Assembly (NCBI RefSeq): GCF_006716345.1
Contig: NZ_VFOX01000001.1
Span: 2,914,001 to 2,978,000, forward strand
Source: Microbacterium saperdae
GTDB taxonomy: Bacteria > Actinomycetota > Actinomycetes > Actinomycetales > Microbacteriaceae
DNA: 64,000 bases
Reading direction: 5' to 3'
Shown: in pieces, positions 1 through 64,000 of the stretch
Position numbering within the stretch: the stretch's first letter is position 1
Layout: the number at the start of each line of letters is the position of its first letter
Made by a program: the position numbers and the translations under genes
Notes under the pieces: model-generated
The model's database searches: none
What the model was told of the DNA's origin: nothing
Seen by the model: only the letters and a program-made list of their open reading frames with translations

Positions 1-173
1 GGAACACGGTTGCCGTTGTCGTCGATGCGACCGGGGCCGACCGCCACGACCTCGCCCTCCTGGGGCTTCTCCTTGGCGGTGTCGGGGATGACCAGGCCAC
101 TCGCGGTGGTCTGCTCGGCCTCGACCTGCTTGATGACGATGCGGTCCTCGAGCGGCTTGATGGAAACCGACAC
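1..173 (-). CDS. groES: Co-chaperonin GroES, 5' part
   Basis: GroES is the heptameric cytoplasmic lid of the GroEL chaperonin. The window holds the first 57 codons only; the gene runs off the left edge. The protein begins [20 protein letters not shown] and contains the mobile-loop stretch [19 protein letters not shown], both typical of GroES. The GTG start at 173 has a purine-rich AAGAAGAGGT sequence just upstream. Two CIRCE operators and a promoter lie between this gene and the methyltransferase gene. groEL may follow outside the window, but that cannot be seen. Confidence 0.95.
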
Positions 174-213
174 GGTCTACCTCTTCTTTCTTGACGCTGA
201 CACGAAAGACTTG

Positions 214-240
214 TTCGCACTCTCAACCCGAGAGTGCTAA
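214..240 (-). promoter_or_regulatory. CIRCE operator 1 (HrcA site) of groES
   Basis: On the minus strand the sequence is TTAGCACTC-N9-GAGTGCGAA, one mismatch from the consensus CIRCE inverted repeat bound by the HrcA repressor. It lies just downstream of the -10 box and within the groES leader. Confidence 0.93.
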
Positions 241-243
241 TCC

Positions 244-273
244 AGTCTAGGCGCTCCGCTGGCACTCATGCAA
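244..273 (-). promoter_or_regulatory. groES promoter
   Basis: On the minus strand TTGCAT (268-273) is separated by 18 bp from TAGACT (244-249). The -35 hexamer lies inside the spacer of the upstream CIRCE and the -10 sits just before the downstream CIRCE, so HrcA bound at either site would block RNA polymerase. Confidence 0.75.
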
Positions 274-285
274 TGCGAGTGCCAA
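259..285 (-). promoter_or_regulatory. CIRCE operator 2 (HrcA site) of groES
   Basis: On the plus strand it reads CTGGCACTC-N9-GAGTGCCAA, an inverted repeat matching in 8 of 9 arm positions and close to the CIRCE consensus. Its spacer contains the groES -35 hexamer. Confidence 0.85.
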
Positions 286-325
286 TCGGAGTCGTGCACC
301 GCACGCGATCAGCAGTGCCCGCGGC

Positions 326-331
326 CTAGGC
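326..331 (+). promoter_or_regulatory. -10 element for leaderless methyltransferase gene
   Basis: TAGGCT lies 7 nt before the GTG at 339 and no Shine-Dalgarno sequence is present, so transcription probably starts at or next to the start codon. Confidence 0.6.
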
Positions 332-338
332 TGGGGAC

Positions 339-1556
339 GTGGAGATGTCCGAGCTGCAAGCCCTGTTGACCCCCGACGGCCTGGAGCTGCTCGACGGGCT
401 CGGCCCGATCGAGTCCACCGCGGAGGTGGCGCGCGCAGTGTCGCGGCTGCGCGCCGCCGGCCACTCCCCCGACCTGGTCTCGGCCGTCGTCGGACAGGCG
501 CACCTGCGTACGAAGGCGACCGCGAAGTTCGGCGCGTTCGCGGCACGGATGCTGTTCACCCGCGCCGGACTCGAGCAGGCCACCCGGCTCGGTGTCGCGG
601 TGCGTCATGCCCAGCGCATGCGCCGCGCCGGCATCACGAGTGTCGCCGACCTCGGGTGCGGCATCGGCGGCGATGCGCTGGCCTTCGCCGGCGCCGGACT
701 CGATGTGCTCGCCGTGGACGCCGACGAGGTCACGGCCGCGATCGCAGCGTACAACCTCGCGCCGTTCGGTCCGGTCGACGGCGAAGGAACCGGGGCCGTC
801 GTGCGACACAGCACCGCCGAGGAAGCCGACCTGTCTACCAGCGGCGCGGTGTGGATGGATCCCGCTCGACGCACCTCGGGGCACAGCGAGACCCGTCGCG
901 TCTCGGCCGACGACTACTCACCCTCTTTGGACTGGGCTTTCGACCTCGCCGCGCGCGTTCCGACCGGGATCAAGCTGGGACCGGCGCATGACCGCGATGC
1001 GCTCCCCGACGACGCCGAAGCACAGTGGGTGAGTGCGGACGGCAGCGTGGTGGAACTCGTCGTCTGGACGGGTGCCCTGGCACGATCCGGCGTGCGCCGC
1101 GCGGCCCTGGTGATGCGCGGCGACAAGTCGCACGAGCTGACGGCGGGAGCCGACGCAGAGGACGCATCGACCCGCGAGCTCGGCGCGTTCCTCCACGAGC
1201 CCGACGGCGCGGTGATCCGCGCTCGACTGATCGGCGACGTGGCGCGGAGCCTCGATGCCGGCATGCTCGACCCGCGGATCGCCTATCTCACCTCCGATGC
1301 CGCGGTCACCAGTCCGTTCGTGCAGACATTCCGCGTGCGCGAGACCATGGCCGCGAATCCGAAGGCGATCAGTGCGGTGCTGAAGTCCGAAGGCATCGGC
1401 ACGCTCGAGATCAAGAAGCGCGGCGTCGACATCGACCCCGCGGCGTTCCGCAAGAAGCTCACTCTGCGCGGCGACCGCAGCGCCACCCTGATCCTCGCCC
1501 GGATCGGCGACCAGCGCCGAGCCATCCTCGCCGACCGGGTGCCGCCTGCTGCGTAG
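339..1556 (+). CDS. Class I SAM-dependent methyltransferase, THUMP-like family
   Basis: A 405-residue protein. Residues 103-114 (ADLGCGIGGDAL) form SAM-binding motif I and VLAVDADE (123-130) motif II. A later WMDPARR segment resembles the substrate-side motif of the THUMP-like methyltransferases common in actinobacteria. These are annotated as class I methyltransferases with a C-terminal THUMP-like domain, probably acting on RNA, but the substrate is not known. The GTG at 339 is chosen because a TAGGCT -10 box lies 7 nt upstream (leaderless). It diverges from groES. Confidence 0.85.
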   Translation: MEMSELQALLTPDGLELLDGLGPIESTAEVARAVSRLRAAGHSPDLVSAVVGQAHLRTKATAKFGAFAARMLFTRAGLEQATRLGVAVRHAQRMRRAGITSVADLGCGIGGDALAFAGAGLDVLAVDADEVTAAIAAYNLAPFGPVDGEGTGAVVRHSTAEEADLSTSGAVWMDPARRTSGHSETRRVSADDYSPSLDWAFDLAARVPTGIKLGPAHDRDALPDDAEAQWVSADGSVVELVVWTGALARSGVRRAALVMRGDKSHELTAGADAEDASTRELGAFLHEPDGAVIRARLIGDVARSLDAGMLDPRIAYLTSDAAVTSPFVQTFRVRETMAANPKAISAVLKSEGIGTLEIKKRGVDIDPAAFRKKLTLRGDRSATLILARIGDQRRAILADRVPPAA

Positions 1557-1565
1557 AACCGCCGC

Positions 1566-2825
1566 TCAGCCCTTCGAGTCGGTGGACGGCGGGACGACCT
1601 CGATCGGGTCGCCGTACTCGCCGCCGAGCTCGAGCCGTGAACCGTCGAGTCGCATCTCACCGTCCGTGGACACCGAGATCGATTCGGGATCGTGGATGAT
1701 CGTGAGGTACGGCGTCTGACTCGGCGTGTACTCGACTTCCAGGCTCCAGATCGCGGACGCGTCGAGCTCCCCACCCGGCACGACCTCGTCGTCTGACACG
1801 TACACGGCGATGCCGTCGGAGAGTGCATCCTCGTTCGGACGGCACGTCGATCGGCCCTCCGCGCCATCGACGATGAGACAGGTCTCCGAGCCGTTGCCGT
1901 TCCACCGGTCGATGAGCCACACCGGTCGCTCGCGGAAGTACCCGACGACGGCGAGGTTCATGGCCTCGTCTCCGTCCATCAGCTCCTGGGCCCGCGCGCG
2001 CTCCGCACCGGCGAACTGCTCGAGCACGCCGTAGGACTGATCCCACCGCTGGATGCTGACGAGCGGCACACCCGCGGTGGAGTACATCAGGTAGGCCATG
2101 ACCCCGGTCGGCGCCTCGTCCCCCTCACCGGGGACCATCGTCATCGCGGAAAGACTGAAGGTCGTCAGGTCGTCGAAGGGCTGGCAGTTCTCGCCGGATT
2201 GCTTCGCCACGTCGAGCACGAGGCAGATGTCGGCGCCGTCGCTCTTCGTGCCGTACCAGACCAGCGCGTCGTCATCCTGGCCGACGGCGCGCACCGAGCC
2301 CTCGTCGTACCCGCCCTTCTCGTATAGTTCGAGTTTGCGCTGCTGCTGGGCCTCGGTCAGCGGGATGTCGTCACCGCGGCTGCCGAACAACGCCCACCCC
2401 GCGCCGATGCCGATCGCCAGCAGCAGAACGGCGGCGACGGTGATCACTCCCCCGTGTCCGCGCAGCAGTGCGCGGAGGCGGGCGACGCCTCCGGGTGCGT
2501 CGGCGGCGGTGTCGCCGCCATCGTCGGAGGGCGTCGCGGAGCCGCCCTCATCAGAAACCGTGGCCCATCCCGCAGCAGCGTCCGGGCCGGGACCCCCGGC
2601 ATCCACCGCGACGGTCCCCCGGTCAGCGGGAGGACGCTCCGGCGCGAGAGGTGCGACCGGGAGCACGGGCACCGACGCGACGGACGCCGCCGACACCGAC
2701 GCGACCACCGCGCGCTCCAGTTCCCGCAGTCGTCGCGCCTCCGCATCCGTCAGGCCGCCGTCGCGACCGTAGGCCTTCCGCTGCAGCTCACGCAGCTCCG
2801 CCTGCTCACTCTTCGACGACACCAT
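1566..2825 (-). CDS. Single-pass membrane protein of unknown function, paralogue A
   Basis: I do not recognise a named family. The 419-residue protein has a charged N-terminus with the motif LRELQRKAYGRDGGLTDAEA (residues 11-30), a Pro/Ala/Asp-rich linker, one membrane segment (about 126-147), and an outside domain beginning LTEAQQQRKLELYEKGGYDEGSVRAVG. It is clearly paralogous to the next gene upstream, which shares the same layout and motifs. The ATG at 2825 has GAGAGGG about 11 nt upstream; a GTG at 2837 is an alternative. It overlaps the upstream gene by 20 nt, so the two are probably co-transcribed. Confidence 0.75.
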   Translation of the reverse strand: MVSSKSEQAELRELQRKAYGRDGGLTDAEARRLRELERAVVASVSAASVASVPVLPVAPLAPERPPADRGTVAVDAGGPGPDAAAGWATVSDEGGSATPSDDGGDTAADAPGGVARLRALLRGHGGVITVAAVLLLAIGIGAGWALFGSRGDDIPLTEAQQQRKLELYEKGGYDEGSVRAVGQDDDALVWYGTKSDGADICLVLDVAKQSGENCQPFDDLTTFSLSAMTMVPGEGDEAPTGVMAYLMYSTAGVPLVSIQRWDQSYGVLEQFAGAERARAQELMDGDEAMNLAVVGYFRERPVWLIDRWNGNGSETCLIVDGAEGRSTCRPNEDALSDGIAVYVSDDEVVPGGELDASAIWSLEVEYTPSQTPYLTIIHDPESISVSTDGEMRLDGSRLELGGEYGDPIEVVPPSTDSKG

Positions 2826-3900
2826 GCTCGAACGCACCCTCTCGAGTGATCACCAGGTTGGTGCCGTGATTCGAGGTGAACTGCCATTCGACGCGCGTCG
2901 ACTGCGCCGTCGCCGCATCGACGTGCTCGACCCAGAGCCCCTCGCCGGCCGCGGGATCCGCACAGCGGATGTCCGCGACGCCCGCAGTCATGCCGTAGAT
3001 CAGGCACTGCGTCGACTCCTCTGTGCGCACCGCCGTCCAGATCGGGATCTCGTCGTCGTAGCCGACCACCCAGACCGTGCGCGCATCGAATCCCTGGGCG
3101 ACCAGCGTCTCGGCGAAGCGCGCCTCCTCGTCGTTCGCATACGAGCTCGTCATCGCTTCGGGGTCGTACTCGTAGCTGTCCGAGACCACCGCGGGCTCGC
3201 CGGCAGCGGTGAGGATCATCTGCGCCGTGACCTCCGTCTGCCCCTCACCCCGCTCGACCATCAGGGTGCCGTAGAGCCCGCTGTCGCGCACGACCGTGCT
3301 GGTGTCGCACTCCGAGGTCGTGTGAGCGCCGTCCCCCAGCACGAGGCAGGTGAGGCTTCCGTCCTTCTTCGTCGCGATCCAGAGCACCACGCCCGCCTCG
3401 ACGGCGACGGCGCGCAGCGAACCCTGGTCATACGTCGCCTCACCCATGATCTCGCGCTGCCACTCCTGTTGAGCGGGTGTGAGTGCCACCGCTTCGGCTC
3501 CTCCTCGCCCGAACAGGACCCCGCCGAGGCCGATGCCGATGCCGAGCACGACGGCGACGCCGATCAGCATCGGACGCCAGCGTTCACGCAGCAGGACCGG
3601 GAAGGACGCCGTCCTCGCACCGTGCGCGCCGGAGTCGACGGTCTCGGCGGTCGCTGCGGCAGCGGTCGGCTCCGCGTTCTGGCGCAGGTCGTGGAGAGGG
3701 CGGGCGACGGCATCCGTCGCCTCGGGGATCATCGGCTCGACTGCGGGGATCCCGTCGGCCGCGCCTTTCGCGTCCCGCTCGGCCCGGCGCTGCACCAGTT
3801 GATCCAGTCGTGCGGCGTCCGAGGCGGTCAGTCCCCCGCCACGCCCGTAGGCGCGCGCCTGCAGAGCTCTCAGCTCGATGACCTCATCGTCATCCGGCAT
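2806..3900 (-). CDS. Single-pass membrane protein of unknown function, paralogue B
   Basis: A 364-residue tandem paralogue of the gene that follows it. It has an N-terminal motif LRALQARAYGRGGGLTASDA (residues 10-29), a membrane segment at about 110-130, and an exported domain that starts LTPAQQEWQREIMGEATYDQ and then reads GSLRAVAVEAGVVLWIATK. Cysteines in the exported part (TCLVLG, SECDT, QCLIYG, IRCADP) match cysteines in paralogue A and may form disulfides. It lies directly downstream of the small membrane protein gene. No function can be assigned. Confidence 0.75.
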   Translation of the reverse strand: MPDDDEVIELRALQARAYGRGGGLTASDAARLDQLVQRRAERDAKGAADGIPAVEPMIPEATDAVARPLHDLRQNAEPTAAAATAETVDSGAHGARTASFPVLLRERWRPMLIGVAVVLGIGIGLGGVLFGRGGAEAVALTPAQQEWQREIMGEATYDQGSLRAVAVEAGVVLWIATKKDGSLTCLVLGDGAHTTSECDTSTVVRDSGLYGTLMVERGEGQTEVTAQMILTAAGEPAVVSDSYEYDPEAMTSSYANDEEARFAETLVAQGFDARTVWVVGYDDEIPIWTAVRTEESTQCLIYGMTAGVADIRCADPAAGEGLWVEHVDAATAQSTRVEWQFTSNHGTNLVITREGAFEHGVVEE

Positions 3901-3904
3901 CCGC

Positions 3905-4399
3905 TTATCCCAGCCTCTCGAACTGCATGCCGGCCCACACCAGCCAGCCCAGGCTGTAGACGGTGGCGCAGAGACTGAGGACCAGGGCCCATCGTGCGAT
4001 CGCGCGGCTCTCGACCGGACGACGCAGCGACATGATCGATGCGATCACAGCGACGACCGCGAGCGGAATCCCCCAGCCGACGAAGAACGACGCCACGAGG
4101 GCGACGATCGCGGCGAGCAGCGCCCAGGGCGCCAAGCGGGCATCGTCGACGCCGAGCGCTCCGGTCGACGGCTCCCACGCGGTCTCCTGATCGTCGTCGA
4201 TCACCGGACCGGTGGCCACGACGGGCTCGATCCCCACCGGTCCCGTCGGGAGTCTGGTGTAGCCGTCACGCCGCGCGCCGGGCAGTCGCGCGGCGCCCGC
4301 AGGGCGTTCCACCTCGTCGCTCGGGCGGTCGATGCTCGTGGGAGTGGAGCCGGCATCCGCACCAGGATCCCGCGGACCATCCGCGTGCGGGTCGCTCAT
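3905..4399 (-). CDS. Small membrane protein, DUF4190-like
   Basis: A 164-residue protein with an unstructured Asp/Pro-rich N-terminal half (about 90 residues) followed by two to three hydrophobic segments ([53 protein letters not shown]). This layout resembles DUF4190-type membrane proteins; function unknown. The ATG at 4399 overlaps the tsaD stop as ATGA, so translation is probably coupled to tsaD. Longer readings extending upstream lie inside tsaD and are not supported. Confidence 0.7.
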
Positions 4400-5463
4400 G
4401 TCAGCACCGCTTCGTCGACCTGGATCTCGGTCACCGGCAGCGTGGAATCCGCGCCGAAGGCCAGGGTCGACGGCTGCCGCCCCGCCGAGATCAGCTCCGC
4501 GGCGAGCGCCGCGATCATCGCGCCGTTGTCGGTGCAGAGCGAGAGCGGCGGGATCCGCACGGTCACCCCCGCGGCGGAGGCTCGTTCCAGCGCGACATCG
4601 CGCAGGCGGCGGTTGGCGATGACGCCGCCGCCGAGCAGCAGCCGAGGGACTCCGAGGTCGGCGCACGCCGCGAGGGCCTTCGTGACGAGCACGTCCACGA
4701 CCGCTTCGCGGAAACTGGCGGCGACATCGGCGACGGGGACTTCGACGCCGTCGGCTTCGCAGCGCTCCACCCAGCGCGCGACGGCCGTCTTGAGCCCGGA
4801 GAAGGAGAAGTCGTAGCGATGTTTCGCCAGGTCGGATGCGCGGGAGAGCCCACGGGGGAACCGGATGGCGTTCGGGTCTCCCTCGAGCGCAGCGCGGTCG
4901 ATCTCGGGACCACCGGGGTACGGGAGGGAGAGCAGGCGCGCGACCTTGTCGAACGCCTCACCGGCCGCGTCATCCATGGTCTCGCCGAGCAGCTCGACAT
5001 CGGTGGTCAGGTCGCGAACGTGCAGCAACGAGGTGTGTCCGCCCGATACCAGCAGCGCGATCGTCGGGTACTCCAGAGGTTCGGAGTCGGCCGTGAGGAT
5101 GTCGGCCGCGATGTGACCCACCAGGTGGTTCACGGCATAGAGCGGCTTGCCCAGCGAGACGGCGAGACCCTTCGCCGCGCCGACCCCGACCATGAGCGCC
5201 CCGGCGAGACCGGGGCCGCTGGTCACGGCGACCGCATCGAGATCGTCGAGCCCGACGCCCGCCTCGGCGAGCGCGGCCTCGATCGACGGCTGCAGCGCCT
5301 CCAGGTGCGCGCGGGCCGCGACCTCCGGGACCACACCGCCATAGCGGGCATGCTCGTCCATGCTCGAGGCGATCGTGTTGGACAGCAACGTGCGACCACG
5401 GACGATTCCGATACCGGTCTCGTCACAGCTCGTCTCGATACCGAGCACCAGCGGCTCGCTCAT
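4396..5463 (-). CDS. tsaD: tRNA N6-threonylcarbamoyladenosine transferase TsaD
   Basis: TsaD transfers the threonylcarbamoyl group from TC-AMP to A37 of ANN-decoding tRNAs, working with TsaB and TsaE. The 355-residue protein starts [20 protein letters not shown], the family signature. The metal ligands are H113 and H117 in NHLVGH, and an ASKH-fold glycine-rich segment ([10 protein letters not shown]) follows. Length is normal. It overlaps rimI by 4 nt and sits in the tsaE-tsaB-rimI-tsaD order common in actinobacteria. Confidence 0.97.
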
Positions 5464-5951
5464 GCGTTCGCCTCCTCGGCCGATCCGGACGACGGCACCG
5501 CGCGGCGCCGCAGGTCGACGCGCATCACGACCGCGTCGACGTCGTCCGGCTGATAGTAGTGCGGGCGGCGCCCGATCTCCTCGAATCCCTCCGAGAGGTA
5601 GAGCCCCTCCGCTGTCGGATTGTCGGCGCGCACCTCGAGGAACACCTCGCGCGCGCCGCGGTCCGCCGCCGCGTCCAGGAGTGCACGCAGCAGGGCGCGA
5701 CCCCGGCCGGCGCCCCGGTGATCCGCGTCCAGCGCGATGGTCTGGATATCGGCGTCCGCGCTGCCCTGCAGGGCGCGCACCCCGCCGTAGCCGATGATGG
5801 CTCCCTCATGCTCGTCGACGAGATAGCGTCCGTGCGGACTGGCGAGTTCGGCTGCCATGCTCTCGGCGCTCCAGGCATCGCTCGGGAAGGAGCGGTTCTC
5901 GATGAGCATGATCGCGTCGAGGTCGGCCGGCGTCGCCGCCCGCAGAGTCAT
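5460..5951 (-). CDS. rimI: Ribosomal-protein-alanine N-acetyltransferase RimI
   Basis: A GNAT-fold acetyltransferase of 163 residues that in E. coli acetylates the N-terminus of ribosomal protein S18. The acetyl-CoA loop is visible as [19 protein letters not shown], preceded by the strand DIQTIAL. The C-terminal segment [20 protein letters not shown] is typical of RimI. It lies between tsaB and tsaD with 4-nt overlaps on both sides. Substrate in this organism is inferred from context. Confidence 0.9.
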
Positions 5952-6568
5952 GAGCCCACCCGCTTGGGCACGCCGGGGACGCGCACGTCCGGCTGGCGCA
6001 GATACAACGGCTCGGAATCCCCCAGCTCGCGCCCCGCGGCCACGGCCCTCGCACCGACCTTCGCGAGGTCGACCGCCGAGAGCGACGCGACATCGAGTCG
6101 GCGGATGCTCCCGAGGTGCGCATCGGATTCGGCCTGCGGAACGAGCAGGGTCTCGGCGACGACCTTCGGGATGCCGTCGTCATCCGTCCCGTCGAAGACC
6201 GTGATCGCGACCTCACGCCGTCGCGCATCGGTGACGACCGCGAAGGGGCCGTCGACGCCATCGGACTCGATCGCCGTGAGAGCGGCCGCATAGTGGCTCG
6301 GGACAGGGACCACCGGGATGCCCCGCCCCAGTGCGAAGGCGCGGGAAGTGGCGATGCCGATGCGCAGACCGGTGAACGGTCCGGGCCCCATGCCGGCGAC
6401 GACCAGGCTGATCGCATCGTCCGTGTCATCGAGCACCTGCACGAGCAGGTCGCCGATGACCTCGGCGTGGCCGAGGGGGTCGACCGCCGCGGCTTCGGAC
6501 CAGGAGGAGCCGTCGGGATCGACGACAGCGACGGCTGTTCCCAGAGAGGTGTCGACGGCGAGGATCAC
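5948..6568 (-). CDS. tsaB: t6A biosynthesis protein TsaB
   Basis: TsaB is the inactive ASKH-fold partner that scaffolds TsaD in threonylcarbamoylation of tRNA. The 206-residue protein begins MILAVDTSLGTAVAVVDPDG and carries the family motif VAGMGPGPFTGLRIGIA. It overlaps rimI by 4 nt. Upstream, 123 nt separate it from tsaE; I see no gene or obvious signal in that gap. Confidence 0.93.
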   Translation of the reverse strand: MILAVDTSLGTAVAVVDPDGSSWSEAAAVDPLGHAEVIGDLLVQVLDDTDDAISLVVAGMGPGPFTGLRIGIATSRAFALGRGIPVVPVPSHYAAALTAIESDGVDGPFAVVTDARRREVAITVFDGTDDDGIPKVVAETLLVPQAESDAHLGSIRRLDVASLSAVDLAKVGARAVAAGRELGDSEPLYLRQPDVRVPGVPKRVGS

Positions 6569-6691
6569 CCCTCCAGGGTAGTCGGCGTTCCCGACTCAGG
6601 AGGTCGGTGCCGTGCTGTCATGCGCATCGCCGGAGTCAGCGCCGCACGCCGGACGGCGGTGGCATCGATCCTGAGTCGTGGACGCGCGGCC

Positions 6692-7177
6692 TCAGCGTGC
6701 GCCGCGCGTGATGGTCACGATCCGCGGGGCGTCGGCATCCAGCTCAGACGGATCCATATCGCCGCCGGCCGCTCCGACCGGGCGCTCCAGCTCGATGTCC
6801 CACCACGACTCCGCGAGGTCCTCGGCCATGCCACGACCCCACTCGATCACGACGACGGAGCGCGCGAGGTCGAGGTCGAGGTCGTCGAGCTCCGCGCCGG
6901 TGCCGAGCCGGTAGGCGTCGACGTGCACCAGCGGCGCCCTGCCGACCAGCGACGGGTGGGTGCGGGCGATCACGAAGGTCGGACTCTGCACTGGACCCCG
7001 CACGCCGAGCCCCTCCGCCAGGCCGCGGGTGAACGTCGTCTTGCCCGCCCCCAGCGGTCCGGTCAGGATCAGGAGATCGCCGGCCTCCAACTGCTCGCCG
7101 ATGCGCAGGCCGAGCTGCTCCATCGCCTCGGAGGTCGCGACCTCCGCGCGGCCCAGGAACGAGGCGTCCAGGCTCAC
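6692..7177 (-). CDS. tsaE: t6A biosynthesis ATPase TsaE
   Basis: TsaE is the P-loop ATPase that drives turnover of the TsaBD complex. The 161-residue protein has the Walker A motif LTGPLGAGKTTFTRGLAEGL and the downstream VHVDAYRLG segment typical of the family. It overlaps alr by 4 nt. Confidence 0.94.
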   Translation of the reverse strand: MSLDASFLGRAEVATSEAMEQLGLRIGEQLEAGDLLILTGPLGAGKTTFTRGLAEGLGVRGPVQSPTFVIARTHPSLVGRAPLVHVDAYRLGTGAELDDLDLDLARSVVVIEWGRGMAEDLAESWWDIELERPVGAAGGDMDPSELDADAPRIVTITRGAR

Positions 7178-8280
7178 GAGGACTTCCGTGGCACGCGTGC
7201 GCCGATGCGTGTGACGATCTCGTAGTTGATCGTGCTCGCCGCCTGCGCCCAGTCCGCCGCCGAGGGCACACCGAGCGTGGGGTCGCCGAACAGCACGACC
7301 TCGTCGCCGATCGACACCGGAGTGTCGCCGACGTCGACCACGAACTGGTCCATGGCGATGCGTCCGACGTTGGTGAAGCGGCGGCCGGCGATGCTCACCG
7401 GCAGCTTTCCCGAGGCGTGACGCGGAACGCCGTCGGCGTATCCCAGGGGCACGAGCACGAGGGTCGTGTCGCGATCGGTGCGGTGGTCGTAACCGTACGA
7501 GACTCCGGTGCCGGCAGGGACTCGACGGACGGCGGCGACTGCGCCGCGCAGCGTCATGGCCGGTCGCAGCCCCAGTTCGGCGGAGCTGCGGTCGTCGAAG
7601 GGCGACAGGCCGTAGATCCCGACGCCGACGCGGACGGCGTCGAGCCGCATCTCCGGCAGGTCGATCGCGGCGGCGGTCGCGGCGATGTGGCGGATCTCAG
7701 GGCGGATGCCGAACGAAGCCGCAGCGGTCACGCCATCCTCGAACTTCGCGAGCGCCGCGCGGTCGTCGTCGAGCGAGGTGTTCGAGAGGTGGCTGAAGAG
7801 GCCCACGACGCGGAGCCGTCCGATCCGCTCCAGTCGCGCGGCCTCCGCCAGCACCCTCCCCCAGTCCGCCGGGGCGATGCCGTTGCGTGACAGCCCGGTC
7901 TCGAACTTCAGGTGCACCCCGACCGGGCGGTCGACGCTGGCCACTCGCGCGGCGGCCTCGAGCTGGTCGAAGGAGGAGATGCCGAGCTCGATGTTCTCCG
8001 CGGCCGCCTGCGCGAACGTCTCCCCTGGTGCGTGCAGCCAGGCCAGGAGAGGGGCTGTGATCCCCTGGCGGCGCAGATCGAGAGCCTCGGGGATCTCGGC
8101 CACGCCGAGCCGTGTCGCTCCTCCGGAGAGGGCGGCGACGGCCGCCGCCGCCGCACCATGCCCGTAGGCGTTGGCCTTGACGACCGCGATGACCTCGACG
8201 CCCGTGAGACGTCGGAAATGGCGCACGTTGTCGGCGATCGCATCGAGGTCGATCGTCGCTTCACGGAACGGGACGGTCAC
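7174..8280 (-). CDS. alr: Alanine racemase
   Basis: A PLP enzyme interconverting L- and D-alanine to supply D-Ala for peptidoglycan. The 368-residue protein has the cofactor lysine K35 in VVKANAYGHG and, in the C-terminal beta domain, the catalytic-tyrosine region GTGVSYGYDHRT followed by VPLGYADGVPR. Length is normal. It overlaps tsaE downstream and acpS upstream by 4 nt each. Confidence 0.97.
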   Translation of the reverse strand: MTVPFREATIDLDAIADNVRHFRRLTGVEVIAVVKANAYGHGAAAAAVAALSGGATRLGVAEIPEALDLRRQGITAPLLAWLHAPGETFAQAAAENIELGISSFDQLEAAARVASVDRPVGVHLKFETGLSRNGIAPADWGRVLAEAARLERIGRLRVVGLFSHLSNTSLDDDRAALAKFEDGVTAAASFGIRPEIRHIAATAAAIDLPEMRLDAVRVGVGIYGLSPFDDRSSAELGLRPAMTLRGAVAAVRRVPAGTGVSYGYDHRTDRDTTLVLVPLGYADGVPRHASGKLPVSIAGRRFTNVGRIAMDQFVVDVGDTPVSIGDEVVLFGDPTLGVPSAADWAQAASTINYEIVTRIGARVPRKSS

Positions 8281-8636
8281 AGCGGTGCTCCTTCGGCGAC
8301 GACGAACGCGGTGGCGAGGCCCGCGTCGTGGGACATGGTCAGGTGCAGTCGGCTGATCCCGCGCTCCTCGATCACCTGCGCGGTCGATCCGGAGAGCACG
8401 AAGTGCGGACGCCCCGAGGGTTCGGAGGCGATCTCGATCTCGGTCCAGTGCACGCCGTCGGAGCCGCCGAGCGACTTGATCAGCGCTTCCTTCGCGGCAT
8501 AGCGCGCAGCGAGCGACGGGAGCCGGAGGCCGCGTTCTGAGGGTGCGAAGAGCCGCTCCAAGAGGCGCGGAGTCCGCTCGAGCGTCCGCTCGAACCGCGG
8601 GATGTCCACGAGGTCAATGCCGGTCCCGATGATCAC
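8277..8636 (-). CDS. acpS: Holo-[acyl-carrier-protein] synthase
   Basis: AcpS transfers 4'-phosphopantetheine from CoA to apo-ACP. The 119-residue protein starts MIIGTGIDLVDIPRFERTLE, containing the Mg2+-binding Asp of the GIDLVD motif, and carries RYAAKEALIKSLGG with the second acidic ligand. It overlaps alr by 4 nt and is transcribed after glmS, from which it is separated by a 140-nt gap containing a strong hairpin. Confidence 0.95.
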   Translation of the reverse strand: MIIGTGIDLVDIPRFERTLERTPRLLERLFAPSERGLRLPSLAARYAAKEALIKSLGGSDGVHWTEIEIASEPSGRPHFVLSGSTAQVIEERGISRLHLTMSHDAGLATAFVVAEGAPL

Positions 8637-8703
8637 CCGTTCAGCCTACCCGCGCCCTGCTCTCGGGCTGCGGCGGACGCCCGCGCCGACTGCACCGGAA
8701 ACC

Positions 8704-8747
8704 GACGAGTGCACGGCATCTTCGTGCGAAGACGCCGTGCACTCGTC
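8704..8747 (-). terminator. Long perfect hairpin downstream of glmS
   Basis: Two exact 14-nt arms (8704-8717 GACGAGTGCACGGC and 8734-8747) enclose a smaller CTTC-N4-GAAG stem. The hairpin starts 29 nt after the glmS stop codon. There is no U-run, so it may be a processing or pausing structure rather than a classical intrinsic terminator. Confidence 0.6.
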
Positions 8748-8776
8748 ACGATGCCGTACTCGGCGATCGGACAGGG

Positions 8777-10624
<1,848 letters not shown>

Positions 10625-10686
10625 GGGATCAAGGGTACGGCCGGTTTTTTGCGAGTCGTCCGAACAATACCGCGGACGCCGGGACC

Positions 10687-11631
10687 TCAGAGTTTGCGCA
10701 GCAGGACGCTCTCGACGTCGTGATCGATGCCCTTGCGGAGGACCAACCGTGCTCGATGCTTGGTCGGCATCACGTTCTCGACGAGGTTCGGCATGTTGAT
10801 CTCGTTCCAGTACCCGAGCGCCGTGGTGATCGCCTCCTCGTCCGTGAGATGCGCGAAGACGTTGAAGTACGAGGAGGGGTTGCTGAACGCGCCCTGACGC
10901 AGCGCGAGGAAGCGATCGACGTACCACTTCTCGATGTGCGCCGTGTCGGCGTCGACGAAGATCGAGAAGTCGAAGAGGTCGCTCACGGCCACGTCGTTCG
11001 GGGCGGGGGGTGGCTGCAGCACGTTGAGCCCCTCCACGATCACGACATCGGGGCGGCGGACCACCACGTGGGCGTCGCGCACGATGTCGTACCGCATGTG
11101 GGAGTAGAACGGCGCCCGCACCTCGGCGGCACCGCTCTTCACCTCGGTGAGGAACTCGAGCAGCGCGCGGCGATCGTAGGACTCCGGGAAGCCCTTGCGC
11201 TCCATGAGCCCTCGACGCTCGAGCTCCGCGTTCGAGTAGAGGAAGCCGTCGGTCGTGACGAGCTCGACCCGCGGTGTGCCCGGCCACCGGCTCATCAGTT
11301 CACGGAGCAGGCGGGCGATCGTGGACTTGCCCACGGCGACGGAGCCGGCGACACCGACGACGAACGGCGTCGTGGTGTCGTCCTCCTGGAGGAACGCGCT
11401 GGTGGCCGCGCCCAAGCGCTTGGTCGACGTGGCGTAGAGGCTCAGCAGTCGACTCAGCGGCAGGTAGACCTCGCGCACCTCGGTCATGCTCAGCCGATCG
11501 CCGATGCCGCGCACCTCGACGACCTCGGTCTCGCTCAGCGGCTGATCAAGGTCTGCCGCGAGGCGCGCCCACTCCGCGCGGCCGATCTCCCGGTAGGGCG
11601 ACAGCGGCAGCGTGGGGTCGACGGTGGTCAC
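10687..11631 (-). CDS. coaA: Type I pantothenate kinase
   Basis: CoaA phosphorylates pantothenate, the first step of CoA synthesis. Starting at the GTG at 11631 the protein has 314 residues, the usual size; longer readings run into the divergent gene. The P-loop is GVAGSVAVGKST and the following TTDGFLYSNAEL and VIVEGLNVLQ motifs are typical. A TACGAT -10 box (11638-11643) lies 6 nt before GTG and no Shine-Dalgarno is present, so the mRNA is probably leaderless. Confidence 0.95.
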   Translation of the reverse strand: MTTVDPTLPLSPYREIGRAEWARLAADLDQPLSETEVVEVRGIGDRLSMTEVREVYLPLSRLLSLYATSTKRLGAATSAFLQEDDTTTPFVVGVAGSVAVGKSTIARLLRELMSRWPGTPRVELVTTDGFLYSNAELERRGLMERKGFPESYDRRALLEFLTEVKSGAAEVRAPFYSHMRYDIVRDAHVVVRRPDVVIVEGLNVLQPPPAPNDVAVSDLFDFSIFVDADTAHIEKWYVDRFLALRQGAFSNPSSYFNVFAHLTDEEAITTALGYWNEINMPNLVENVMPTKHRARLVLRKGIDHDVESVLLRKL

Positions 11632-11637
11632 GGATAC

Positions 11638-11660
11638 ATCGTAACGGGGACGAGTAGTGT
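11638..11660. promoter_or_regulatory. Back-to-back leaderless promoters of coaA and ppx/gppA-like gene
   Basis: On the minus strand TACGAT (11638-11643) is 6 nt before the coaA GTG. On the plus strand TAGTGT (11655-11660) is 6 nt before the phosphatase GTG at 11667. Only 35 bp separate the two start codons, so the two promoters must overlap. Confidence 0.6.
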
Positions 11661-11666
11661 CGTCCC

Positions 11667-12611
11667 GTGCGCTTGGGAGTCCTCGACATCGGATCGAACA
11701 CCGTCCATATGCTCGCCGCCGACGTCCGCCCGGGCGGCCGGCCGCTGGCGACGACGAGTGATCGGACGGTGCTGCGCCTGATGCGCTACCTGACACCCGA
11801 CGGTGCGATCTCGGAAGAGGGTGTGCGCGCGCTCGAGGCCGCCGTCACGCAGGCTCGTCGTGTGGCAGAGGAGGAGCGCGTCGACGCGCTCCTCGCGACC
11901 GCCACGAGCGCCGTGCGCGACGCACGCAACGGCGCCGAGGTGATCGCCCGCATCGAGGCCGCGCTCGGGCAGCCGCTGCAGGTGCTCGACGGCGAGACCG
12001 AGGCCGAGCTGACCTTCCTCGCCGTGCGGCGCTGGTTCGGCTGGTCCGCCGGTCGCCTGCTGCTGCTGGACATCGGAGGCGGCTCGCTGGAGATCGCCGC
12101 CGGCGGCGAGGAGTTGCCGGATGCCGCCGCGTCCGTCCCGCTGGGCGCCGGCCGGATGACCGTGCAGTTCCTTCCTCACGACCCGCCGGGAGAGGACGAC
12201 GTCGAGCGGCTGCGCGCGCACGCCGCCGCGACCCTCGAGGAGGTGCTGCCGCCGTTCACCGCGCTCCCCCGCCCCGATCATGTCGTGGGTTCGTCGAAGG
12301 CGATCCGCTCTCTCGCCCGACTCGTCGGGTATCCGGCACCCGGGTGGTCGGGCACCGAGCGGATGCTCCTGCCGCGGGCGTCGCTCGGGTCGTGGATCCC
12401 CCGGCTGGCGCGGCTGCCCGCGTCCGCGCGCCAGGAACTCCCCGGCATCACCCCCGACCGCACGTTCCAGATCGTCGCCGCAGCGGTGTCGTTGCACGCG
12501 GCGATGACCGCGTTGCGCGTGGAGGAGCTCGAGGTGTCGCCGTGGGCGCTGCGCGAAGGCGTGCTGCTGCGCTATATCGAGCAGCTGAACTGGAGCGGCT
12601 CGCAGTCGTGA
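11667..12611 (+). CDS. Ppx/GppA-family phosphatase
   Basis: A 314-residue ASKH-fold phosphatase that in related proteins cleaves polyphosphate or pppGpp. It starts VRLGVLDIGSNTVHMLAADV, with the DIGSNT phosphate-binding motif, and has the second loop LLLLDIGGGSLEIA. Actinobacteria usually carry two such proteins, and sequence alone does not tell exopolyphosphatase from pppGpp hydrolase. The GTG start is 6 nt after TAGTGT, giving a leaderless transcript divergent from coaA. Confidence 0.9.
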   Translation: MRLGVLDIGSNTVHMLAADVRPGGRPLATTSDRTVLRLMRYLTPDGAISEEGVRALEAAVTQARRVAEEERVDALLATATSAVRDARNGAEVIARIEAALGQPLQVLDGETEAELTFLAVRRWFGWSAGRLLLLDIGGGSLEIAAGGEELPDAAASVPLGAGRMTVQFLPHDPPGEDDVERLRAHAAATLEEVLPPFTALPRPDHVVGSSKAIRSLARLVGYPAPGWSGTERMLLPRASLGSWIPRLARLPASARQELPGITPDRTFQIVAAAVSLHAAMTALRVEELEVSPWALREGVLLRYIEQLNWSGSQS

Positions 12612-12675
12612 GCTGACCGCGACGAGGTCGTCGGGCCTTGATCGGATGCTCAGACTCGCCCCCTAGGCTCGGATC

Positions 12676-13140
12676 ATGCCCGCGCCTCGCACCTCCACTC
12701 TCGAGATGCTCGCTCGCACGCTGCTCGTGCCGTACGTGCTCGGGGTCGCCCTGATCGTGTGGCTGCCGGCGTCCGTGGCCGGGCGCGTGACCGGACTCGC
12801 CTTCCGTCTCGCACGGTTCGTGTCGGAGAATTTCGGGATCGCGCTCTCGACCAGCTACACGGTGTTCGAATTCGTCGCCAACATCGCTCTGTTCGTGCCG
12901 TTCGGGTTGCTACTCGCCGCTGGATGGCCTCGCGCCAACCCGTGGCTCATCATTCTCATCGGCTATGCGACGACCGCCACCATCGAACTGGTGCAGACGC
13001 TGCTCCCCAGTCGCGTGCCTGCGATCTCCGATGTCATCGCGAACACCCTGGGAACGGTGATCGGCTGCCTCGCCCTGCATGCCGTGCTCCAGATGAGTCA
13101 CGCCGGTCGACGGCTCCGAGCCTCTACGGTGGAGGCATGA
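12676..13140 (+). CDS. VanZ-family membrane protein
   Basis: A 154-residue protein with about four membrane segments (LLVPYVLGVALIVWLPASV, ANIALFVPFGLLLAAGW, PWLIILIGYATTATIELVQT, VIANTLGTVIGCLALHAV) and the VanZ features NIALFVPFG and ATTATIELVQTLLPSR ... ISDVIANTLGT. VanZ proteins are linked to teicoplanin resistance in enterococci, but most homologues have no known role. The ATG follows TAGGCT by 6 nt (leaderless). It overlaps the phosphatase gene downstream as ATGA, so the two form one unit at the left edge of the island. Confidence 0.85.
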   Translation: MPAPRTSTLEMLARTLLVPYVLGVALIVWLPASVAGRVTGLAFRLARFVSENFGIALSTSYTVFEFVANIALFVPFGLLLAAGWPRANPWLIILIGYATTATIELVQTLLPSRVPAISDVIANTLGTVIGCLALHAVLQMSHAGRRLRASTVEA

Positions 13141-13883
13141 ACTTCCCCTTCACCGACGGACCTCCGCCCGGCGTCAGCCGTCGTGAATGGCGGGATCGGA
13201 CGAACGCTCCCTCCTCCCCGGCCTCGCCTGCTGCTCCGCCGGAGTCGCTCGCCGACCTCCTCGGCGGCGCAGCATCCGGCCCCGACTCCAGCGTCCCGCC
13301 CACGATCCTCACGGTGTGCACCGGAAACATCTGCCGATCCCCGCTGGCCGAGGTCCTGCTGCGCGCGCGCCTCGAACCGCTGGGCGTGCGCGTGCACAGC
13401 GCGGGCACGCACGCGATGGTCGGTCATGGGATGACGGAGCAGGCCCAGGAGATCGCGGTGCGGTCCGGCGCGGATGCGTCGGCTGCGGCCGGGCACACGG
13501 CGCGGTACCTGGTGGAGCCGATGCTCGCGGAGTCGGATCTGGTGCTCACGATGTCACGCGAGCACCGTTCGCATGCGGTGCAGATGATGCCCAGCCGGCT
13601 GCGGCAGACCTTCACCGCCCGCGAGTTCGCACGTCTGGCGGCGACGCTGACGGACGACGTGGTGCGCACGGTCGCCGATGCCGCCGGTTCCGACCCGCGC
13701 GCACGGCTCGCGGCCGCGCTGCGGGTTCTCGGCGACCAGCGCGGCCTCACTCTCGCGGCCGCCGAGGACGACGATGTGATCGACCCCTACCGCCGCTCGC
13801 AGGCGACGTACGAGGCCTCAGCGGCGCAGTTGCTGCCGGGGATCGACGAGGTGGAACGCATCGTCCGGGCTGCTCTCACCTGA
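13137..13883 (+). CDS. Low-molecular-weight protein-tyrosine phosphatase with N-terminal extension
   Basis: A cytoplasmic phosphatase expected to reverse autophosphorylation of the BY-kinases encoded next door. In the 248-residue protein the P-loop is CTGNICRSP (residues 61-69) and the general-acid loop is DVIDPYRRS near the C-terminus. The first 55 residues are a Pro/Ala/Ser-rich extension not found in the minimal 150-residue family. A segment TLTDDVVRTVADAAGSDPRARLAAAL inserts before the acid loop. Start ATG at 13137 overlaps the vanZ-like stop and has GGTGGAGGC upstream. Confidence 0.92.
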   Translation: MNFPFTDGPPPGVSRREWRDRTNAPSSPASPAAPPESLADLLGGAASGPDSSVPPTILTVCTGNICRSPLAEVLLRARLEPLGVRVHSAGTHAMVGHGMTEQAQEIAVRSGADASAAAGHTARYLVEPMLAESDLVLTMSREHRSHAVQMMPSRLRQTFTAREFARLAATLTDDVVRTVADAAGSDPRARLAAALRVLGDQRGLTLAAAEDDDVIDPYRRSQATYEASAAQLLPGIDEVERIVRAALT

Positions 13884-13987
13884 CGACGCACGACGCATCG
13901 CGCACTCGGCCGGGACCCCGGCCCCGTATGCTCTTTCTCAATGCCTTCCCGTGCGTGAGTCCTCGGGAGATGTGAGGGGAATCACAG

Positions 13988-15448
13988 GTGGAACTGAGCG
14001 ACTACTTCCGGATACTTCGCGCGCACTGGGTAGTGATCCTGGTGGCGACCGTGCTCGGCGCGGGCGCCGCGTTCGGATGGAGCGCGCTGCAACCGCGCGT
14101 CTACGCGGCTGACACGACCGGTATCGTCACGTCGGTGGGCGGAGACGGCACGTCCGGCAGCGCACTCGTCGGCAACCAGCTCGCGCAGAGCCGTGTGAAG
14201 TCGTACCTGAACCTCGGCTCCTGGCGTGCCGTGGCCGAGCATGCGATCGACGACCTCGACCTCGACGCGTCTCCGGAGTCGCTGGTGTCCCGGGTCTCCG
14301 TGACGAACCCCCCGGATACGACGGCGCTGAAGGTCACCGCGACGGGCCCGACTCCGCAGTCGGCGCAGGATCTCGCGGAAGCGTGGATGCGCGGCATGGC
14401 CGTCGAGATCGAGAAGCTCGAGGGCGGCACCGAATCGACACCTGCGGCGGTGAGTCTGATCGTCGGCGATTCGGCGCGGCTCCCCACGAGCCCGTCCTCA
14501 CCCAACACCCGATTGAACCTGATCATCGGCGCGCTCGCCGGTCTCGCCCTGGGTCTGGTCTACGCATTCGTCCGTCACACGGTGGATCGTCGCATCCGTC
14601 ACCCGCGCGACATCGAGCGCGAGACCGGCGTCTCGGTCATCGGCACCCTCCCTCTGGAGAAGACGATGGATGGCGAGCGTCAGGTGATCGACTTCTCGCT
14701 GGATACGCAGCACGGCGTCTCGCATCACACGATCGAGTCGATGCGCGAACTGCGCACGAACCTGCAGTTCATCGACGTCGACAACCCGCCGCGCGTCATC
14801 GTCGTCACCAGCTCCGTCCCCGGTGACGGAAAGTCGACCGTGGCCGTCAACCTCGCCTCGAGCCTCGCCGCTGCCGGCCAGTGGGCGATCCTGATCGACT
14901 GCGACCTCCGCCGCCCCGTGATCGCCGACATCTTCGGCATCTCCCGCGACGTCGGCCTGACCGACATCCTCGCCGGACGCGCCGAGCTGCAGGACGTCGC
15001 GCACCGCCCCAACGGTGATGTGCCGCTGGCCGTCCTGGGTGCCGGGCGCATCCCGCCGAACCCGAGCGAGCTGCTCGGCTCCCACCGCATGCGTGACTTC
15101 CTCGCCGACATCAGCAAGTCGGCGATCGTGATCCTCGACTCTCCGCCGGTCCTCCCCGTGACCGATGCGGCGGTGCTCGCCGCGGGCGCCGACGGCGTGC
15201 TGGTCGTCGTGTCCTCCGGCAAGACCACGTTCGACATGCTGCAGCGCGCGATCGACAGCATCACGCGCACCACCGGCCGCGTGCTGGGCGTCGTGCTGAA
15301 CAAGGTGCCCCGCAAGGGCGCGGAGTCGGCGTACTACGGCCGCGAGTACTACGGCGCCTACGAGCGCTACGGCCAGGATCCCGACAAGGAGACCGCGCCG
15401 ACCGCGGACCCCGAGCCCGGGGTGCGCCGCCGAGGCTCTCAGGTCTGA
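13988..15448 (+). CDS. Wzz-type chain-length regulator fused to BY-kinase (copy 1)
   Basis: A 486-residue polysaccharide co-polymerase/tyrosine autokinase. Residues 1-195 are a Wzz domain with two membrane segments (about 16-30 and 177-195). The kinase part has Walker A SSVPGDGKST (275-284), Walker A' ILIDCDLR (301-308) and Walker B VILDSPP (381-387). The tail carries a tyrosine cluster (YY 449-450, YYGAYERY 454-461), the expected autophosphorylation site. It regulates chain length and export of exopolysaccharide in the membrane. The GTG start has GGGGA upstream and a TATGCT -10 box near 13927. It overlaps the convergent HprK-like gene by 10 nt. Confidence 0.93.
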   Translation: MELSDYFRILRAHWVVILVATVLGAGAAFGWSALQPRVYAADTTGIVTSVGGDGTSGSALVGNQLAQSRVKSYLNLGSWRAVAEHAIDDLDLDASPESLVSRVSVTNPPDTTALKVTATGPTPQSAQDLAEAWMRGMAVEIEKLEGGTESTPAAVSLIVGDSARLPTSPSSPNTRLNLIIGALAGLALGLVYAFVRHTVDRRIRHPRDIERETGVSVIGTLPLEKTMDGERQVIDFSLDTQHGVSHHTIESMRELRTNLQFIDVDNPPRVIVVTSSVPGDGKSTVAVNLASSLAAAGQWAILIDCDLRRPVIADIFGISRDVGLTDILAGRAELQDVAHRPNGDVPLAVLGAGRIPPNPSELLGSHRMRDFLADISKSAIVILDSPPVLPVTDAAVLAAGADGVLVVVSSGKTTFDMLQRAIDSITRTTGRVLGVVLNKVPRKGAESAYYGREYYGAYERYGQDPDKETAPTADPEPGVRRRGSQV

Positions 15449-16536
15449 GCCGAGAGCCGCTGCAGCAGTCCGTCATCCACGAGCTGCTGCGCGGCAGAGG
15501 CGACCGCCTGTGTCGCGTCGAGCCCGTCCGGCGCGCCGTGCACCTCGACCACCGCCCGCACGATGACGTCGAGGTCGCTCGCATTCGCGGCCGCCCAGAT
15601 CGCGGGGCCGATGCCGTCGAGAATGTTGAAGCGTCCTCCGCCGTCGGAGCGCTGCAGCACCGCGAGCCGACCGTCACCGAGATCCAGCGCATCGACGGCT
15701 TCCGCCCGTGCGTACGTCCCCTCGTGAGCGTCGGTGGCGAACCGGTCGTTGTCGACGCCAGACGACGGGATCGGCGGAACCGTCGCAGGCTCCGCCGCGA
15801 TCAAGGTGCCGATGAGCGCATCCAGAGTCGAGACCTCGCGGTAGCGCAACCGCACGGCTCCCCCCGTCGCAGTGAGGAGCGCGTCGATGAGCTGCAGCGG
15901 CGCGGGCACGTGCCCGAGATAGCTGGTCTGCGGCGCCAGCAGTTCGAGTGCAGTCGCCATGTCGAGCTCGTCGACCTCCGGCTCGAGCGGCCCGTCGGAG
16001 GTGCGGTCGAGCACCACGATCTTCGCCACACGGAGCCCACCGGGCAGCGCGCGCCCGCCGTCGATGCTCGACAGCGCGGTCTGCACCTTGTGCGGGGCAT
16101 CCGGTTCGATGATCGACAGGGGCTTGCGGTAGGGGACCACGGCACCGGAGTTCTCGATCGCGATCGTCTCGTCGCTCACGTACGCATAGTGCCGCGACAG
16201 GTGGCGCGCCGCCGTGGTCTTCCCGGTGCCGGAGGCGGCGCTCAGCACTATGACCCGACCGGACTCATCGGCGAGCCCGGTGGCATGCAGCATCCAGAGC
16301 TGGTCTCCCTGCCGGTGCGCGAGCGCTGCGAGGGTGACGTCCGTCGACAGCAACGACAAGGCTTCCTCGTCGCTGACGGCGTCGCGCACCGAGACCGTCG
16401 CATCCGCGGAGACGTCGCCCGTGATCAGGGCGTCGCTCCACGCCTCTCGCGCGCGACGCTGGAACGATCCATCGCGTGAAGCGGTGTCGACGGCGATCAC
16501 CGCGCCGACCGCGCTGACGAGGAAGCGATCAGACAT
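15439..16536 (-). CDS. HPr-kinase-like P-loop protein fused to a PqqD-like domain
   Basis: A 365-residue protein. Residues 95-130 hold a P-loop LSAASGTGKTT and the segment VSDETIAIE, as in the C-terminal kinase half of HprK-like proteins found with lasso-peptide and polysaccharide genes. Residues about 275-362 (from YARAEAVDALDL through LDGIGPAIWAA to QLVDDGLLQRL) resemble PqqD, the family that also provides RiPP recognition elements. The N-terminal 90 residues match no domain I know. Function is not known: it could phosphorylate a peptide, protein or sugar acceptor. TAGGCT lies 7 nt before the ATG (leaderless). It is divergent from the AraC-type regulator and convergent with BY-kinase copy 1. 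Confidence 0.75.
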   Translation of the reverse strand: MSDRFLVSAVGAVIAVDTASRDGSFQRRAREAWSDALITGDVSADATVSVRDAVSDEEALSLLSTDVTLAALAHRQGDQLWMLHATGLADESGRVIVLSAASGTGKTTAARHLSRHYAYVSDETIAIENSGAVVPYRKPLSIIEPDAPHKVQTALSSIDGGRALPGGLRVAKIVVLDRTSDGPLEPEVDELDMATALELLAPQTSYLGHVPAPLQLIDALLTATGGAVRLRYREVSTLDALIGTLIAAEPATVPPIPSSGVDNDRFATDAHEGTYARAEAVDALDLGDGRLAVLQRSDGGGRFNILDGIGPAIWAAANASDLDVIVRAVVEVHGAPDGLDATQAVASAAQQLVDDGLLQRLSAQT

Positions 16537-16543
16537 GGCTCTC

Positions 16544-16549
16544 AGCCTA
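16544..16549 (-). promoter_or_regulatory. -10 element of the HprK/PqqD-like gene
   Basis: On the minus strand TAGGCT lies 7 nt before the ATG at 16536, with no ribosome binding site, indicating a leaderless mRNA. Confidence 0.55.
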
Positions 16550-16612
16550 GCCAGCATCCGTCGCGGGCCCGGTCAGGAGTCGACATCGCGAGCGCGGCGC
16601 TCAGCACAATCC

Positions 16613-16636
16613 GCGCAGATTTGACGCACACTGCGC
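16613..16636 (+). promoter_or_regulatory. Dyad operator, copy 1
   Basis: GCGCAG-N12-CTGCGC. The same dyad with the same 12-nt spacer occurs at 18054-18077. Sequence just outside and inside the dyad is also shared (AGCACA ... TTGA-CGCACACTGCGC). It ends 42 nt upstream of the first base of the putative -10 box TAACGT (16678-16683), as in copy 2, which is a plausible position for an activator site. The regulator encoded between the two copies is the obvious candidate binder, but this is inference. Confidence 0.65.
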
Positions 16637-16652
16637 GCTCATTCTCCATTCG

Positions 16653-16717
16653 TTGCATTTTCTCCGGAGGTCCGTCCTAACGTGAGCCGCAGGTGAAGCT
16701 CCTGGGGGATGCAGACG
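16653..16717 (+). promoter_or_regulatory. Promoter and conserved leader, copy 1
   Basis: A weak -35 (TTGCAT, 16653-16658) and -10 (TAACGT, 16678-16683) precede a 20-nt leader element GCTCCTGGGGGATGCAGACG (16698-16717). The leader element is identical to one at 18139-18158 and lies the same 20 nt from the -10 in both copies. Confidence 0.6.
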
Positions 16718-16780
16718 GAATCGTGTCGTTTCACCACGACATCTCGAACCTGTGGAACGCACCGACCCGGAGAACACGGC

Positions 16781-17155
16781 ATGAACGAAATGGCGCAGAT
16801 GCCCCCGAGTATCTCCCTCCGTCCCCGTGTCGACGAACGCTTTTCCGGTGCGATCAGGCGCGATGCTCATGGTCCCACGGCTCGCCAGGTCGCAACGATT
16901 CCTGCCCCAGGACTTCTTGACTACGCACCCGCGAGACGCATCGCGGCGTCGACGTTGACAGCCCCCGTCGTGCGCCCCACAATCAGAACTGAATCAGCAT
17001 TCAACCCAGCCGGAACTCCGTCCGAGATGCACTCACGAAGAAGCGCGTTCACTCGGGAGAGGGTGCGAAGAACCCGCCATCCGCACCCGACGCCGACACC
17101 GCACGCCGACACCTTGAGGGAGGAGTTCCCGTGGATCACTCAGACGCTCGGCTGA
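16781..17155 (+). CDS. Putative small protein of unknown function behind duplicated leader
   Basis: A 124-codon reading frame starting MNEMAQMPPSISLRPRVDER. The start is supported because GGAGAACAC-spacer-ATGA-N2-GAA matches the ribosome binding site and start region of the Tat-protein gene at 18222, which follows the same promoter module. The body is Arg/Pro/Thr-rich with weak GC bias at third positions and no recognised domain. It could therefore be a short real peptide read through into non-coding sequence, a decayed gene, or only a leader. It overlaps the next gene by 25 nt. Confidence 0.35.
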   Translation: MNEMAQMPPSISLRPRVDERFSGAIRRDAHGPTARQVATIPAPGLLDYAPARRIAASTLTAPVVRPTIRTESAFNPAGTPSEMHSRRSAFTRERVRRTRHPHPTPTPHADTLREEFPWITQTLG

Positions 17156-18027
17156 TCGACGATCGAGAACTGTCCCGACACGGCATCCGTCGGATCGGCG
17201 ACCGTCCAGGGCTCCGCTCGCGTGAGCGCACGTCGGGCGGAGTGCTGCTCCTCGGCCTCAACGGCTCCACGGCGGAACTCCACGTCGACACCACCTCGGC
17301 GTACCCCGATCATGCGGTCTTCGCCTTCGTCGAAGCACAGGCCGTGTGGTCGAAGCTCGGCGACGAACCGTGGGTCGAATCCGAGGGAGGTCTCGTCATC
17401 GCCCCGCACGGGATCACACGCCGCCTGCGCTGGTCGGGAGCATGGCGGTTCATCGCCGCCCTCGTCCCCCGTACGGCGATCGCATCCTTCGTTCCCGCCC
17501 TGCCGCCCGACGCGAGCACATATGCCGATCGTCGCCTGCTCGACTCTTCTATGCAGAGGTTCATCGGAAGCCTGCTGGACACCGAGAACCACGCATCCGC
17601 GATCGAGCAGTACGCCATCGAACAGCTCGTCATGGAGATGAGCGGCGCCGTGCTGCTCGACCGGATCGGCGCCGTCACCGGACAGGGCTCGCCGCACACC
17701 GTGCTGCGAGAGCGCGCCATCGCGGTGATCGCGCAGCAGTGTGGCGACCCCAGCCTCAACCCGTCCCGCGTGGCGCATGAGGTGCAGTCGTCACTTCGCC
17801 AGCTGCAGCTGGTCTTCTCCGAGTCCGGCAACAGCGTCGCCGGGGAGATCCGACGCCAGCGCGCACGTCTCGCCCACTCGCTTCTCGTCGACAGCCGCTA
17901 CGACGTCCTCAGCATCGATCAGATCGCGCAGCGTTCCGGATTCAACTCTCCGATGAGTCTCCGGCGAGCCCTCGACGAGGCCTACGAGACGACTCCGCGC
18001 GCCCTCCGCGCCGCACGACGCGCCTGA
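17131..18027 (+). CDS. AraC-family transcriptional regulator
   Basis: A 298-residue DNA-binding protein. The N-terminal about 180 residues resemble the cupin-like sensor half of AraC_binding_2 regulators. The C-terminal part (about 190-297) is an AraC/XylS double helix-turn-helix, with the second helix pair LSIDQIAQRSGFNSPMSLRR followed by TTPRALR. The GTG at 17131 has a strong GAGGGAGGAG ribosome binding site 5 nt upstream. It lies between two copies of an identical dyad/promoter module, so it probably controls both units, itself included. Effector unknown. Confidence 0.88.
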   Translation: MDHSDARLIDDRELSRHGIRRIGDRPGLRSRERTSGGVLLLGLNGSTAELHVDTTSAYPDHAVFAFVEAQAVWSKLGDEPWVESEGGLVIAPHGITRRLRWSGAWRFIAALVPRTAIASFVPALPPDASTYADRRLLDSSMQRFIGSLLDTENHASAIEQYAIEQLVMEMSGAVLLDRIGAVTGQGSPHTVLRERAIAVIAQQCGDPSLNPSRVAHEVQSSLRQLQLVFSESGNSVAGEIRRQRARLAHSLLVDSRYDVLSIDQIAQRSGFNSPMSLRRALDEAYETTPRALRAARRA

Positions 18028-18053
18028 TAGTTCTCCGCCGAAAAGCACAGCGC

Positions 18054-18077
18054 GCGCAGGTTGAGCGCACACTGCGC
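18054..18077 (+). promoter_or_regulatory. Dyad operator, copy 2
   Basis: GCGCAG-N12-CTGCGC, identical in arms and spacing to 16613-16636, and 42 nt upstream of the first base of the -10-like TAGCTT (18119-18124). It precedes the Tat-signal protein gene. Confidence 0.65.
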
Positions 18078-18092
18078 TGAGTTCCTCAAAAC

Positions 18093-18158
18093 GATGTTCT
18101 CGCCCCGTTTCTCCGACCTAGCTTGAGGTCACGGAGAGGCTCCTGGGGGATGCAGACG
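18093..18158 (+). promoter_or_regulatory. Promoter and conserved leader, copy 2
   Basis: Putative weak -35 (GATGTT, 18093-18098), -10 TAGCTT (18119-18124) and the leader element GCTCCTGGGGGATGCAGACG (18139-18158) identical to copy 1. The start codon at 18222 lies 63 nt further on, behind GAGGGAGA. Confidence 0.6.
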
Positions 18159-18221
18159 AACGTGTCGCCTCTTCATGACACCGCGGGAAACCGCATCTGC
18201 ATCTAGAGGGAGAACACTCGA

Positions 18222-18731
18222 ATGACCGAAGAAATCCAGAAGGACAAGGGCCTCTCGCGCCGCACCGTCGTGAAGGGCGCCGCCTGGTCCGTCCCCGTCA
18301 TCGCCGCGGCCGTCGCGACACCGCTCGCAGCCGCATCAGGGGGCGACGTCGAGGTCGGCGCGTTCACCACCGCGGGCACCTGTGGCGTGCTGGGCGTCAT
18401 CGGACCCGGCTTCACGCTCACGGCGAGCGCCACGGCGCCCCTGCCCGTCGGCACCTCCGTGATCATCACCGGTAGCGGCGTCGCCAACATCGGTGTCTTC
18501 AGCGTCACCGGCGGCACCGCAAGCGTCGCAGTGCTCTCCGGTACGAGCCGTCAGATCACGCTCACGTCCGAGCTTCCCGCCGGGGCCACGATCGCGTTCC
18601 GCACGACGCTGTCGATCTCCGTCGCCTTCACGCTCAACGAGGTCGTCTCCCTCCCGACCGGCTACGTGGGCACGGGCGCGAAGACGGCCGGTTCCGTCTC
18701 CTCCACGCTGATCCTCTGCTCCGCAACCTGA
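18222..18731 (+). CDS. Tat-signal secreted protein of unknown function with two cysteines
   Basis: A 169-residue protein with a twin-arginine signal SRRTVVKGAAWSVPVIAAA (residues 12-30) and a likely cleavage after AAA near residue 38. The mature part is Thr/Ser/Val/Gly/Ala-rich, almost without charge, looks like a beta-sandwich, and has exactly two cysteines (C54, C166) that could form one disulfide. No named family recognised. It follows copy 2 of the dyad/leader module and has ribosome binding site GAGGGAGA. A strong hairpin follows, then the MauE-thioredoxin gene. Confidence 0.8.
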   Translation: MTEEIQKDKGLSRRTVVKGAAWSVPVIAAAVATPLAAASGGDVEVGAFTTAGTCGVLGVIGPGFTLTASATAPLPVGTSVIITGSGVANIGVFSVTGGTASVAVLSGTSRQITLTSELPAGATIAFRTTLSISVAFTLNEVVSLPTGYVGTGAKTAGSVSSTLILCSAT

Positions 18732-18766
18732 TCCACCCCGCACGGCCTGAGCCTTCGGGCCAGTGG

Positions 18767-18794
18767 AGCGGCCGGCCCCTCGGGGCCGGCCGCT
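18767..18794 (+). terminator. Strong GC hairpin after the Tat-protein gene
   Basis: Perfect 13-bp stem (AGCGGCCGGCCCC, 2-nt loop, complement) 36 nt after the stop codon. It lacks a U-run. It probably ends or attenuates transcription before the MauE-thioredoxin gene. Confidence 0.7.
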
Positions 18795-18818
18795 CTCGCA
18801 ATCCAGGATGATGGTGAC

Positions 18819-19811
18819 ATGACCGCGTTCCTCCTCCCTGTAGCGTTGTTCCTCGCCGTGGTCTTCGCCGTGAGCGCGATCGGCAAACTCCGCTCTCCTG
18901 ATCGCGGCCGTGGCACCTTCGAGGCACTGCGGATCCCCGTCTCTCGCACAGGGACGGCGTCCACGGCGCTGATCCTGCTCGAGGCGCTCGTGGCCGTCGC
19001 GCTCGTCGTGACCACCGGGTGGCTCTTCGTCGCCGCGGCCGGTGCGGCGCTCCTCCTCACGAGCGCTCTGCTGATGGTCGTGATCCGCGCACACCGCCTG
19101 GGAGCTGCGGAGGACTGCGGATGCTTCGGGGAGTGGCTCCCTGCCGTGATCGGCCCCCGCCTGATCGTCCGCAATGCTGTCCTGGCGACCGCAGCCTTCT
19201 TCCTCTTCCTCCCGGCGCTGTTCCTCCTCGCCAACACCGGCCGTCCCACCGGCGTGCCGCTCCTGCTAAGTTCCGGCTCCGCGGCGAACAGCTCACTCGG
19301 CGCTCTCGCGGCGGCCACCCTGATCGCGTTCGGTGTCTGGTCGATCGCGCGGGCATCGTCGACCGCCCCGGCGGCCCCCTCCCCGATCGCGCGCGGCGAT
19401 GGCGCCGTGCTCGTCCCTGCGACCTCTGAGGTCGTCGACGTTCTCGCCCGCGGCTCCCGCGCGCGCCTGCTCGTATTCGTCTCCGCAGGGTGCCACGCGT
19501 GTGCGACGGCCCTCGACGCGCTCATCCAGGATCAGGGCTCCCTCGACTCGCTGGTGGAGATCTACGTCATCCAGCGCGCGTCCAGCGGCTCGGCGGTGAC
19601 GCGTCCGACACACGACCTGCCCGCTACGGCCCGCTTCGCGCTCGACATCGGAGGCTCGCTCGGCGGAGCGCTGGAGATCGGAACCGCGCGGCCGGCGGCC
19701 GCGCTCATCGGCACGGACGGCGCGCAGGCCGGTCCTCTCGCCCTGGGTTCGGAGGAGATCGCTCAGTTGGTCGCCAGCATCGTCGCGTTCGCAGACGAGC
19801 CGACCGCCTGA
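18819..19811 (+). CDS. MauE/DoxX-type membrane protein fused to a thioredoxin-like domain
   Basis: A 330-residue protein. Residues 1-180 contain about five membrane segments and the MauE hallmark DCGCFGEW (C100, C102), a motif of the methylamine-utilisation MauE/DoxX group implicated in disulfide handling. After a short linker, RLLVFVSAGCHACATAL (from residue 217) is a thioredoxin-like strand plus CxxC (C225-C228). The fold suggests a membrane thiol-disulfide oxidoreductase acting outside the cell. Its immediate neighbour is a secreted protein with two cysteines, the likely client. No mauA/mauB dehydrogenase genes are present. Confidence 0.8.
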   Translation: MTAFLLPVALFLAVVFAVSAIGKLRSPDRGRGTFEALRIPVSRTGTASTALILLEALVAVALVVTTGWLFVAAAGAALLLTSALLMVVIRAHRLGAAEDCGCFGEWLPAVIGPRLIVRNAVLATAAFFLFLPALFLLANTGRPTGVPLLLSSGSAANSSLGALAAATLIAFGVWSIARASSTAPAAPSPIARGDGAVLVPATSEVVDVLARGSRARLLVFVSAGCHACATALDALIQDQGSLDSLVEIYVIQRASSGSAVTRPTHDLPATARFALDIGGSLGGALEIGTARPAAALIGTDGAQAGPLALGSEEIAQLVASIVAFADEPTA

Positions 19812-19822
19812 ATCGCAGACGG

Positions 19823-20896
19823 CTACGCGGCGCGACGCACCCGCTTCGGACGCCCGGTGATCCATCCCATGACCCACTCGACGGGACCGGTGCCGACGAA
19901 GCGCCACCAGAGCCATCCGACGAAGATCATGCCGGGGACGATCACGAACCAGCCCAGGTAGAAGTTCGCCACCGGGAACCCGTACGCGTTTTTCCAGAGC
20001 GCGATCAGGCCGACGTGGAGCACATAGAGCGACAACGCCACTTGGCCGCAGGCACGCAGCGGCACGAAGATGCTGTCCCAGAAGCGGCGGGCACTGCCAC
20101 GCTTCGTGGTGGCGGCGAGGACGACCGCGACGTAGGTGCCGAGCACGAGGCCGACGTCGCGCAGCGTATCCGTATAGTCACCAGACTGTTTGGGAACGAG
20201 GTGCGCGAACGCACCGACAGCCCAGACGATGTAAGCGACCGGCGCGATTCCCGCCAGGGTCCACAGCAGGGCGTCCCTGCGGAAGCCGTGCCGGACAAGC
20301 AGGGCGCCGAGAAGGAAGAACGGCAGCAGGTTGACCACCCGATACTGCGGCCCCAGGAATATCCAGTACATCACTTCGCGAACCGGCTCAGGTGCCGTGT
20401 AGATCCAGATCCACCCGCGCGCTGCCGCCAGCAACGGCTGACTGACGAGGAGCACCACCGCCGCGATCGCGATCACGACCGGGGTCCGTGCGAGCAGGAT
20501 CGGAGCACCGATGATGATCAGCGCCCCCAGGTAGGCGAGGATGACCGCCACCCAGGAGCCCCATGTCGACATCCACACGCCGAGCGCGATGAGGAACAGG
20601 CCACGCAAGGTCTGCTGCAGGAGGGTCACACCGACGCGGAGACGCCGATTCCAGACCAGCTGTGCGGACAACCCCATCACCAAGGCGAACAGCGGGGATG
20701 CCATCTCGCTGAACATGGAGGTGACGAACGAGACCGCCCCGGGTCGAGACGGCACGAACGGAGCGGCATGGGCGATGAGCATCGCCACGATCGCGATGCC
20801 GCGGAGCACATCGGGAACCACGAGCCTGGCACCTGCCGGCGGGATGCTGACGCCGGGTGCGGCACGCTTCATGTCGACATCGGCTTCTCGACCCAT
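19823..20896 (-). CDS. Multi-pass membrane protein, DUF418/acyltransferase-like
   Basis: A 357-residue protein with about ten hydrophobic segments. The opening VPDVLRGIAIVAMLIAHAAP matches the start of membrane acyltransferases of the heparan-alpha-glucosaminide N-acetyltransferase/DUF418 group (LRGIAI, then a membrane His). Near the end CGQVALSLYVLHVGLIALW is also typical. It may acylate a cell-surface sugar, fitting its place in the island, but the substrate is unknown. TAGTGT (minus strand, 20903-20908) lies 6 nt before the ATG, so the mRNA is probably leaderless. Confidence 0.75.
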   Translation of the reverse strand: MGREADVDMKRAAPGVSIPPAGARLVVPDVLRGIAIVAMLIAHAAPFVPSRPGAVSFVTSMFSEMASPLFALVMGLSAQLVWNRRLRVGVTLLQQTLRGLFLIALGVWMSTWGSWVAVILAYLGALIIIGAPILLARTPVVIAIAAVVLLVSQPLLAAARGWIWIYTAPEPVREVMYWIFLGPQYRVVNLLPFFLLGALLVRHGFRRDALLWTLAGIAPVAYIVWAVGAFAHLVPKQSGDYTDTLRDVGLVLGTYVAVVLAATTKRGSARRFWDSIFVPLRACGQVALSLYVLHVGLIALWKNAYGFPVANFYLGWFVIVPGMIFVGWLWWRFVGTGPVEWVMGWITGRPKRVRRAA

Positions 20897-20902
20897 TCTT
20901 TG

Positions 20903-20909
20903 ACACTAT
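20903..20909. promoter_or_regulatory. Overlapping divergent -10 boxes
   Basis: On the minus strand TAGTGT (20903-20908) serves the acyltransferase-like gene. On the plus strand CACTAT (20904-20909) serves the signal peptidase gene. The same seven base pairs carry both -10 candidates, so the two promoters cannot be occupied together. Confidence 0.45.
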
Positions 20910-20944
20910 TGGGTGTGCCCCCGACTGCGCGACCGGAGAAAGTC

Positions 20945-21628
20945 ATGATGACCACCACCGAGGAACCTCGACGGCGCCGCACTCCTTTCCGCAGCGTGTG
21001 GTTCCATGTCGCGCTCGCCCTCGCCCTCACCCTCTTGGTCGTCGCCTTCATCGGCCAGCCGTCCTCCGGTTCCATGGCGCCGACACTGCAGCCGGGCGAC
21101 CGGTTGATCGTCAACCGCCTGGCCTACGTCGCCGCCGACCCCGGTCCCGGAGACATCGTGGTGTTCCGCCCGGATGAGGATTGGGGAGAGAAGCCGGCGT
21201 CGGGAAACTGGGTCTCGGCGGCGCTGCGCTGGGTCGGCGAGACCACCGGCATCCGCCCGTACGTGCTCGTCAAGCGTGTCATTGCCGGTCCCGGGCAGAC
21301 GGTCGAATGCTGCGATGCCGACGGGTCAGTGCTGGTCGACGGCGAGCCACTCGACGAGCCGTACGTCGTCGACAACCTGCCATTCGTCCCCAGCCAGCTC
21401 GACTGCGACACGACGCCGGTGTCAGCCCGCTGCTTCCCGGCGGTCACCGTGCCGGAGAACTCATATCTCGTGCTCGGCGACAACCGTGCCAACTCCGCGG
21501 ATTCCGCGTTTCCCTGTCGGGGGAATCCCACCGCCGACGACGGGTGCTTCCGCTGGATGACCCGCGACGACGTGTTCGGCAAGGCCGGAGCGATCCTCTG
21601 GCCGGTCAGCCGCTGGGGTGGCCCGTAG
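20945..21628 (+). CDS. lepB: Signal peptidase I
   Basis: Membrane serine protease that removes Sec and Tat signal peptides. In the 227-residue form one N-terminal membrane anchor (about 18-37) is followed by the catalytic serine S43 in SSGSMAPTLQPGD and lysine K110 in VLVKRVIAGPGQTV. The C-terminal box reads YLVLGDNRANSADSA. The ATG at 20945 has GGAG 8 nt upstream; an in-frame GTG at 20915 is possible as a leaderless start. An extra signal peptidase within an exopolysaccharide locus suggests service to the secreted proteins nearby. Confidence 0.93.
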   Translation: MMTTTEEPRRRRTPFRSVWFHVALALALTLLVVAFIGQPSSGSMAPTLQPGDRLIVNRLAYVAADPGPGDIVVFRPDEDWGEKPASGNWVSAALRWVGETTGIRPYVLVKRVIAGPGQTVECCDADGSVLVDGEPLDEPYVVDNLPFVPSQLDCDTTPVSARCFPAVTVPENSYLVLGDNRANSADSAFPCRGNPTADDGCFRWMTRDDVFGKAGAILWPVSRWGGP

Positions 21629-21636
21629 CGGGGAGC

Positions 21637-24378
21637 TCAGCCGTCGTGACGGAAGCCGCGACGACGACGTACGATCCGCTCGACCTCGGCCGGGGTCAGC
21701 GGCGTGGTCTCGCCCGTGGGCGGTTCCACGGGGTTGACGAACACCTGGTCGAAGCCCGCGACGCCGCACGACACCCCTATCAGCCGCTCCACGGCGTGCG
21801 CCAACGTGCCGTCGGTCTCCGGTGAGTCGCTGAACGCCTCCGTGGGGATCTCGAGCTGCTGCACCGCACGAAGTGCGCTCGAGCGCGCCCAGAACATCGA
21901 TCCGGCGGCGAAAGACAGTCGATCGCTCTCCGGCAACGCCGGCCATCCTCTCCCCCACGTGACGACCTCGGCGATCGCGCGATTGGGACCCCACTGCACC
22001 GTCTCTCCGAGAGAGGGGTGCAGCGCCGGACCGACCATGCCGATCCGCTCCGTCTCGGTCAGCAGCGCCAGGATCGCCGCGACGCCCTCCGGGGACGGGA
22101 GCAGGCAGTCGAGGATGTGCGACATCCATCCGCTGAGGTCGCTGCGGTGCGGTGACCTCTTGGTGTGCAGGTGCAGCACGATGTCGTGGGCTGCGTGCTC
22201 GGGCGCGAATCCGAACACCTTCGGGGCGATGTCCCGCCCCTGATTCGGGAAGACCCGGATGACGGCATCGGGAAGCAGGCTCCTGAGCTGATCCGCTCTG
22301 GCCTCATCCGTCGTCGACACGTAGAGGGAGACCGGGTGGTCGATGATCGCGAGCCGCTCGGCGATCTGGACGGCGAGGTCGAGGTAATACGCGTGCACGA
22401 AGACACCGATGCTGCGAGGCAGACGGATGCTCCCGCGAGGGGCGAGCGTCACACTGGGGTGCGGCACTCCTCCGACTCCGCTGCCGCGCCGAGGACGCGG
22501 GGGAAGACCGCCGGTACGTGCCCAGCGCGGGGCCGTTGCCGCATCGTACTGAGTGACGCGCGCGACCCTGCGGGCCGACGATTCGAGGTCGCGCACCAAC
22601 GCCCACGGTGTCTCACCCGTGCGACGAACGATGTGGAGGTCGGCCTGCTCCGGCATGACCGCGAGAACGCGCGGGCTCTCGGCCCAGACGCGATCTCCGG
22701 GAGCGAGCCGGACGATCGCGCTCGCGTCCTGGTGAACCGGGTCGGGAAGTGACTCGAGCGTTGACCGCCCGCGGGAAGTCTGAACGACCGCCACGGATAC
22801 CAGTCTGCGCGTGACCAGTGCGGCCGCATGCGCAGCCACCACGGGCACGCGTCTGCGCACGACTCTGATCGTCCGCAGAGCGGCAGCACCCGTCCGTTGC
22901 ACGAGGCTCGGGAGCAGGTTGCTCTGCCTCATACGGAGCGAGACGAGTCGTACGCGTGCGCGTGCGCGACCGGCGAAGCCGATGCGCGCGCCTGCCGAAG
23001 CCCCCTCGGTCACGACCTCCTCCAGAGAATCCACGTAGCGATCCAGCGACTGGTATGAGCGGACGAAAGCCGCACGACGGACGCGCGTTCCGGCCGACGA
23101 CGTGCGCGCCACCTCCTGCGCACGGGCCGCCAGCGCGTCGGTGTCGGCGACGAACTCACCCGTCGCCGCAATGACGTCGGGGAGTGCGCGAAGTCCGATG
23201 TCGGCGTCCAGTCCGACGAACGGCACCCCGATGCCGGCCGCATTCATCACGGTCGTCGGCCCCGGGTCCTGGCGTGAGGTGAGCAGGTATACGTCGGTGG
23301 CGGCGTACCAGTCGTCCGCGTCGGCGCGAAAGCCCGGAAGAGCAAGACGCAGTCCTCGGGAGAGCGCCCGGTCTGCCATCGGACGCGCCCACCCGCTCAG
23401 CTCACCCAACCAGACGAAGGTCGCCCGCGCATCCACCGCAGCGATCTTCTGCGCCGCGTCGAGGAAGAGATCGAAGCCTTTACGTTCGTCGGCGTAGCCC
23501 GCACCGAGGAAGACGCGAGAGGGTGACGCGTACTGTGCTGCGAGGCGCCGACGCACGCGGCGTTCGCCGCGCCTGGACGGCGAGGGGGTGCGAATACCCG
23601 GGATGATCGTCCTCAGCCGCGGCGACGGCACGAGAAGCCGCGCCAGTTCGGCCTCCATCACGGGCATCGAGGTGACCACGGCGCGGGCTCGCGAGACGGG
23701 GCCCAGCAGATCCTGGGCGACCAGGTAATCGGGCATCTCGTGGACGAGCACCGTCGACCGCTGCGCCACTCCCAGCTGTTCCGCGAGAAGCGCGCCCCAG
23801 CCGGTGTTGGCGAGGATCGGCAGGTCGGCGGGCAGCTCTGCGCCGAGCGCCGCCAGGTCCCACCCTTCGTCGGCGATCATGGTCGGTCCGAGCGCCGCGA
23901 ACCGATCGAACAGCGGGCCACCCTGCTTGAGCAGGAACACCGGCGAGCGTCCCCGCGCACGGAGCCTGCGCGCGATCTCGAGCAGCAGCAGAGGGCCTCC
24001 CGCCGATCGTGCGTCGTTTCCGACCAGCAGCACGGGATTCAAGCGATCCTGCAGGGCCGCTCGCATCGCGCGTCTGGATTGCGCAGCGGTGACGGCAACA
24101 GCCCGGGGGGCGTGCCCGCGCAAGCGGCCCTGCGTCACATAGTGCGTGAACGGGTGGGTGCCTTCCAGCGCGAGGTGCGTGCGTCGGTAGAAATCCGGAT
24201 CGAAGGAGGGGCCGGGTGACCGGCCTTCCCGTTCGCCGTGAGCGACGAAGTGCCCCCAGCCGTCGCGGGTGACCGCGGCGACGTCGCCGTACGTGGCGAA
24301 ATACCATGCGGGGTCGAAGAGGGCGTCAGGACGCCGCGCATCGAGTGCCGCAGTTGTCGACGTACGACGAGTGCCCAT
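21637..24378 (-). CDS. Large two-domain glycosyltransferase: GT4-like plus RgpF-like
   Basis: A 913-residue protein. The N-terminal 75 residues include LFDPAWYFATYGDVAAV and FDPDFYRRTH, short repeats seen at the front of rhamnan-type glycosyltransferases. A GT-B/GT4-type domain follows (VFLGAGYADERKGFDLFLDA and a DPGPTTVMNAAGIGVPFVG nucleotide-sugar site). The last 230 residues are RgpF-like (IGVFVHAYYLDLAVQIAERL, FPNQGRDIAPKV, VLHLHTKRS), known from rhamnose-polysaccharide synthesis. The ATG at 24378 has GGGGGAGATCTGGGG directly upstream. It diverges from the NeuD-like gene. Confidence 0.85.
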   Translation of the reverse strand: MGTRRTSTTAALDARRPDALFDPAWYFATYGDVAAVTRDGWGHFVAHGEREGRSPGPSFDPDFYRRTHLALEGTHPFTHYVTQGRLRGHAPRAVAVTAAQSRRAMRAALQDRLNPVLLVGNDARSAGGPLLLLEIARRLRARGRSPVFLLKQGGPLFDRFAALGPTMIADEGWDLAALGAELPADLPILANTGWGALLAEQLGVAQRSTVLVHEMPDYLVAQDLLGPVSRARAVVTSMPVMEAELARLLVPSPRLRTIIPGIRTPSPSRRGERRVRRRLAAQYASPSRVFLGAGYADERKGFDLFLDAAQKIAAVDARATFVWLGELSGWARPMADRALSRGLRLALPGFRADADDWYAATDVYLLTSRQDPGPTTVMNAAGIGVPFVGLDADIGLRALPDVIAATGEFVADTDALAARAQEVARTSSAGTRVRRAAFVRSYQSLDRYVDSLEEVVTEGASAGARIGFAGRARARVRLVSLRMRQSNLLPSLVQRTGAAALRTIRVVRRRVPVVAAHAAALVTRRLVSVAVVQTSRGRSTLESLPDPVHQDASAIVRLAPGDRVWAESPRVLAVMPEQADLHIVRRTGETPWALVRDLESSARRVARVTQYDAATAPRWARTGGLPPRPRRGSGVGGVPHPSVTLAPRGSIRLPRSIGVFVHAYYLDLAVQIAERLAIIDHPVSLYVSTTDEARADQLRSLLPDAVIRVFPNQGRDIAPKVFGFAPEHAAHDIVLHLHTKRSPHRSDLSGWMSHILDCLLPSPEGVAAILALLTETERIGMVGPALHPSLGETVQWGPNRAIAEVVTWGRGWPALPESDRLSFAAGSMFWARSSALRAVQQLEIPTEAFSDSPETDGTLAHAVERLIGVSCGVAGFDQVFVNPVEPPTGETTPLTPAEVERIVRRRRGFRHDG

Positions 24379-24422
24379 CCCCAGATCTCCCCCAGCGCGA
24401 TATCCCCCTCGGGCCTGCTCGC

Positions 24423-24428
24423 TACACT
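24423..24428 (+). promoter_or_regulatory. -10 element of leaderless acetyltransferase gene
   Basis: TACACT lies 6 nt before the GTG at 24435. It sits in the 56-bp divergent gap shared with the large glycosyltransferase gene. Confidence 0.55.
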
Positions 24429-24434
24429 GCAAGA

Positions 24435-25145
24435 GTGTATGTCCTGGGGAGGTCTGCCGTCCCGCCGAAGATGGCATGTTTCGGCGCGAGCGGTACGTGT
24501 GTACAGGTGGCTCTCGATCTTGCGTATCAAGCGCGGGGGGTGAGCGACTTCGTCGCGTACGTCGCCGACGACGATCCGCGGGACTCGCACCCGGACGGTA
24601 CTCCGATCCTCGACTTCGATCAGCTCGTCGAGCTCGCCGACACCGCCGTCTTCGTCCCGATCCATGACCCGGCTGGGCGTCGAGCGGTCTTCGAACGATT
24701 GGCTTCGGCAGGAGTGCCGATCCTCGGAGCCGCAGGTTCACCCCACCTCGCCGATCCACGCGCGCAGCTGGGCGAAGGCGTGATCGTCACCTGCACCACC
24801 CGCGTCGGCTTCGGAACCACCATCGGCCGCGGGACCATCGTGCTGTCGGACATCGTGGCGCACGATGTGAACATCGGCGAGTTCTGCACCCTCGCGGTCA
24901 GCAGCGTCGTGTTGGGGCATGTGAATATCGGCCGCGATGTCTTCGTCGGCGCCGGAGCGGTCATCAAGAACGGAACTGCCCGTCGGCCGATCACGATCGG
25001 CGACGGCGCGATCATCGGCGTCGGTGCGGTGGTCGACCGCGACGTCGCCCCCGGCGAGACCGTGATCAGCCCGCGAGCCGTCAGCGTCGCCGAGTGGCAG
25101 GCCATGCGGGCAGCGGCGAGACGACCGAAGACGGGCGAACAGTGA
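24435..25145 (+). CDS. NeuD/PglD-family sugar O/N-acetyltransferase
   Basis: A 236-residue protein. The N-terminal half (MACFGASGTCVQVALDLAY onward) is a PglD-like Rossmann-type domain. From about residue 115 it has hexapeptide repeats of a left-handed beta-helix (GVIVTCTTRVGFGTTIGRG, VNIGEFCTL, VNIGRDVFVGAGAVI, ITIGDGAIIGVGAVV). It would acetylate an amino sugar made by the aminotransferase encoded next; the two genes overlap as GTGA. The GTG start at 24435 follows TACACT by 6 nt; longer reading frames run into the divergent gene. Confidence 0.85.
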   Translation: MYVLGRSAVPPKMACFGASGTCVQVALDLAYQARGVSDFVAYVADDDPRDSHPDGTPILDFDQLVELADTAVFVPIHDPAGRRAVFERLASAGVPILGAAGSPHLADPRAQLGEGVIVTCTTRVGFGTTIGRGTIVLSDIVAHDVNIGEFCTLAVSSVVLGHVNIGRDVFVGAGAVIKNGTARRPITIGDGAIIGVGAVVDRDVAPGETVISPRAVSVAEWQAMRAAARRPKTGEQ

Positions 25146-26206
25146 CCGTCACGCTCGGCCAGCCGCTCGCTCCCGACGCCGAACTGTTCGGGACGCTCGC
25201 CCAGGGGATCTGGGAACGCGCCCGATGGTCGAACGGCGGACCCCTCGTCGCCGAACTGGAACGAGGTCTCGAGGAAGCCGCAGGGTGGCGTCACGTCGTG
25301 GCCACGGCGTCCGGCACATCCGCGCTGACGACAGCGCTGCTCGCGCTCGGACTGCCCCGTGGCGGCGAGGTCATCACCTCACCTCTGACGTTCCGTGCGA
25401 CACCCCTCGCGATCGAGGCGGCCGGTCTGACGCCGGTGTTCGTCTCGTCGGACCCGCACACGTTGACTCTGGATCCCTCGGCTGTCGAACAGGCGATCCA
25501 CGCCCGAACCGTCGCCATCCTCCCCGTGCACCTTTTCGGCGTCGCCACTGACACGGCGTTGGACGTCCTGGCCGAAGCTCACGGACTCCCTGTCGTCTAT
25601 GACGCCGCGCACGCCTACGGCTTCGCCGACATCGTCGGTCGCGGCACGGCGACGGCCTACTCGTTGCACGCGACCAAACTGCTGCACACCGGGGAAGGCG
25701 GATTCGTCGCGACGGACGACGGCCAACTCGATCAGCGCCTCCGCCACGCCGTGAACTTCGGCATCGACCGCGACCATGACCTGCACGCGGGCATCAACGG
25801 CAAGATGTCCGAGCTCGCCGCCGCCGTAGGTCTGGCCACCTTCCCCCGGCTCTCGGCCGAGGTCGCCGCACGTGAGTCGCTGCGTCTCGCCTACGCGACG
25901 GCAGCGGAAAGCAGTTCGCGCGTGCGAGTGCACGCACCGGAGCGCCGCCGCGCGCTCGTGATGGACGTGGTGCGCTGCGACCCACAGGAGCAGGCGAGCA
26001 TCATCCGTGAACTCGCCGAGCATGACGTGATCGCACGGGGTTTCCCCGCCCTGTGCGGCGAGGGTGAGCGGTATGCGGACCGGCCGGTGGTGGGGTCGAC
26101 CGCACGCGACACCGATGAACTCTCCCGGAGCGCCATAGCTCTGCCCTTCCACGGCCGCGTGCAACAACGCCACATCGACTCGATCTCCGAGGTGTTCTCA
26201 TCGTGA
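25142..26206 (+). CDS. DegT/DnrJ/EryC1/StrS-family sugar aminotransferase (copy 1)
   Basis: PLP-dependent transaminase acting on a nucleotide keto-sugar. In the 354-residue protein SGTSALTTALLALGL contacts PLP phosphate, VVYDAAHAYG carries the PLP-pyridine Asp, and K179 in SLHATKLLHTGEGG is the Schiff-base lysine. Paired with the upstream acetyltransferase it gives an N-acetylated amino sugar; no dedicated dehydratase is adjacent, so the substrate may come from the PglF-like enzyme at 41.7-43.5 kb. The GTG start overlaps the previous stop. Confidence 0.9.
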   Translation: MTVTLGQPLAPDAELFGTLAQGIWERARWSNGGPLVAELERGLEEAAGWRHVVATASGTSALTTALLALGLPRGGEVITSPLTFRATPLAIEAAGLTPVFVSSDPHTLTLDPSAVEQAIHARTVAILPVHLFGVATDTALDVLAEAHGLPVVYDAAHAYGFADIVGRGTATAYSLHATKLLHTGEGGFVATDDGQLDQRLRHAVNFGIDRDHDLHAGINGKMSELAAAVGLATFPRLSAEVAARESLRLAYATAAESSSRVRVHAPERRRALVMDVVRCDPQEQASIIRELAEHDVIARGFPALCGEGERYADRPVVGSTARDTDELSRSAIALPFHGRVQQRHIDSISEVFSS

Positions 26207-27198
26207 CCTCCGCAAGCCCGACCCGAGATTTCGATCACGTCATCCTCACCCGCTTCAGCGTGCGCTTCCCGGAATCGCCTCCCATCGACGAGGACTGGCT
26301 GGCGTATCGGTGGGCGTTCTTCCGCGATGCGCTCGCCGCGTCTGCGGCTCGTCAGACCGAACGCGACTTCCAGTGGCTCGTCTTCTTCGACATCGATACG
26401 CCCGTCTGGCTGCTCGAGGAGATCGAGGCGCTGAGACCCGGACTTTTCACCCCGGTCTACGTGTCATCGTGGTCGAGCGCCATCGCGCAGCGGGCTGTCG
26501 CAGATGTATCGTCAGCCCCTTATTTGATCACGACGCGCATAGACAGCGACGATGCGATCGCTCGCCAGTTCGTCGCTGATGTGCAGTCGCACTTCGACCA
26601 TCAAGAGTCGCTCTACATCAACCTGCTGTGCGGAGTTCAGGTCGAACGCACTGGCGAGGTGTATCGCTACGACGAGCCGTCGAACCCGTTCATCTCGTAT
26701 GTCGAGAAACGGGTGGAGTCCGACGCGCCCCGCACGGTGTTCCAAAGCCTGAGCCATGGCCGGAGCCGATGGTTCGCCGATCTGCTGAACATCGTCGGAC
26801 CGCCGCGCTGGATGCAGATCATCCACGGCTCCAACATCGCCAATGGCGTGAGAGGACTGCGGGACCGACCCGAGAGCTTCGAAGCAGACTTCGATTTCGA
26901 TCTGCCTTTCGACCGCACGGTCTCCCCAGGCCGATATCGCAGGGAACGAGCAAGGAGTCTCGCAGACTTGCTTTGGCTCTGGGCGCTCCATCCGTACTAC
27001 TTCCGTGAGTTCCTGAGAGCTCGCCGCCTGCGCCGGAGTGGCACTCGCCTGCTCGCGCAGACCAAAGAGCCCGTGACCTACGAACGTCAGCGGAGCAAGG
27101 CGCCGCGCAGCATCAAGTTCGTCGTCAGGGCATTGCGGAGGAAGGATGGAGAACGCCGGTCGCAGCGAAACCGAGGACCTCACGCGTCCGTATCCTGA
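26203..27198 (+). CDS. Rhamnosyltransferase-like glycosyltransferase (PF11316 type)
   Basis: A 331-residue protein opening FDHVILTRFSVRFPES and containing RDFQWLVFFDIDTP and LITTRIDSDDAIARQFV. This is the layout of the putative rhamnosyltransferase family, with the DSDD segment in place of the DxD motif. It probably transfers a sugar onto the exopolysaccharide repeat unit. The GTG start overlaps the aminotransferase stop. The 108 nt to the next, convergent gene hold nothing I can identify. Confidence 0.8.
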   Translation: MTSASPTRDFDHVILTRFSVRFPESPPIDEDWLAYRWAFFRDALAASAARQTERDFQWLVFFDIDTPVWLLEEIEALRPGLFTPVYVSSWSSAIAQRAVADVSSAPYLITTRIDSDDAIARQFVADVQSHFDHQESLYINLLCGVQVERTGEVYRYDEPSNPFISYVEKRVESDAPRTVFQSLSHGRSRWFADLLNIVGPPRWMQIIHGSNIANGVRGLRDRPESFEADFDFDLPFDRTVSPGRYRRERARSLADLLWLWALHPYYFREFLRARRLRRSGTRLLAQTKEPVTYERQRSKAPRSIKFVVRALRRKDGERRSQRNRGPHASVS

Positions 27199-27306
27199 GA
27201 TTCAGCAGTGCGGAAGGCGATCGGCTAGGCCCGGCGCGAACTCACGACCTGGAGAGCCCTCATCGCTCTTCACCACCAGAGTTCTCCTCGCGCTGGCTCG
27301 GTTCGA

Positions 27307-28434
27307 TCAGGTGTTCCGCACGAGCCGTATCACGCCATCCTTCAAGCGCTGCACCCGCACGACGAACAAGCGCTTCCGCGGCCTGACGGCCGCTGCGCGC
27401 ATGAGTTGCGACGCATCGGTCGACGGCCAAAGGAGACGGACGAGCACACGTGCTCTCTCACCCCAGGGAAGCAGGCGCACAGCCGCCAGCTGACGCCGCG
27501 GGACAGATGCGATCGACCGCCATCCCCAATCCCAGGGAACACGGGTGCCGATCTGCGACAGGTCCGCGTCGGGAAAGCTCTCTGCCAGAGCGCTTCGAAG
27601 TACGAACCCCGCCCCGAGCGTCTCCGTCGCATCAACGGTCTCTTCTCCCGCACTGCTGAGCGCACGGACGGCGCGAGCACGTTGATCTGCGGTGTGCTGA
27701 ACCCCGGCCACCGGGCGGAGCTCATGAAGTGCATATATCACTGCATGGACTGGACGAGACGGAACATGTACGACAGCCCCGGCGAAGGTATGGCGCGCTG
27801 CCCCGGCCAGCACAAAATCGAACGCCACGGACACGTCAGTGGTCACCCCCGGGAATCGGGTGTGAACATCGATCTCGCAGCCCCACGCGCCCGGCACCAG
27901 CGCTCGGGAGTGCGCAACGATGGTTCCGTCGAATGCGGCACGAGCAACTCGCCATCCCCAGCGCTCCATGGCGGCGACGAGAACCTTCTCATCACCTGGA
28001 CGGACCCAGCAATCGACATCGCCGGAATGTTCTTTATCCCTCAGTCCCTGTGCGTGCAGCACCGGTCCCTTGATGAAGATGATGTCTATTCCCGCTTCCC
28101 TGGCCACGTTGCTCAGGAGGGCGTAGACGAGTTCATGCTGGAAAGAGATGAGCCAGGGCCGGCTCAAGCGTCCGCTCGTAACGACCGGTGATTCTGTTCG
28201 GACCACAACGCCGAGCTCGTGCAACTGCGCCAGCGTCTCTCGGGTCGACTGATCGACCCGAGAATCATCGATAGCGGAGTCGAGAGCTTGGAACCAGAGA
28301 GCCGCGCCCTCGCCCCAGAGCATCTGCGGGGGCGCCGGATCAACTGGCGTAACGACGAACTCGTATCCGTCGGCGGCGAGATCGTGCTCACGCACGTCCA
28401 GCGCGCCGAAGCTCGCGGCCACCCAGTAAGACAT
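27307..28434 (-). CDS. PqqD-like domain fused to NTP_transf_5-type nucleotidyltransferase
   Basis: A 375-residue protein. Residues about 30-80 (VDPAPPQMLWGEGAALWFQA to LHELGVVVR) resemble a PqqD-like domain. From residue 92 the core reads RPWLISFQHELVYALLSNVA, IIFIKGPVLHAQGLR and SGDVDCWVRPGD, the pattern of uncharacterised NTP_transf_5 nucleotidyltransferases found with HprK-like and PqqD-like genes. The DVD aspartates are the likely metal ligands. The start has a good GGAGGGTAG ribosome binding site. Target unknown; note the HprK-PqqD fusion 11 kb away. Confidence 0.75.
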   Translation of the reverse strand: MSYWVAASFGALDVREHDLAADGYEFVVTPVDPAPPQMLWGEGAALWFQALDSAIDDSRVDQSTRETLAQLHELGVVVRTESPVVTSGRLSRPWLISFQHELVYALLSNVAREAGIDIIFIKGPVLHAQGLRDKEHSGDVDCWVRPGDEKVLVAAMERWGWRVARAAFDGTIVAHSRALVPGAWGCEIDVHTRFPGVTTDVSVAFDFVLAGAARHTFAGAVVHVPSRPVHAVIYALHELRPVAGVQHTADQRARAVRALSSAGEETVDATETLGAGFVLRSALAESFPDADLSQIGTRVPWDWGWRSIASVPRRQLAAVRLLPWGERARVLVRLLWPSTDASQLMRAAAVRPRKRLFVVRVQRLKDGVIRLVRNT

Positions 28435-28503
28435 CTACCCTCCGCTCGGAATGCTATCGCGGCACGAGCGATCGACTCGACGGCTTTGACCGCCTCGCTC
28501 GCT

Positions 28504-30501
28504 TCAGCTGCATCCCTTCGCGGCGATATCCACGCTGGTTTCGCGAACCATCGGCGTGTGCTTGACGGTCAGCGGTCCGTAAGAGGCTCCCTTGGCAGCC
28601 TCCGCACCCTTCATGAGCACCTGGAGCGTGGCGGACTCTCCCGGCTTCAGAACGATGTTCACCCGAATCGCATCACGCCCGAGATGGGTCGTATGTGCGA
28701 GCGCATCGCGCGCCTCCCCGTTCACTGTCCAACTCTCGATCGTCGCTCCGACTGGGGCGTAGACGATGTAGTCGGTCCCGATGTCTCCGGGGGTGAAGTA
28801 CGGTCCGGTGATGTACCGCGGCAGAGTGTTCGCCTTGTCCCGCGTGATCCCGTTCTGCAGAGTGACCGAGGTCGTCCAGCTGGGTGCTCCCAACGCCGTG
28901 CACTGGTCGGTCTCCACAGCGACCGCCGCATCAACGTAGTAGTCCATCTTCGAACCGGTCGTGTCGTTGAAGTAGACGCCGATGGCCGTCTCCTCGTCGT
29001 TGTCGATCGGAAGAGTTCCGGCGACAGGAGATCCGTCGATGACGGCCATAGCGTCGGCGTCAGGCACCCAAACCTTCAATCGCCCTTCAACCGCGGCTTT
29101 GCTCCCGGCGTCGATGAGTTTCACCGGAGAGGCGCCCCCGGCGAGCAATCCGTTGAACACGGAGACTGCGGCGCCAGCGAAGAAGGCGTTCGAGTCGCGC
29201 CCGTCGGGATAGATGAAATAGGCCTCATTCATGAGGAGCGCCGCGGCGTTCTCGCTGGTGAGCACGTCGCCGGTCGCGAGCGTGAGCGGCCCGGTGGCCT
29301 CCAGGAAGTAGCTCAGAGCCACCGGATCCACGGAGACGACTCCATCGATCTGATCATCGAACTGGGTCGCCCACCACCCCTGCAGAAGTGCCGCGGTCGT
29401 CGGGAAGTCGGGAGTCGACGTCATGTTCGCCGTCCAACGGCCCACGATGTCGGAGTACAGCGCCGTCGTCTCCGCATCGAGCGGCACGACGGACTCGGGG
29501 ATGGCGAACGGGAACTCGGTCGCGGCGACATCCTTCTCGAAAGTGATGGCGCCCTGATCCGCGCGGAGGACGACGAACGAGCCGGGGCTGCCGCCGCTGG
29601 CACGCGCCTCGGCGTTTCCCTGGAACATGAGCAGGTAGTTTCGCGGTCCGTCGGCGCCGAGAAGCCCCGGAAGTATCCCGAGGATGTCCTGGGCCGGACC
29701 CACGAGGGCGCGCACCTGCCCAACGGCGTCATCAACCTGCTTCACGCCCGTGCCGACCTGTTCGATGAGCGCAACGCGATCGATCGCGTCCAGCTGGCCC
29801 TCGATGCCATCGACCGCTTCCCCGATCTCGGCCACGGTCGACTGAATCGTGGAGAGACCGGCAACATCCACGCGTCCTCCCGATGGGGCGATCGATGCCA
29901 GTGTCATGGACGACGCCGGTACCAGGATCTGTGTGCCGACCTCCTCGGCGACGTCAGCGACCGTGTGCACGGCCCGAAGGTTCTCGAAGACGGGCAAGGG
30001 GATCTGCTCAAGCGCGCTCCATGCTCGGCCGTCGAGCGCCGCTTGCGCCGCGGAAGCCTCTTTCACATACGCCTGCGCAGCCTGCCCAGCGGCATCGACG
30101 TCGCTCGCGAGCAGGGCGGACTTCACCTGATTGACGTACGGCATAGCGGCTGTGAGATGAGCGCGCGCCGTCATCGCCTGGTCGTACACGCGCTTGCCGA
30201 CGAACGCGCCGCCGACTCCCAGAGCAACGACGACGACAGCCACAGAACTCCAGATCCAGATCCGCCGGCGCCTCCTGCTGCGACGCGATCGGTGGTGGCC
30301 ACCTCGCGAGGATGAACTCTTCGTGCGTGATTCCGACCGAGCAGAATCCGAGCGAACTGGAGCATCGTCGCCGGGGACGGAAGGAGCGGAGTCATCATCT
30401 GATCGCGGGGGGCTGCTGAAGAGCGCCTCCATGTTCTCGTCGATCTCGCGCCGCGTCCGATCACGTCGGAGGGCAGGCGGCTGGTCGGGTGAGTCGCTCA
30501 T
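28504..30501 (-). CDS. DUF4012 membrane-anchored protein
   Basis: A 665-residue protein. The first 80 residues are charged and cytoplasmic, ending in a basic RSRRSRRRRRIW stretch, followed by one membrane segment (IWSSVAVVVVALGVGGAFV) and a large extracellular domain. GPRNYLLMFQGNAEARASGG and SPGSFVVLRADQGAITF are typical of DUF4012, common in actinobacterial polysaccharide loci; LytR-CpsA-Psr enzymes share a similar layout but not this domain. Role unknown. The ATG at 30501 is preferred over an upstream TTG. It is transcribed ahead of the nucleotidyltransferase gene and diverges from the dehydrogenase gene. Confidence 0.85.
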   Translation of the reverse strand: MSDSPDQPPALRRDRTRREIDENMEALFSSPPRSDDDSAPSVPGDDAPVRSDSARSESRTKSSSSRGGHHRSRRSRRRRRIWIWSSVAVVVVALGVGGAFVGKRVYDQAMTARAHLTAAMPYVNQVKSALLASDVDAAGQAAQAYVKEASAAQAALDGRAWSALEQIPLPVFENLRAVHTVADVAEEVGTQILVPASSMTLASIAPSGGRVDVAGLSTIQSTVAEIGEAVDGIEGQLDAIDRVALIEQVGTGVKQVDDAVGQVRALVGPAQDILGILPGLLGADGPRNYLLMFQGNAEARASGGSPGSFVVLRADQGAITFEKDVAATEFPFAIPESVVPLDAETTALYSDIVGRWTANMTSTPDFPTTAALLQGWWATQFDDQIDGVVSVDPVALSYFLEATGPLTLATGDVLTSENAAALLMNEAYFIYPDGRDSNAFFAGAAVSVFNGLLAGGASPVKLIDAGSKAAVEGRLKVWVPDADAMAVIDGSPVAGTLPIDNDEETAIGVYFNDTTGSKMDYYVDAAVAVETDQCTALGAPSWTTSVTLQNGITRDKANTLPRYITGPYFTPGDIGTDYIVYAPVGATIESWTVNGEARDALAHTTHLGRDAIRVNIVLKPGESATLQVLMKGAEAAKGASYGPLTVKHTPMVRETSVDIAAKGCS

Positions 30502-30628
30502 GACTCGATTCAAGCACAGCGCGGCTGACGGACGACTGCACGCCGTGACCGGCGAAGATGGCGACTGTTCGAACGAGCGACCTGATGACGAACGAAGACT
30601 CGCTGCCTGGCGGCGTTAGTCCTTTCGC

Positions 30629-30634
30629 TAGACT
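30629..30634 (+). promoter_or_regulatory. Candidate -10 element for UDP-sugar dehydrogenase operon
   Basis: TAGACT in the 221-bp divergent gap, about 90 nt before the ATG at 30723. No convincing -35 is seen. Apart from this the gap shows no gene or clear dyad. Confidence 0.4.
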
Positions 30635-30722
30635 TCTATCGTCTGCGCCTTCGTGCTTTTCCGGTATGTCGGGTCTCGCAGACACCGGCGCGTCGCCATC
30701 TCCACCGCATTCGAAGGGTCTC

Positions 30723-31988
30723 ATGTCCACGCCGCAGAAGGTCGTAGTTATCGGTCAGGGATACGTCGGGCTCCCCGTCGCCATGAGGGCAGTCGACGCC
30801 GGCTTCACCGTCGTCGGGCTCGACATCGACGAACGCCGCGTGCGGGCGCTCTCCAACGGGGAATCGTTCGTCGAGGACATCAGCGGCGCAGAGCTGTCGA
30901 GCGCCCTCGAGTCCGGTCGCTACACGCCCACCACGAGCTACGACGACGCCAGCGGCTTCGACATCGCCGTCATCAGCGTGCCGACCCCGCTCCGCGAGTC
31001 CCTGCCCGATCTGACCTTCATCGAAGAAGCGGGTCGTTCGCTCTCGACCCACCTGGAAGCCGGAGCAACGGTGATCCTGGAGTCGACCACCTACCCGGGG
31101 ACCACCGAGGAGCTTCTCGTTCCGATCCTGGAGGCCGGCAGCGGCCTGCGCGCGGGTGACGACTTCTACGTCGGCTACTCTCCTGAGCGCATCGACCCCG
31201 GCAACCAGAAGTGGAACCTGCAGACCACCCCGAAGGTGGTGTCGGGGATCGACTCCGGCTCCCTCCAGCACGTCCAGGCCTTCTTCGACAAGATCGTCGA
31301 TCGCACCGTGCCCGTCTCCGGCACGCGTGAGGCCGAGCTCACCAAGCTGCTCGAGAACACATTCCGTCATGTCAACATCGCACTCGTCAACGAGCTCGCT
31401 GTCTTCGCGAACCAGCTGGGGGTCGATGTGTGGGAGTCCATCGATGCGGCGGCCACGAAGCCTTTCGGCTTCATGAAGTTCACCCCGGGCCCCGGTGTCG
31501 GAGGTCACTGCCTCCCGGTCGACCCGAGCTACCTCTCCTGGCAGGTGCGCCGCGAGCTCGGCAAGTCCTTCCGCTTCGTCGAGCTGGCCAATGATGTCAA
31601 CGAGCACATGCCGAGCTACGTCGTCGAGCGGACGATCGACCTCCTCAACACGTACAAGAAGGCGGTCAACGGGTCGAAGATCCTGATCGTCGGCCTCTCG
31701 TACAAGAAGAACACCGGCGACGTGCGCGAGGCACCTTCCACGCGCATCATCGAGCTGCTCACGCAGCTCGGCGCCGAAGTCTCGGCTGCCGACCCGCACG
31801 TTTCGGAGCACCAGTGGCCTACGGGCGCCGTCCGCGTCGACCTGAACCACGACGGCATCGACGCGTTCGATCTCGCGATCGTGGTCACCGACCATGACGA
31901 GTTCGACGCGCAGGTGCTCACCAACTCGACGACGCCCGTGCTCGACACGCGAAACGCCCTCCGCGGCGAGAACATTACGCGGCTCTGA
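30723..31988 (+). CDS. UDP-glucose/GDP-mannose dehydrogenase family protein
   Basis: NAD-dependent oxidation of a UDP-sugar C6 alcohol to the uronic acid. In the 421-residue protein the NAD motif is GQGYVG (11-16), and the catalytic cysteine C263 lies in GPGVGGHCLPVDP. The sequence is closer to the UDP-GlcNAc/ManNAc dehydrogenase (WbpA/WecC) group than to UDP-glucose dehydrogenase, judging by SYSPERIDPGN-like and GGHCLPVDPSYL segments. It would supply an acidic sugar for the polymer. The start ATG has GAAGGG 5 nt upstream. Confidence 0.9.
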   Translation: MSTPQKVVVIGQGYVGLPVAMRAVDAGFTVVGLDIDERRVRALSNGESFVEDISGAELSSALESGRYTPTTSYDDASGFDIAVISVPTPLRESLPDLTFIEEAGRSLSTHLEAGATVILESTTYPGTTEELLVPILEAGSGLRAGDDFYVGYSPERIDPGNQKWNLQTTPKVVSGIDSGSLQHVQAFFDKIVDRTVPVSGTREAELTKLLENTFRHVNIALVNELAVFANQLGVDVWESIDAAATKPFGFMKFTPGPGVGGHCLPVDPSYLSWQVRRELGKSFRFVELANDVNEHMPSYVVERTIDLLNTYKKAVNGSKILIVGLSYKKNTGDVREAPSTRIIELLTQLGAEVSAADPHVSEHQWPTGAVRVDLNHDGIDAFDLAIVVTDHDEFDAQVLTNSTTPVLDTRNALRGENITRL

Positions 31989-31999
31989 GTATCCGGCAC

Positions 32000-33235
32000 A
32001 TGCGAATCGTCTACCTGCACCAGTACTTCAACACTCCTGAACAGTCGGGAAGCACCCGTTCGTACGAGTTTGCACGGCGCTTGGTAGAAAGAGGCCATGA
32101 AGTCCACATCGTCACGTCCCTTCGCGACGCTGACGGCCTCGCTCGCGACTGGAGCCTCGACGTCGTGGAAGGCATTCACGTCCACCGTCTCCCCGTCGAA
32201 TACAACAACTCGATGGGTTTCATCCAGCGCCTTCGCGCTTTCGGACTTTTCGCGGTCAAGTCGGCGCGTCGGGCGCGAACGCTCCGCGGGGACCTACTGA
32301 TCGCGACGAGCACTCCGCTGACAATCATCCTTCCCGCGTGGTACGCCAGTGTGGGAAGAGCGACACCGATCGTCTTCGAAGTACGTGATGCGTGGCCAAC
32401 CGTGCCGATTGCGCTGGGGTACTTGAAGAACCCGATCATGAAGACGCTTGCGCGATGGCTTGAGCGTTTTGCGTACCGCCGAGCAGCTCATGTGATCGCC
32501 CTGTCTGAAGGCATGAAGGACGATGCGTGCCTTCATGGAGCCGACCGCGATCAGGTGACCGTGATCCCGAACGCATCGGACATCGAGCTGTTCGACGTCG
32601 ATGCGAGCAACGGGTCCCGATGGCGCGAAGCGCATTCGATTCCTCAAGACTCGTCTGTGGTGCTGTACAGCGGAACATTCGGCGCTGCTAACGGAGTCGG
32701 CTACCTGGTCGAGTTGGCGAGCATCATCTCCAAGTCCGCCGATGATGTCGTTTTCGTCCTCATGGGGGCCGGTGCCGAATTCGAGCAGGTCGCCGCACGC
32801 GCAGAGGAACTGGGCCTTGCCGGGGACAAGGTCCGGGTTCTACCCCCTGTACCCAAATCGGAGATGCCTAGCGTCCTCTCGGCCGCAACAGTGGCGACCT
32901 CCGTCGTGGTACCGAACCCCGCGATGGAAGCGAATAGTGCAAACAAGTTCTTCGATGCCCTGGCCAGCGGCACCCCTATCGCGATCAATCACGGCGGATG
33001 GCAAGCAGACCTCATCACGCGCCATGGGATCGGCATCGTGCTCGACTCATTCGACCTTGAGGATGCCGCAGTCCAACTGACCGCGCTTCTGCAGGATCCC
33101 GAACGTCTCCTTCTCTTCTCACGGGCGGCAGCCGACCTCGCTCGTTCCGAGTTCTCTCGCGACGATCTCGCCACGCGCTTCATCGACGTTGCAGAGTCCA
33201 CCGCCCGCATGCAGCGAACGCTCACACATCGATGA
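32000..33235 (+). CDS. GT4-family glycosyltransferase, WbuB-like
   Basis: A 411-residue GT-B glycosyltransferase. MRIVYLHQYFNTPEQSGSTR and VTSLRDADGLARDWSLDVVEG at the front, VFEVRDAWPTVPIALGYLKN, and the C-terminal VLYSGTFGAANGVGYLVELA and NKFFDALASGTPIAINHGG fit the WbuB/WcaI group of lipid-linked amino-sugar transferases. It starts 11 nt after the dehydrogenase stop. Codon use is less GC-rich than in the housekeeping flanks. Confidence 0.87.
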   Translation: MRIVYLHQYFNTPEQSGSTRSYEFARRLVERGHEVHIVTSLRDADGLARDWSLDVVEGIHVHRLPVEYNNSMGFIQRLRAFGLFAVKSARRARTLRGDLLIATSTPLTIILPAWYASVGRATPIVFEVRDAWPTVPIALGYLKNPIMKTLARWLERFAYRRAAHVIALSEGMKDDACLHGADRDQVTVIPNASDIELFDVDASNGSRWREAHSIPQDSSVVLYSGTFGAANGVGYLVELASIISKSADDVVFVLMGAGAEFEQVAARAEELGLAGDKVRVLPPVPKSEMPSVLSAATVATSVVVPNPAMEANSANKFFDALASGTPIAINHGGWQADLITRHGIGIVLDSFDLEDAAVQLTALLQDPERLLLFSRAAADLARSEFSRDDLATRFIDVAESTARMQRTLTHR

Positions 33236-33311
33236 TGACCGTGGTTGCGCTCCTCGTCCCCCGCTCAGCGATTCCAGAGAACAGGCTCACTGTCAGCGAG
33301 AGGTGCCGCTG

Positions 33312-34709
33312 ATGCAAATTCTCTACCTCGCAGTCGGTATCGCCATGGCCGCGATCGTCTTCTCCGCACGGGTCCAGGTCGCGGAGCGCTTCGCCATCGC
33401 CTTCTTGATTCTGACGGTGGCAGTGTTCCCGCGATCGATCGTCTCGATCGGCACGCTTGACCCACTCCACGTGGGTCTCGCGCAGTCCACGATCACCGTC
33501 ATGTCATACCACGTCGGCATCGCGTTGGCGCTCGCCTTCTATCTGCTGCGCAGACCGCGGGTGATCAAGGCGCCTGCGAGCTTGACCGTCTTCATGATCA
33601 TTCTCGTCATCTTCGTCGTGTTCGTCTGGGGCGGTACGTCGCAGCAGTGGTCTGGAGTGTGGCACCTGGGGATGGCGTTGGCGTGCTGGCCACTGGGGGT
33701 CGGGATCGCATCCTTCGTTGCGTCCAGCGCTCAGAACCAACTCTTTCTCGCCCGATTTGTCGTCGTCATCCTGCTGGGCGAACTCATCGTGTCCGTCCTC
33801 CAGATTCTCGGCTTCTCCCTACCGATTCAGCTGACGGCAGGGTCCGGCGAACTGCTCGTCGGTACGGAGCGCGTGATCGGCACACTCGGCAATCCCGCGA
33901 ACCTGAGCAAGGTCAGTTTTCTGCTGATGCTGGCTCTGATGCCGCTTGCGTCCTCAGACTCCCGCCGGCTGAGGCGCACCGTTCTGGTGGGAATCATGAT
34001 CGCGACGTTGATCGCTACGCTGACGATCAGCCGAGCAAACGTCATCGCAACGGTGCTCGCACTCGCCATCTGGCTCGTTCTCTCGCCGGGGCGGATGAGC
34101 TTCGGCCAACGATTCTCAATCATCATCGGAGCCGGCATCGTCGTGGTTGCCACTGGCGACTCGACTTTGGCGCGACTGCTGAGCGACCCCGAGGGCTCAA
34201 TTCGCCCGCAGCTGATCGAAGGTGCGATGGAGCAGCTGAACCGAACCTTCCTCGAAGGTGTCGGCATCAACTCGTATGTTTCTGTGGTCGGCCAGTTCCA
34301 CGCCACCACAGCGACCGGCTTCCCCGTGCACAACGCTTTCCTCCTGCTTCTGACAGAACTGGGACCAATCCTCACCGCGATCTTCCTCTTTCCTCTCGTC
34401 TGGCTGTTCGGACGCGCCTTGGTGCGGTTCTTCGACAAGACGAAACGCGACCCGGCAACGATCACACTGATCGCCGCGTTGCCAGGGCTGGTTGCCATCA
34501 TGTACACGGGATACGGCATCCTCGGAAGCTTCCTGCTCCCTCTGCTGATGTTGGTCTGCGGTCTGTTGGGCGACCTGGTGAAGCGCCACGATGCGGGAGA
34601 CTGGACGGGCCTCGAATCCCCCGGCGCCGCGCAGGAAAAGCTCCACCTCAGAGGCCGCAGAAGCACGACGGGCAGGGCGACCGCGCATCCGAAGGAATCA
34701 CGATCTTGA
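33312..34709 (+). CDS. Wzy/O-antigen-ligase-like membrane protein
   Basis: A 465-residue protein with about twelve membrane segments and a large outside loop near VGINSYVSVVGQF and HNAFLLLLTELG. The GVG-N...HN-LL-E pattern is that of the Wzy_C/WaaL ligase domain. It probably polymerises the lipid-linked repeat units outside the membrane. The ATG at 33312 is chosen because GAGAGG lies upstream and the hydrophobic helix starts at once (MQILYLAVGIAMAAIVF). The stop overlaps the TTG start of the next gene. Confidence 0.85.
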   Translation: MQILYLAVGIAMAAIVFSARVQVAERFAIAFLILTVAVFPRSIVSIGTLDPLHVGLAQSTITVMSYHVGIALALAFYLLRRPRVIKAPASLTVFMIILVIFVVFVWGGTSQQWSGVWHLGMALACWPLGVGIASFVASSAQNQLFLARFVVVILLGELIVSVLQILGFSLPIQLTAGSGELLVGTERVIGTLGNPANLSKVSFLLMLALMPLASSDSRRLRRTVLVGIMIATLIATLTISRANVIATVLALAIWLVLSPGRMSFGQRFSIIIGAGIVVVATGDSTLARLLSDPEGSIRPQLIEGAMEQLNRTFLEGVGINSYVSVVGQFHATTATGFPVHNAFLLLLTELGPILTAIFLFPLVWLFGRALVRFFDKTKRDPATITLIAALPGLVAIMYTGYGILGSFLLPLLMLVCGLLGDLVKRHDAGDWTGLESPGAAQEKLHLRGRRSTTGRATAHPKESRS

Positions 34710-35863
34710 CCACCGACGCACCGGACCACAAACTCCATGCTCTCGTTTCCTACAATCGGCCAAGGAACGCCGACAACCATTTCGTGAATCTGTTCACAGG
34801 CGCAGTGTCCTCCGACGATGTTCAGATCCACTACTTCACGCCGCGATACGTGATCGCAGGACGTATCGATGTGTTCAGCCTCCACTGGCCGGAGTTGCTC
34901 GCGAAGGGTTCCAGCCCCGTCAAACAGCTCGTGAAGTACGCCCTCCTGAGCATCCTGATCGTCCGCATCGTCGTGGCCCGGATTCCAGTCCTTTACACGG
35001 TGCATAACGAAGCGCCGCACGAAGCAACACGCTCACGATGGCAGCGATTCTTCTATCGACGCATCACTCGCCTGGTGACGTTCCGCGCATACCTCAACGA
35101 GGCTGAGACGAACGATTACACCCATGGCTGTGTCGTCCTCCATGGCGCTTACCCCGTGAAGCCGAGCACGTCCCGTCCGTTGCGATCACCGGTTCCGAAC
35201 GTGTTGTGCTTCGGAAATGTTCGCCCCTATAAGGGCCTAGAGCTGGTCATCGGTGCAGCCAAAATAGCCGATCCGTCGACGGTCTCATTCAGGATCGTGG
35301 GCGCCGGCAATGATGAGAACTATCTGCAGCAACTTCGCCGACAGGGGGCCGATGTACAGGGTCTCTCTCTGGAGTTCGGATACCTGGACGACGACGACCT
35401 GCTCGCCTGCATCGCTCAGTCTTCGGCGGCAATCCTGCCGTATCGGCATATGTACAACTCAGGTGTAGCGCTACTGGCGCTTTCCGCAGGCCGCCCCATC
35501 CTGGTACCGGATAGCCCCGCGAACGCCGCACTCGCGTCGGAGATCGGCACGAGTTGGGTACGAATCCTGCCTACGTCGGCTAGTGACGAGGAATGGGCGC
35601 GCGAGGCGTCCGCCGCTGCTGCCCATGACATCGCTTCCTCAGGAGCAGTTCCAGACCTTTCACGCCGCCAGTGGGACGACATCGGCGGGCTGTACCGACA
35701 ACTTCTGGTTCGCATCCGCGACCTTTCCAGGTCGCACTCTCGTCGCGAAGTCCCAGCAAGAATGCGATCGTTCGTCGAGGCATCGCCCGACTTCGTTCAG
35801 CACTCCCAGCGCAACGCCGCAGATAGTGATACCGAGGCAGGAGCCAACCGTGTCAGTAGCTAG
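34706..35863 (+). CDS. Glycosyltransferase, GT-B fold
   Basis: A 385-residue protein. Residues 60-100 (SPVKQLVKYALLSILIVRIV, VLYTVHNEAPHE) and the C-terminal domain VLCFGNVRPYKGLELVIGA, FGYLDDDDLLACIAQS, ILPYRHMYNSGVALLALSAG resemble GumK/AmsK-like and GT4 transferases. It adds a sugar to the lipid-linked repeat; donor not predictable. I infer a TTG start at 34706, overlapping the previous stop as TTGA, with AAGGA 10 nt upstream. It overlaps the flippase gene by 14 nt. Confidence 0.8.
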   Translation: MTTDAPDHKLHALVSYNRPRNADNHFVNLFTGAVSSDDVQIHYFTPRYVIAGRIDVFSLHWPELLAKGSSPVKQLVKYALLSILIVRIVVARIPVLYTVHNEAPHEATRSRWQRFFYRRITRLVTFRAYLNEAETNDYTHGCVVLHGAYPVKPSTSRPLRSPVPNVLCFGNVRPYKGLELVIGAAKIADPSTVSFRIVGAGNDENYLQQLRRQGADVQGLSLEFGYLDDDDLLACIAQSSAAILPYRHMYNSGVALLALSAGRPILVPDSPANAALASEIGTSWVRILPTSASDEEWAREASAAAAHDIASSGAVPDLSRRQWDDIGGLYRQLLVRIRDLSRSHSRREVPARMRSFVEASPDFVQHSQRNAADSDTEAGANRVSS

Positions 35864-37295
35864 CGCAGCTGCCAGCGGCGCTCGGCTCACTATCACAGGA
35901 CAGATTCTCCGGTTCGGGGTCCAACTCGTGAGCATCATGGTGCTCTCTCGTTTGTTGACCGTGAGCGATTTCGGCTACTTCGGAATGATCGCCGCAATCA
36001 CCGGAGCGGCGGTTCTTATCGGCGACTTCGGGCTTTCATCGGCATCGATGCAAGCCCGATCGATCTCGGATCAGCAACGCAGCAACCTGTTCTGGGTCAA
36101 CTCCGGGATCGGGTTGATCGCAGCGCTCCTTCTGTTCGCGTTCGCTGATCCCCTCGCGAACTTCTACGGGCAGGGCGGACTCGTACCACTGATCTGTGCA
36201 TTGTCAGCGGTCTTCGTCCTCAGTTCATTGACGACTCAGTACTACGCAGACGCTGCGCGCGAGATGAAGTTCAAGCTGTTGGCCGTCGCCGACGTGGTTG
36301 CTCCGATCACCGGTCTACTGGTCGCGATCCTCCTGGCAGTGTCAGGTGCGGGCGTCTGGAGTCTGGTCGCACAGCAGTTGGTCACGCTCTCGGTCCGGTT
36401 GCTGATTGTGGCCGTGGGAACTCGTTGGATTCCCAGGCTCCCCGCGCGGGCGCCTATGCGAGGCCTGCTGACTTTTGGCTTGTCAGCGTTCGGCGTCCAA
36501 GCGCTCAACTACGTGAGCTCGAGCATCGATTCTGTTCTCATAGGCCGCTACCTTGGCCCAGCGCAGCTGGGGCTCTACGACCGTGCTTACCAGCTGTTCA
36601 AGCTGCCCATGCAGCAGATCGCAGCGCCGCTCACCCGAGTTGCACTGCCCGTACTCGCCCGCCAGCAAGACGACATGGGCCGGTTGAACTCGGCGATCCG
36701 TCGTGCTCACCACCTGATTATTCTCCTCATCGGAGCTGCGCTGACCTTCCTTCTCGCGGCCGGGCAGGCCGTGATCGGAGTCTTCCTCGGAGCGGGATGG
36801 AGCGGTGCTACTCCCGTCCTCTCGATCCTCGCGGTCGGCGGCTTCTTCCAGATGTCCGGATATGCCTACTACTGGGCTTTCCTAGCGACAGGACGCACGA
36901 CCCTGCAGCTCAAGTTCTCGGTCGTAACCCGGGTGTTGATGATCGCTCTGATCTTGGTGAGTGTGCAGTTCGGTCTCCTCGGCGTCGCAGCGGGTGTGTC
37001 GCTCGGTCTCGTTCTGAACTGGCTCGTACTCACGATCTGGCCCGTGCGGGCGATCGGCATAGAGATCAAGCCGCTGCTTCGCGAATCCGTTCGTCCGATG
37101 GTCGCGCACATCATCGCCGGGACTCTGACATTTCTCGTCGGGCTGTGGCTGGTCGGTTTCCAGCTGCCTCCCATCCTCATCCTGAGCGCTCAAGCCCTAT
37201 GCGCACTTCTGTCCTATGCCCTGCTGGCGGTTCTGTCCCGAGGGCTGAGACGCGACTTCCATGTGATCTACCAATTCGTTCGGAGCTCCCTATGA
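35850..37295 (+). CDS. Lipid-linked oligosaccharide flippase (Wzx-like)
   Basis: A 481-residue polysaccharide-transport protein of the MOP superfamily with about 14 membrane segments. It opens with AASGARLTITGQILRFGVQL and has VLSRLLTVSDFGYFGMIAAI and IGRYLGPAQLGLYDRAYQL, typical of Wzx/TuaB-type exporters. It would flip the undecaprenyl-linked repeat to the outer face for the Wzy-like polymerase encoded just upstream. The GTG at 35850 has GGAG 8 nt upstream. The stop overlaps the next start as ATGA. Confidence 0.9.
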   Translation: MSVASAAASGARLTITGQILRFGVQLVSIMVLSRLLTVSDFGYFGMIAAITGAAVLIGDFGLSSASMQARSISDQQRSNLFWVNSGIGLIAALLLFAFADPLANFYGQGGLVPLICALSAVFVLSSLTTQYYADAAREMKFKLLAVADVVAPITGLLVAILLAVSGAGVWSLVAQQLVTLSVRLLIVAVGTRWIPRLPARAPMRGLLTFGLSAFGVQALNYVSSSIDSVLIGRYLGPAQLGLYDRAYQLFKLPMQQIAAPLTRVALPVLARQQDDMGRLNSAIRRAHHLIILLIGAALTFLLAAGQAVIGVFLGAGWSGATPVLSILAVGGFFQMSGYAYYWAFLATGRTTLQLKFSVVTRVLMIALILVSVQFGLLGVAAGVSLGLVLNWLVLTIWPVRAIGIEIKPLLRESVRPMVAHIIAGTLTFLVGLWLVGFQLPPILILSAQALCALLSYALLAVLSRGLRRDFHVIYQFVRSSL

Positions 37296-38149
37296 CGATT
37301 CACAATGTTCAGGGCGTCAAAGTGGTTCATTGGAACCCGCTTCGTGGCACCACACCGCGTCCATTGCGAGCGCTGGGTATCGGCGATCGCGTAGAGAACT
37401 TCGGCGACGTCATGGGCCCAGCTGTCGTAGAGAGGTCACTCGATGCGCACGCGCCGGTAAGAAGCCGCACACTGCGTCGCCCTCGAACCAGACGCCTGCT
37501 GTCTATCGGGTCGATTATGCATATGGCCCGAACGGGAGACGTGATCTGGGGAACCGGCGTCAACGGCAAGGTTGCGGAATCTGCCTACCGATTCGCGCAA
37601 CTCGACGTACGTGCCGTGCGAGGACCGCTGACCCGACAGTGGCTGCTCGCTCGAAACATCAATGTCCCCGAGGTCTACGGCGATCCAGCGCTCTTGACCC
37701 CAGCGCTGTTTCCGGAATTCGCTGCACTCGCGCAGGAGAAACGCCACCACCTGACGATCGTGCCGAACTTCCACGACTATCAGCTGCTCGGCCAGACCGC
37801 CGGGGTGATCGACCCGCGTGGAGAGTTCCGGGATGTCATCTCGCACATCGTGCAGAGCGAACAGGTCATCGCGAGTTCGCTTCATGGCGTGATCCTCGCC
37901 GAGGCCTTCGGCATTCCGGTCGCCGCCATGAAGTCGAGCACAGAGCCATCGTTCAAGTACTTGGACTACTTCGAGGGCACCGGAAGGACCGAGGTACCTG
38001 TCGCCGAGACTGTGGAGGACGCCAAGAAGCTACTGGCCTCACGGCACATCCACGAGAACCCGCTCGCAGCATGGGTGCCCAAGCCGCTGCAGCAGGCGTT
38101 CCCGATCGACCTCTGGCGATCGGGCGCGGAGCCGCGATCCGCTGTGTGA
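37292..38149 (+). CDS. Polysaccharide pyruvyl transferase family protein
   Basis: A 285-residue protein of the family that puts pyruvate ketals on exopolysaccharide sugars. Recognisable parts are GDRVENFGDVMGPAVVERS, VWGTGVNGKVAESAYRFA-like (IWGTGVNGKV), VRGPLTRQWLL, VYGDPALLTP and VIASSLHGVILAEAFGIPV, the usual order in this family. It would add acidic groups to the polymer. The ATG overlaps the flippase stop and GGAGCTCCCT lies just upstream. It is convergent with the next gene, 1 nt apart. Confidence 0.85.
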   Translation: MTIHNVQGVKVVHWNPLRGTTPRPLRALGIGDRVENFGDVMGPAVVERSLDAHAPVRSRTLRRPRTRRLLSIGSIMHMARTGDVIWGTGVNGKVAESAYRFAQLDVRAVRGPLTRQWLLARNINVPEVYGDPALLTPALFPEFAALAQEKRHHLTIVPNFHDYQLLGQTAGVIDPRGEFRDVISHIVQSEQVIASSLHGVILAEAFGIPVAAMKSSTEPSFKYLDYFEGTGRTEVPVAETVEDAKKLLASRHIHENPLAAWVPKPLQQAFPIDLWRSGAEPRSAV

Positions 38150-38150
38150 C

Positions 38151-39284
38151 TCAAGCCCTGAGGAGACCCACCAGGGCAGCTACGACGGCAGAGGCATGCT
38201 TCTCGGCGGTGTAGCGGTCATTGACGACAGCCTTCCCTGCCGCAGAGTAAGAGGCAAAGTCGTCGTCTGAGAGCGATACCAGCGCCACGATAGTGTCGAC
38301 AAGCCCCGCCGTGCCCTCTGCGGCGGGGTAGAGCAAGCCCGTCTCTCCGTCTCTGACGGCTTCGATCTCTGGTCCGCTCTGCAGATCCCCCTGCGCGGCG
38401 ATCACCGGCACGCCGAATCCGAGCGCCTGAATCACGTTGAGACCGGTCGCGCCCGGCGAAACGGCGAAGTCCGCGCTCCGGTAGAGCTCACGGAGCCGAT
38501 CGAGGTCGTACACGGCCCCGAGAAGATCAATCCGGTCGGACTCGTGAGCCAGGGCATCCGCGCGCGGCCGCTCCGGCCCGTCGCCGACGATCGTCAACCG
38601 CACGTCGTGTCCATGCGCGTTCACTGCCAAGACAGCGGCGATCGCCTGATCGACCTTATGGCGAGCGGTCAACCGACCGGAGTAGATCAGAGACAGCGCG
38701 CCCTCGCGCGATGCGCGACGTTCACGGGGTGCCTCCGACATGAGCTCCCGGCTTGGATAGATGCTGTTGAAGACCGGTACGAATGTGCCCGCATCCAACC
38801 CGACAGATCCGGCGAATGCCGGCGCCCATTCCCCATAAGTCAGATGCCCGTCTGCAAGCTTGTAGAAGGCCTTTCTCAGCCGCAGCTTGCCGCCCGTTTC
38901 AGGGCGCTTCCACGCATGCCCCCAGAACACGACCTTCCGCCGACGCATCCGTGCGACCGCGATCGCGATCCAGTTCGAGAGACCATAGACGTTACCTTCC
39001 AGGACGATCGCCGTGGCGCGGGTCCGAAGAACCCTCGACACCAATCCGCGATCCCAGTACAGGGCCCGAAACACTCCGACGCGCCGCAGCTCGCCGACAC
39101 GGGCGAGGACGTCATCCGCCGCCGCAACCGGGTCCCCGTTCGTCCCCATGGTGCGATTCACGCGACCGACCAGCTCGAAGTCGATATCATCCTGCGACAC
39201 CAAGGCCTGCACGAAGGGTGCTCGATAGTGACTCACCGACGGCTGGACGGCGAGGAGTACTCGAAGCGGACCTGTCATCGTCAT
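38151..39284 (-). CDS. GT4-family glycosyltransferase
   Basis: A 377-residue GT-B transferase. The N-terminal part begins LRVLLAVQPSVSHYRAPFVQ. The C-terminal nucleotide-sugar site includes LSLIYSGRLTARHKVDQAI, LTIVGDGPERP and FAVSPGATGLNVIQALGFGV, then PVIAAQGD. It is last in the pglF-pglE-pglC-pglD order of this operon and may be the second-sugar transferase of the repeat. Two ATGs (39284, 39278) are possible; the GGCGGGGGG stretch fits the second better, while the first overlaps the upstream stop as ATGA. Confidence 0.87.
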   Translation of the reverse strand: MTMTGPLRVLLAVQPSVSHYRAPFVQALVSQDDIDFELVGRVNRTMGTNGDPVAAADDVLARVGELRRVGVFRALYWDRGLVSRVLRTRATAIVLEGNVYGLSNWIAIAVARMRRRKVVFWGHAWKRPETGGKLRLRKAFYKLADGHLTYGEWAPAFAGSVGLDAGTFVPVFNSIYPSRELMSEAPRERRASREGALSLIYSGRLTARHKVDQAIAAVLAVNAHGHDVRLTIVGDGPERPRADALAHESDRIDLLGAVYDLDRLRELYRSADFAVSPGATGLNVIQALGFGVPVIAAQGDLQSGPEIEAVRDGETGLLYPAAEGTAGLVDTIVALVSLSDDDFASYSAAGKAVVNDRYTAEKHASAVVAALVGLLRA

Positions 39285-39952
39285 CCCCCCGCCAGCGGCC
39301 GAAGAGCCACGTCGCGCGCCGGCACACCCACGACGGTCGTCCCCGCCTCGACGTCCTTCGTGACGCAGGCGGATGCTCCCACCGTGGCTCCCGCTCCCAC
39401 GGCGAGTCCCTGCAGCACCACCGAACCGGCGCCGAGAAGGACACCGGACCGGACGTCGACGTTGCCCGACACGATCGCTCCGGGATTCACCGACACGAAG
39501 TCCGACAGCACCGCATCGTGCCCGATCACACTCGCGGGGTTCAGATGCACGTGATCTCCCAGCGTGACGTTCGTGGAGACCTGCACACCGCTGGTGATGA
39601 CGACACCGTCGCCGATGCGCGACTGAGAACCGATAACGGCCGAGGGGTGGATCACGGTCGCAGCACGCAGGCCGGCATCCGAGAATCGCGCGGCGACGCG
39701 TCGACGAACGGCAGGAGCACCGACCGCGACGATGTAGCGCTCATCTCCCGTCGCTCCGGGCAGCCATTCCGCCTCCGTGCCGAGGTACGGGATCCCCCGC
39801 TTCGTCAACTGATCGAGATCAGCATCACGGGGAGCGGCATCGAGTACGCCGAGGACCTGGATCGACGCGCCGGCGGCGATCAGCGCCTCGATGACGTCGA
39901 GCGTCTCACGGCCGAATCCCCCGGCGCCGACGACGACGACGCGCTCAGTCAT
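39281..39952 (-). CDS. PglD/NeuD-like sugar N-acetyltransferase
   Basis: A 223-residue acetyltransferase. MTERVVVVGAGGFGRETLDV is the PglD-type N-terminal domain. Hexapeptide repeats from about residue 95 (VIGSQSRIGDGVVIT, VSTNVTLGDHVHLN, VLLGAGSVVLQGLAVGAGAT) build the beta-helix, ending in GVPARDVA. In the bacillosamine pathway PglD acetylates UDP-4-amino-4,6-dideoxy-GlcNAc. The genes for the matching aminotransferase and dehydratase lie upstream in the same operon. It overlaps the PglC-like gene by 8 nt. Confidence 0.9.
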   Translation of the reverse strand: MTERVVVVGAGGFGRETLDVIEALIAAGASIQVLGVLDAAPRDADLDQLTKRGIPYLGTEAEWLPGATGDERYIVAVGAPAVRRRVAARFSDAGLRAATVIHPSAVIGSQSRIGDGVVITSGVQVSTNVTLGDHVHLNPASVIGHDAVLSDFVSVNPGAIVSGNVDVRSGVLLGAGSVVLQGLAVGAGATVGASACVTKDVEAGTTVVGVPARDVALRPLAGG

Positions 39953-40556
39953 CGCTCTCCCCGAACTTCCTCATCGTGGCATGCCCTTCCGCGCTGATCC
40001 CCTCACGCACGACGACGGAGCGGACCGTGCCGATCAGGATGCGTGCGTCGAGGGCGAGACTGCGGGAATCGACGTATCGCACGTCGAGCGCGAAGCGTTG
40101 CTCCCAGTCCACCGTATTACGGCCGTTGACCTGCGCAAGACCAGTGATCCCGGGGCGCACCTCGTGCCGACGCGCCTGCTCAGGCGAGTAGCGAGGCAGG
40201 TACTCGACGAGGAGAGGCCGTGGACCGACGACGCTCATGTCACCTCGGAGCACGTTCCACAACGACGGCAGTTCGTCGAGGCTCGTGGAGCGGAGCACAC
40301 GCCCGAATCGCGTCAGACGCTGCTCGTCGCTGATCCACCCGCGCGCCGCGTCGACGTTGCGCATCGATCGGAACTTGTACAACCGGAAGACGCGGCCGTT
40401 CCGGCCCGGGCGCGGTTGACTGAAGAGCACCGGGCTTCCCAGATTCACGCGCACCGCGATCGCCGTGACCAGGATGACGGGGCTGAGCACGACGAGCCCG
40501 ACGGCGGCCGTCACGATGTCGAGGGCGCGCTTGAGGGCGTCGTACGGCCGGGGCAT
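39945..40556 (-). CDS. Initiating phosphosugar transferase, PglC-like
   Basis: A monotopic phosphoglycosyl transferase that loads the first sugar-1-phosphate onto undecaprenyl phosphate. The 203-residue protein has the hydrophobic re-entrant helix AVGLVVLSPVILVTAIAV. Other family motifs are GSPVLFSQPRPGRNGRVFRLYKFRSM, the catalytic Asp-Glu pair in STSLDELPSLWNVLRGDMS, and VGPRP. Size matches the minimal PglC form rather than WcaJ. ATG at 40556 is chosen for its GAGGTG ribosome binding site; an ATG at 40580 would overlap the aminotransferase gene. Confidence 0.93.
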   Translation of the reverse strand: MPRPYDALKRALDIVTAAVGLVVLSPVILVTAIAVRVNLGSPVLFSQPRPGRNGRVFRLYKFRSMRNVDAARGWISDEQRLTRFGRVLRSTSLDELPSLWNVLRGDMSVVGPRPLLVEYLPRYSPEQARRHEVRPGITGLAQVNGRNTVDWEQRFALDVRYVDSRSLALDARILIGTVRSVVVREGISAEGHATMRKFGESDD

Positions 40557-40569
40557 GCGCTGAGACACC

Positions 40570-41699
<1,130 letters not shown>

Positions 41700-41703
<4 letters not shown>

Positions 41704-43547
41704 TTCAGGTTCTCCGGGAGGTCGAGACTGATCGGCTCGATGATGGCGGTGTCGTTGTTGCGCGGAACGGACAGCATCCGCGCCTCCCACCCTGCCTTGT
41801 CGAGACGTTCGGGCGAGATCGAGTCGGCGCGGGTGTGCGAGACCTTCGGATGGAACGGGCGCTCGAGGTTCTCCTGCGAGCCCACCAGAACCTCGTGGAG
41901 CTTCTCTCCGTGTCGGAGGCCGGTGAACACGATCTCGATCTTCTTGCCCGACATGGCGATCATGCGCTTGGCGACTTCGAGGATCGACACGGGCTCGCCC
42001 ATGTCGAGGATCAGGACCTCGCCTGCTCGTCCGATTCCGCCGGCCTGGATGACGAGCTGGCACGCCTCCGGGATCGTCATGAAGTACCGGGTCACGTCGG
42101 GGTGCGTGACCGTGATCGGCCCGCCCGCTTCGATCAGCGTCTGGAACGTCGGGAGCATCGACCCGCGGCTGCCGATCACGTTGCCGAAGCGCACGGACAG
42201 GTAGCGCATGCCTGTCTCCTCACCGGCCCAGGCGGTCAGCTTCTCCGCCACGCGCTTGGAGTGACCGAGCACACTCGTGGGGTTCGCCGCCTTGTCGGTC
42301 GAGATGTTGACGAAGGTGTCGACGCCAACCTCACGGGCGGCATTGAGCACGTTCAACGTGCCGAGGACGTTGGTCTTCCAGGCCTCGTCCGGGTACTGCT
42401 CCAGCATCGGCAGGTGCTTGAGCGCTGCCGCGTGGAACACGACCTCCGGGCGCCGTTCGGAGAAGATGTCGCGCAGGGTGTCGTTCTCCCGGATGTCGGC
42501 GAGCACGACGTCCTTCGAGTCGAGCAGACCGTGCCCGGAGGTGCCGAGCTGCGCCATCTGCAGACCGGTCTCGTCGCGGTCGAGCATGATGAGCTCGCTG
42601 GGCCCGTACTTGGCGAGCTGCCGGCAGAGCTCGGATCCGATCGAGCCTCCCGCCCCGGTGACGAGCACGCGGCGTCCCGTGACGTAACCGGCGATGAGTT
42701 CGACGTTCGTGTCGACCGGGTGCCGGCCGATGAGGTCTTCGATGCTGATGTCGCGAAGGTCGGTCGGTGCCTGCTCCCCCGACATCATGTTCGTCAGCGT
42801 CGGGGTGATCGTGACACGGAGGCCTGCCTTGTCGGCGTCGTCGGAGAGACGGCGCAGCACGGAACTCTCCGCGCCTCCGATCGCGATCACCAGAGTCGTG
42901 GCACCGGTGTCGCGCGCCGCGGCGACGATCTCGGTCGTGCGACCGATCACAGGGACTCCGCGCAGACGGAGATTCCGCTTCGCCGGGTCGTCATCGAGGA
43001 TGCCGACAGCGCGCAACGGCGACGCCGGATCGGTCATCATCGTTCGCACCAGAGTGTCAGCCACGTATCCCGCACCGACGATGAGCGCCGGCTCCGCCTC
43101 AGTGCCCGGCTTCCGACGACGCTCAAGGATCAGGCGCGCGCTGTACCTCACACCGAACATCAAGAGCAGAACGAATGGGAAAGCCAGCAGAACAGTGCCG
43201 CGAGGCAGCCCGATCACCGGACCGAGAACCATGACGATCGCGGAGAGCACGGCCGCCTGGACGATGACGACCAGGCCGAGCGCTCGCACCTCGTCGAACG
43301 ATCCGTAGGTGAAGCGTCCTCGGTAAAGAGCGAGGTAGTAGCCCACGACGATCTGGCTCAGCGCAGCGACGAGAGCGAGCACGACCATCGATATCCAGCC
43401 GCGCAGCGTGGGCTCGAATTCGAAACGCAGGACCACCGCGATCACGATGCCCACGATCCACGCGGCGCTGTCGACGAACGCCGCAGCGAGCCGCCGCCGC
43501 TTCTGCTCTACAGACACAGCCTCTTGCAATTCAGAACCCAATGGCAC
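41700..43547 (-). CDS. UDP-GlcNAc 4,6-dehydratase, PglF/WbpM-like
   Basis: A 615-residue membrane protein. Four hydrophobic segments lie in the first about 130 residues, a CoA-binding-like domain follows (LIVGAGYVADTLVR), then an SDR dehydratase domain with the NAD motif TGAGGSIG (297-304) and FHAAALKHLPMLEQYP, and SVRFGNVIGSRGS further on. It converts UDP-GlcNAc to the 4-keto-6-deoxy sugar and heads the pathway. GTG at 43547 is preferred; GGGGGGAAAG lies 6 nt upstream. Longer readings lack support. Confidence 0.93.
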
Positions 43548-43629
43548 TGCTTTCCCCCCACGCGCGTCAACGCGTCGATCCTCTCCCGCTGGTCTGGGGC
43601 CTGGCGAGAGGGCATTTCGTACTTGGTGA

Positions 43630-43705
43630 CCGATGTATCGGTTCCATCGTGACACATCCGAGGCGACGGTCGACCCCGCGGGGTAAGGATTCCCCTACCT
43701 AGGGG
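43630..43705. promoter_or_regulatory. Two short palindromes upstream of the PglF-like gene
   Basis: CCGAT-GT-ATCGG (43630-43641) and CCCCTA-CC-TAGGGG (43692-43705) lie in the 227-bp gap before the operon start. They are possible operators for the sugar-biosynthesis operon. No clear -35/-10 pair is visible. Confidence 0.35.
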
Positions 43706-43747
43706 TCGGTTTGATTGAACAACGGATCAATTCACGACAGAAATCGA

Positions 43748-43770
43748 AACAAAACGCGCCATCCGGCGCG
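43748..43770 (-). terminator. Intrinsic terminator of the membrane-protein gene at 43.8-45.0 kb
   Basis: On the minus strand CGCGCC-GGAT-GGCGCG is followed by TTTTGTTT, a stem with a U-rich tail, starting 4 nt after the stop codon. Confidence 0.85.
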
Positions 43771-43774
43771 ACGA

Positions 43775-44962
43775 TCAGCCGACGGGATCGGTCGGTTCCG
43801 GATCGGTCGGCTCCGGATCAGTCGGACCGGGATCGGTCGGGCCGGGGTTCCCGGTCCCGGGGTTTCCGGTCCCCGGGTTGCCCGTGCCCGGGTTCGTCGG
43901 CGTGGTCGGGTCCGTCGGGGTGGGCGACTCGGTCTGGGTACCGGGGTTCCACGTCCCGTTCTGAGACGACTCCTCCTCGAGCTCGACGGCGATACGCAGC
44001 TGATCCGCGCGCAACGCACGCACACTGTCGACATACGCGCGCAACGCCGCGGCGCCTTCCTGCGTGGTGAGATCGGCCGCCGTGGCGCGAGCGCTCGCCG
44101 CCTGCACGGCATCGCGCAGCGCCTGCTCCGGGTCCGGCGACGCGTCGAGCTCCGCCTGCAGTCCGCTCCCGAGCGCCACCGCGAAGGTGTCGAGCGCGGC
44201 CGTGAACTCGTCGTCGGCGCGCTCGACAGCGGTGCGCACATCGCGCAGCTCCACCGTCGCCGCGTCGACGAGGACGGAGCGCTCCTGCACCTCGTCGAGC
44301 GCAGTCGCCACACTCGCGAGCGAATCCTCGTCGGTCTTCGTGGGCTTCCAGGCGGGCAGGGCTTCCGGCAGCACTGCGGCATCGAGCGCCGCCTGATAGG
44401 TCACGGCAGCGGCGTTCACCGCGGCGAGGGCCTCCGCGCCCACGAAGCGCATCTCCTCGGAAGCGGGGGTCAACGCAGCCAGGTTCGTCCACAGAGCCGC
44501 CGCACGTGCCTGCCCGGTCTCCTGCTGCTGCTCGATGCGGTCCCGCGAGAACGAGAGCGACTGCTCGGCCGAGGCCAGCGCCTCCTCGTCGGACTCGAGA
44601 AGTACAAGGGCATCGCCGACCGGGCTCGCCGTCGCGATCTGCACCGCGGTGAGCGTCGAGGCGACGGCGACCGCGACCACCGCCAGCCCTCCGGCGATGA
44701 CCGTCATCCAATCGATATGGCGAGGCGCACGCCGCGTCGCTCCGGGCTCCGGCGAGACGGTCGCCGGTACCCGGTCGGCCGCTGCAGCCTCGACCATCGC
44801 GACCAGCCGGGGCACATCCTGCCCTGCTCCCGCGCTGACCCGCGCTCGCCGTCGGCGTCCGACCACGGCGTCGAGCTCCCCGGCCAGCATCGTCGCGTCC
44901 GGATCACGCAGCAGAGAGCGGTCGCGCGTCTTGTCGAGGTCGAAGATCTCGTCGAATGCCAT
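43775..44962 (-). CDS. Membrane-anchored protein with Pro/Gly/Thr repeat tail, function unknown
   Basis: A 395-residue protein. An about 85-residue cytoplasmic head (MAFDEIFDLDKTRDRSLL) is followed by one membrane segment (MTVIAGGLAVVAVAVASTLT) and an Ala/Glu-rich, probably coiled-coil, extracellular region of 220 residues. The tail is of low complexity: three NPGTG units followed by about four TDPxP units. The tail looks like a wall-spanning spacer, but no LPxTG sorting signal follows. It faces BY-kinase copy 2 divergently. The ATG at 44962 is preceded by GGGGATGGGGG. Confidence 0.75.
   Translation of the reverse strand: MAFDEIFDLDKTRDRSLLRDPDATMLAGELDAVVGRRRRARVSAGAGQDVPRLVAMVEAAAADRVPATVSPEPGATRRAPRHIDWMTVIAGGLAVVAVAVASTLTAVQIATASPVGDALVLLESDEEALASAEQSLSFSRDRIEQQQETGQARAAALWTNLAALTPASEEMRFVGAEALAAVNAAAVTYQAALDAAVLPEALPAWKPTKTDEDSLASVATALDEVQERSVLVDAATVELRDVRTAVERADDEFTAALDTFAVALGSGLQAELDASPDPEQALRDAVQAASARATAADLTTQEGAAALRAYVDSVRALRADQLRIAVELEEESSQNGTWNPGTQTESPTPTDPTTPTNPGTGNPGTGNPGTGNPGPTDPGPTDPEPTDPEPTDPVG
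43778..43890. repeat. Short in-frame tandem repeats coding the Pro/Gly/Thr tail
   Basis: Imperfect 12-15 bp units (variants of GATCGGTCGG and CCGGGGTTC) encode the TDPxP and NPGTG repeats at the C-terminus of the membrane protein. Such arrays readily change length by slippage. Confidence 0.7.
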
Positions 44963-45081
44963 ACCTGAACCCCCATCCCCGCCGCAACAAGAGACGTTTC
45001 GCGACAGGACGCCGGACACGCGACAGGTATTGTCTAAAGAGGATACGGCGATCGCCGGAGTATCTGAACTCGTGGGGGGCC

Positions 45082-46461
45082 ATGAACATCCAGTCGTCGT
45101 TGCGCGCGCTGCGGACGTACGCCGTGCTCTTGGTGTCCCTCACCCTCATCGGCCTGTCGGCGGGCGTGCTGTATGCACTCACCGCTCCGGTGCGCTATTC
45201 GACGACCGCCGAGCTGCTCGTGATCGGTCAGGCCCAGAGCGTCGACGGGGCCGCCACGACTGCCGAACTGAACCTCGCACGCAGCTACGCGATCCAGGCC
45301 GTCGGCAGTTATGTCGCGATCATCCCCAGCTCGCTCGTCCTGCAGCCCGTGATCGACGAGCTCGGCCTGCCCGAGACGACCGCCGAGCTGGCCGGGCTCG
45401 TGTCCGTCTCGGCTGCTCCCGCATCGACCACGATCTCCATCAGCGTCTCCGACGGCAAGCCGGGGCGCGCCGCCCGCATCGCCAACGCCGTCGCGGAGAG
45501 CTTCGCCACGGTCGTCGCCGAACAGCTCGAGCGTCCGTCCGACACCCGTAGGAGCATCGTGCGGATCGACGTGATCCAGCCGGCCGGCGTGCCCACGGCT
45601 CCTTCCGCCCCGAACCGCACTGTCGCCCTGCTCGGCGGCGGCCTGCTGGGCCTCGCGGCGGGAATCGTCATCGTCGTGCTCCGCACCGTCCTGGATGCAC
45701 GTGTCCGCACGATCGAGGACGCGACCGAGGCGACCGGTGCCCCGGTGCTCGGCACGACCGCGTTCGACCCGTCCACGGGCACGCAGCCGCTGGTCGTGAC
45801 CGGAGGCATGACGGGAGCCCGTCCCGAGTCGTACCGCTCGCTGCGCACGAGCGTGCAGTTCCTCTCACCCGCGGGCGAGACGCCGTCGTATGTGGTCACG
45901 AGCGCGGGTCCCGGCGAGGGCAAGTCGACCACCATCGCGAACCTCGCCCTGGCGTTCGCCGAGACGGGCGCCAAGGTCGCCCTCATCGATGCCGATCTGC
46001 GCCTGCCGCGCATCGCGGACTACTTCGGCATCGAGGGCGGCGTCGGCCTCACCGAGGTGCTGGCTGGTCGTCTCTCCGTCGCCGACGCGCTGCAACGGTG
46101 GGGCCGCGGCACGCTCTTCGTGCTTCCCTCCGGAACCGTGCCGCCGAACCCGGCAGAGCTCCTCGGCTCGTCGGAGATGGCCCGGCTCCTCGCCGATCTG
46201 CGCGAGGCCTTCGACATCATCCTCATCGACGCCCCGCCCGTCGTGCTCGTGACGGACGCCGCGGTCATCGCCCGGCGCACGTCCGGTGCGATCCTCGTGA
46301 CGGCCGCAGGCAAGTCCGTGATCCCGCGGGTCAGAGACGCCGTGACGAACATCGAGAACGTCGGCGCCAAGGTCCTGGGGACCGTCGTGACCATGATGCC
46401 CACCCGCGGACCCGACAGAACGCTCGTCGGCGCCTACGGATACGGCGACGGCGCCCGCTGA
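45082..46461 (+). CDS. Wzz-type chain-length regulator fused to BY-kinase (copy 2)
   Basis: A 459-residue paralogue of the protein at 14-15.4 kb. The Wzz half has membrane segments near the N-terminus (AVLLVSLTLIGLSAGVLYAL) and after PSAPNRTVALLGGGLLGLAAGIVIVV. Kinase motifs are SAGPGEGKSTT, VALIDADLRLP and IILIDAPPVVLVTD. The C-terminus GAYGYGDGAR has only two tyrosines, unlike the rich clusters of copies 1 and 3, so autophosphorylation may differ. Start ATG follows GTGGGGGGCC. The next gene is a close paralogue 77 nt away. Confidence 0.92.
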   Translation: MNIQSSLRALRTYAVLLVSLTLIGLSAGVLYALTAPVRYSTTAELLVIGQAQSVDGAATTAELNLARSYAIQAVGSYVAIIPSSLVLQPVIDELGLPETTAELAGLVSVSAAPASTTISISVSDGKPGRAARIANAVAESFATVVAEQLERPSDTRRSIVRIDVIQPAGVPTAPSAPNRTVALLGGGLLGLAAGIVIVVLRTVLDARVRTIEDATEATGAPVLGTTAFDPSTGTQPLVVTGGMTGARPESYRSLRTSVQFLSPAGETPSYVVTSAGPGEGKSTTIANLALAFAETGAKVALIDADLRLPRIADYFGIEGGVGLTEVLAGRLSVADALQRWGRGTLFVLPSGTVPPNPAELLGSSEMARLLADLREAFDIILIDAPPVVLVTDAAVIARRTSGAILVTAAGKSVIPRVRDAVTNIENVGAKVLGTVVTMMPTRGPDRTLVGAYGYGDGAR

Positions 46462-46538
46462 CCCGCGGCACCACCCGCCGCCCCGAACACCTGTCGACCA
46501 TCGCCACGAGCGAGACGAAGAACCGAAGGAAAGACCAC

Positions 46539-47972
46539 GTGGAACTCCGCGACTACATCCGCATCCTGCAGAAGAACTGGATCGCGATCCTCGTCCTGCT
46601 CCTGGTCGGCCTCGCCGGCGGTGGCGCGTACGCCTACCTGCAGGCGCCGAAGTACGTCACGTCCACCCAGCTCTACGTCTCGGTGCGCACGGAAGGCGCC
46701 GCGACCGGAGACCTCGTGCAGGGAACGACGTTCGCGCGTCAGATGGTCACCAGCTACGTCGACACGATCGGTACCGCTCTGGTGCTCGACCCGGTGATCG
46801 AGGAGCTCGGACTCGACATCACCGCGCGTCAGCTCGCGGGACAGATCTCGGCGAGCACACCGCTGAACACCGTCATGATCAACATCTCCGTGACCGACAC
46901 GGACCCCAAGCGGGCTGCAGCCATCGCTGACCAGACGGCGATCAGCTTCACCGACGCGGTGCAGAACACTCTCGAGCGTCCGGCGGTGGAAGGCGGCGTG
47001 AGCCCCGTCCACGTGACGGTGACCAACCCGGCCGCGGTACCCAGCGCCCCCTCCAGCCCGAACATCCCGTTGCTCATCATCATCGGAGGGCTCCTCGGAC
47101 TCGCCGCCGGTGTCGGCTTCGCCGTTCTGCGCACCGTGCTCGACACCCGGATCCACACTCTCCACGACCTCGAGACGTTGACCGACCGGCCGCTCCTCGG
47201 CGGGATCGCCTTCGACCCCGACGCGCCCAAGCGTCCACTGATCGTGCACGCCGACCCGCGGAGCCCTCGTGCCGAGTCCTTCCGCACGCTCCGCACCAAC
47301 CTGCAGTTCCTCGACGTCGACGCGGACTCGCGCACCTTCGTCGTCTCGAGCTCAGGCCCCGGAGAAGGCAAGTCGACGACCACGGCGAACCTCGCCATCG
47401 CCCTCGCGGAGACCGGCGCGCGCGTCGCCCTGCTCGACGGCGACCTGCGCCTTCCCCGCATCGCCGACTACATGGCGATGGAGGGCGGCGTCGGCCTCAC
47501 CAACGTGCTGATCGGTCAGGTGCCGCTGTCGGACGCACTGCGCAAGTGGGGGACGCATGAGCTCTACGTCCTCCCCAGCGGACCGGTCCCGCCGAACCCG
47601 AGCGAGCTGCTGGGCTCCGCCGCGATGGACACGGTGCTCTCGACGCTCGACGAGTACTTCGACTACATCCTGATCGACGCACCCCCGCTGCTCCTCGTGA
47701 CCGATGCCGCGGTGATCGGCAAGAAGACCCGCGGCATCATCCTCGCGGCCGCGTCGGGAAAGACCCGCAAGCCCGAGCTGCAGGGAGCCATCCGCACGCT
47801 GGAGACCGCAGGAGTCGACCTGCTCGGCGTCGTGATCACGATGCTGCCGACCAAGGGTCCCGACAGCTACGGCTACGGCGCGTACACGTACGGATCGACC
47901 CACGAGCTCGGCGGTGCCGCGGGTACCAGGGCCGCTCGCAAGGCGGCGAAACGCGCCGGCTCGGAGGCCTGA
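46539..47972 (+). CDS. Wzz-type chain-length regulator fused to BY-kinase (copy 3)
   Basis: A 477-residue protein very similar to copy 2, so probably a tandem duplication. It opens VELRDYIRILQKNWIAILVL. Kinase motifs are SSGPGEGKSTT, VALLDGDLRLP and ILIDAPPLLLVTD. The tail has DSYGYGAYTYG with four tyrosines, followed by a basic stretch TRAARKAAKRAG. The GTG start has GAAGGAAAG upstream. Likely role: controlling export and length of a polysaccharide, with the tyrosine phosphatase encoded at 13.1-13.9 kb. Confidence 0.93.
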   Translation: MELRDYIRILQKNWIAILVLLLVGLAGGGAYAYLQAPKYVTSTQLYVSVRTEGAATGDLVQGTTFARQMVTSYVDTIGTALVLDPVIEELGLDITARQLAGQISASTPLNTVMINISVTDTDPKRAAAIADQTAISFTDAVQNTLERPAVEGGVSPVHVTVTNPAAVPSAPSSPNIPLLIIIGGLLGLAAGVGFAVLRTVLDTRIHTLHDLETLTDRPLLGGIAFDPDAPKRPLIVHADPRSPRAESFRTLRTNLQFLDVDADSRTFVVSSSGPGEGKSTTTANLAIALAETGARVALLDGDLRLPRIADYMAMEGGVGLTNVLIGQVPLSDALRKWGTHELYVLPSGPVPPNPSELLGSAAMDTVLSTLDEYFDYILIDAPPLLLVTDAAVIGKKTRGIILAAASGKTRKPELQGAIRTLETAGVDLLGVVITMLPTKGPDSYGYGAYTYGSTHELGGAAGTRAARKAAKRAGSEA

Positions 47973-47985
47973 TGCCGGCGGGGGC

Positions 47986-48429
47986 TCAGCGCGGTGCCGG
48001 CGAGCGGAAGACGATCGAGTGGTAGAGCACGAATCGCAGCGCCACCACGATTACGATGCTCACGAGGTTGACCGCGTTGACGGCGATCGCTCCGGGGGTT
48101 CGGCCGAGGATTCCGGCCGCCATCTCGACGCCGAGCCACACGAGCCCCGCCCCGATCGCGGTGCACACCGCGTTGGTCAGGACGAACAGCACGAGTTCGG
48201 TCACCCGTCCTCGCCGGTCTCGATGCCGGAACGTCCACTCCCGGTTGCCGAAGTACGCGTTGACGAGCGCGACCAGCGAGGCGACGATCTTCGCGGAGAC
48301 GACGTCCCACCCCCACACGTAGACGAGCAGGTTGAAGACACCGATCTCGATCAGCGTGCTCAGTCCCCCGACGACGAGGAAGCGACTGCCCAGGCTGGCG
48401 AGACGCCGCAATCGGGAGGTTGGTTTCAT
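47986..48429 (-). CDS. GtrA-family membrane protein
   Basis: A 147-residue protein with four membrane segments. FLVVGGLSTLIEIGVFNLLV, NAYFGNREWTFRHRDRRG and NLVSIVIVVALRFVLYHSIVF are the GtrA signature. GtrA proteins are thought to flip undecaprenyl-linked sugars across the membrane. It is divergent from a GT2 gene and a GT-C gene, which together resemble the three-part Gtr glucosylation systems. TAGCCT lies 9 nt before its ATG. Confidence 0.88.
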   Translation of the reverse strand: MKPTSRLRRLASLGSRFLVVGGLSTLIEIGVFNLLVYVWGWDVVSAKIVASLVALVNAYFGNREWTFRHRDRRGRVTELVLFVLTNAVCTAIGAGLVWLGVEMAAGILGRTPGAIAVNAVNLVSIVIVVALRFVLYHSIVFRSPAPR

Positions 48430-48489
48430 GACTCGACTAGGCTACTTGCTGCGCGCGCCCTCGCCGAACGCGGCAGTTCGGAGGACCCC

Positions 48490-49275
48490 GTGACCATCTC
48501 TCATCTCGCCATCGTGATGCCCGCCTACAACGAGGCCGAAGGCATCGGCGGTTTCATCGACGAGATCAGATCTGCTGTCGCGCCGCTGGCCGATCGCGTC
48601 AGCTTCCACATCGCCGACGACCGTTCGACGGATGCCACCGCGAGCGTGTTCGACGACGTCGATGACGTCCTCGTCGAGGTCCAGGCGACGAACCGGGGCC
48701 ACGGCCCCACCGCACTCGCCGCGTACCGCGCCGGCCTGGCTGCGGAGCCGGATGTGCTGGTGCACGTCGACGGCGACGGCCAGTTCTACGGCGCCGACTT
48801 CCCTCGGCTCATCTCGGCGCTGCTCCGTGAGAGTGCCGATGTCGTGCACGGCGTGCGCGACGGGCGCACCGACCCCTGGTACCGCAAGGTGCTCACGGCG
48901 GCCGTCGGAGTGCTGGTGGCCGGTGCAGCCGGACGCCGAGTCCCGGACGTCAACACCCCGCTGCGCGCCTACCGCCCCGAGGCGCTGCAGGTGCTCATCG
49001 ACGCGATCCCCGCCGACGCCTCGGTACCCCACGTGCACTTCTCCCTCGCAGAAGCCCGCGGCGGATTCGTCGTGCGCTACCTCCGCGTCGCCAGCATCCC
49101 GCGACGTGGCTCCTCGACGACCGGAACGATGTGGGGCCGCGGCGCCGGCGTCGCGCTGCCGCCCAAACGACTCCGGCAGTTCGTCCGCGCCGCGCTGCGC
49201 GAAGCCTGGACGCTCTCGCTGCGTCCTGACGCTCCGCTGCGTGAGATCCGCCGACCGGAGGCCGTGGTCCGATGA
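48490..49275 (+). CDS. GT2-family glycosyltransferase
   Basis: A 261-residue transferase with a GT-A fold. LAIVMPAYNEAEGIGGFIDE, IADDRSTDATASV and the metal-binding VHVDGDGQF show the family. It is likely to make an undecaprenyl- or polyprenyl-phosphate sugar for the GT-C enzyme encoded next; unlike GtrB it has no C-terminal membrane helices. GTG start has CGGAGG upstream. It overlaps the next gene by 4 nt. Confidence 0.87.
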   Translation: MTISHLAIVMPAYNEAEGIGGFIDEIRSAVAPLADRVSFHIADDRSTDATASVFDDVDDVLVEVQATNRGHGPTALAAYRAGLAAEPDVLVHVDGDGQFYGADFPRLISALLRESADVVHGVRDGRTDPWYRKVLTAAVGVLVAGAAGRRVPDVNTPLRAYRPEALQVLIDAIPADASVPHVHFSLAEARGGFVVRYLRVASIPRRGSSTTGTMWGRGAGVALPPKRLRQFVRAALREAWTLSLRPDAPLREIRRPEAVVR

Positions 49276-50711
49276 CCAGGGCGCGCACCGTACTCTTCTG
49301 GGTGCTGGCTGCCGCACTCGTGATCGGGCATGTCATCGTGGCCTGGCACAGTCTCGTCGTCTGGCGGTTCTGGGAAGACGAGGCGTTCAACCTCACTGTT
49401 CCGCGGAATCTGCTCGCGGGACTCGGATACTCCAGCGACGGCGCCCTCTCCGGCTCGACGATCACCCCGTTCGACCCGCGCATCTCCACCGGGCCGGTGG
49501 TACTGCTCCCCGTCGCCGCGGTGCTCGCCACCGGCGCGGATGCGGTGATCGGGGCCCGGCTTGTTCCGCTCGCCTACTGGGTGCTGCTCCTCGCGGGACT
49601 CGCTCTGCTCGGCAGGCGGATCGGCGGGCGGTGGGCCGCTCTGCTCGCGGTCGCCGTCCCCCTCGCCTTCGCCACGTCCGCCGGTGTCTCCCCCATCCAG
49701 GGCCCCGCCGATCTGCTCGGAGAGATCCCTGCGGCCGCGCTCATCGTCTGGGCTCTCCTGACGCTGCCCCGACGGGCCTGGCTCGCCGGGCTCCTTCTCG
49801 GTCTCGCGATCCAGGCGAAGCTCATCGCCCTGCTCGCCCTCCCCGCCTTCGCGATCGCCCTGTGGGTTCTCGCCGACGGCAGAGGCTGGGCGCGAGTGCG
49901 CGAGACGCTCCGACGCTCCTGGCTGCCGCTCGTGTTCGTCGCCCTCCCGACTCTGCTCGTCGAGCTGACGGCGTTGCTCTCGCTCGGGTTCACCGGTTAT
50001 GTGGCGCATCTGCGTGCACTCGTCGGATTCGTCCGCAGCGGCGGACAGGGCGCCTCGACGACCGTGCTCCAGAAGCTGCAGACACTCGCCGATTCCTGGT
50101 CGGTGCCGGCCGTGGTGGCGGTGGCGGCATTCCTGCTCCTGGCCGCCGTCATCGTCACCGGGGTGGTGTTCGCGCGACGCGAGCCCGCTTCCGGCGACCG
50201 GCTGGTGCTCGCCTACGCCTCCGCCGCGACCCTGGGCATGGTCGCGTTCATCGGATGGTGGGCGACGGCCTCCCAGCTCCCCCTCTGGGTCCGGCATCCG
50301 GCCGTCGGCATCTTCGCGTTCCTTCCCGTCCTCGCCGCCGTCGCCGTCTGGTCGGCTCGGCGGGTTCCTCGCGGAGCGGTCGCGAACATCACGATCGCGG
50401 CGACCGCGATCTTCGCGCTCATCGTCGGGATCGCGGCAGCGATGCAGGTCTCCTCGAGCTCTGTGTCGCGCGGGCAGACGCTCGAGCGGCAACGCGAGGC
50501 CGTCGCGCCGCTCGCGGAATGGGTCGCCGAGACCGGGACCGACTGGCTGGCCGCGCAGCCCTGGGGCGCTGCGGTGCCCGCCATCGTCCTCACCGGCGCG
50601 CACGTCGGCCTCTCGGACGCCCCCGCCATGACGGACACGCCTCGCCTCACAGGTCAGGAGTGCACGACCGAGACGTTGGCCGAGGGCGGCTATCGGATCT
50701 GCGCTCCCTGA
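49272..50711 (+). CDS. Multi-pass GT-C/GT39-like membrane glycosyltransferase
   Basis: A 479-residue protein with about 11 membrane segments. The first outside loop WRFWEDEAFNLTVPRNLLAG carries the acidic DE pair typical of GT-C enzymes such as GT39/GT83, followed by GYSSDG. A soluble tail ends with two cysteines (ECTTETL ... YRICAP). It probably uses the lipid-linked sugar made by the neighbouring GT2 enzyme to glycosylate a polymer or protein outside the membrane. The ATG overlaps the GT2 stop. Confidence 0.8.
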   Translation: MTRARTVLFWVLAAALVIGHVIVAWHSLVVWRFWEDEAFNLTVPRNLLAGLGYSSDGALSGSTITPFDPRISTGPVVLLPVAAVLATGADAVIGARLVPLAYWVLLLAGLALLGRRIGGRWAALLAVAVPLAFATSAGVSPIQGPADLLGEIPAAALIVWALLTLPRRAWLAGLLLGLAIQAKLIALLALPAFAIALWVLADGRGWARVRETLRRSWLPLVFVALPTLLVELTALLSLGFTGYVAHLRALVGFVRSGGQGASTTVLQKLQTLADSWSVPAVVAVAAFLLLAAVIVTGVVFARREPASGDRLVLAYASAATLGMVAFIGWWATASQLPLWVRHPAVGIFAFLPVLAAVAVWSARRVPRGAVANITIAATAIFALIVGIAAAMQVSSSSVSRGQTLERQREAVAPLAEWVAETGTDWLAAQPWGAAVPAIVLTGAHVGLSDAPAMTDTPRLTGQECTTETLAEGGYRICAP

Positions 50712-50730
50712 CGCTGCCTCGGACGAAGAA

Positions 50731-50764
50731 GACCGGCCTGCCACTGATCAGTGGCAGGCCGGTC
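50731..50764. terminator. Perfect 34-bp palindrome between convergent genes
   Basis: GACCGGCCTGCCACTGA and its exact complement abut with no loop bases, forming a 17-bp inverted repeat between the GT-C gene stop (50711) and the glmM stop (50785). It can act as a terminator stem in both directions; U-runs are short (CTTCTTC on the minus side). Confidence 0.8.
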
Positions 50765-50784
50765 CTCTCGACTCGAAAGACGTG

Positions 50785-52143
50785 TCAGAGCGCGAGACGC
50801 TCGCGGACGACGTCGGCGAGGCGCTCGGCGTAGGTCTGCACCGATTCGGCATCCGCCGCCTCGACCATGACCCGCACGAGCGGCTCGGTGCCGGACTTGC
50901 GCAGCAGCACGCGTCCGCTGTCGCCGAGTTCGGTCTCGACGGCGCGCACGGCGTGCTGCACGCCCTCATCGTCGACGACGCGATCCTTGTCGACATCGCG
51001 GACGTTGATCAGAACCTGCGGGTAGACGTTCATGACGGCTGCGAGTTCCGCGATCGACTTCTTCTGGCGAGCCATCTCCGCGACCAGGTGCAGGCCGGTG
51101 AGAAGACCGTCGCCGGTCGTCGCGAACTCGCTCATGATGACGTGCCCGGACTGTTCGCCGCCGAGAGCGTAGCCGCCGCGGTTCATGTCCTCGAGCACGT
51201 AGCGATCGCCGACCGCGGTCTGGCGGACGGTGATGCCGTTCTCGCGCATCGCCACGTGCAGGCCGAGGTTGCTCATCACGGTCGCCACGAGCGTGTCATC
51301 CGTGAGGTGCCCGCGCTGCTTCATCGCGACCGCGAGGATCGCCATGATCTGGTCGCCATCGATGTGAGCGCCCTGCGCGTCGACGGCGAGGCAGCGATCC
51401 GCATCACCGTCGTGGGCGATGCCGATGTCGGCGCCCAGGCGCACGACGGCCTCTGCGAGGTTGTCGAGGTGGGTCGAGCCCACACCGTCGTTGATGTTGA
51501 GACCGTCGGGATCGGCACCGATCACCGTGACCTCGGCACCGGCGTCGCGGAACGTCTCGGGAGAGACTCCGGAGGCCGCGCCGTGCGCGCAGTCCAGCAC
51601 GACGTGGATGCCGTCCAGGCGGTTCGGGAGCGAGCCGAGCAGATGCACGACGTAGCGGTCCTCTGCGTCGGCGAAGCGGTCGATCCGTCCGACGCCGGCG
51701 CCGGTGGGGCGCAGCATCTCTCCGGACATCGCCTCTTCGATGCGCTGTTCGACCTCGTCCGGGAGCTTCACGCCGCCGCGGGCGAAGATCTTGATGCCGT
51801 TGTCGGGCGCGGCGTTGTGCGACGCCGAGATCATGACACCGAAGTCGGCGTCGCGATCAGCGACGAGGAACGCGAGTGCGGGCGTGGGGATGACCCCGGC
51901 CTCGAGCACATCGACGCCCGATGAGGCGAGCCCCGCGGAGACGGCGGCTGTCAGGAAGTGTCCGGAGACCCGAGGGTCCCGGGCGACCACTGCGGTGAGT
52001 CGCTTGCCTTCGGCCTTGCGAGCCTCCGCAGTACGGCCCTGGCCCAGGACGACAGCAGTCGCCTGGGCCAGGGTGAGCGCCAGGTCGGCGGTGAGGATGC
52101 CGTTGGCAAGTCCTCGCACGCCGTCCGTGCCAAAGATCGGCAT
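50785..52143 (-). CDS. glmM: Phosphoglucosamine mutase
   Basis: GlmM converts glucosamine-6-phosphate to glucosamine-1-phosphate on the way to UDP-GlcNAc. In the 452-residue protein [14 protein letters not shown] is the start, the phosphoserine loop is [12 protein letters not shown] (from residue 105), the Mg2+ loop is [11 protein letters not shown], and [15 protein letters not shown] is the C-terminal phosphate-binding loop. It lies 14 nt after rpsI in the rplM-rpsI-glmM order typical of actinobacteria. Confidence 0.97.
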
Positions 52144-52157
52144 CGGAGCAGTGGACC

Positions 52158-52640
52158 TTAACGCTTCGAGTACTGAGGCGCCTTGCGGGCCTTCTTGAGT
52201 CCAGCCTTCTTGCGCTCCTTGACGCGAGCGTCGCGCGAGAGGAAGCCGGCCTTCTTCAGGGTCGGACGGTTGTTCTCCTCGTCGATGCCGTTCAGCGAAC
52301 GGGCGATGCCGAGGCGGAGCGCACCGGCCTGGCCCGAGGGGCCACCACCGGAGATGCGAGCGATGACGTCGTATGCACCGGCGAGGTTCAGCACGGTGAA
52401 CGGGTCGTTGATCAGCTGCTGGTGCAGCTTGTTCGGGAAGTAGTCCTCGATCGTACGGCCGTTGACCGTGATCGTGCCGGAGCCGGGGACGATGCGCACG
52501 CGGGCGATGGCCTGCTTGCGACGGCCGACAGCGGCACCCGGGACGCTGAGCACGGGGCGGGGAGCCGCCTCGACTGCTTCGGTCTCGGGAGTCGACGTCG
52601 AGTAGTTCTGAGCTTCGGTGGTGTCCTGGATGTCAGCCAC
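52158..52640 (-). CDS. rpsI: 30S ribosomal protein S9
   Basis: A 160-residue S9 protein. The conserved part starts at about residue 38 ([20 protein letters not shown]) and ends [17 protein letters not shown]; the final KR contacts P-site tRNA. The first 37 residues are an acidic, Thr-rich extension common in actinobacterial S9. It is encoded 27 nt after rplM. Confidence 0.98.
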
Positions 52641-52667
52641 GAGTATGTCCTTAAGTCTTTACGGCGC

Positions 52668-53114
52668 TTACTGGGCGACCTGGTCGAGGGTGTACGGCGT
52701 CGGCTGCTGCGCGGCGTGCGGGTGCTCGGCACCGACGTACACCTTGAGCTTCGACAGCTGCTGGCGGCCGATGCTGTTCTTGGGGAGCATGCCACGGATG
52801 GCCTTCTCCACAGCGCGGACCGGGTTCTTCTCGAGGAGCTCGGCGTAGGTGACCGACTTCAGGCCGCCCGGGTAACCGGAGTGGCGGTAGGCCAGCTTCT
52901 TCTGGAGCTTCTGACCGGTGAGCGCCACCTTCTCGGCGTTCACGATGATGACGAAGTCACCCGAGTCGATGTGGTTGGCGAAGGTGGGCTTGTGCTTGCC
53001 ACGCAGGAGCGTAGCGGCGTGCGAAGCCAGACGGCCGAGAACGACGTCGGTGGCGTCGATGACGACCCAGTCACGCTGGACCTCGCCGGCCTTCGGGGTG
53101 TAAGTGCGCGTCAC
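52668..53114 (-). CDS. rplM: 50S ribosomal protein L13
   Basis: A 148-residue L13 protein beginning [20 protein letters not shown], with [20 protein letters not shown] and [20 protein letters not shown] as conserved blocks. Length is normal. It starts with GTG at 53114. It heads the rplM-rpsI-glmM operon and is preceded by a leader of about 150 nt with a hairpin. Confidence 0.98.
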
Positions 53115-53233
53115 GATAGTGCTGCTTTCTTGTGTCGAACGGAGAAGTTCGTGAATCCCACTCCGGGGTGGTTCTTCCTCGCGATCTCATCGAGAGGGGA
53201 ACACGCCAGTGGAGGGCTCACGTTCGGATGGTC

Positions 53234-53259
53234 GCCGTTCTCCGAGCACGGGGAACGGC
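53234..53259 (-). promoter_or_regulatory. Hairpin near the 5' end of the rplM leader
   Basis: GCCGTTC (53234-53240) and GAACGGC (53253-53259) pair around a 12-nt loop just downstream of the predicted start of the rplM transcript. L13/S9 operons are often autoregulated through leader structures, so this is a candidate protein-binding site. Confidence 0.4.
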
Positions 53260-53270
53260 ACCAAAGAGAC

Positions 53271-53300
53271 AGCATACGCCACCCGGGCGTGTTACCTCAA
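53271..53300 (-). promoter_or_regulatory. rplM-rpsI-glmM promoter
   Basis: On the minus strand TTGAGG (53295-53300), an 18-bp spacer and TATGCT (53271-53276) form a good sigma-70-type promoter about 155 nt before the rplM GTG. Confidence 0.7.
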
Positions 53301-53334
53301 ACCGGGCGCTGCGACTAGTCCTGGTGCGTTCACT

Positions 53335-53455
53335 CCGAGCGGAGGTCGCTATGTGTCGCTACGGGGCAGCGGATGCGACCAGAGGCGCCCACTCCCGCCG
53401 AACGGAGGTCGCGAAGTGTCGCGACGGGGCAGTCGTTGCGACCAGAGGCGCCCAC
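53335..53455. repeat. Two 63-bp-period direct repeats left of the DUF559 gene
   Basis: Two nearly identical 58-bp units (53335-53392, 53398-53455) share CGGAGGTCGC, GTGTCGC, ACGGGGCAG and TGCGACCAGAGGCGCCCAC. Each contains the inverted pair GGTCGC ... GCGACC about 37 nt across. They lie in the 467-nt gene-free stretch 53115-53581, whose other half is the rplM leader and promoter; nothing else is seen there. Confidence 0.85.
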
Positions 53456-53581
53456 AGCATCCGTGGTGAGTCGTCGGCGACCTCTCCTCCACCGCTGTGA
53501 CCGTGGAGGAAGTGTCCCCGAGCCGCGTGCTCGTGCGGCACCCGACGGATCTCGGTGGCCGGCGTGCGGGATGGTGGTCGG

Positions 53582-54601
53582 ATGCCGCTGACACCCCACC
53601 CTCTCCCCTCCGGACTCGGCACGCAGTTCTCCGTCGCGCACGCCCGTGCAGCAGGGGTGTCGCCGCGACGGCTGAGGGCGAAAGATCTGGAGTCGCCGTT
53701 TCGGGGAGCCCGACGAACGATCACAGCCGCTGCGCCCTCGGAGGAGGAGGACGCCACGCCTTTCGCCCGAGATCGCAGAGTCCGGGCCGCCGTGCAGGAC
53801 TCCGCACATCTCTATTCGACGGTCATGCCTCCCGGCACCTTCTTCTGCGGGCGCACGGCCGCGGTGCTCCTCGGGGCGCCGATCGAACACGGCCACCGGC
53901 TGGAGGTCGCGGTGTGCTCCCCCCACCGCGCACCACGTGCGCAGGGCATCCAGGGACGCACCATCGCCCCGCATCTCGTCGAGGTGCAGGTTCGAGGCGG
54001 GCTGCGCATCAGCTCGCCGGCCACGACCTGGGCGATGCTGGGCCGCGACCTGAACGAGCGGCAGCTGATCGTCCTCGGCGATGCTCTCGTCAGGGTGCCG
54101 AGAGACGAACGGGGCGACCTCCACCCCGAGCTGTCGCTGGCATCTCTGGAGCACCTCCGGTCGGCGATGGACCTGGGCCCGCGACCACAGGCAACCGCCC
54201 GCCTCGTGGCCGTTCTCGAGCGGATCCGCGTGGGGAGCGCATCGCCGTTGGAGACGGAGTACCGGTTGGATGCCGAGAACGCGGGCCTTCCCGAGCCGGT
54301 GCTCGACCTGCCGATCCATGATGCTCGCGGCCGGCGCCTCGGCATCTCAGAGGTCGTCTACCCGAAGTTCCGGACGGTCGCCGAGATCGAGGGCGATCAC
54401 CATCGTGTCTCGCAACGGCAATGGGACCGCGACCTGGAGAAGTACCGCGCCTACGCCGAGGCCGGGTGGCTTGTCGTTCGACTGACGTCGAGGAACATCC
54501 GTGGGAATCGACCGGACGCCGTCGCGATCGTGCGGCGAGCGCTCCTCGCGCGCGGCTGGGACGGCGCACCCCCGCTGCGCTCCCGCCGCCGGGAACTCTG
54601 A
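53582..54601 (+). CDS. DUF559/AbiEi-like protein with endonuclease-type C-terminal domain
   Basis: A 339-residue protein of a type that is frequent and repeated in Microbacteriaceae. The N-terminal part (SVAHARAAGVSPRRLRAKDL, FRGARR) looks like an AbiEi-type winged helix. The C-terminal part (VAEIEGDHHRVSQRQWDRDL, EAGWLVVRLT) resembles DUF559/Vsr-like endonuclease folds, with E, D and H as possible metal ligands. A role in defence or DNA metabolism is only a guess. The ATG at 53582 is the likely start; a GTG at 53555 is possible. It is bracketed by tandem repeats on both sides. Confidence 0.7.
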   Translation: MPLTPHPLPSGLGTQFSVAHARAAGVSPRRLRAKDLESPFRGARRTITAAAPSEEEDATPFARDRRVRAAVQDSAHLYSTVMPPGTFFCGRTAAVLLGAPIEHGHRLEVAVCSPHRAPRAQGIQGRTIAPHLVEVQVRGGLRISSPATTWAMLGRDLNERQLIVLGDALVRVPRDERGDLHPELSLASLEHLRSAMDLGPRPQATARLVAVLERIRVGSASPLETEYRLDAENAGLPEPVLDLPIHDARGRRLGISEVVYPKFRTVAEIEGDHHRVSQRQWDRDLEKYRAYAEAGWLVVRLTSRNIRGNRPDAVAIVRRALLARGWDGAPPLRSRRREL

Positions 54602-54703
54602 CCACGCGCCCTCACCCCGTTCTCGGTCTCCTCGACGCGCCGTCCTGCGTCCAGGTGCCACACTGGTTCGGGCGCCTGGATGCGTCGCGAATCGTCGCTT
54701 CCC

Positions 54704-54829
54704 GGCCGTCCATCCGACCCCTCGCGCCCACCCCGCCGAGGGAAAGGTCGCATCGTGTCACCTCCAGGCCGCCCATCCGACCCCTTGCGCCCACCCCGCC
54801 GAGGGAAGGTCGCATCCTGTCGCTTCGCC
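54704..54829. repeat. 63-bp-period direct repeats right of the DUF559 gene
   Basis: Two units start at 54704 and 54767, each reading GGCCG(T/C)CCATCCGACCCC, then GCGCCCACCCCGCCGAGGGA and GGTCGCATC(G/C)TGTC. A degenerate partial unit precedes them. The GCGCCCAC ... CCGCCGA ... GG-GGTCGC core also occurs across the junction of the two units on the left side of the gene, and the period is the same. They fill most of the 301-nt gene-free stretch 54602-54902; nothing else is seen there. Confidence 0.85.
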
Positions 54830-54902
54830 GAGCTTCGGGCGACAGGAAGCGCCCACGGAAAGAAGACGAGCACGAGCCCAGGCGCGCGTCGAGACCGAGC
54901 GT

Positions 54903-55571
54903 TCAGTCCGGATGCACCGTCACCAGGATCGGCCGATGATCGCTCGATCCCTGCGGAAGCGTGGTGATCGCATCGACCTCGAATCCGACCGATGTCGCGA
55001 AGTCGTAGTGGCCGCGGAACACGCGGTAGCGCGTGTAGGTGTGGTCGTCGCTGAGCGTCAGGGCGTAACCGTGGTTGCGCACCGCCTGGCCGAGATTCTC
55101 CTTGAAGACCGGGTAGTTGTAGTCCCCCACCATCAACTGCGGGAGTCCCTCGCCGAGCTCGGCGAGTGCGGACAGGGCGGCGCGGATCTGATGACGCCGC
55201 AGCGAGTTGAGCGCGGTGAGCGGGGCGGCATGGAACGAGGCGACGATCAGCTCGCGGCCGTTGTCGATGTCGAGCAGCCGGGCGCCGAGGACGCGCTCAT
55301 GGGCGGGCTTGAGCATGCGGTCGTGCAACGACTTCTTCAGCTCGATCGCGCGGATCTTCTGCAGATGGAAGCTGTTCGTGCGGTAGTACAGCGCGAGGCC
55401 GAGGCGATTGCCCTGGGTCGCGTCCGCCAGCACCAGGTCGCCGATCCGCTCCGGCAGCCCCTGCACATCGCATTCCTGCAGACAGAGGATGTCGGGGTCG
55501 TGCTGGCCGACCAGCGCCACCAGCTCGGTGGCAGCACGGTGCTTTCGCAGGTTGTAGGAGATGACCTTCAT
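54903..55571 (-). CDS. Endonuclease/exonuclease/phosphatase-family protein
   Basis: A 222-residue protein of the DNase I-like fold. MKVISYNLRKH gives the first Asn, DILCLQECD the metal-binding Glu, MVGDYNYP the Asp/Asn pair, and SSDHRPILVTV the C-terminal Asp-His. The substrate may be nucleic acid or a phosphoester lipid; it cannot be told from sequence. TAGCGT lies 8 nt before the ATG. Confidence 0.88.
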   Translation of the reverse strand: MKVISYNLRKHRAATELVALVGQHDPDILCLQECDVQGLPERIGDLVLADATQGNRLGLALYYRTNSFHLQKIRAIELKKSLHDRMLKPAHERVLGARLLDIDNGRELIVASFHAAPLTALNSLRRHQIRAALSALAELGEGLPQLMVGDYNYPVFKENLGQAVRNHGYALTLSDDHTYTRYRVFRGHYDFATSVGFEVDAITTLPQGSSDHRPILVTVHPD

Positions 55572-55652
55572 CGCTTCTCACGCTAGCCCGTCCGGCTTGG
55601 AGTCGGGTGGCAAACACGTATCCGGTCGATGAATGAGTCCTCCACTCCGCCG

Positions 55653-56330
55653 CTATCGCCGCAGGACCCGCTGCGCGAGCCAGTTCCCGAAGATCTGGCC
55701 GACCTGCACGATCACGATGATGATGGCCACGGTGACCCAGGTGGCCTCCTGGTTGAACTGCTGGTAGCCGTAGATGATCGCGAAGTTGCCGAGGCCGCCG
55801 CCGCCGATGTACCCCGCCATCGCCGACATGTCGACGACCGCGATGAACATGAACGTGTAGCCGAGGATCAGCGGAGCGAGGGCTTCGGGGATGACCAGCC
55901 CGAACAGGATCGCGAATCGCTTCGCGCCGATCGCCAGCGCGGCCTCGACGATGCCCGGATCGACGGCGACGAGGTTCTGCTCGACGACGCGTCCGATGAC
56001 GACCGCCGCCATGATCGTCATCGGCACGATCGCCGCCTGCGTGCCCAGCGTCGTCCCGGCGACGGCTTTCGTGACCGGACCCACCGCGGTGAGGAAGATG
56101 ATGAACGGGATGGGCCTGATCACGTTGATCGCCAGGTTCATGACGTTGAACACGATGCGGTTCGCGAACAGGTTCCCTGGACGCGTGGCGTAGAGGACGG
56201 CGCCGATGAGCAGCCCGACGACCCCGCCGATCAGCAGTGTCACGACCACCATGTAGATGGTCTCCTGGATCGACTGCAGGAGCACGGGGGTCAGGCTTCC
56301 CCAGTCGGTCGCGGTGTGGATGATGTTCAT
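55653..56330 (-). CDS. metI: Methionine ABC transporter permease
   Basis: A 225-residue inner-membrane permease with five to six hydrophobic segments. The EAA-type loop reads EAALAIGAKRFAILFGLVIP, followed by PLILGYTFMFIAVVDMSAMA and YIGGGGLGNFAI, matching MetI. It overlaps metN by 4 nt in the order metQ-metN-metI. Confidence 0.94.
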   Translation of the reverse strand: MNIIHTATDWGSLTPVLLQSIQETIYMVVVTLLIGGVVGLLIGAVLYATRPGNLFANRIVFNVMNLAINVIRPIPFIIFLTAVGPVTKAVAGTTLGTQAAIVPMTIMAAVVIGRVVEQNLVAVDPGIVEAALAIGAKRFAILFGLVIPEALAPLILGYTFMFIAVVDMSAMAGYIGGGGLGNFAIIYGYQQFNQEATWVTVAIIIVIVQVGQIFGNWLAQRVLRR

Positions 56331-57385
56331 GACGCCACCTCCGATCGCTGGTCGGATGCGGCCGGTCCCGGTTGCAGGATCTGCGCCCTGGTGTGCTCCT
56401 GGAGCTCGGCGACGACAGACGCGAGCACCGCCGCCTCAGCGTGCACCCGGTAGGTGAGTGTGCCCAGCTGGCGCCCGCGGATGTCCGTCACGCCCCCGAA
56501 GACCACCGTGTGCCGCACGCCGTGGCGGTCGAAGACCTGGGCGATGTGCTCGCTCGTGAACTCGTTGACGTCGGCGCTGATGAGATCGCCGCCCGCGACG
56601 AGGAGTGCGTCCAGGGTGTCCCCTGCCGGGATGCCCTGAGTCACCGCGGCGACGAAGCGCTCGGTGAGCGCCGCACGCGGATGCGCGAACACGCGGTATG
56701 TGTCGCCGCTGTCGACCACCTTTCCACCGTCCATCACGATCACCTGATCGCACAGCTCGTGCACGACGGAGATCTGGTGCGTGATCACGACGATCGTGAT
56801 GCCCAGCGTGCGGTTGATCTCCTTGAGGAGCGCGAGCACCTCGCCCGTGGTCTGCGGATCGAGCGCGCTCGTGGCCTCATCCGCGAGCAGCAACTCGGGG
56901 TTCGCCGCGATCGCCCTGGCGATGCCGACGCGTTGCTTCTGTCCTCCGGAGAGTGCCCGCGGATAGCTGTGCGCCTTGTCGCCGATGCCGACGAAGTCGA
57001 GCAGCTCGGCGACCCGGGGGCCGATGTCCTGCTTCTTCCATCCGGCGACCTTCAGCGGATACGCGACGTTCCCGCGCACGGTGCGTGAGTTGAAGAGGTT
57101 GAACTGCTGGAAGATCATCCCGATCCGCCCGCGCAGCCCGCGGAGGTCGTTCGCGGAGGCCTTCCCCACGTCGACACCGAGCACTTCGACGGTGCCGGCG
57201 GTCGGCTTCTCCAGCCCGTTGACCAACCGGACCAGAGTGGACTTGCCCGCCCCCGAGTAGCCGATCACTCCGACGATGGAGCCGCGCTCCACCTGCAGAT
57301 CGACCTCCTCGAGGGCGGAGACGGCGGACCCCCGCCGGGTGGGGGGAAACCCTTTGGAAACCCGGTTGAACGTGATGATCGTCAT
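56327..57385 (-). CDS. metN: Methionine ABC transporter ATP-binding protein
   Basis: A 352-residue ATPase of the methionine importer. Walker A is GYSGAGKST, the signature is LSGGQKQRVG and Walker B LLLADEATSA. The last about 90 residues form the NIL domain that senses methionine in MetN. ATG at 57385 gives the usual N-terminus (MTIITFNRVSKGFPP); a GTG at 57409 would overlap the metQ stop as GTGA and is a real alternative. Confidence 0.95.
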   Translation of the reverse strand: MTIITFNRVSKGFPPTRRGSAVSALEEVDLQVERGSIVGVIGYSGAGKSTLVRLVNGLEKPTAGTVEVLGVDVGKASANDLRGLRGRIGMIFQQFNLFNSRTVRGNVAYPLKVAGWKKQDIGPRVAELLDFVGIGDKAHSYPRALSGGQKQRVGIARAIAANPELLLADEATSALDPQTTGEVLALLKEINRTLGITIVVITHQISVVHELCDQVIVMDGGKVVDSGDTYRVFAHPRAALTERFVAAVTQGIPAGDTLDALLVAGGDLISADVNEFTSEHIAQVFDRHGVRHTVVFGGVTDIRGRQLGTLTYRVHAEAAVLASVVAELQEHTRAQILQPGPAASDQRSEVAS

Positions 57386-57405
57386 AGGTCCGCCGCCGTG
57401 CGAGG

Positions 57406-58332
57406 TCACTGCGTCGCGCGCAGCTGCTCTTCGAGATCCGCCAGCTCGGCCTGCAGGTCCTCCGCGGACCAGTCACCCTTGAACTGCAGGTTGCCCTGGT
57501 TGAGCTCGGTGACCGAGGCTTCCACCTCGGGGCTGTGGTAAGCCTCGAGCAGCTTCGCCCAGCGGGGGTCATCCTTCTGGTCCTCGCGCACGACGAACGC
57601 GTTGATGTACGGAGCGAGCTCCGGGTCGTCCAGGTCTTCCTTGAAGATGATCAGGTCGTCGCCGAGGCCGCCCTTCTGCGCCTGCGTGTTGTTGACGATC
57701 GCGGCCTGTGCGCTGCCGTCCTTGAGCGCGGTGACGGTCTGGTTGGCGTCGACAGGAAGCACCTCGACCTTGCTCGACACGATGTCCTCCGGAGTCGAGA
57801 GGCTGTTGCCACCGTCCTTGAGCTCCACGAGTCCTGCGCGCTGCAGGTTGAGCAGGGCGCGAGCGAGGTTGGTCGGGTTGTTCGGAACCGCGACGGTCGC
57901 GCCCTCCGGAAGGTCTTCGACTGCGGAGTACTTCTCCGAGTAGATGGCGAGAGGGTACACCGCGGTGGCGCCGACCGGCACCAGGGTTCCCCCGTTGTTG
58001 ACGTTGAACTGCGAGAGGAAGATCAGGTGCTGGAACAGGTTCACGTCGAGTTCGCCGTCCTGCACACCCTGGTTCAGCTGCACACCGTCGCTGATGGTGC
58101 GCACCTCGAGCTCGATGCCCTCTTCGGCCAGCTTGTCCTTGAGGATCGTCCAGTGCTCCTCGGTGCCGTCATCCGCACCGAGCACGATCTTGCTGCTCTC
58201 GGTGGCGCCGCCGTCACTTCCGGAGGCGGAGTCATCACCACCCGAGCACGCCGCCATCGACAGGGTCAGCGCGCCCGCTGCCAGCAGGCCGATCACGGAC
58301 AGGATCTTCTTCTTCACACGGGAATCAGTCAC
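57406..58332 (-). CDS. metQ: Methionine-binding lipoprotein MetQ
   Basis: Substrate-binding lipoprotein of the NlpA/MetQ family. The signal peptide is KKKILSVIGLLAAGALTLSM and the lipobox LSMAAC gives the lipidated cysteine. The mature protein contains DVNLFQHLIFL, VAVPNNPTNLARALLNLQRA and a C-terminal YINAFVVRED, characteristic of MetQ. Three in-frame GTGs (58350, 58332, 58317) could start it. No methionine riboswitch was recognised in the leader. Confidence 0.93.
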   Translation of the reverse strand: MTDSRVKKKILSVIGLLAAGALTLSMAACSGGDDSASGSDGGATESSKIVLGADDGTEEHWTILKDKLAEEGIELEVRTISDGVQLNQGVQDGELDVNLFQHLIFLSQFNVNNGGTLVPVGATAVYPLAIYSEKYSAVEDLPEGATVAVPNNPTNLARALLNLQRAGLVELKDGGNSLSTPEDIVSSKVEVLPVDANQTVTALKDGSAQAAIVNNTQAQKGGLGDDLIIFKEDLDDPELAPYINAFVVREDQKDDPRWAKLLEAYHSPEVEASVTELNQGNLQFKGDWSAEDLQAELADLEEQLRATQ

Positions 58333-58451
58333 AACACGAGAGTGAAGCACGGCTGCGGGCGGGCGTCCGGCCCAGCGGTAACCCCGCGTAATGAGGTCAT
58401 GCTGCGTAACGCGAAAGCCCGATCGCGACCGCCATTCACTACGGTGGCGGG

Positions 58452-59765
58452 GTGACGCGAAGCCTGTTGGAGCATGAGTCCGTCGAGTTCGTCCGCGACC
58501 TCATCCGCATCGACAGCGTCAACACCGGCGACCCCGACACGATCGGCGACGGGGAGACCCGCGCGGCCCGACTCGTGCAGGCGCGGCTCGAGGAGGTCGG
58601 GATCGAGACGACCTTCGTCGAGCCGATCCCCGGTCGTGGCAGCGTGGTGGCACGCATCGCCGGAAGCGATCCGGATGCCGGAGCGCTCCTGGTGCACGCG
58701 CATCTCGACGTGGTCCCGGTCGTTGCTGAGGACTGGACGCATCCGCCCTTCGGCGCTGACATCGTCGATGGCCTGCTGTACGGCAGAGGCGCGGTCGACA
58801 TGAAGGACTTCGCCGGCGTCATCCTCGCCGTGGCCAGGGAGTTCGCGCGCTCGGGCATCCGTCCGCGGCGGGATCTGATCTTCGCGTTCCTGGCCGACGA
58901 AGAGGCCGGAGGACGCTGGGGTGCGTCGTGGATCGTCGACAACCGTCCGGATCTGCTCGCCGGCGCGACAGAGGCGATCAGCGAGGTCGGCGGCTTCTCG
59001 GTTCCCCTCGTCGAAGGACGGCGGGCCTATCTGCTCGCGACGGCGGAGAAGGGTGTCGGCGGCGTCGTGGTGACGGCGCGCGGGGAAGCCGGGCATGCGT
59101 CTCGCCCCCGGCCCGACGATCCCGTGACGCGCCTGGCGTCGGCCGTCGCTCGGATCGGGGAGCACCGCTTCCCCGTGGTGCACACGCCCGCACTCGATCG
59201 CTTCCTCCGGGTGTTCGGCCAGGAGCGCGGCGTGGAGTTCACGGATGAGGGGCTCGATGCGCAACTCGACGATCTCGGTTTCGTGGGGCGCGTGATCTCG
59301 GCGTCTGCTCGTCAGACGGCCGCGCCCACCGTGCTCCGCGCAGGAGACAAGAGCAACATCATCCCGGCGAGCGCGCAGGCCACGGTCGACCTGCGCGCCC
59401 TCCCCGACCGCGAAGTCGAGCTGCGGGACGAGATCACCCGACTCGCGGGCGACGCGGTCGATCTGCACTGGCAGGAGTCGCTGTCGCCGATCGCGGCACC
59501 GATCGATTCCCCGTTCGTCACGGCGATCGGCGACGCCATCCGCGCCGAGGACCCGGACGGCGTCGTGGTGCCGTACCTGCTCCCCGCATCGACGGACAAC
59601 AAGCACTTCGCGCGGCTGGGAGTGCTCGGCTACGGCTTCGTCCCGCTGCGCGTGCCGGATGACTTCGACGTCTACGGACAGTTCCACTCCGCCGACGAGT
59701 GCGTGCCGGTGGAGAGCCTGTACTTCAGCGCCCGCGCGACGGCGCGCATCCTGCGCTCCGCTTAG
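58452..59765 (+). CDS. M20-family metallo-hydrolase
   Basis: A 437-residue zinc-dependent hydrolase (amidohydrolase/peptidase). Metal ligands: H84 and D86 in VHAHLDVVP, D116 in GRGAVDMKDFAG, E150-E151 in ADEEAGG, and a late His in the PASTDNKHFARLG region. The dimerisation domain starts near GVGGVVVTARGEAGHASRP. Substrate not predictable (ArgE/DapE/CPG2-like). TACGGT lies 6 nt before the GTG, so the mRNA is probably leaderless. It is convergent with truA by a 4-nt overlap. Confidence 0.9.
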   Translation: MTRSLLEHESVEFVRDLIRIDSVNTGDPDTIGDGETRAARLVQARLEEVGIETTFVEPIPGRGSVVARIAGSDPDAGALLVHAHLDVVPVVAEDWTHPPFGADIVDGLLYGRGAVDMKDFAGVILAVAREFARSGIRPRRDLIFAFLADEEAGGRWGASWIVDNRPDLLAGATEAISEVGGFSVPLVEGRRAYLLATAEKGVGGVVVTARGEAGHASRPRPDDPVTRLASAVARIGEHRFPVVHTPALDRFLRVFGQERGVEFTDEGLDAQLDDLGFVGRVISASARQTAAPTVLRAGDKSNIIPASAQATVDLRALPDREVELRDEITRLAGDAVDLHWQESLSPIAAPIDSPFVTAIGDAIRAEDPDGVVVPYLLPASTDNKHFARLGVLGYGFVPLRVPDDFDVYGQFHSADECVPVESLYFSARATARILRSA

Positions 59766-60610
59766 TCGCTCGTGCTGTCGCGGCGAGCGCGCGTCTGCTC
59801 GGCACGCGCTGCGAGCAGGTCGTCGGCCGGGTAGCCGACCTCCATCAGGGTGAGGCCGCGCGCGGCCAGCACCTTGAACTCGCTCGTCCGCGTCACCGCG
59901 TCGCGGAGCACGACGAGGTCGGCGACATCGAGGCGCCCCTCCCCCACGGCCACGCATCCGCCGACGAGCGCGCGCACCATGCTGTGGCAGAAGGCGTCGG
60001 CTTTCACCTCGGCGATCAGCACGCCATCGGCGTCGCGGACCCAGCGGTAGTCGAGCAGCGTGCGGATCGTCGTCGCCTCGTCGCGCGGTTTGCAGTACGA
60101 CGCGAAGTCGTGGAGTCCGATGAGGCTCTGCGCCGCAGCGTCCATCGCCTGCTCGTCCAGGCGTCCGCGCACGGCAGTGGTGTCGTGACGGCGCAGCGGA
60201 TCGAACCCGGCGACCTGGTCGGCCAGACGATACCGGTACCGGCGCCAGACGGCGGAGAAGCGGGCATCGAACCCCTCCGGGGCCTGTGCGGACCGCGTCA
60301 CCGTGACATCCGAGTACGCGCCGAGCACCCCGCGCATGCGTCCGGCGATGGACCCCGCAGGATCCTGCGGGGCACGTCCCTGGCGGGCCTCGATGCGGGC
60401 CCACTGCGTCTCCGTCAGGTCCACATGCGCGACCTGCCCCTGCGCGTGCACCCCGGCGTCCGTCCGTCCGGCCACGACGAACCGCACGTCGGATCCCACG
60501 ATCCGGGCCAGCGCTGCCTCGAGGGTGCCCTGCACGGTGCGGAGCGTGGGCTGCCGGGCCCACCCGCGGAAGTGGGTGCCGTCGTAAGCGATGTCGAGCC
60601 GGATGCGCAC
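59762..60610 (-). CDS. truA: tRNA pseudouridine(38-40) synthase TruA
   Basis: TruA isomerises uridines 38-40 in the tRNA anticodon arm. In the 282-residue protein the catalytic Asp is D51 in AGRTDAGVHAQGQV; RLDIAYDGTHFRGWARQP and FCHSMVRALVGGCVAVGEGR are typical blocks. In actinobacteria truA lies near rplQ and rplM; here 6.6 kb of other genes separate it from rplM. Confidence 0.96.
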   Translation of the reverse strand: MRIRLDIAYDGTHFRGWARQPTLRTVQGTLEAALARIVGSDVRFVVAGRTDAGVHAQGQVAHVDLTETQWARIEARQGRAPQDPAGSIAGRMRGVLGAYSDVTVTRSAQAPEGFDARFSAVWRRYRYRLADQVAGFDPLRRHDTTAVRGRLDEQAMDAAAQSLIGLHDFASYCKPRDEATTIRTLLDYRWVRDADGVLIAEVKADAFCHSMVRALVGGCVAVGEGRLDVADLVVLRDAVTRTSEFKVLAARGLTLMEVGYPADDLLAARAEQTRARRDSTSD

Positions 60611-60639
60611 GAAGCAAGCTTAGGTCGACGGCACCCCGA

Positions 60640-62178
60640 TCAGATTCCGCCGTCGATCGAGCGGATGAAGTCGCCCGGTTCGTCGGGCACCATGACCTCG
60701 GTGTCGCGGTTGAGGCTCTCGCCGCGGAAGAATCGCTTGGACCGCGGGAAGGCGTACCAGGCGAACATCAGCACCAGGCCGAACGCGAGCGACCCGATGC
60801 CGATCACGAACGTGCCGCCGATGCCGAACAGCACGGTGTAGCCGTAGTCGACGTCCCACATGTCGATCGCGGACTGCACGAATGCCGCCGTCAGCATGAG
60901 CCCGCCCAGCAGCGGGAACAGCCCCTTGAAGAAGAACTCGCGCGGCGAGCGGAACACGTCGGCACGGAAGTACCAGACGCACGCGAAGCCGGTGATGGCG
61001 TAGTAGAAGGCGATCGCCAGACCCAGCGACAGGATCGAGTCCTGCAGGATGTTGTCACTGATCAGCGTCATGCCGACGTAGTACACCGAGGCGACGACGC
61101 CCATCACGATGGTCGAGAACGACGGCGTCTTGTACGTCGGGTGCACGTCCTTGAACTTCGCGGGGAGCGCGCGGTACACGCCCATCGCGAGCGTGCCGCG
61201 GGCAGTGGGCAGGATCGTCGTCTGCGTCGACGAGATCGCCGAGATGATCACCGCGACCACGAGAACCCACCCGAACGGTCCGAGCAGGCCGTCCTTGATC
61301 GCCAGGAAGAAGTCGTCGGCATTGGCCTCGTTCCCGAGGCCGGTACCGGTCTCGCCGAGACCCGCGTACATCATCGCCGCGATCGTGACCGTGACGTAGG
61401 TGAAGAGCAGGATGACGGTGGTCAGCAGCGCCGCACGGCCGGGGATGCGCTTCGGGTCCTTGGTCTCCTCGTTCAGCGCCAGGCAGGTGTCCCAGCCCCA
61501 GTAGATGAACAGAGCGAGCAGGATGGCCTCGGTGAATCCGGACCAGTCGGTGAAGGCGAACGGGTTCATCCACTCCCAGTCGAACGCGGTCGCGCCGGGA
61601 GCGGTGCCCGCGAAGAACTGCCACAGCGCGGTCACGACGAAGACCGCGAGGGCGAGGTACTGGATGCCGAGCAGGACGTTCTGGATGCGCTCGCCGATCT
61701 CCACACCGCGCCAGCTGACCCAGGTCATCGCGGCGATGAAGGCGACGGCGAGCACGACCACGCGCCAGTCGTTGTTCTCGAGGTCCTGGCCGATCAGCGA
61801 CCAGAAGTAGACCGAGGCGATCTGCGCGAGGTTCGCGAGCACGACCATTCCGGCGACCGCGACGCCCCATCCCCCCATCCAGCCGACCCAGGGCCCGAAG
61901 GCCTTGGTCCCCCAGGTGAAAGTGGTGCCGCAGTCGGGCACGGCGTTGTTGAGCTCTCGGTAGGCGAAGGCGATGAGCAGCATCGGCACGAAGGCGATGA
62001 CGAAGGCGATCGGCGCCTGGGCACCGACGGCGATGACCACGAACCCGAGCGAGGCGACCAGCGAGTACACGGGAGCGGTGGACGCGAGTCCGATGACAGT
62101 GGATCCCCAGAGCCCCAGTGTGCCGGTCGCCAGTCCTTTGCCTTCGGGTCGTTCCAAGCGGATTGGCGTTGTCGACAT
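60640..62178 (-). CDS. APC-family amino-acid/polyamine permease
   Basis: A 512-residue permease with about 12-13 membrane segments. TLGLWGSTVIGLASTAPVYS is the first-helix region with the unwound Gly-containing segment, and FAYRELNNAVPDCGTTFTWG the APC consensus loop. Substrate unknown. ATG at 62178 is supported by a strong promoter whose -10 ends 6 nt upstream. Confidence 0.9.
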   Translation of the reverse strand: MSTTPIRLERPEGKGLATGTLGLWGSTVIGLASTAPVYSLVASLGFVVIAVGAQAPIAFVIAFVPMLLIAFAYRELNNAVPDCGTTFTWGTKAFGPWVGWMGGWGVAVAGMVVLANLAQIASVYFWSLIGQDLENNDWRVVVLAVAFIAAMTWVSWRGVEIGERIQNVLLGIQYLALAVFVVTALWQFFAGTAPGATAFDWEWMNPFAFTDWSGFTEAILLALFIYWGWDTCLALNEETKDPKRIPGRAALLTTVILLFTYVTVTIAAMMYAGLGETGTGLGNEANADDFFLAIKDGLLGPFGWVLVVAVIISAISSTQTTILPTARGTLAMGVYRALPAKFKDVHPTYKTPSFSTIVMGVVASVYYVGMTLISDNILQDSILSLGLAIAFYYAITGFACVWYFRADVFRSPREFFFKGLFPLLGGLMLTAAFVQSAIDMWDVDYGYTVLFGIGGTFVIGIGSLAFGLVLMFAWYAFPRSKRFFRGESLNRDTEVMVPDEPGDFIRSIDGGI

Positions 62179-62184
62179 GGTGTG

Positions 62185-62214
62185 AACATAGGGCCGCGAG
62201 AGAGGCCCGGTCAA
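62185..62214 (-). promoter_or_regulatory. Leaderless promoter of the APC permease gene
   Basis: On the minus strand TTGACC (62209-62214), an 18-bp spacer and TATGTT (62185-62190) precede the ATG by 6 nt. This is a near-consensus sigma-70 promoter for a leaderless mRNA. Confidence 0.75.
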
Positions 62215-62218
62215 GGGG

Positions 62219-62587
62219 TCACGGCGTGCGGCGGAGCATCCCGTCGGCATTGTCGGCGACCCACTCCACGAGCGGGAGCATCCGCTCCATCAGATCCCGA
62301 CCGAGCGGGGTGAGGCTGTACTCCACGTGCGGCGGCACCGTGGGGAACGATTCCCTGTGCACCAGGCCGTCATCGGTGAGTGTGCGCAGCGTGGACGCGA
62401 GCATCTTCTCGCTGATGCCGTCGACCTCGCGGCGGAGTTCCCCCCACCGGCGGGTGCCCTCCGAGAGCGAGGACAGCACGAGCACTCCCCACTTGCTCAT
62501 GATGTGGTCGAGGATGACGCGCGTACCGCAGCCCTGCTCGAAGAGCATGGGTGCTGTTTCCTTTATCTGCGCAAAACTCACCGTCAT
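62219..62587 (-). CDS. HxlR-family transcriptional regulator
   Basis: A 122-residue winged-helix regulator. GTRVILDHIMSKWGVLVLSS, RRWGELRREVDGISEKMLAS and LTDDGLVHRESFPTVPPHVE are HxlR hallmarks, with a single cysteine (C20) near the N-terminus as in redox-sensing QorR/HypR-like members. It diverges from the NmrA-like reductase gene, with a palindrome covering the intergenic gap, so it probably represses both genes and senses an electrophile or thiol stress. Confidence 0.92.
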   Translation of the reverse strand: MTVSFAQIKETAPMLFEQGCGTRVILDHIMSKWGVLVLSSLSEGTRRWGELRREVDGISEKMLASTLRTLTDDGLVHRESFPTVPPHVEYSLTPLGRDLMERMLPLVEWVADNADGMLRRTP

Positions 62588-62591
62588 GTAG

Positions 62592-62614
62592 GTACCTTAC
62601 TTCAAAGTGGGTAC
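62592..62614. promoter_or_regulatory. HxlR operator
   Basis: Imperfect palindrome GTACC-TT-ACTT-CA-AAGT-GG-GTAC in the divergent gap, 5 nt before the regulator start codon. Its layout matches known HxlR/QorR-type sites. Confidence 0.75.
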
Positions 62615-62679
62615 CTCCAGATTGGAAGGTTTGCCGTCGCGCGCCGGTTGTCGGAGGTGTCACTTACGAAAGGACCCCC

Positions 62680-63534
62680 ATGACCATCCTCGTCACCGGC
62701 GCGACCGGCAACCTCGGCCGCCTCATCATCGAAAGCCTCCTGGAGCGCGGCGCCTCACCGCAGTCGATCGTCGCCGGCGTGCGCGATGTCGCCAAGGCCG
62801 CCGACCTGAGCGCCCTCGGCGTGGCCGTCGCCGTCGTCGACTACGACCAGCCCGCCACCATCGCCACCGCTCTCGAGGGCGTGGATTCCGTCGTCCTCGT
62901 CTCGGGCTCCGAGGTCGGCCGCCGCGTGACCCAGCACCAGGCGGTCATCGATGCGGCGAAGGCCGCGGGCGTGACGAAGTTCGTCTACACCAGTGCCCCG
63001 AAGGCACCGACGAGCGACCTCGTTCTCGCACCCGAGCACAAGGCGACAGAGGAGCTCATCGCCGCTGCCGGCCTGCCCGCCGTGATCCTGCGCAACAACT
63101 GGTACACCGAGAACTACGCCGCCGACCTCGCACGCGCCGCCGAGACGGGCGTGCTCGCGGCAGGTGTCGGCGAAGGACGAGTCGCCTCGGCCAGCCGCAA
63201 GGACTTCGCGGAGGCCGTCGCGGTCGCGCTGCTCGAAGACGGCCACATCGGCCAGGCCTACGAGCTCGGCGGCGACATCGCCTGGAACTACGCCGACCTC
63301 GCCGCCGCCATCGCCGAGGTCACCGGCCGCCCGGTCGAGTACCGCGCGCTCACGGCCGCGGAGCAGTCGGCCGCGCTGGAGGCGGCGGGGCTCGACGCCG
63401 GAACGGTCGGCTTCGTCGTCGCGCTCGACGCCGGCATCCGCGATGGAGCGCTCGGCGACACCGACGGCACCCTCGCACGTCTGATCGGTCGCCCGACCAC
63501 CCCGCTCGTGGATGGACTGCGCGCGATCGCCTGA
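62680..63534 (+). CDS. NmrA-like NAD(P)-binding reductase
   Basis: A 284-residue atypical SDR protein. MTILVTGATGNLGRLIIESL contains the GATGNLG dinucleotide motif, and the later LPAVILRNNWYTENY and AYELGGDIAWNYADL segments match QorB/NmrA-type quinone reductases. An ATG at 62680 with GAAAGGA upstream is chosen. Paired with the divergent HxlR regulator this is the standard quinone- or electrophile-responsive arrangement. Confidence 0.9.
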   Translation: MTILVTGATGNLGRLIIESLLERGASPQSIVAGVRDVAKAADLSALGVAVAVVDYDQPATIATALEGVDSVVLVSGSEVGRRVTQHQAVIDAAKAAGVTKFVYTSAPKAPTSDLVLAPEHKATEELIAAAGLPAVILRNNWYTENYAADLARAAETGVLAAGVGEGRVASASRKDFAEAVAVALLEDGHIGQAYELGGDIAWNYADLAAAIAEVTGRPVEYRALTAAEQSAALEAAGLDAGTVGFVVALDAGIRDGALGDTDGTLARLIGRPTTPLVDGLRAIA

Positions 63535-63553
63535 TTCTTCTGCGCTGTATGTC

Positions 63554-63613
63554 GAGAAGCGCCGCTCACGGAGGGGCGAGCGGCGCTTCTCCTACGACCG
63601 GGGCCGGTCGTAG
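63554..63613. terminator. Two adjacent hairpins between convergent genes
   Basis: A 14-bp stem (63554-63567 with 63578-63591, loop 10 nt) is followed by a 9-bp stem (63592-63600 with 63605-63613, CTACGACCG). They fill the 80-bp gap between the reductase and Asp23-like stop codons and can serve both strands. Confidence 0.75.
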
Positions 63614-63614
63614 C

Positions 63615-63959
63615 TCAGGAAGCCTCGCGCGAATGCACGTAGACGACCGTGAGTGTGATGGACGCGACGCGCTCACCGCGCTCCGCGAGCAGCGTCGCGA
63701 TAGCGGCCCGGACCGCCGCGAGAGTCACCGGCGCGCTGACGGCGAAGTCCACTCCGACCGATGCCTCGACCCGAAGACCGTCCTCGGCCGCGACGACGCC
63801 CACGAGCGGTTCATCCTGACCCCGCACGCCGAGGGCGGCGGCGCCGGCCCCCACCAGATTCGAGATCAGAGATCCGGAGCGGTAGAGGTTGTCCACGCCC
63901 GGAGTAGCCCGTACCACCGCATCGATCGCGGCGGCCAGCTCCGTCTGCCCTGTCATCAT
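63615..63959 (-). CDS. Asp23/Gls24-like protein
   Basis: A 114-residue protein. The alternating pattern LAAAIDAVVRATPGVDNLYR, GVVAAEDGLRVEASVGVDFA and ASITLTVVYVHS resembles the Asp23/Gls24 envelope-stress family (alkaline-shock-like fold), often encoded in tandem in actinobacteria. ATG 63959 overlaps the upstream stop as ATGA, with GGAG nearby; ATG 63956 is possible. Confidence 0.7.
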   Translation of the reverse strand: MMTGQTELAAAIDAVVRATPGVDNLYRSGSLISNLVGAGAAALGVRGQDEPLVGVVAAEDGLRVEASVGVDFAVSAPVTLAAVRAAIATLLAERGERVASITLTVVYVHSREAS

Positions 63960-64000
63960 CGGCTCCTCTCCGCCCAGGCCGACACGTCGTAGACGTCGCG
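63956..64000 (-). CDS. 3' end of an upstream gene, partial
   Basis: On the minus strand an open frame of 14 codons (RDVYDVSAWAERSR, then TGA) enters from the right edge and overlaps the Asp23-like start as ATGA. Its identity cannot be told from so little; a second Asp23-family or small membrane protein is plausible from context. Confidence 0.45.
   Translation of the reverse strand, partial: RDVYDVSAWAERSR

Follow-up and report, generated by a model that had tools for sequence, protein, structure and literature searches.

An exopolysaccharide (EPS) island of Microbacterium saperdae encodes an HprK-like kinase whose near-constant joint presence with a nucleotidyltransferase and a family of Tat leaders suggests an undescribed way to modify whole proteins before export. 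The reading that we favor, with a probability of roughly 55%, is that an RRE guides this system in phosphorylating, and perhaps phosphoglycosylating, surface proteins exported by Tat. All coordinates below refer to the window, the whole stretch of 64,000 nucleotides that was analyzed.

The kinase and its nucleotidyltransferase partner

A sequence-only reading of the window had proposed that four genes within an EPS island, specifying an HprK-like kinase, an AraC-type regulator, a Tat-signal protein and a MauE-thioredoxin fusion, modify and oxidize a secreted protein or peptide. The island is real: profile searches identified a Wzc-like tyrosine autokinase, an LMW-PTP, RgpF, rhamnosyl- and other glycosyltransferases, and polysaccharide-export type proteins, together with a Wzy_C match that scores under its own cut-off. 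All four genes are present, and their linkage recurs elsewhere in Microbacterium; having read 20 kb around the kinase match at 40 loci, we found the four side by side in 7 of these 40 kinase-positive genomes, as well as in named Microbacterium strains. What was not borne out is that they form a unit. The four are part of a larger system, in which the widely co-inherited partners are the kinase, the nucleotidyltransferase, the Tat-leader family and one Wzc subfamily. We rejected a system limited to the four genes on the grounds that the AraC gene (matches of at least 220 bits) occurs in 17 of 149 genomes with a weak association with the kinase (p 0.016), and stands without the kinase in five loci beside Ppx/GppA-type genes.

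The kinase gene occupies 15439..16557 on the minus strand, with a likely start at 16536 that yields a protein of 365 amino acids. The nearest named family for this P-loop protein is TIGR04352, HprK-related kinase A (E 3.4e-5), although its score of 23.1 bits is far under the 200-bit cut-off of that model. Its Walker A motif (GxGKT, about residues 107–115; 16213..16239, minus strand) was placed by alignment of relatives, all 36 of which keep G110, G112, K113 and T114; H91, K113, D129 and E130 are likewise invariant among them. A contig labeled M. oxydans encodes a protein that shares 60% identity with the kinase.

The C-terminal segment of the kinase (about residues 283–372; 15439..15711, minus strand) is, judged via its relatives, a PqqD/RRE-type domain. 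The segment itself gives no Pfam match to PF05402 (PqqD) even at E 1, but precomputed annotation, which also assigns PF27840 among the relatives, places PF05402 in 56 of the 120 listed, and profile-profile comparison (hhalign) with PqqD-positive families returned probabilities of 94.8–96.3%. The proposed HprK-PqqD fusion stands as to a PqqD-type domain, while the segment's own Pfam match and a TIGR04352 score above cut-off are missing. Compared with solved structures, the kinase PqqD profile gave chance-level matches only and no solved RRE. A joint set from this system, made up of five PqqD proteins that stand alone and three second PqqD domains, matches the solved RREs 9x90 (5.7e-6) and 5v1u (1.2e-5). 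PF05402 is present in two of the four stand-alone PqqD proteins of the system that were scanned, and a PqqD protein of a sister locus scores 20.7 bits against TIGR04353 (PqqD_rel_X; cut-off 35).

The first reading had missed a partner of the kinase, an NTP_transf_5 nucleotidyltransferase (27307..28434, minus strand; PF14907, 33.5 bits against a gathering cut-off of 31.2) that lies about 11 kb from the kinase gene among glycosyltransferase genes. It keeps D139, D141 and D189, which we take to be the acidic triad expected of nucleotidyltransferases, in 17 of 17 aligned sequences, and carries an N-terminal extension (28165–28434, minus strand) that appears PqqD-like (hhalign probability 82–84%, four sequences). 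A search for solved relatives of this enzyme found none.

A Tat leader under selection and its distribution across the genus

The Tat-leader surface protein (18222..18731, plus strand; 169 amino acids) has, as first read, no known domain: it matches no Pfam family, and its twin-arginine (RR) signal is recognizable by eye. Residues C54 and C166 are invariant in 34 of 34 aligned relatives. Its leader (18222..18338, plus strand) contains an RRE-type motif, W22xxP25xI27, at 18285–18302, of the form WxxPx[ILV] that has been published as a docking site for RRE domains, and Ser39 at 18336–18338 directly after an AxA site. The leader class, with consensus RR..KGAAWSVPVIA..AAAS, has 14 copies in this genome and 22 in another; it is present in 53 of the 149 genomes, with 247 matches summed over them. 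From 124 collected leaders, three shorter ones were dropped to leave 121 unique sequences. Among these, W is found in 118, P in 121 and WxxPx[ILV] in 115, the W and P frequencies being biased upward because the leaders were at first gathered mostly with a pattern that includes W..P; a Ser directly follows the AxA site in 116. By comparison, the motif occurs in 5 of 97 other N-termini with RR plus a hydrophobic stretch, and two of those five are missed leaders. Within the signal peptide, the motif falls in the hydrophobic core.

The leader sequence is under selection. Eleven aligned leaders from this genome share 77% protein identity, while 60% of 990 comparisons at fourfold-degenerate sites differ; with these sites diverged to saturation, we rejected the idea that the leaders are conserved because they were duplicated recently. 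The C-termini of the cargoes are variable, so lasso-type phosphorylation of a C-terminal Ser would not be general. A full-length Tat query gave single weak matches (E up to 0.01) in five genomes that lack the kinase (G056, G077, G115, G118 and G139), and a comparison with solved structures yielded one chance-level match only. We discarded a phage or plasmid home for the Tat domain, as searches of 50,697 phage records, 72,556 plasmids and IMG/VR gave no match. Whole Tat-exported proteins, rather than a peptide, seem to be the substrates.

Several lines of evidence link this leader class to the two enzymes. Across the 149 Microbacterium genomes, the kinase (55 genomes), the nucleotidyltransferase (54) and the leader class (53) are all present in 50 and all absent from 91. 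The numbers of genomes with both, the first only, the second only and neither are 52/3/2/92 for kinase and nucleotidyltransferase, 51/4/2/92 for kinase and leader, and 51/3/2/93 for nucleotidyltransferase and leader (Fisher p 1.7e-32 or lower for all three pairings). The exceptions among kinase genomes are G003, G134, G138 and G141, which have no leader, and G003, G020 and G138, which have no nucleotidyltransferase. On an rpoB tree, a single-gene tree from which 8 of the 149 genomes are absent, each label requires 26–29 parsimony changes, and in 29 independent kinase contrasts the nucleotidyltransferase and the leader each agree in 26, with none reversed. A lineage artefact was rejected on this basis, as co-occurrence holds across independent contrasts. 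At 11 of the 40 loci the kinase lies beside an argS-like gene, with no Wzc or nucleotidyltransferase gene within the 20 kb read; all 11 of these genomes have the nucleotidyltransferase and leaders elsewhere, and eight are without a second kinase match.

The Wzc-like tyrosine autokinase (13988..15448, plus strand; TIGR01007, 157.7 bits) belongs to a subfamily that follows the kinase just as closely. At a threshold of at least 360 bits, picked after the scores had been seen, it occurs in 55 of the 149 genomes, 53 of them shared with the kinase, and agrees in 27 of the 29 contrasts. A gene of the Wzc cluster was present in 26 of the 40 loci fetched around the kinase match.

The redox protein, the AraC regulator and a 5' leader RNA

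The proposed MauE-thioredoxin protein (18819..19811, plus strand) has a clear MauE membrane domain with a CGC motif (PF07291, 69.3 bits, E 5e-19); its thioredoxin-like tail carries a CxxC motif (CHAC) with no profile match above cut-off, so the name "thioredoxin" derives from that motif and the context. Of the 55 genomes with the kinase, 34 have this gene, and in 17 of 42 named loci it lies next to that of the Tat protein. At least two mature cysteines are found in 27 of 33 leader proteins encoded within two genes of MauE-thioredoxin versus 16 of 28 without it nearby, a weak comparison between overlapping taxa, made with identical sequences dropped; 6 of the 33 have no mature cysteine. MauE-thioredoxin probably forms a C54–C166 disulfide in the Tat protein.

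The AraC-family regulator (17131..18027, plus strand; relatives called at 298 amino acids) was confirmed by a match to HTH_18 (41.6 bits, E 1.5e-10). The duplicated regulatory module noted earlier also held up: CTCCTGGGGGATGCAGACG occurs exactly twice, at 16699 and 18140, and gives two matches at up to three mismatches versus 0.06 expected by chance. This module is, by predicted folding and alignment, a structured 5' leader RNA that pairs with the Shine-Dalgarno region of the Tat gene. The element before the Tat gene (18134..18211, plus strand) is predicted to form a three-way junction, with outer pairing of UCCU with AGGG of a Shine-Dalgarno-like stretch (MFE -30.5, z -2.54); the element before the AraC gene (16693..16786, plus strand) is a degenerate copy with the motif exact at 16699 and a fold z of -0.45. 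In an alignment of 17 sequences, 93.6% of cells are paired and one pair is changed on both sides, so covariation is thin. An RNA model made without the AraC-gene copy of this window, but with those of relatives, matched that copy at 29 bits, and the element is better conserved before the Tat gene than before the AraC gene. Searching 75 loci beyond the window with the model gave nothing under E 0.1 and missed a motif copy in one locus (L046). A known riboswitch was rejected, there being no Rfam match at gathering in four loci; the window stretch 16500–18800 gave one chance match (E 0.47).

Proposed mechanism, rival readings and known systems

From the co-occurrence and the motifs we infer that a system for leader-guided modification of proteins is centered on this locus. 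The PqqD/RRE domain of the kinase would act in the cytoplasm by binding WxxPx[I/V/L] in the hydrophobic core of the leader, as might the similar extension on the nucleotidyltransferase. The kinase would phosphorylate the cargo on a Ser or Thr, with the near-invariant Ser after AxA as the likeliest site, and the nucleotidyltransferase would then put a nucleotide- or sugar-type group on the phosphate, as PsmK and PsmN are reported to do in pseudomycoidin. The folded protein would exit by Tat, lose its leader to signal peptidase I, acquire its C54–C166 disulfide from MauE-thioredoxin, and join or anchor the EPS made by the surrounding genes, with AraC and the 5' leader RNA controlling expression. 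That the locus modifies and oxidizes a secreted protein survives as the best reading, with a broader gene set and whole proteins as substrates. More tentatively, these Tat signal peptides may be dual-purpose, targeting cargo to the translocase and docking the RRE, with the cargo phosphorylated and glycosylated before export and then serving as EPS primers or anchors. If true, peptide-natural-product chemistry would have been co-opted for the decoration of ordinary exported proteins, and a single signal peptide would tag its protein for export and also dock the enzymes. About 250 unnamed Tat-leader genes in the 149 genomes, and the HprK-PqqD and PF14907 genes of polysaccharide loci, would then gain a function, and there would be a way to join proteins to EPS.

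The equally good co-occurrence of the Wzc subfamily (53 shared genomes, 27 of 29 contrasts) raises the prospect that the package is one EPS type, in which the kinase and nucleotidyltransferase act on polysaccharide or lipid-linked precursors and the Tat-leader proteins, which accompany that EPS type, are matrix proteins in their own right; the Wzc-cluster gene in 26 of 40 kinase loci and the glycosyltransferase genes around the nucleotidyltransferase fit this. We consider it unlikely, since it leaves the PqqD fusions and the retention of WxxPx[ILV] and Ser in a signal peptide unexplained, and since the PqqD-type domains described in the accessible literature bind peptides. Certain Tat chaperones bind signal peptides, and the position of the motif within the hydrophobic core is what one would expect of a PqqD domain that holds folded cargo as a chaperone or export gate, the kinase, beside a Wzc-like kinase and near an LMW-PTP as in a regulatory pair, regulating export or EPS synthesis with no decoration of cargo. 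This is less likely still, as it accounts neither for a nucleotidyltransferase that co-occurs just as strictly nor for the Ser that is conserved after the cleavage site. Finally, shared ancestry or joint transfer might have produced the pattern with no functional coupling, the genes being linked in many genomes and the tree resting on one gene with 8 of 149 genomes absent; with 26–29 changes per label, 26 of 29 contrasts in agreement and co-occurrence that persists where the genes are unlinked, we regard this as very improbable.

Several known systems come close to guided modification of Tat-exported proteins, the reading we prefer. One is the PEP-CTERM/EpsH exosortase system, from whose hosts Microbacterium, having no outer membrane, differs. 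Both systems have many diverse exported proteins with one sorting signal, phyletic coupling of these with a cognate enzyme and with EPS loci, and a shared upstream regulatory element, as far as the available part of that report describes, whereas the Microbacterium signal is N-terminal and Tat-type and works with a kinase and a nucleotidyltransferase rather than an exosortase (PMC1569441). The TIGR04352 and TIGR04353 models likewise pair an HprK-like kinase with a PqqD-family protein; here the two are fused, and the scores of the window kinase and of the sister-locus PqqD protein are below cut-off. In the accessible accounts of the phosphorylated or phosphoglycosylated lasso peptides paeninodin and pseudomycoidin, an HPr-kinase homologue, a nucleotidyltransferase and a PqqD-type B1 recur; PsmK phosphorylates pseudomycoidin and PsmN adds a group to the phosphate, a review leaving open whether a host enzyme adds hexose (PMC8498205, PMC9266682). 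The combination of kinase, nucleotidyltransferase and PqqD-type domain is shared, and the lasso kinase residues His-Lys-Asp-Asp would correspond to H91-K113-D129-E130, positions equated by order and spacing. The 23 window ORFs scanned with Pfam include no macrolactam cyclase (C) or B2 peptidase, no small precursor was seen, and the conserved cargo Ser is not C-terminal.

The sequence-only reading knew of no described system with this set; we found no description of the set with Tat leaders in the open-access literature, but a close relative, the linear polyphosphorylated peptide (LPP) RiPP family of Paenibacillus and other Bacillota, was printed in May 2026 (PMC13381572). According to the accessible part of that paper, LPP loci combine an HprK-like kinase, an uncharacterized NTP transferase and an RRE within capsule loci, the kinase phosphorylates core Ser3, the RRE-binding leader motif is [Y/W]xxPx[L/V/I/F/A], LPPs and paeninodins are restricted to Bacillota, and the role of the peptides in capsule loci is left open (PMC13381572). 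Set against this partial account, the Microbacterium system shares a PqqD-type RRE, an HprK-like kinase, an NTP transferase, signal peptidase I and a polysaccharide locus, precursors with a conserved N-terminus and a variable remainder, a Ser near the core start (phosphorylated in LPP), and a motif of the LPP kind in 115 of 121 leaders. It differs in that the longer consensus YxxPxVLxHQxIxFETxxS is absent from its leaders by eye, its leader is a Tat signal, its cargoes are whole proteins in an Actinomycete, its kinase, and perhaps its nucleotidyltransferase too, carries the RRE as a fused domain, and its signal peptidase I (20996..21628, plus strand) is of the bacterial type (TIGR02227, 99.3 bits, cut-off 47; archaeal TIGR02228 only 18.1 bits), that of LPP being of the SipW/archaeal type. 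The 23 window ORFs scanned include no MsbA-like exporter such as LPP clusters contain. By analogy, the best reading is that the Microbacterium system would work like LPP, but on actinobacterial Tat proteins.

Gene set and exopolysaccharide setting

The sequence-only reading had grouped four genes as a possible modification and secretion system within an exopolysaccharide (EPS) island. These encode an HprK-like kinase (15439-16557, minus strand), an AraC regulator (17131-18027, plus strand), a protein with a Tat leader (18222-18731, plus strand) and MauE-Trx, a MauE protein with a CxxC thioredoxin-like tail (18819-19811, plus strand). All four genes proved real, and their surroundings bear out the setting. 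A Wzc-like autokinase, a low-molecular-weight phosphatase, RgpF, polysaccharide-export type proteins and glycosyltransferases around the kinase establish the EPS island, which also holds signal peptidase I, an acyltransferase and a Wzy_C match below its cut-off.

We examined 40 kinase neighbourhoods, each 20 kb long, in 39 of the 54 other kinase-positive genomes among 149 genus genomes (15 of 55 were left out), using simple codon-usage gene calls and clustering rather than curated annotation. The linkage is conserved: the four genes are contiguous in six loci besides the window (genomes G117, G088, G083, G005, G066 and G116). Genome G060 keeps this gene order around a Tat protein that is unrelated and lacks cysteine, and in G004 an acyltransferase gene intervenes between the Tat and MauE genes. 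In G023, which was not scored kinase-positive, AraC-Tat-MauE lies on a contig of 3.2 kb that stops short of the kinase's position. In 11 of these 40 loci (L049, L051, L053, L055, L058, L060, L063, L064, L066, L068 and L074) the kinase homologue adjoins an argS-like gene, identified by eye, and none of these 11 has a Wzc-cluster or nucleotidyltransferase gene within 20 kb. In five genomes (loci L153, L155, L156, L157 and L158) the AraC regulator occurs without the kinase, Tat protein or MauE, alongside a Ppx/GppA-cluster gene and glmM-, glmS- and coaA-like genes; the regulator may thus have occupied this site before the EPS island did.

Sister EPS loci contain an operon-like run, with gene ends overlapping or nearly touching, of a glycosyltransferase (assigned by eye), an NTP_transf_5 nucleotidyltransferase, a stand-alone PqqD protein and MauE-Trx (L061:460-2530, L062:17198-19929, L065:17186-20000 and L071:16770-19998). 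Using the sister-locus nucleotidyltransferases in tblastn, we located the window's own at 27307-28434 (minus strand), with a PF14907 score above cut-off. Its acidic triad (D139/D141/D189) is kept in 17 of 17 sequences, and its extra N-terminal region weakly resembles PqqD (hhalign 82-84%, four sequences only). A DUF4012 protein (28504-30243; 155.8 bits) adjoins this gene, and its cluster was found again in many fetched EPS loci.

Kinase, leader family and their co-occurrence

The kinase is a P-loop protein whose closest named model, HprK-related kinase A, scores far under its cut-off; residues H91, K113, D129 and E130 are invariant. The PqqD fusion ascribed to it is supported through its relatives: the window's own C-terminal segment had no PqqD match at an E-value of 1. 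By our own count PF05402 is present in 56 of the 120 relatives listed, several of which NCBI names "PqqD family peptide modification chaperone", and a second PqqD domain is found in longer relatives. Against PF05402, which has a cut-off of 23.4 bits, four small stand-alone proteins encoded in sister loci reach 41.3, 24.2, 21.2 and 13.3 bits. The kinase C-terminus aligned with PqqD-bearing sets at hhalign probabilities of 94.8, 96.3 and 95.9%, and the stand-alone set matches solved RREs, the PqqD-type leader-binding domains (9x90, 5v1u and PqqD 3g2b, and weakly LppB 9x8z, E 0.027). Because the kinase profile itself matched no solved RRE, the assignment of its C-terminal domain as RRE-type runs through this two-step chain of sequence comparisons rather than a single step.

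Candidate substrates are suggested by the leader of the Tat protein, a Tat signal with the motif WxxPx[ILV] (A-A-W-S-V-P-V-I in the window). The M. saperdae genome has 14 copies, mostly ahead of unrelated bodies. Eleven script-aligned copies share 77% protein identity, whereas 60% of 990 comparisons at fourfold-degenerate sites show a difference, close to what unrelated codons would give (0.54-0.66). Together these values show selection on the leader's amino acids, and the near-saturation rules out recent copying as the cause of its conservation. A profile search of the fetched loci gave 124 unique leader strings, of which the 121 longer than 30 residues were scored: the W is present in 118, the P in all 121 and the full motif in 115, and in 116 a Ser immediately follows AxA. 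The W and P counts are inflated because the profile was built from leaders mostly gathered by a W..P-containing pattern. Three own-genome leaders missed by that pattern still fit the motif. Of 97 further N-termini in the same loci that combine RR with a hydrophobic stretch, five contain the motif, and two of these five are leaders missed by the filter.

Across the 149 genomes, an even sample of the genus, we found the kinase in 55 (E 1e-3), the nucleotidyltransferase in 54 (E 1e-5) and the leader in 53 (E 1e-5), one with 22 copies. Kinase and nucleotidyltransferase share 52 genomes, kinase and leader 51, and nucleotidyltransferase and leader 51; 50 have all three and 91 none. The exceptions are kinase without nucleotidyltransferase (G003, G020, G138), the reverse (G030 and G115, partial), kinase without leader (G003, G134, G138, G141) and leader without kinase (G023, 83% complete, and G030, 77% complete). 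With the full-length Tat protein as query and a relaxed limit of E 0.01, single weak matches appeared in kinase-less G056, G077, G115, G118 and G139. On an rpoB tree of 141 genomes (eight lacked a usable segment) the distribution is patchy, with 29, 27 and 26 parsimony changes for kinase, nucleotidyltransferase and leader versus shuffled means of about 42. In 29 path-disjoint kinase contrasts on this tree, nucleotidyltransferase and leader each agree in 26 and MauE-Trx in 15, with no reversals. Beyond the genus, kinase matches of at least 84 bits occur in 31 of 299 family genomes (M. saperdae and G066 included) and span 14 genus labels besides the label g1; the family tally of 220 at E 1e-3 consists mostly of matches that cover the P-loop stretch and score no more than about 31 bits.

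Linkage alone does not account for this pattern, as the argS-side loci show: all 11 genomes with such a kinase have nucleotidyltransferase and leaders elsewhere, and in eight the kinase search gave just one match. A second explanation, that kinase and nucleotidyltransferase act on the polysaccharide, is kept alive by the Wzc proteins. Wzc homologues in general, our control, occur in 125 of 149 genomes. A subfamily scoring at least 360 bits, a threshold set after a gap between 366 and 340 was seen, occurs in 55 genomes, of which 53 are kinase-positive, and agrees in 27 of the 29 contrasts, tying the gene package to one EPS type.

The Tat protein, MauE-Trx and the 5' leader RNA

The window Tat protein matches no Pfam family. 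Its mature domain has two Cys that are invariant in 34 of 34 relatives, and adjoins MauE-Trx in 17 of 42 named loci, from Microbacterium, Herbiconiux, Subtercola, a Corynebacterium-like strain, Nocardioides and Flexivirga. CxCFG and CxxC are kept in MauE-Trx relatives (by eye, among the matches listed). The simplest reading of these sequences is that MauE-Trx would form a disulfide in the Tat protein after export. Against strict pairing, of the 33 leader proteins encoded no more than two genes from MauE-Trx, six lack mature Cys. These six include the only MauE-Trx-adjacent leader proteins of G060 and G023; G060 also has a canonical copy at another site.

The mature domain (18348-18731, about 128 aa) is also a mobile C-terminal domain whose spread crosses phyla, ending longer secreted-looking proteins (65-80% identical) in Delftia, Paracidovorax, Labilithrix and Chiayiivirga (L253, L257:4752-8387, L259:7119-8381, L264:6750-8381, L272:6906-8381 and L275:2922-8384). 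It had no match among the phage or plasmid sequences searched.

The duplicated module noticed before the Tat and AraC genes is real and corresponds to a 5' leader RNA. Its Tat copy has UCCU paired with AGGG of a Shine-Dalgarno-like stretch (GAUGCAGA with UCUGCAUC), and the fold has two additional hairpins (MFE -30.5, z -2.54). A relative, L041 (z -3.85), has both outer helices again with a different inner fold, and the copy before the window's AraC gene has a weak fold (z -0.45). Over 17 sequences, standard pairs fill 93.6% of paired cells, with two-sided changes in just one pair. The RNA likely acts as a switch for translation of the Tat gene, a reading with modest support. In two genomes (L045:12259-12792 and L164:1207-1743) the Tat gene of the syntenic locus codes for an unrelated Tat-leader protein that has no cysteine, yet both the leader peptide and the 5' leader RNA persist, as if cargo had been exchanged behind a fixed cassette. 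A 148-aa frame (16709-17155), whose ATG lies within the conserved GGGGGATGCAGACG and which overlaps the AraC start, had no above-cut-off family match and is possibly a leader ORF or chance.

Proposed modification and known relatives

The linear polyphosphorylated peptides (LPP), a RiPP family printed in May 2026 from capsule loci of Bacillota, are described with a discrete PqqD-type RRE, an HprK-like kinase, an NTP transferase, a SipW-like signal peptidase and an MsbA-like exporter (PMC13381572). Their precursors are reported to be conserved at the N-terminus and variable beyond it, the RRE to present the leader to the peptidase, and core Ser3 to be the kinase's phosphorylation site (PMC13381572). 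The same source gives [Y/W]xxPx[L/V/I/F/A] as recognised by discrete lasso RREs, with a similar LPP consensus. We do not claim LPP membership for the window system, since its signal peptidase is of a different type, no MsbA-like exporter was seen among the window ORFs scanned, and its leader, unlike that of LPP, is a Tat signal.

In lasso peptides, HPr-kinase homologues are reported to phosphorylate a C-terminal Ser, and PsmN to be required for adding hexoses to the phosphate, possibly with a host enzyme (PMC8498205, PMC9266682). His-Lys-Asp-Asp is given there as common to the kinases; the window kinase has invariant H91, K113, D129 and E130. From the leader motif, the LPP and lasso precedents and these invariant residues, we propose that the Tat proteins would undergo RRE-guided phosphorylation and perhaps, beyond it, phosphoglycosylation.
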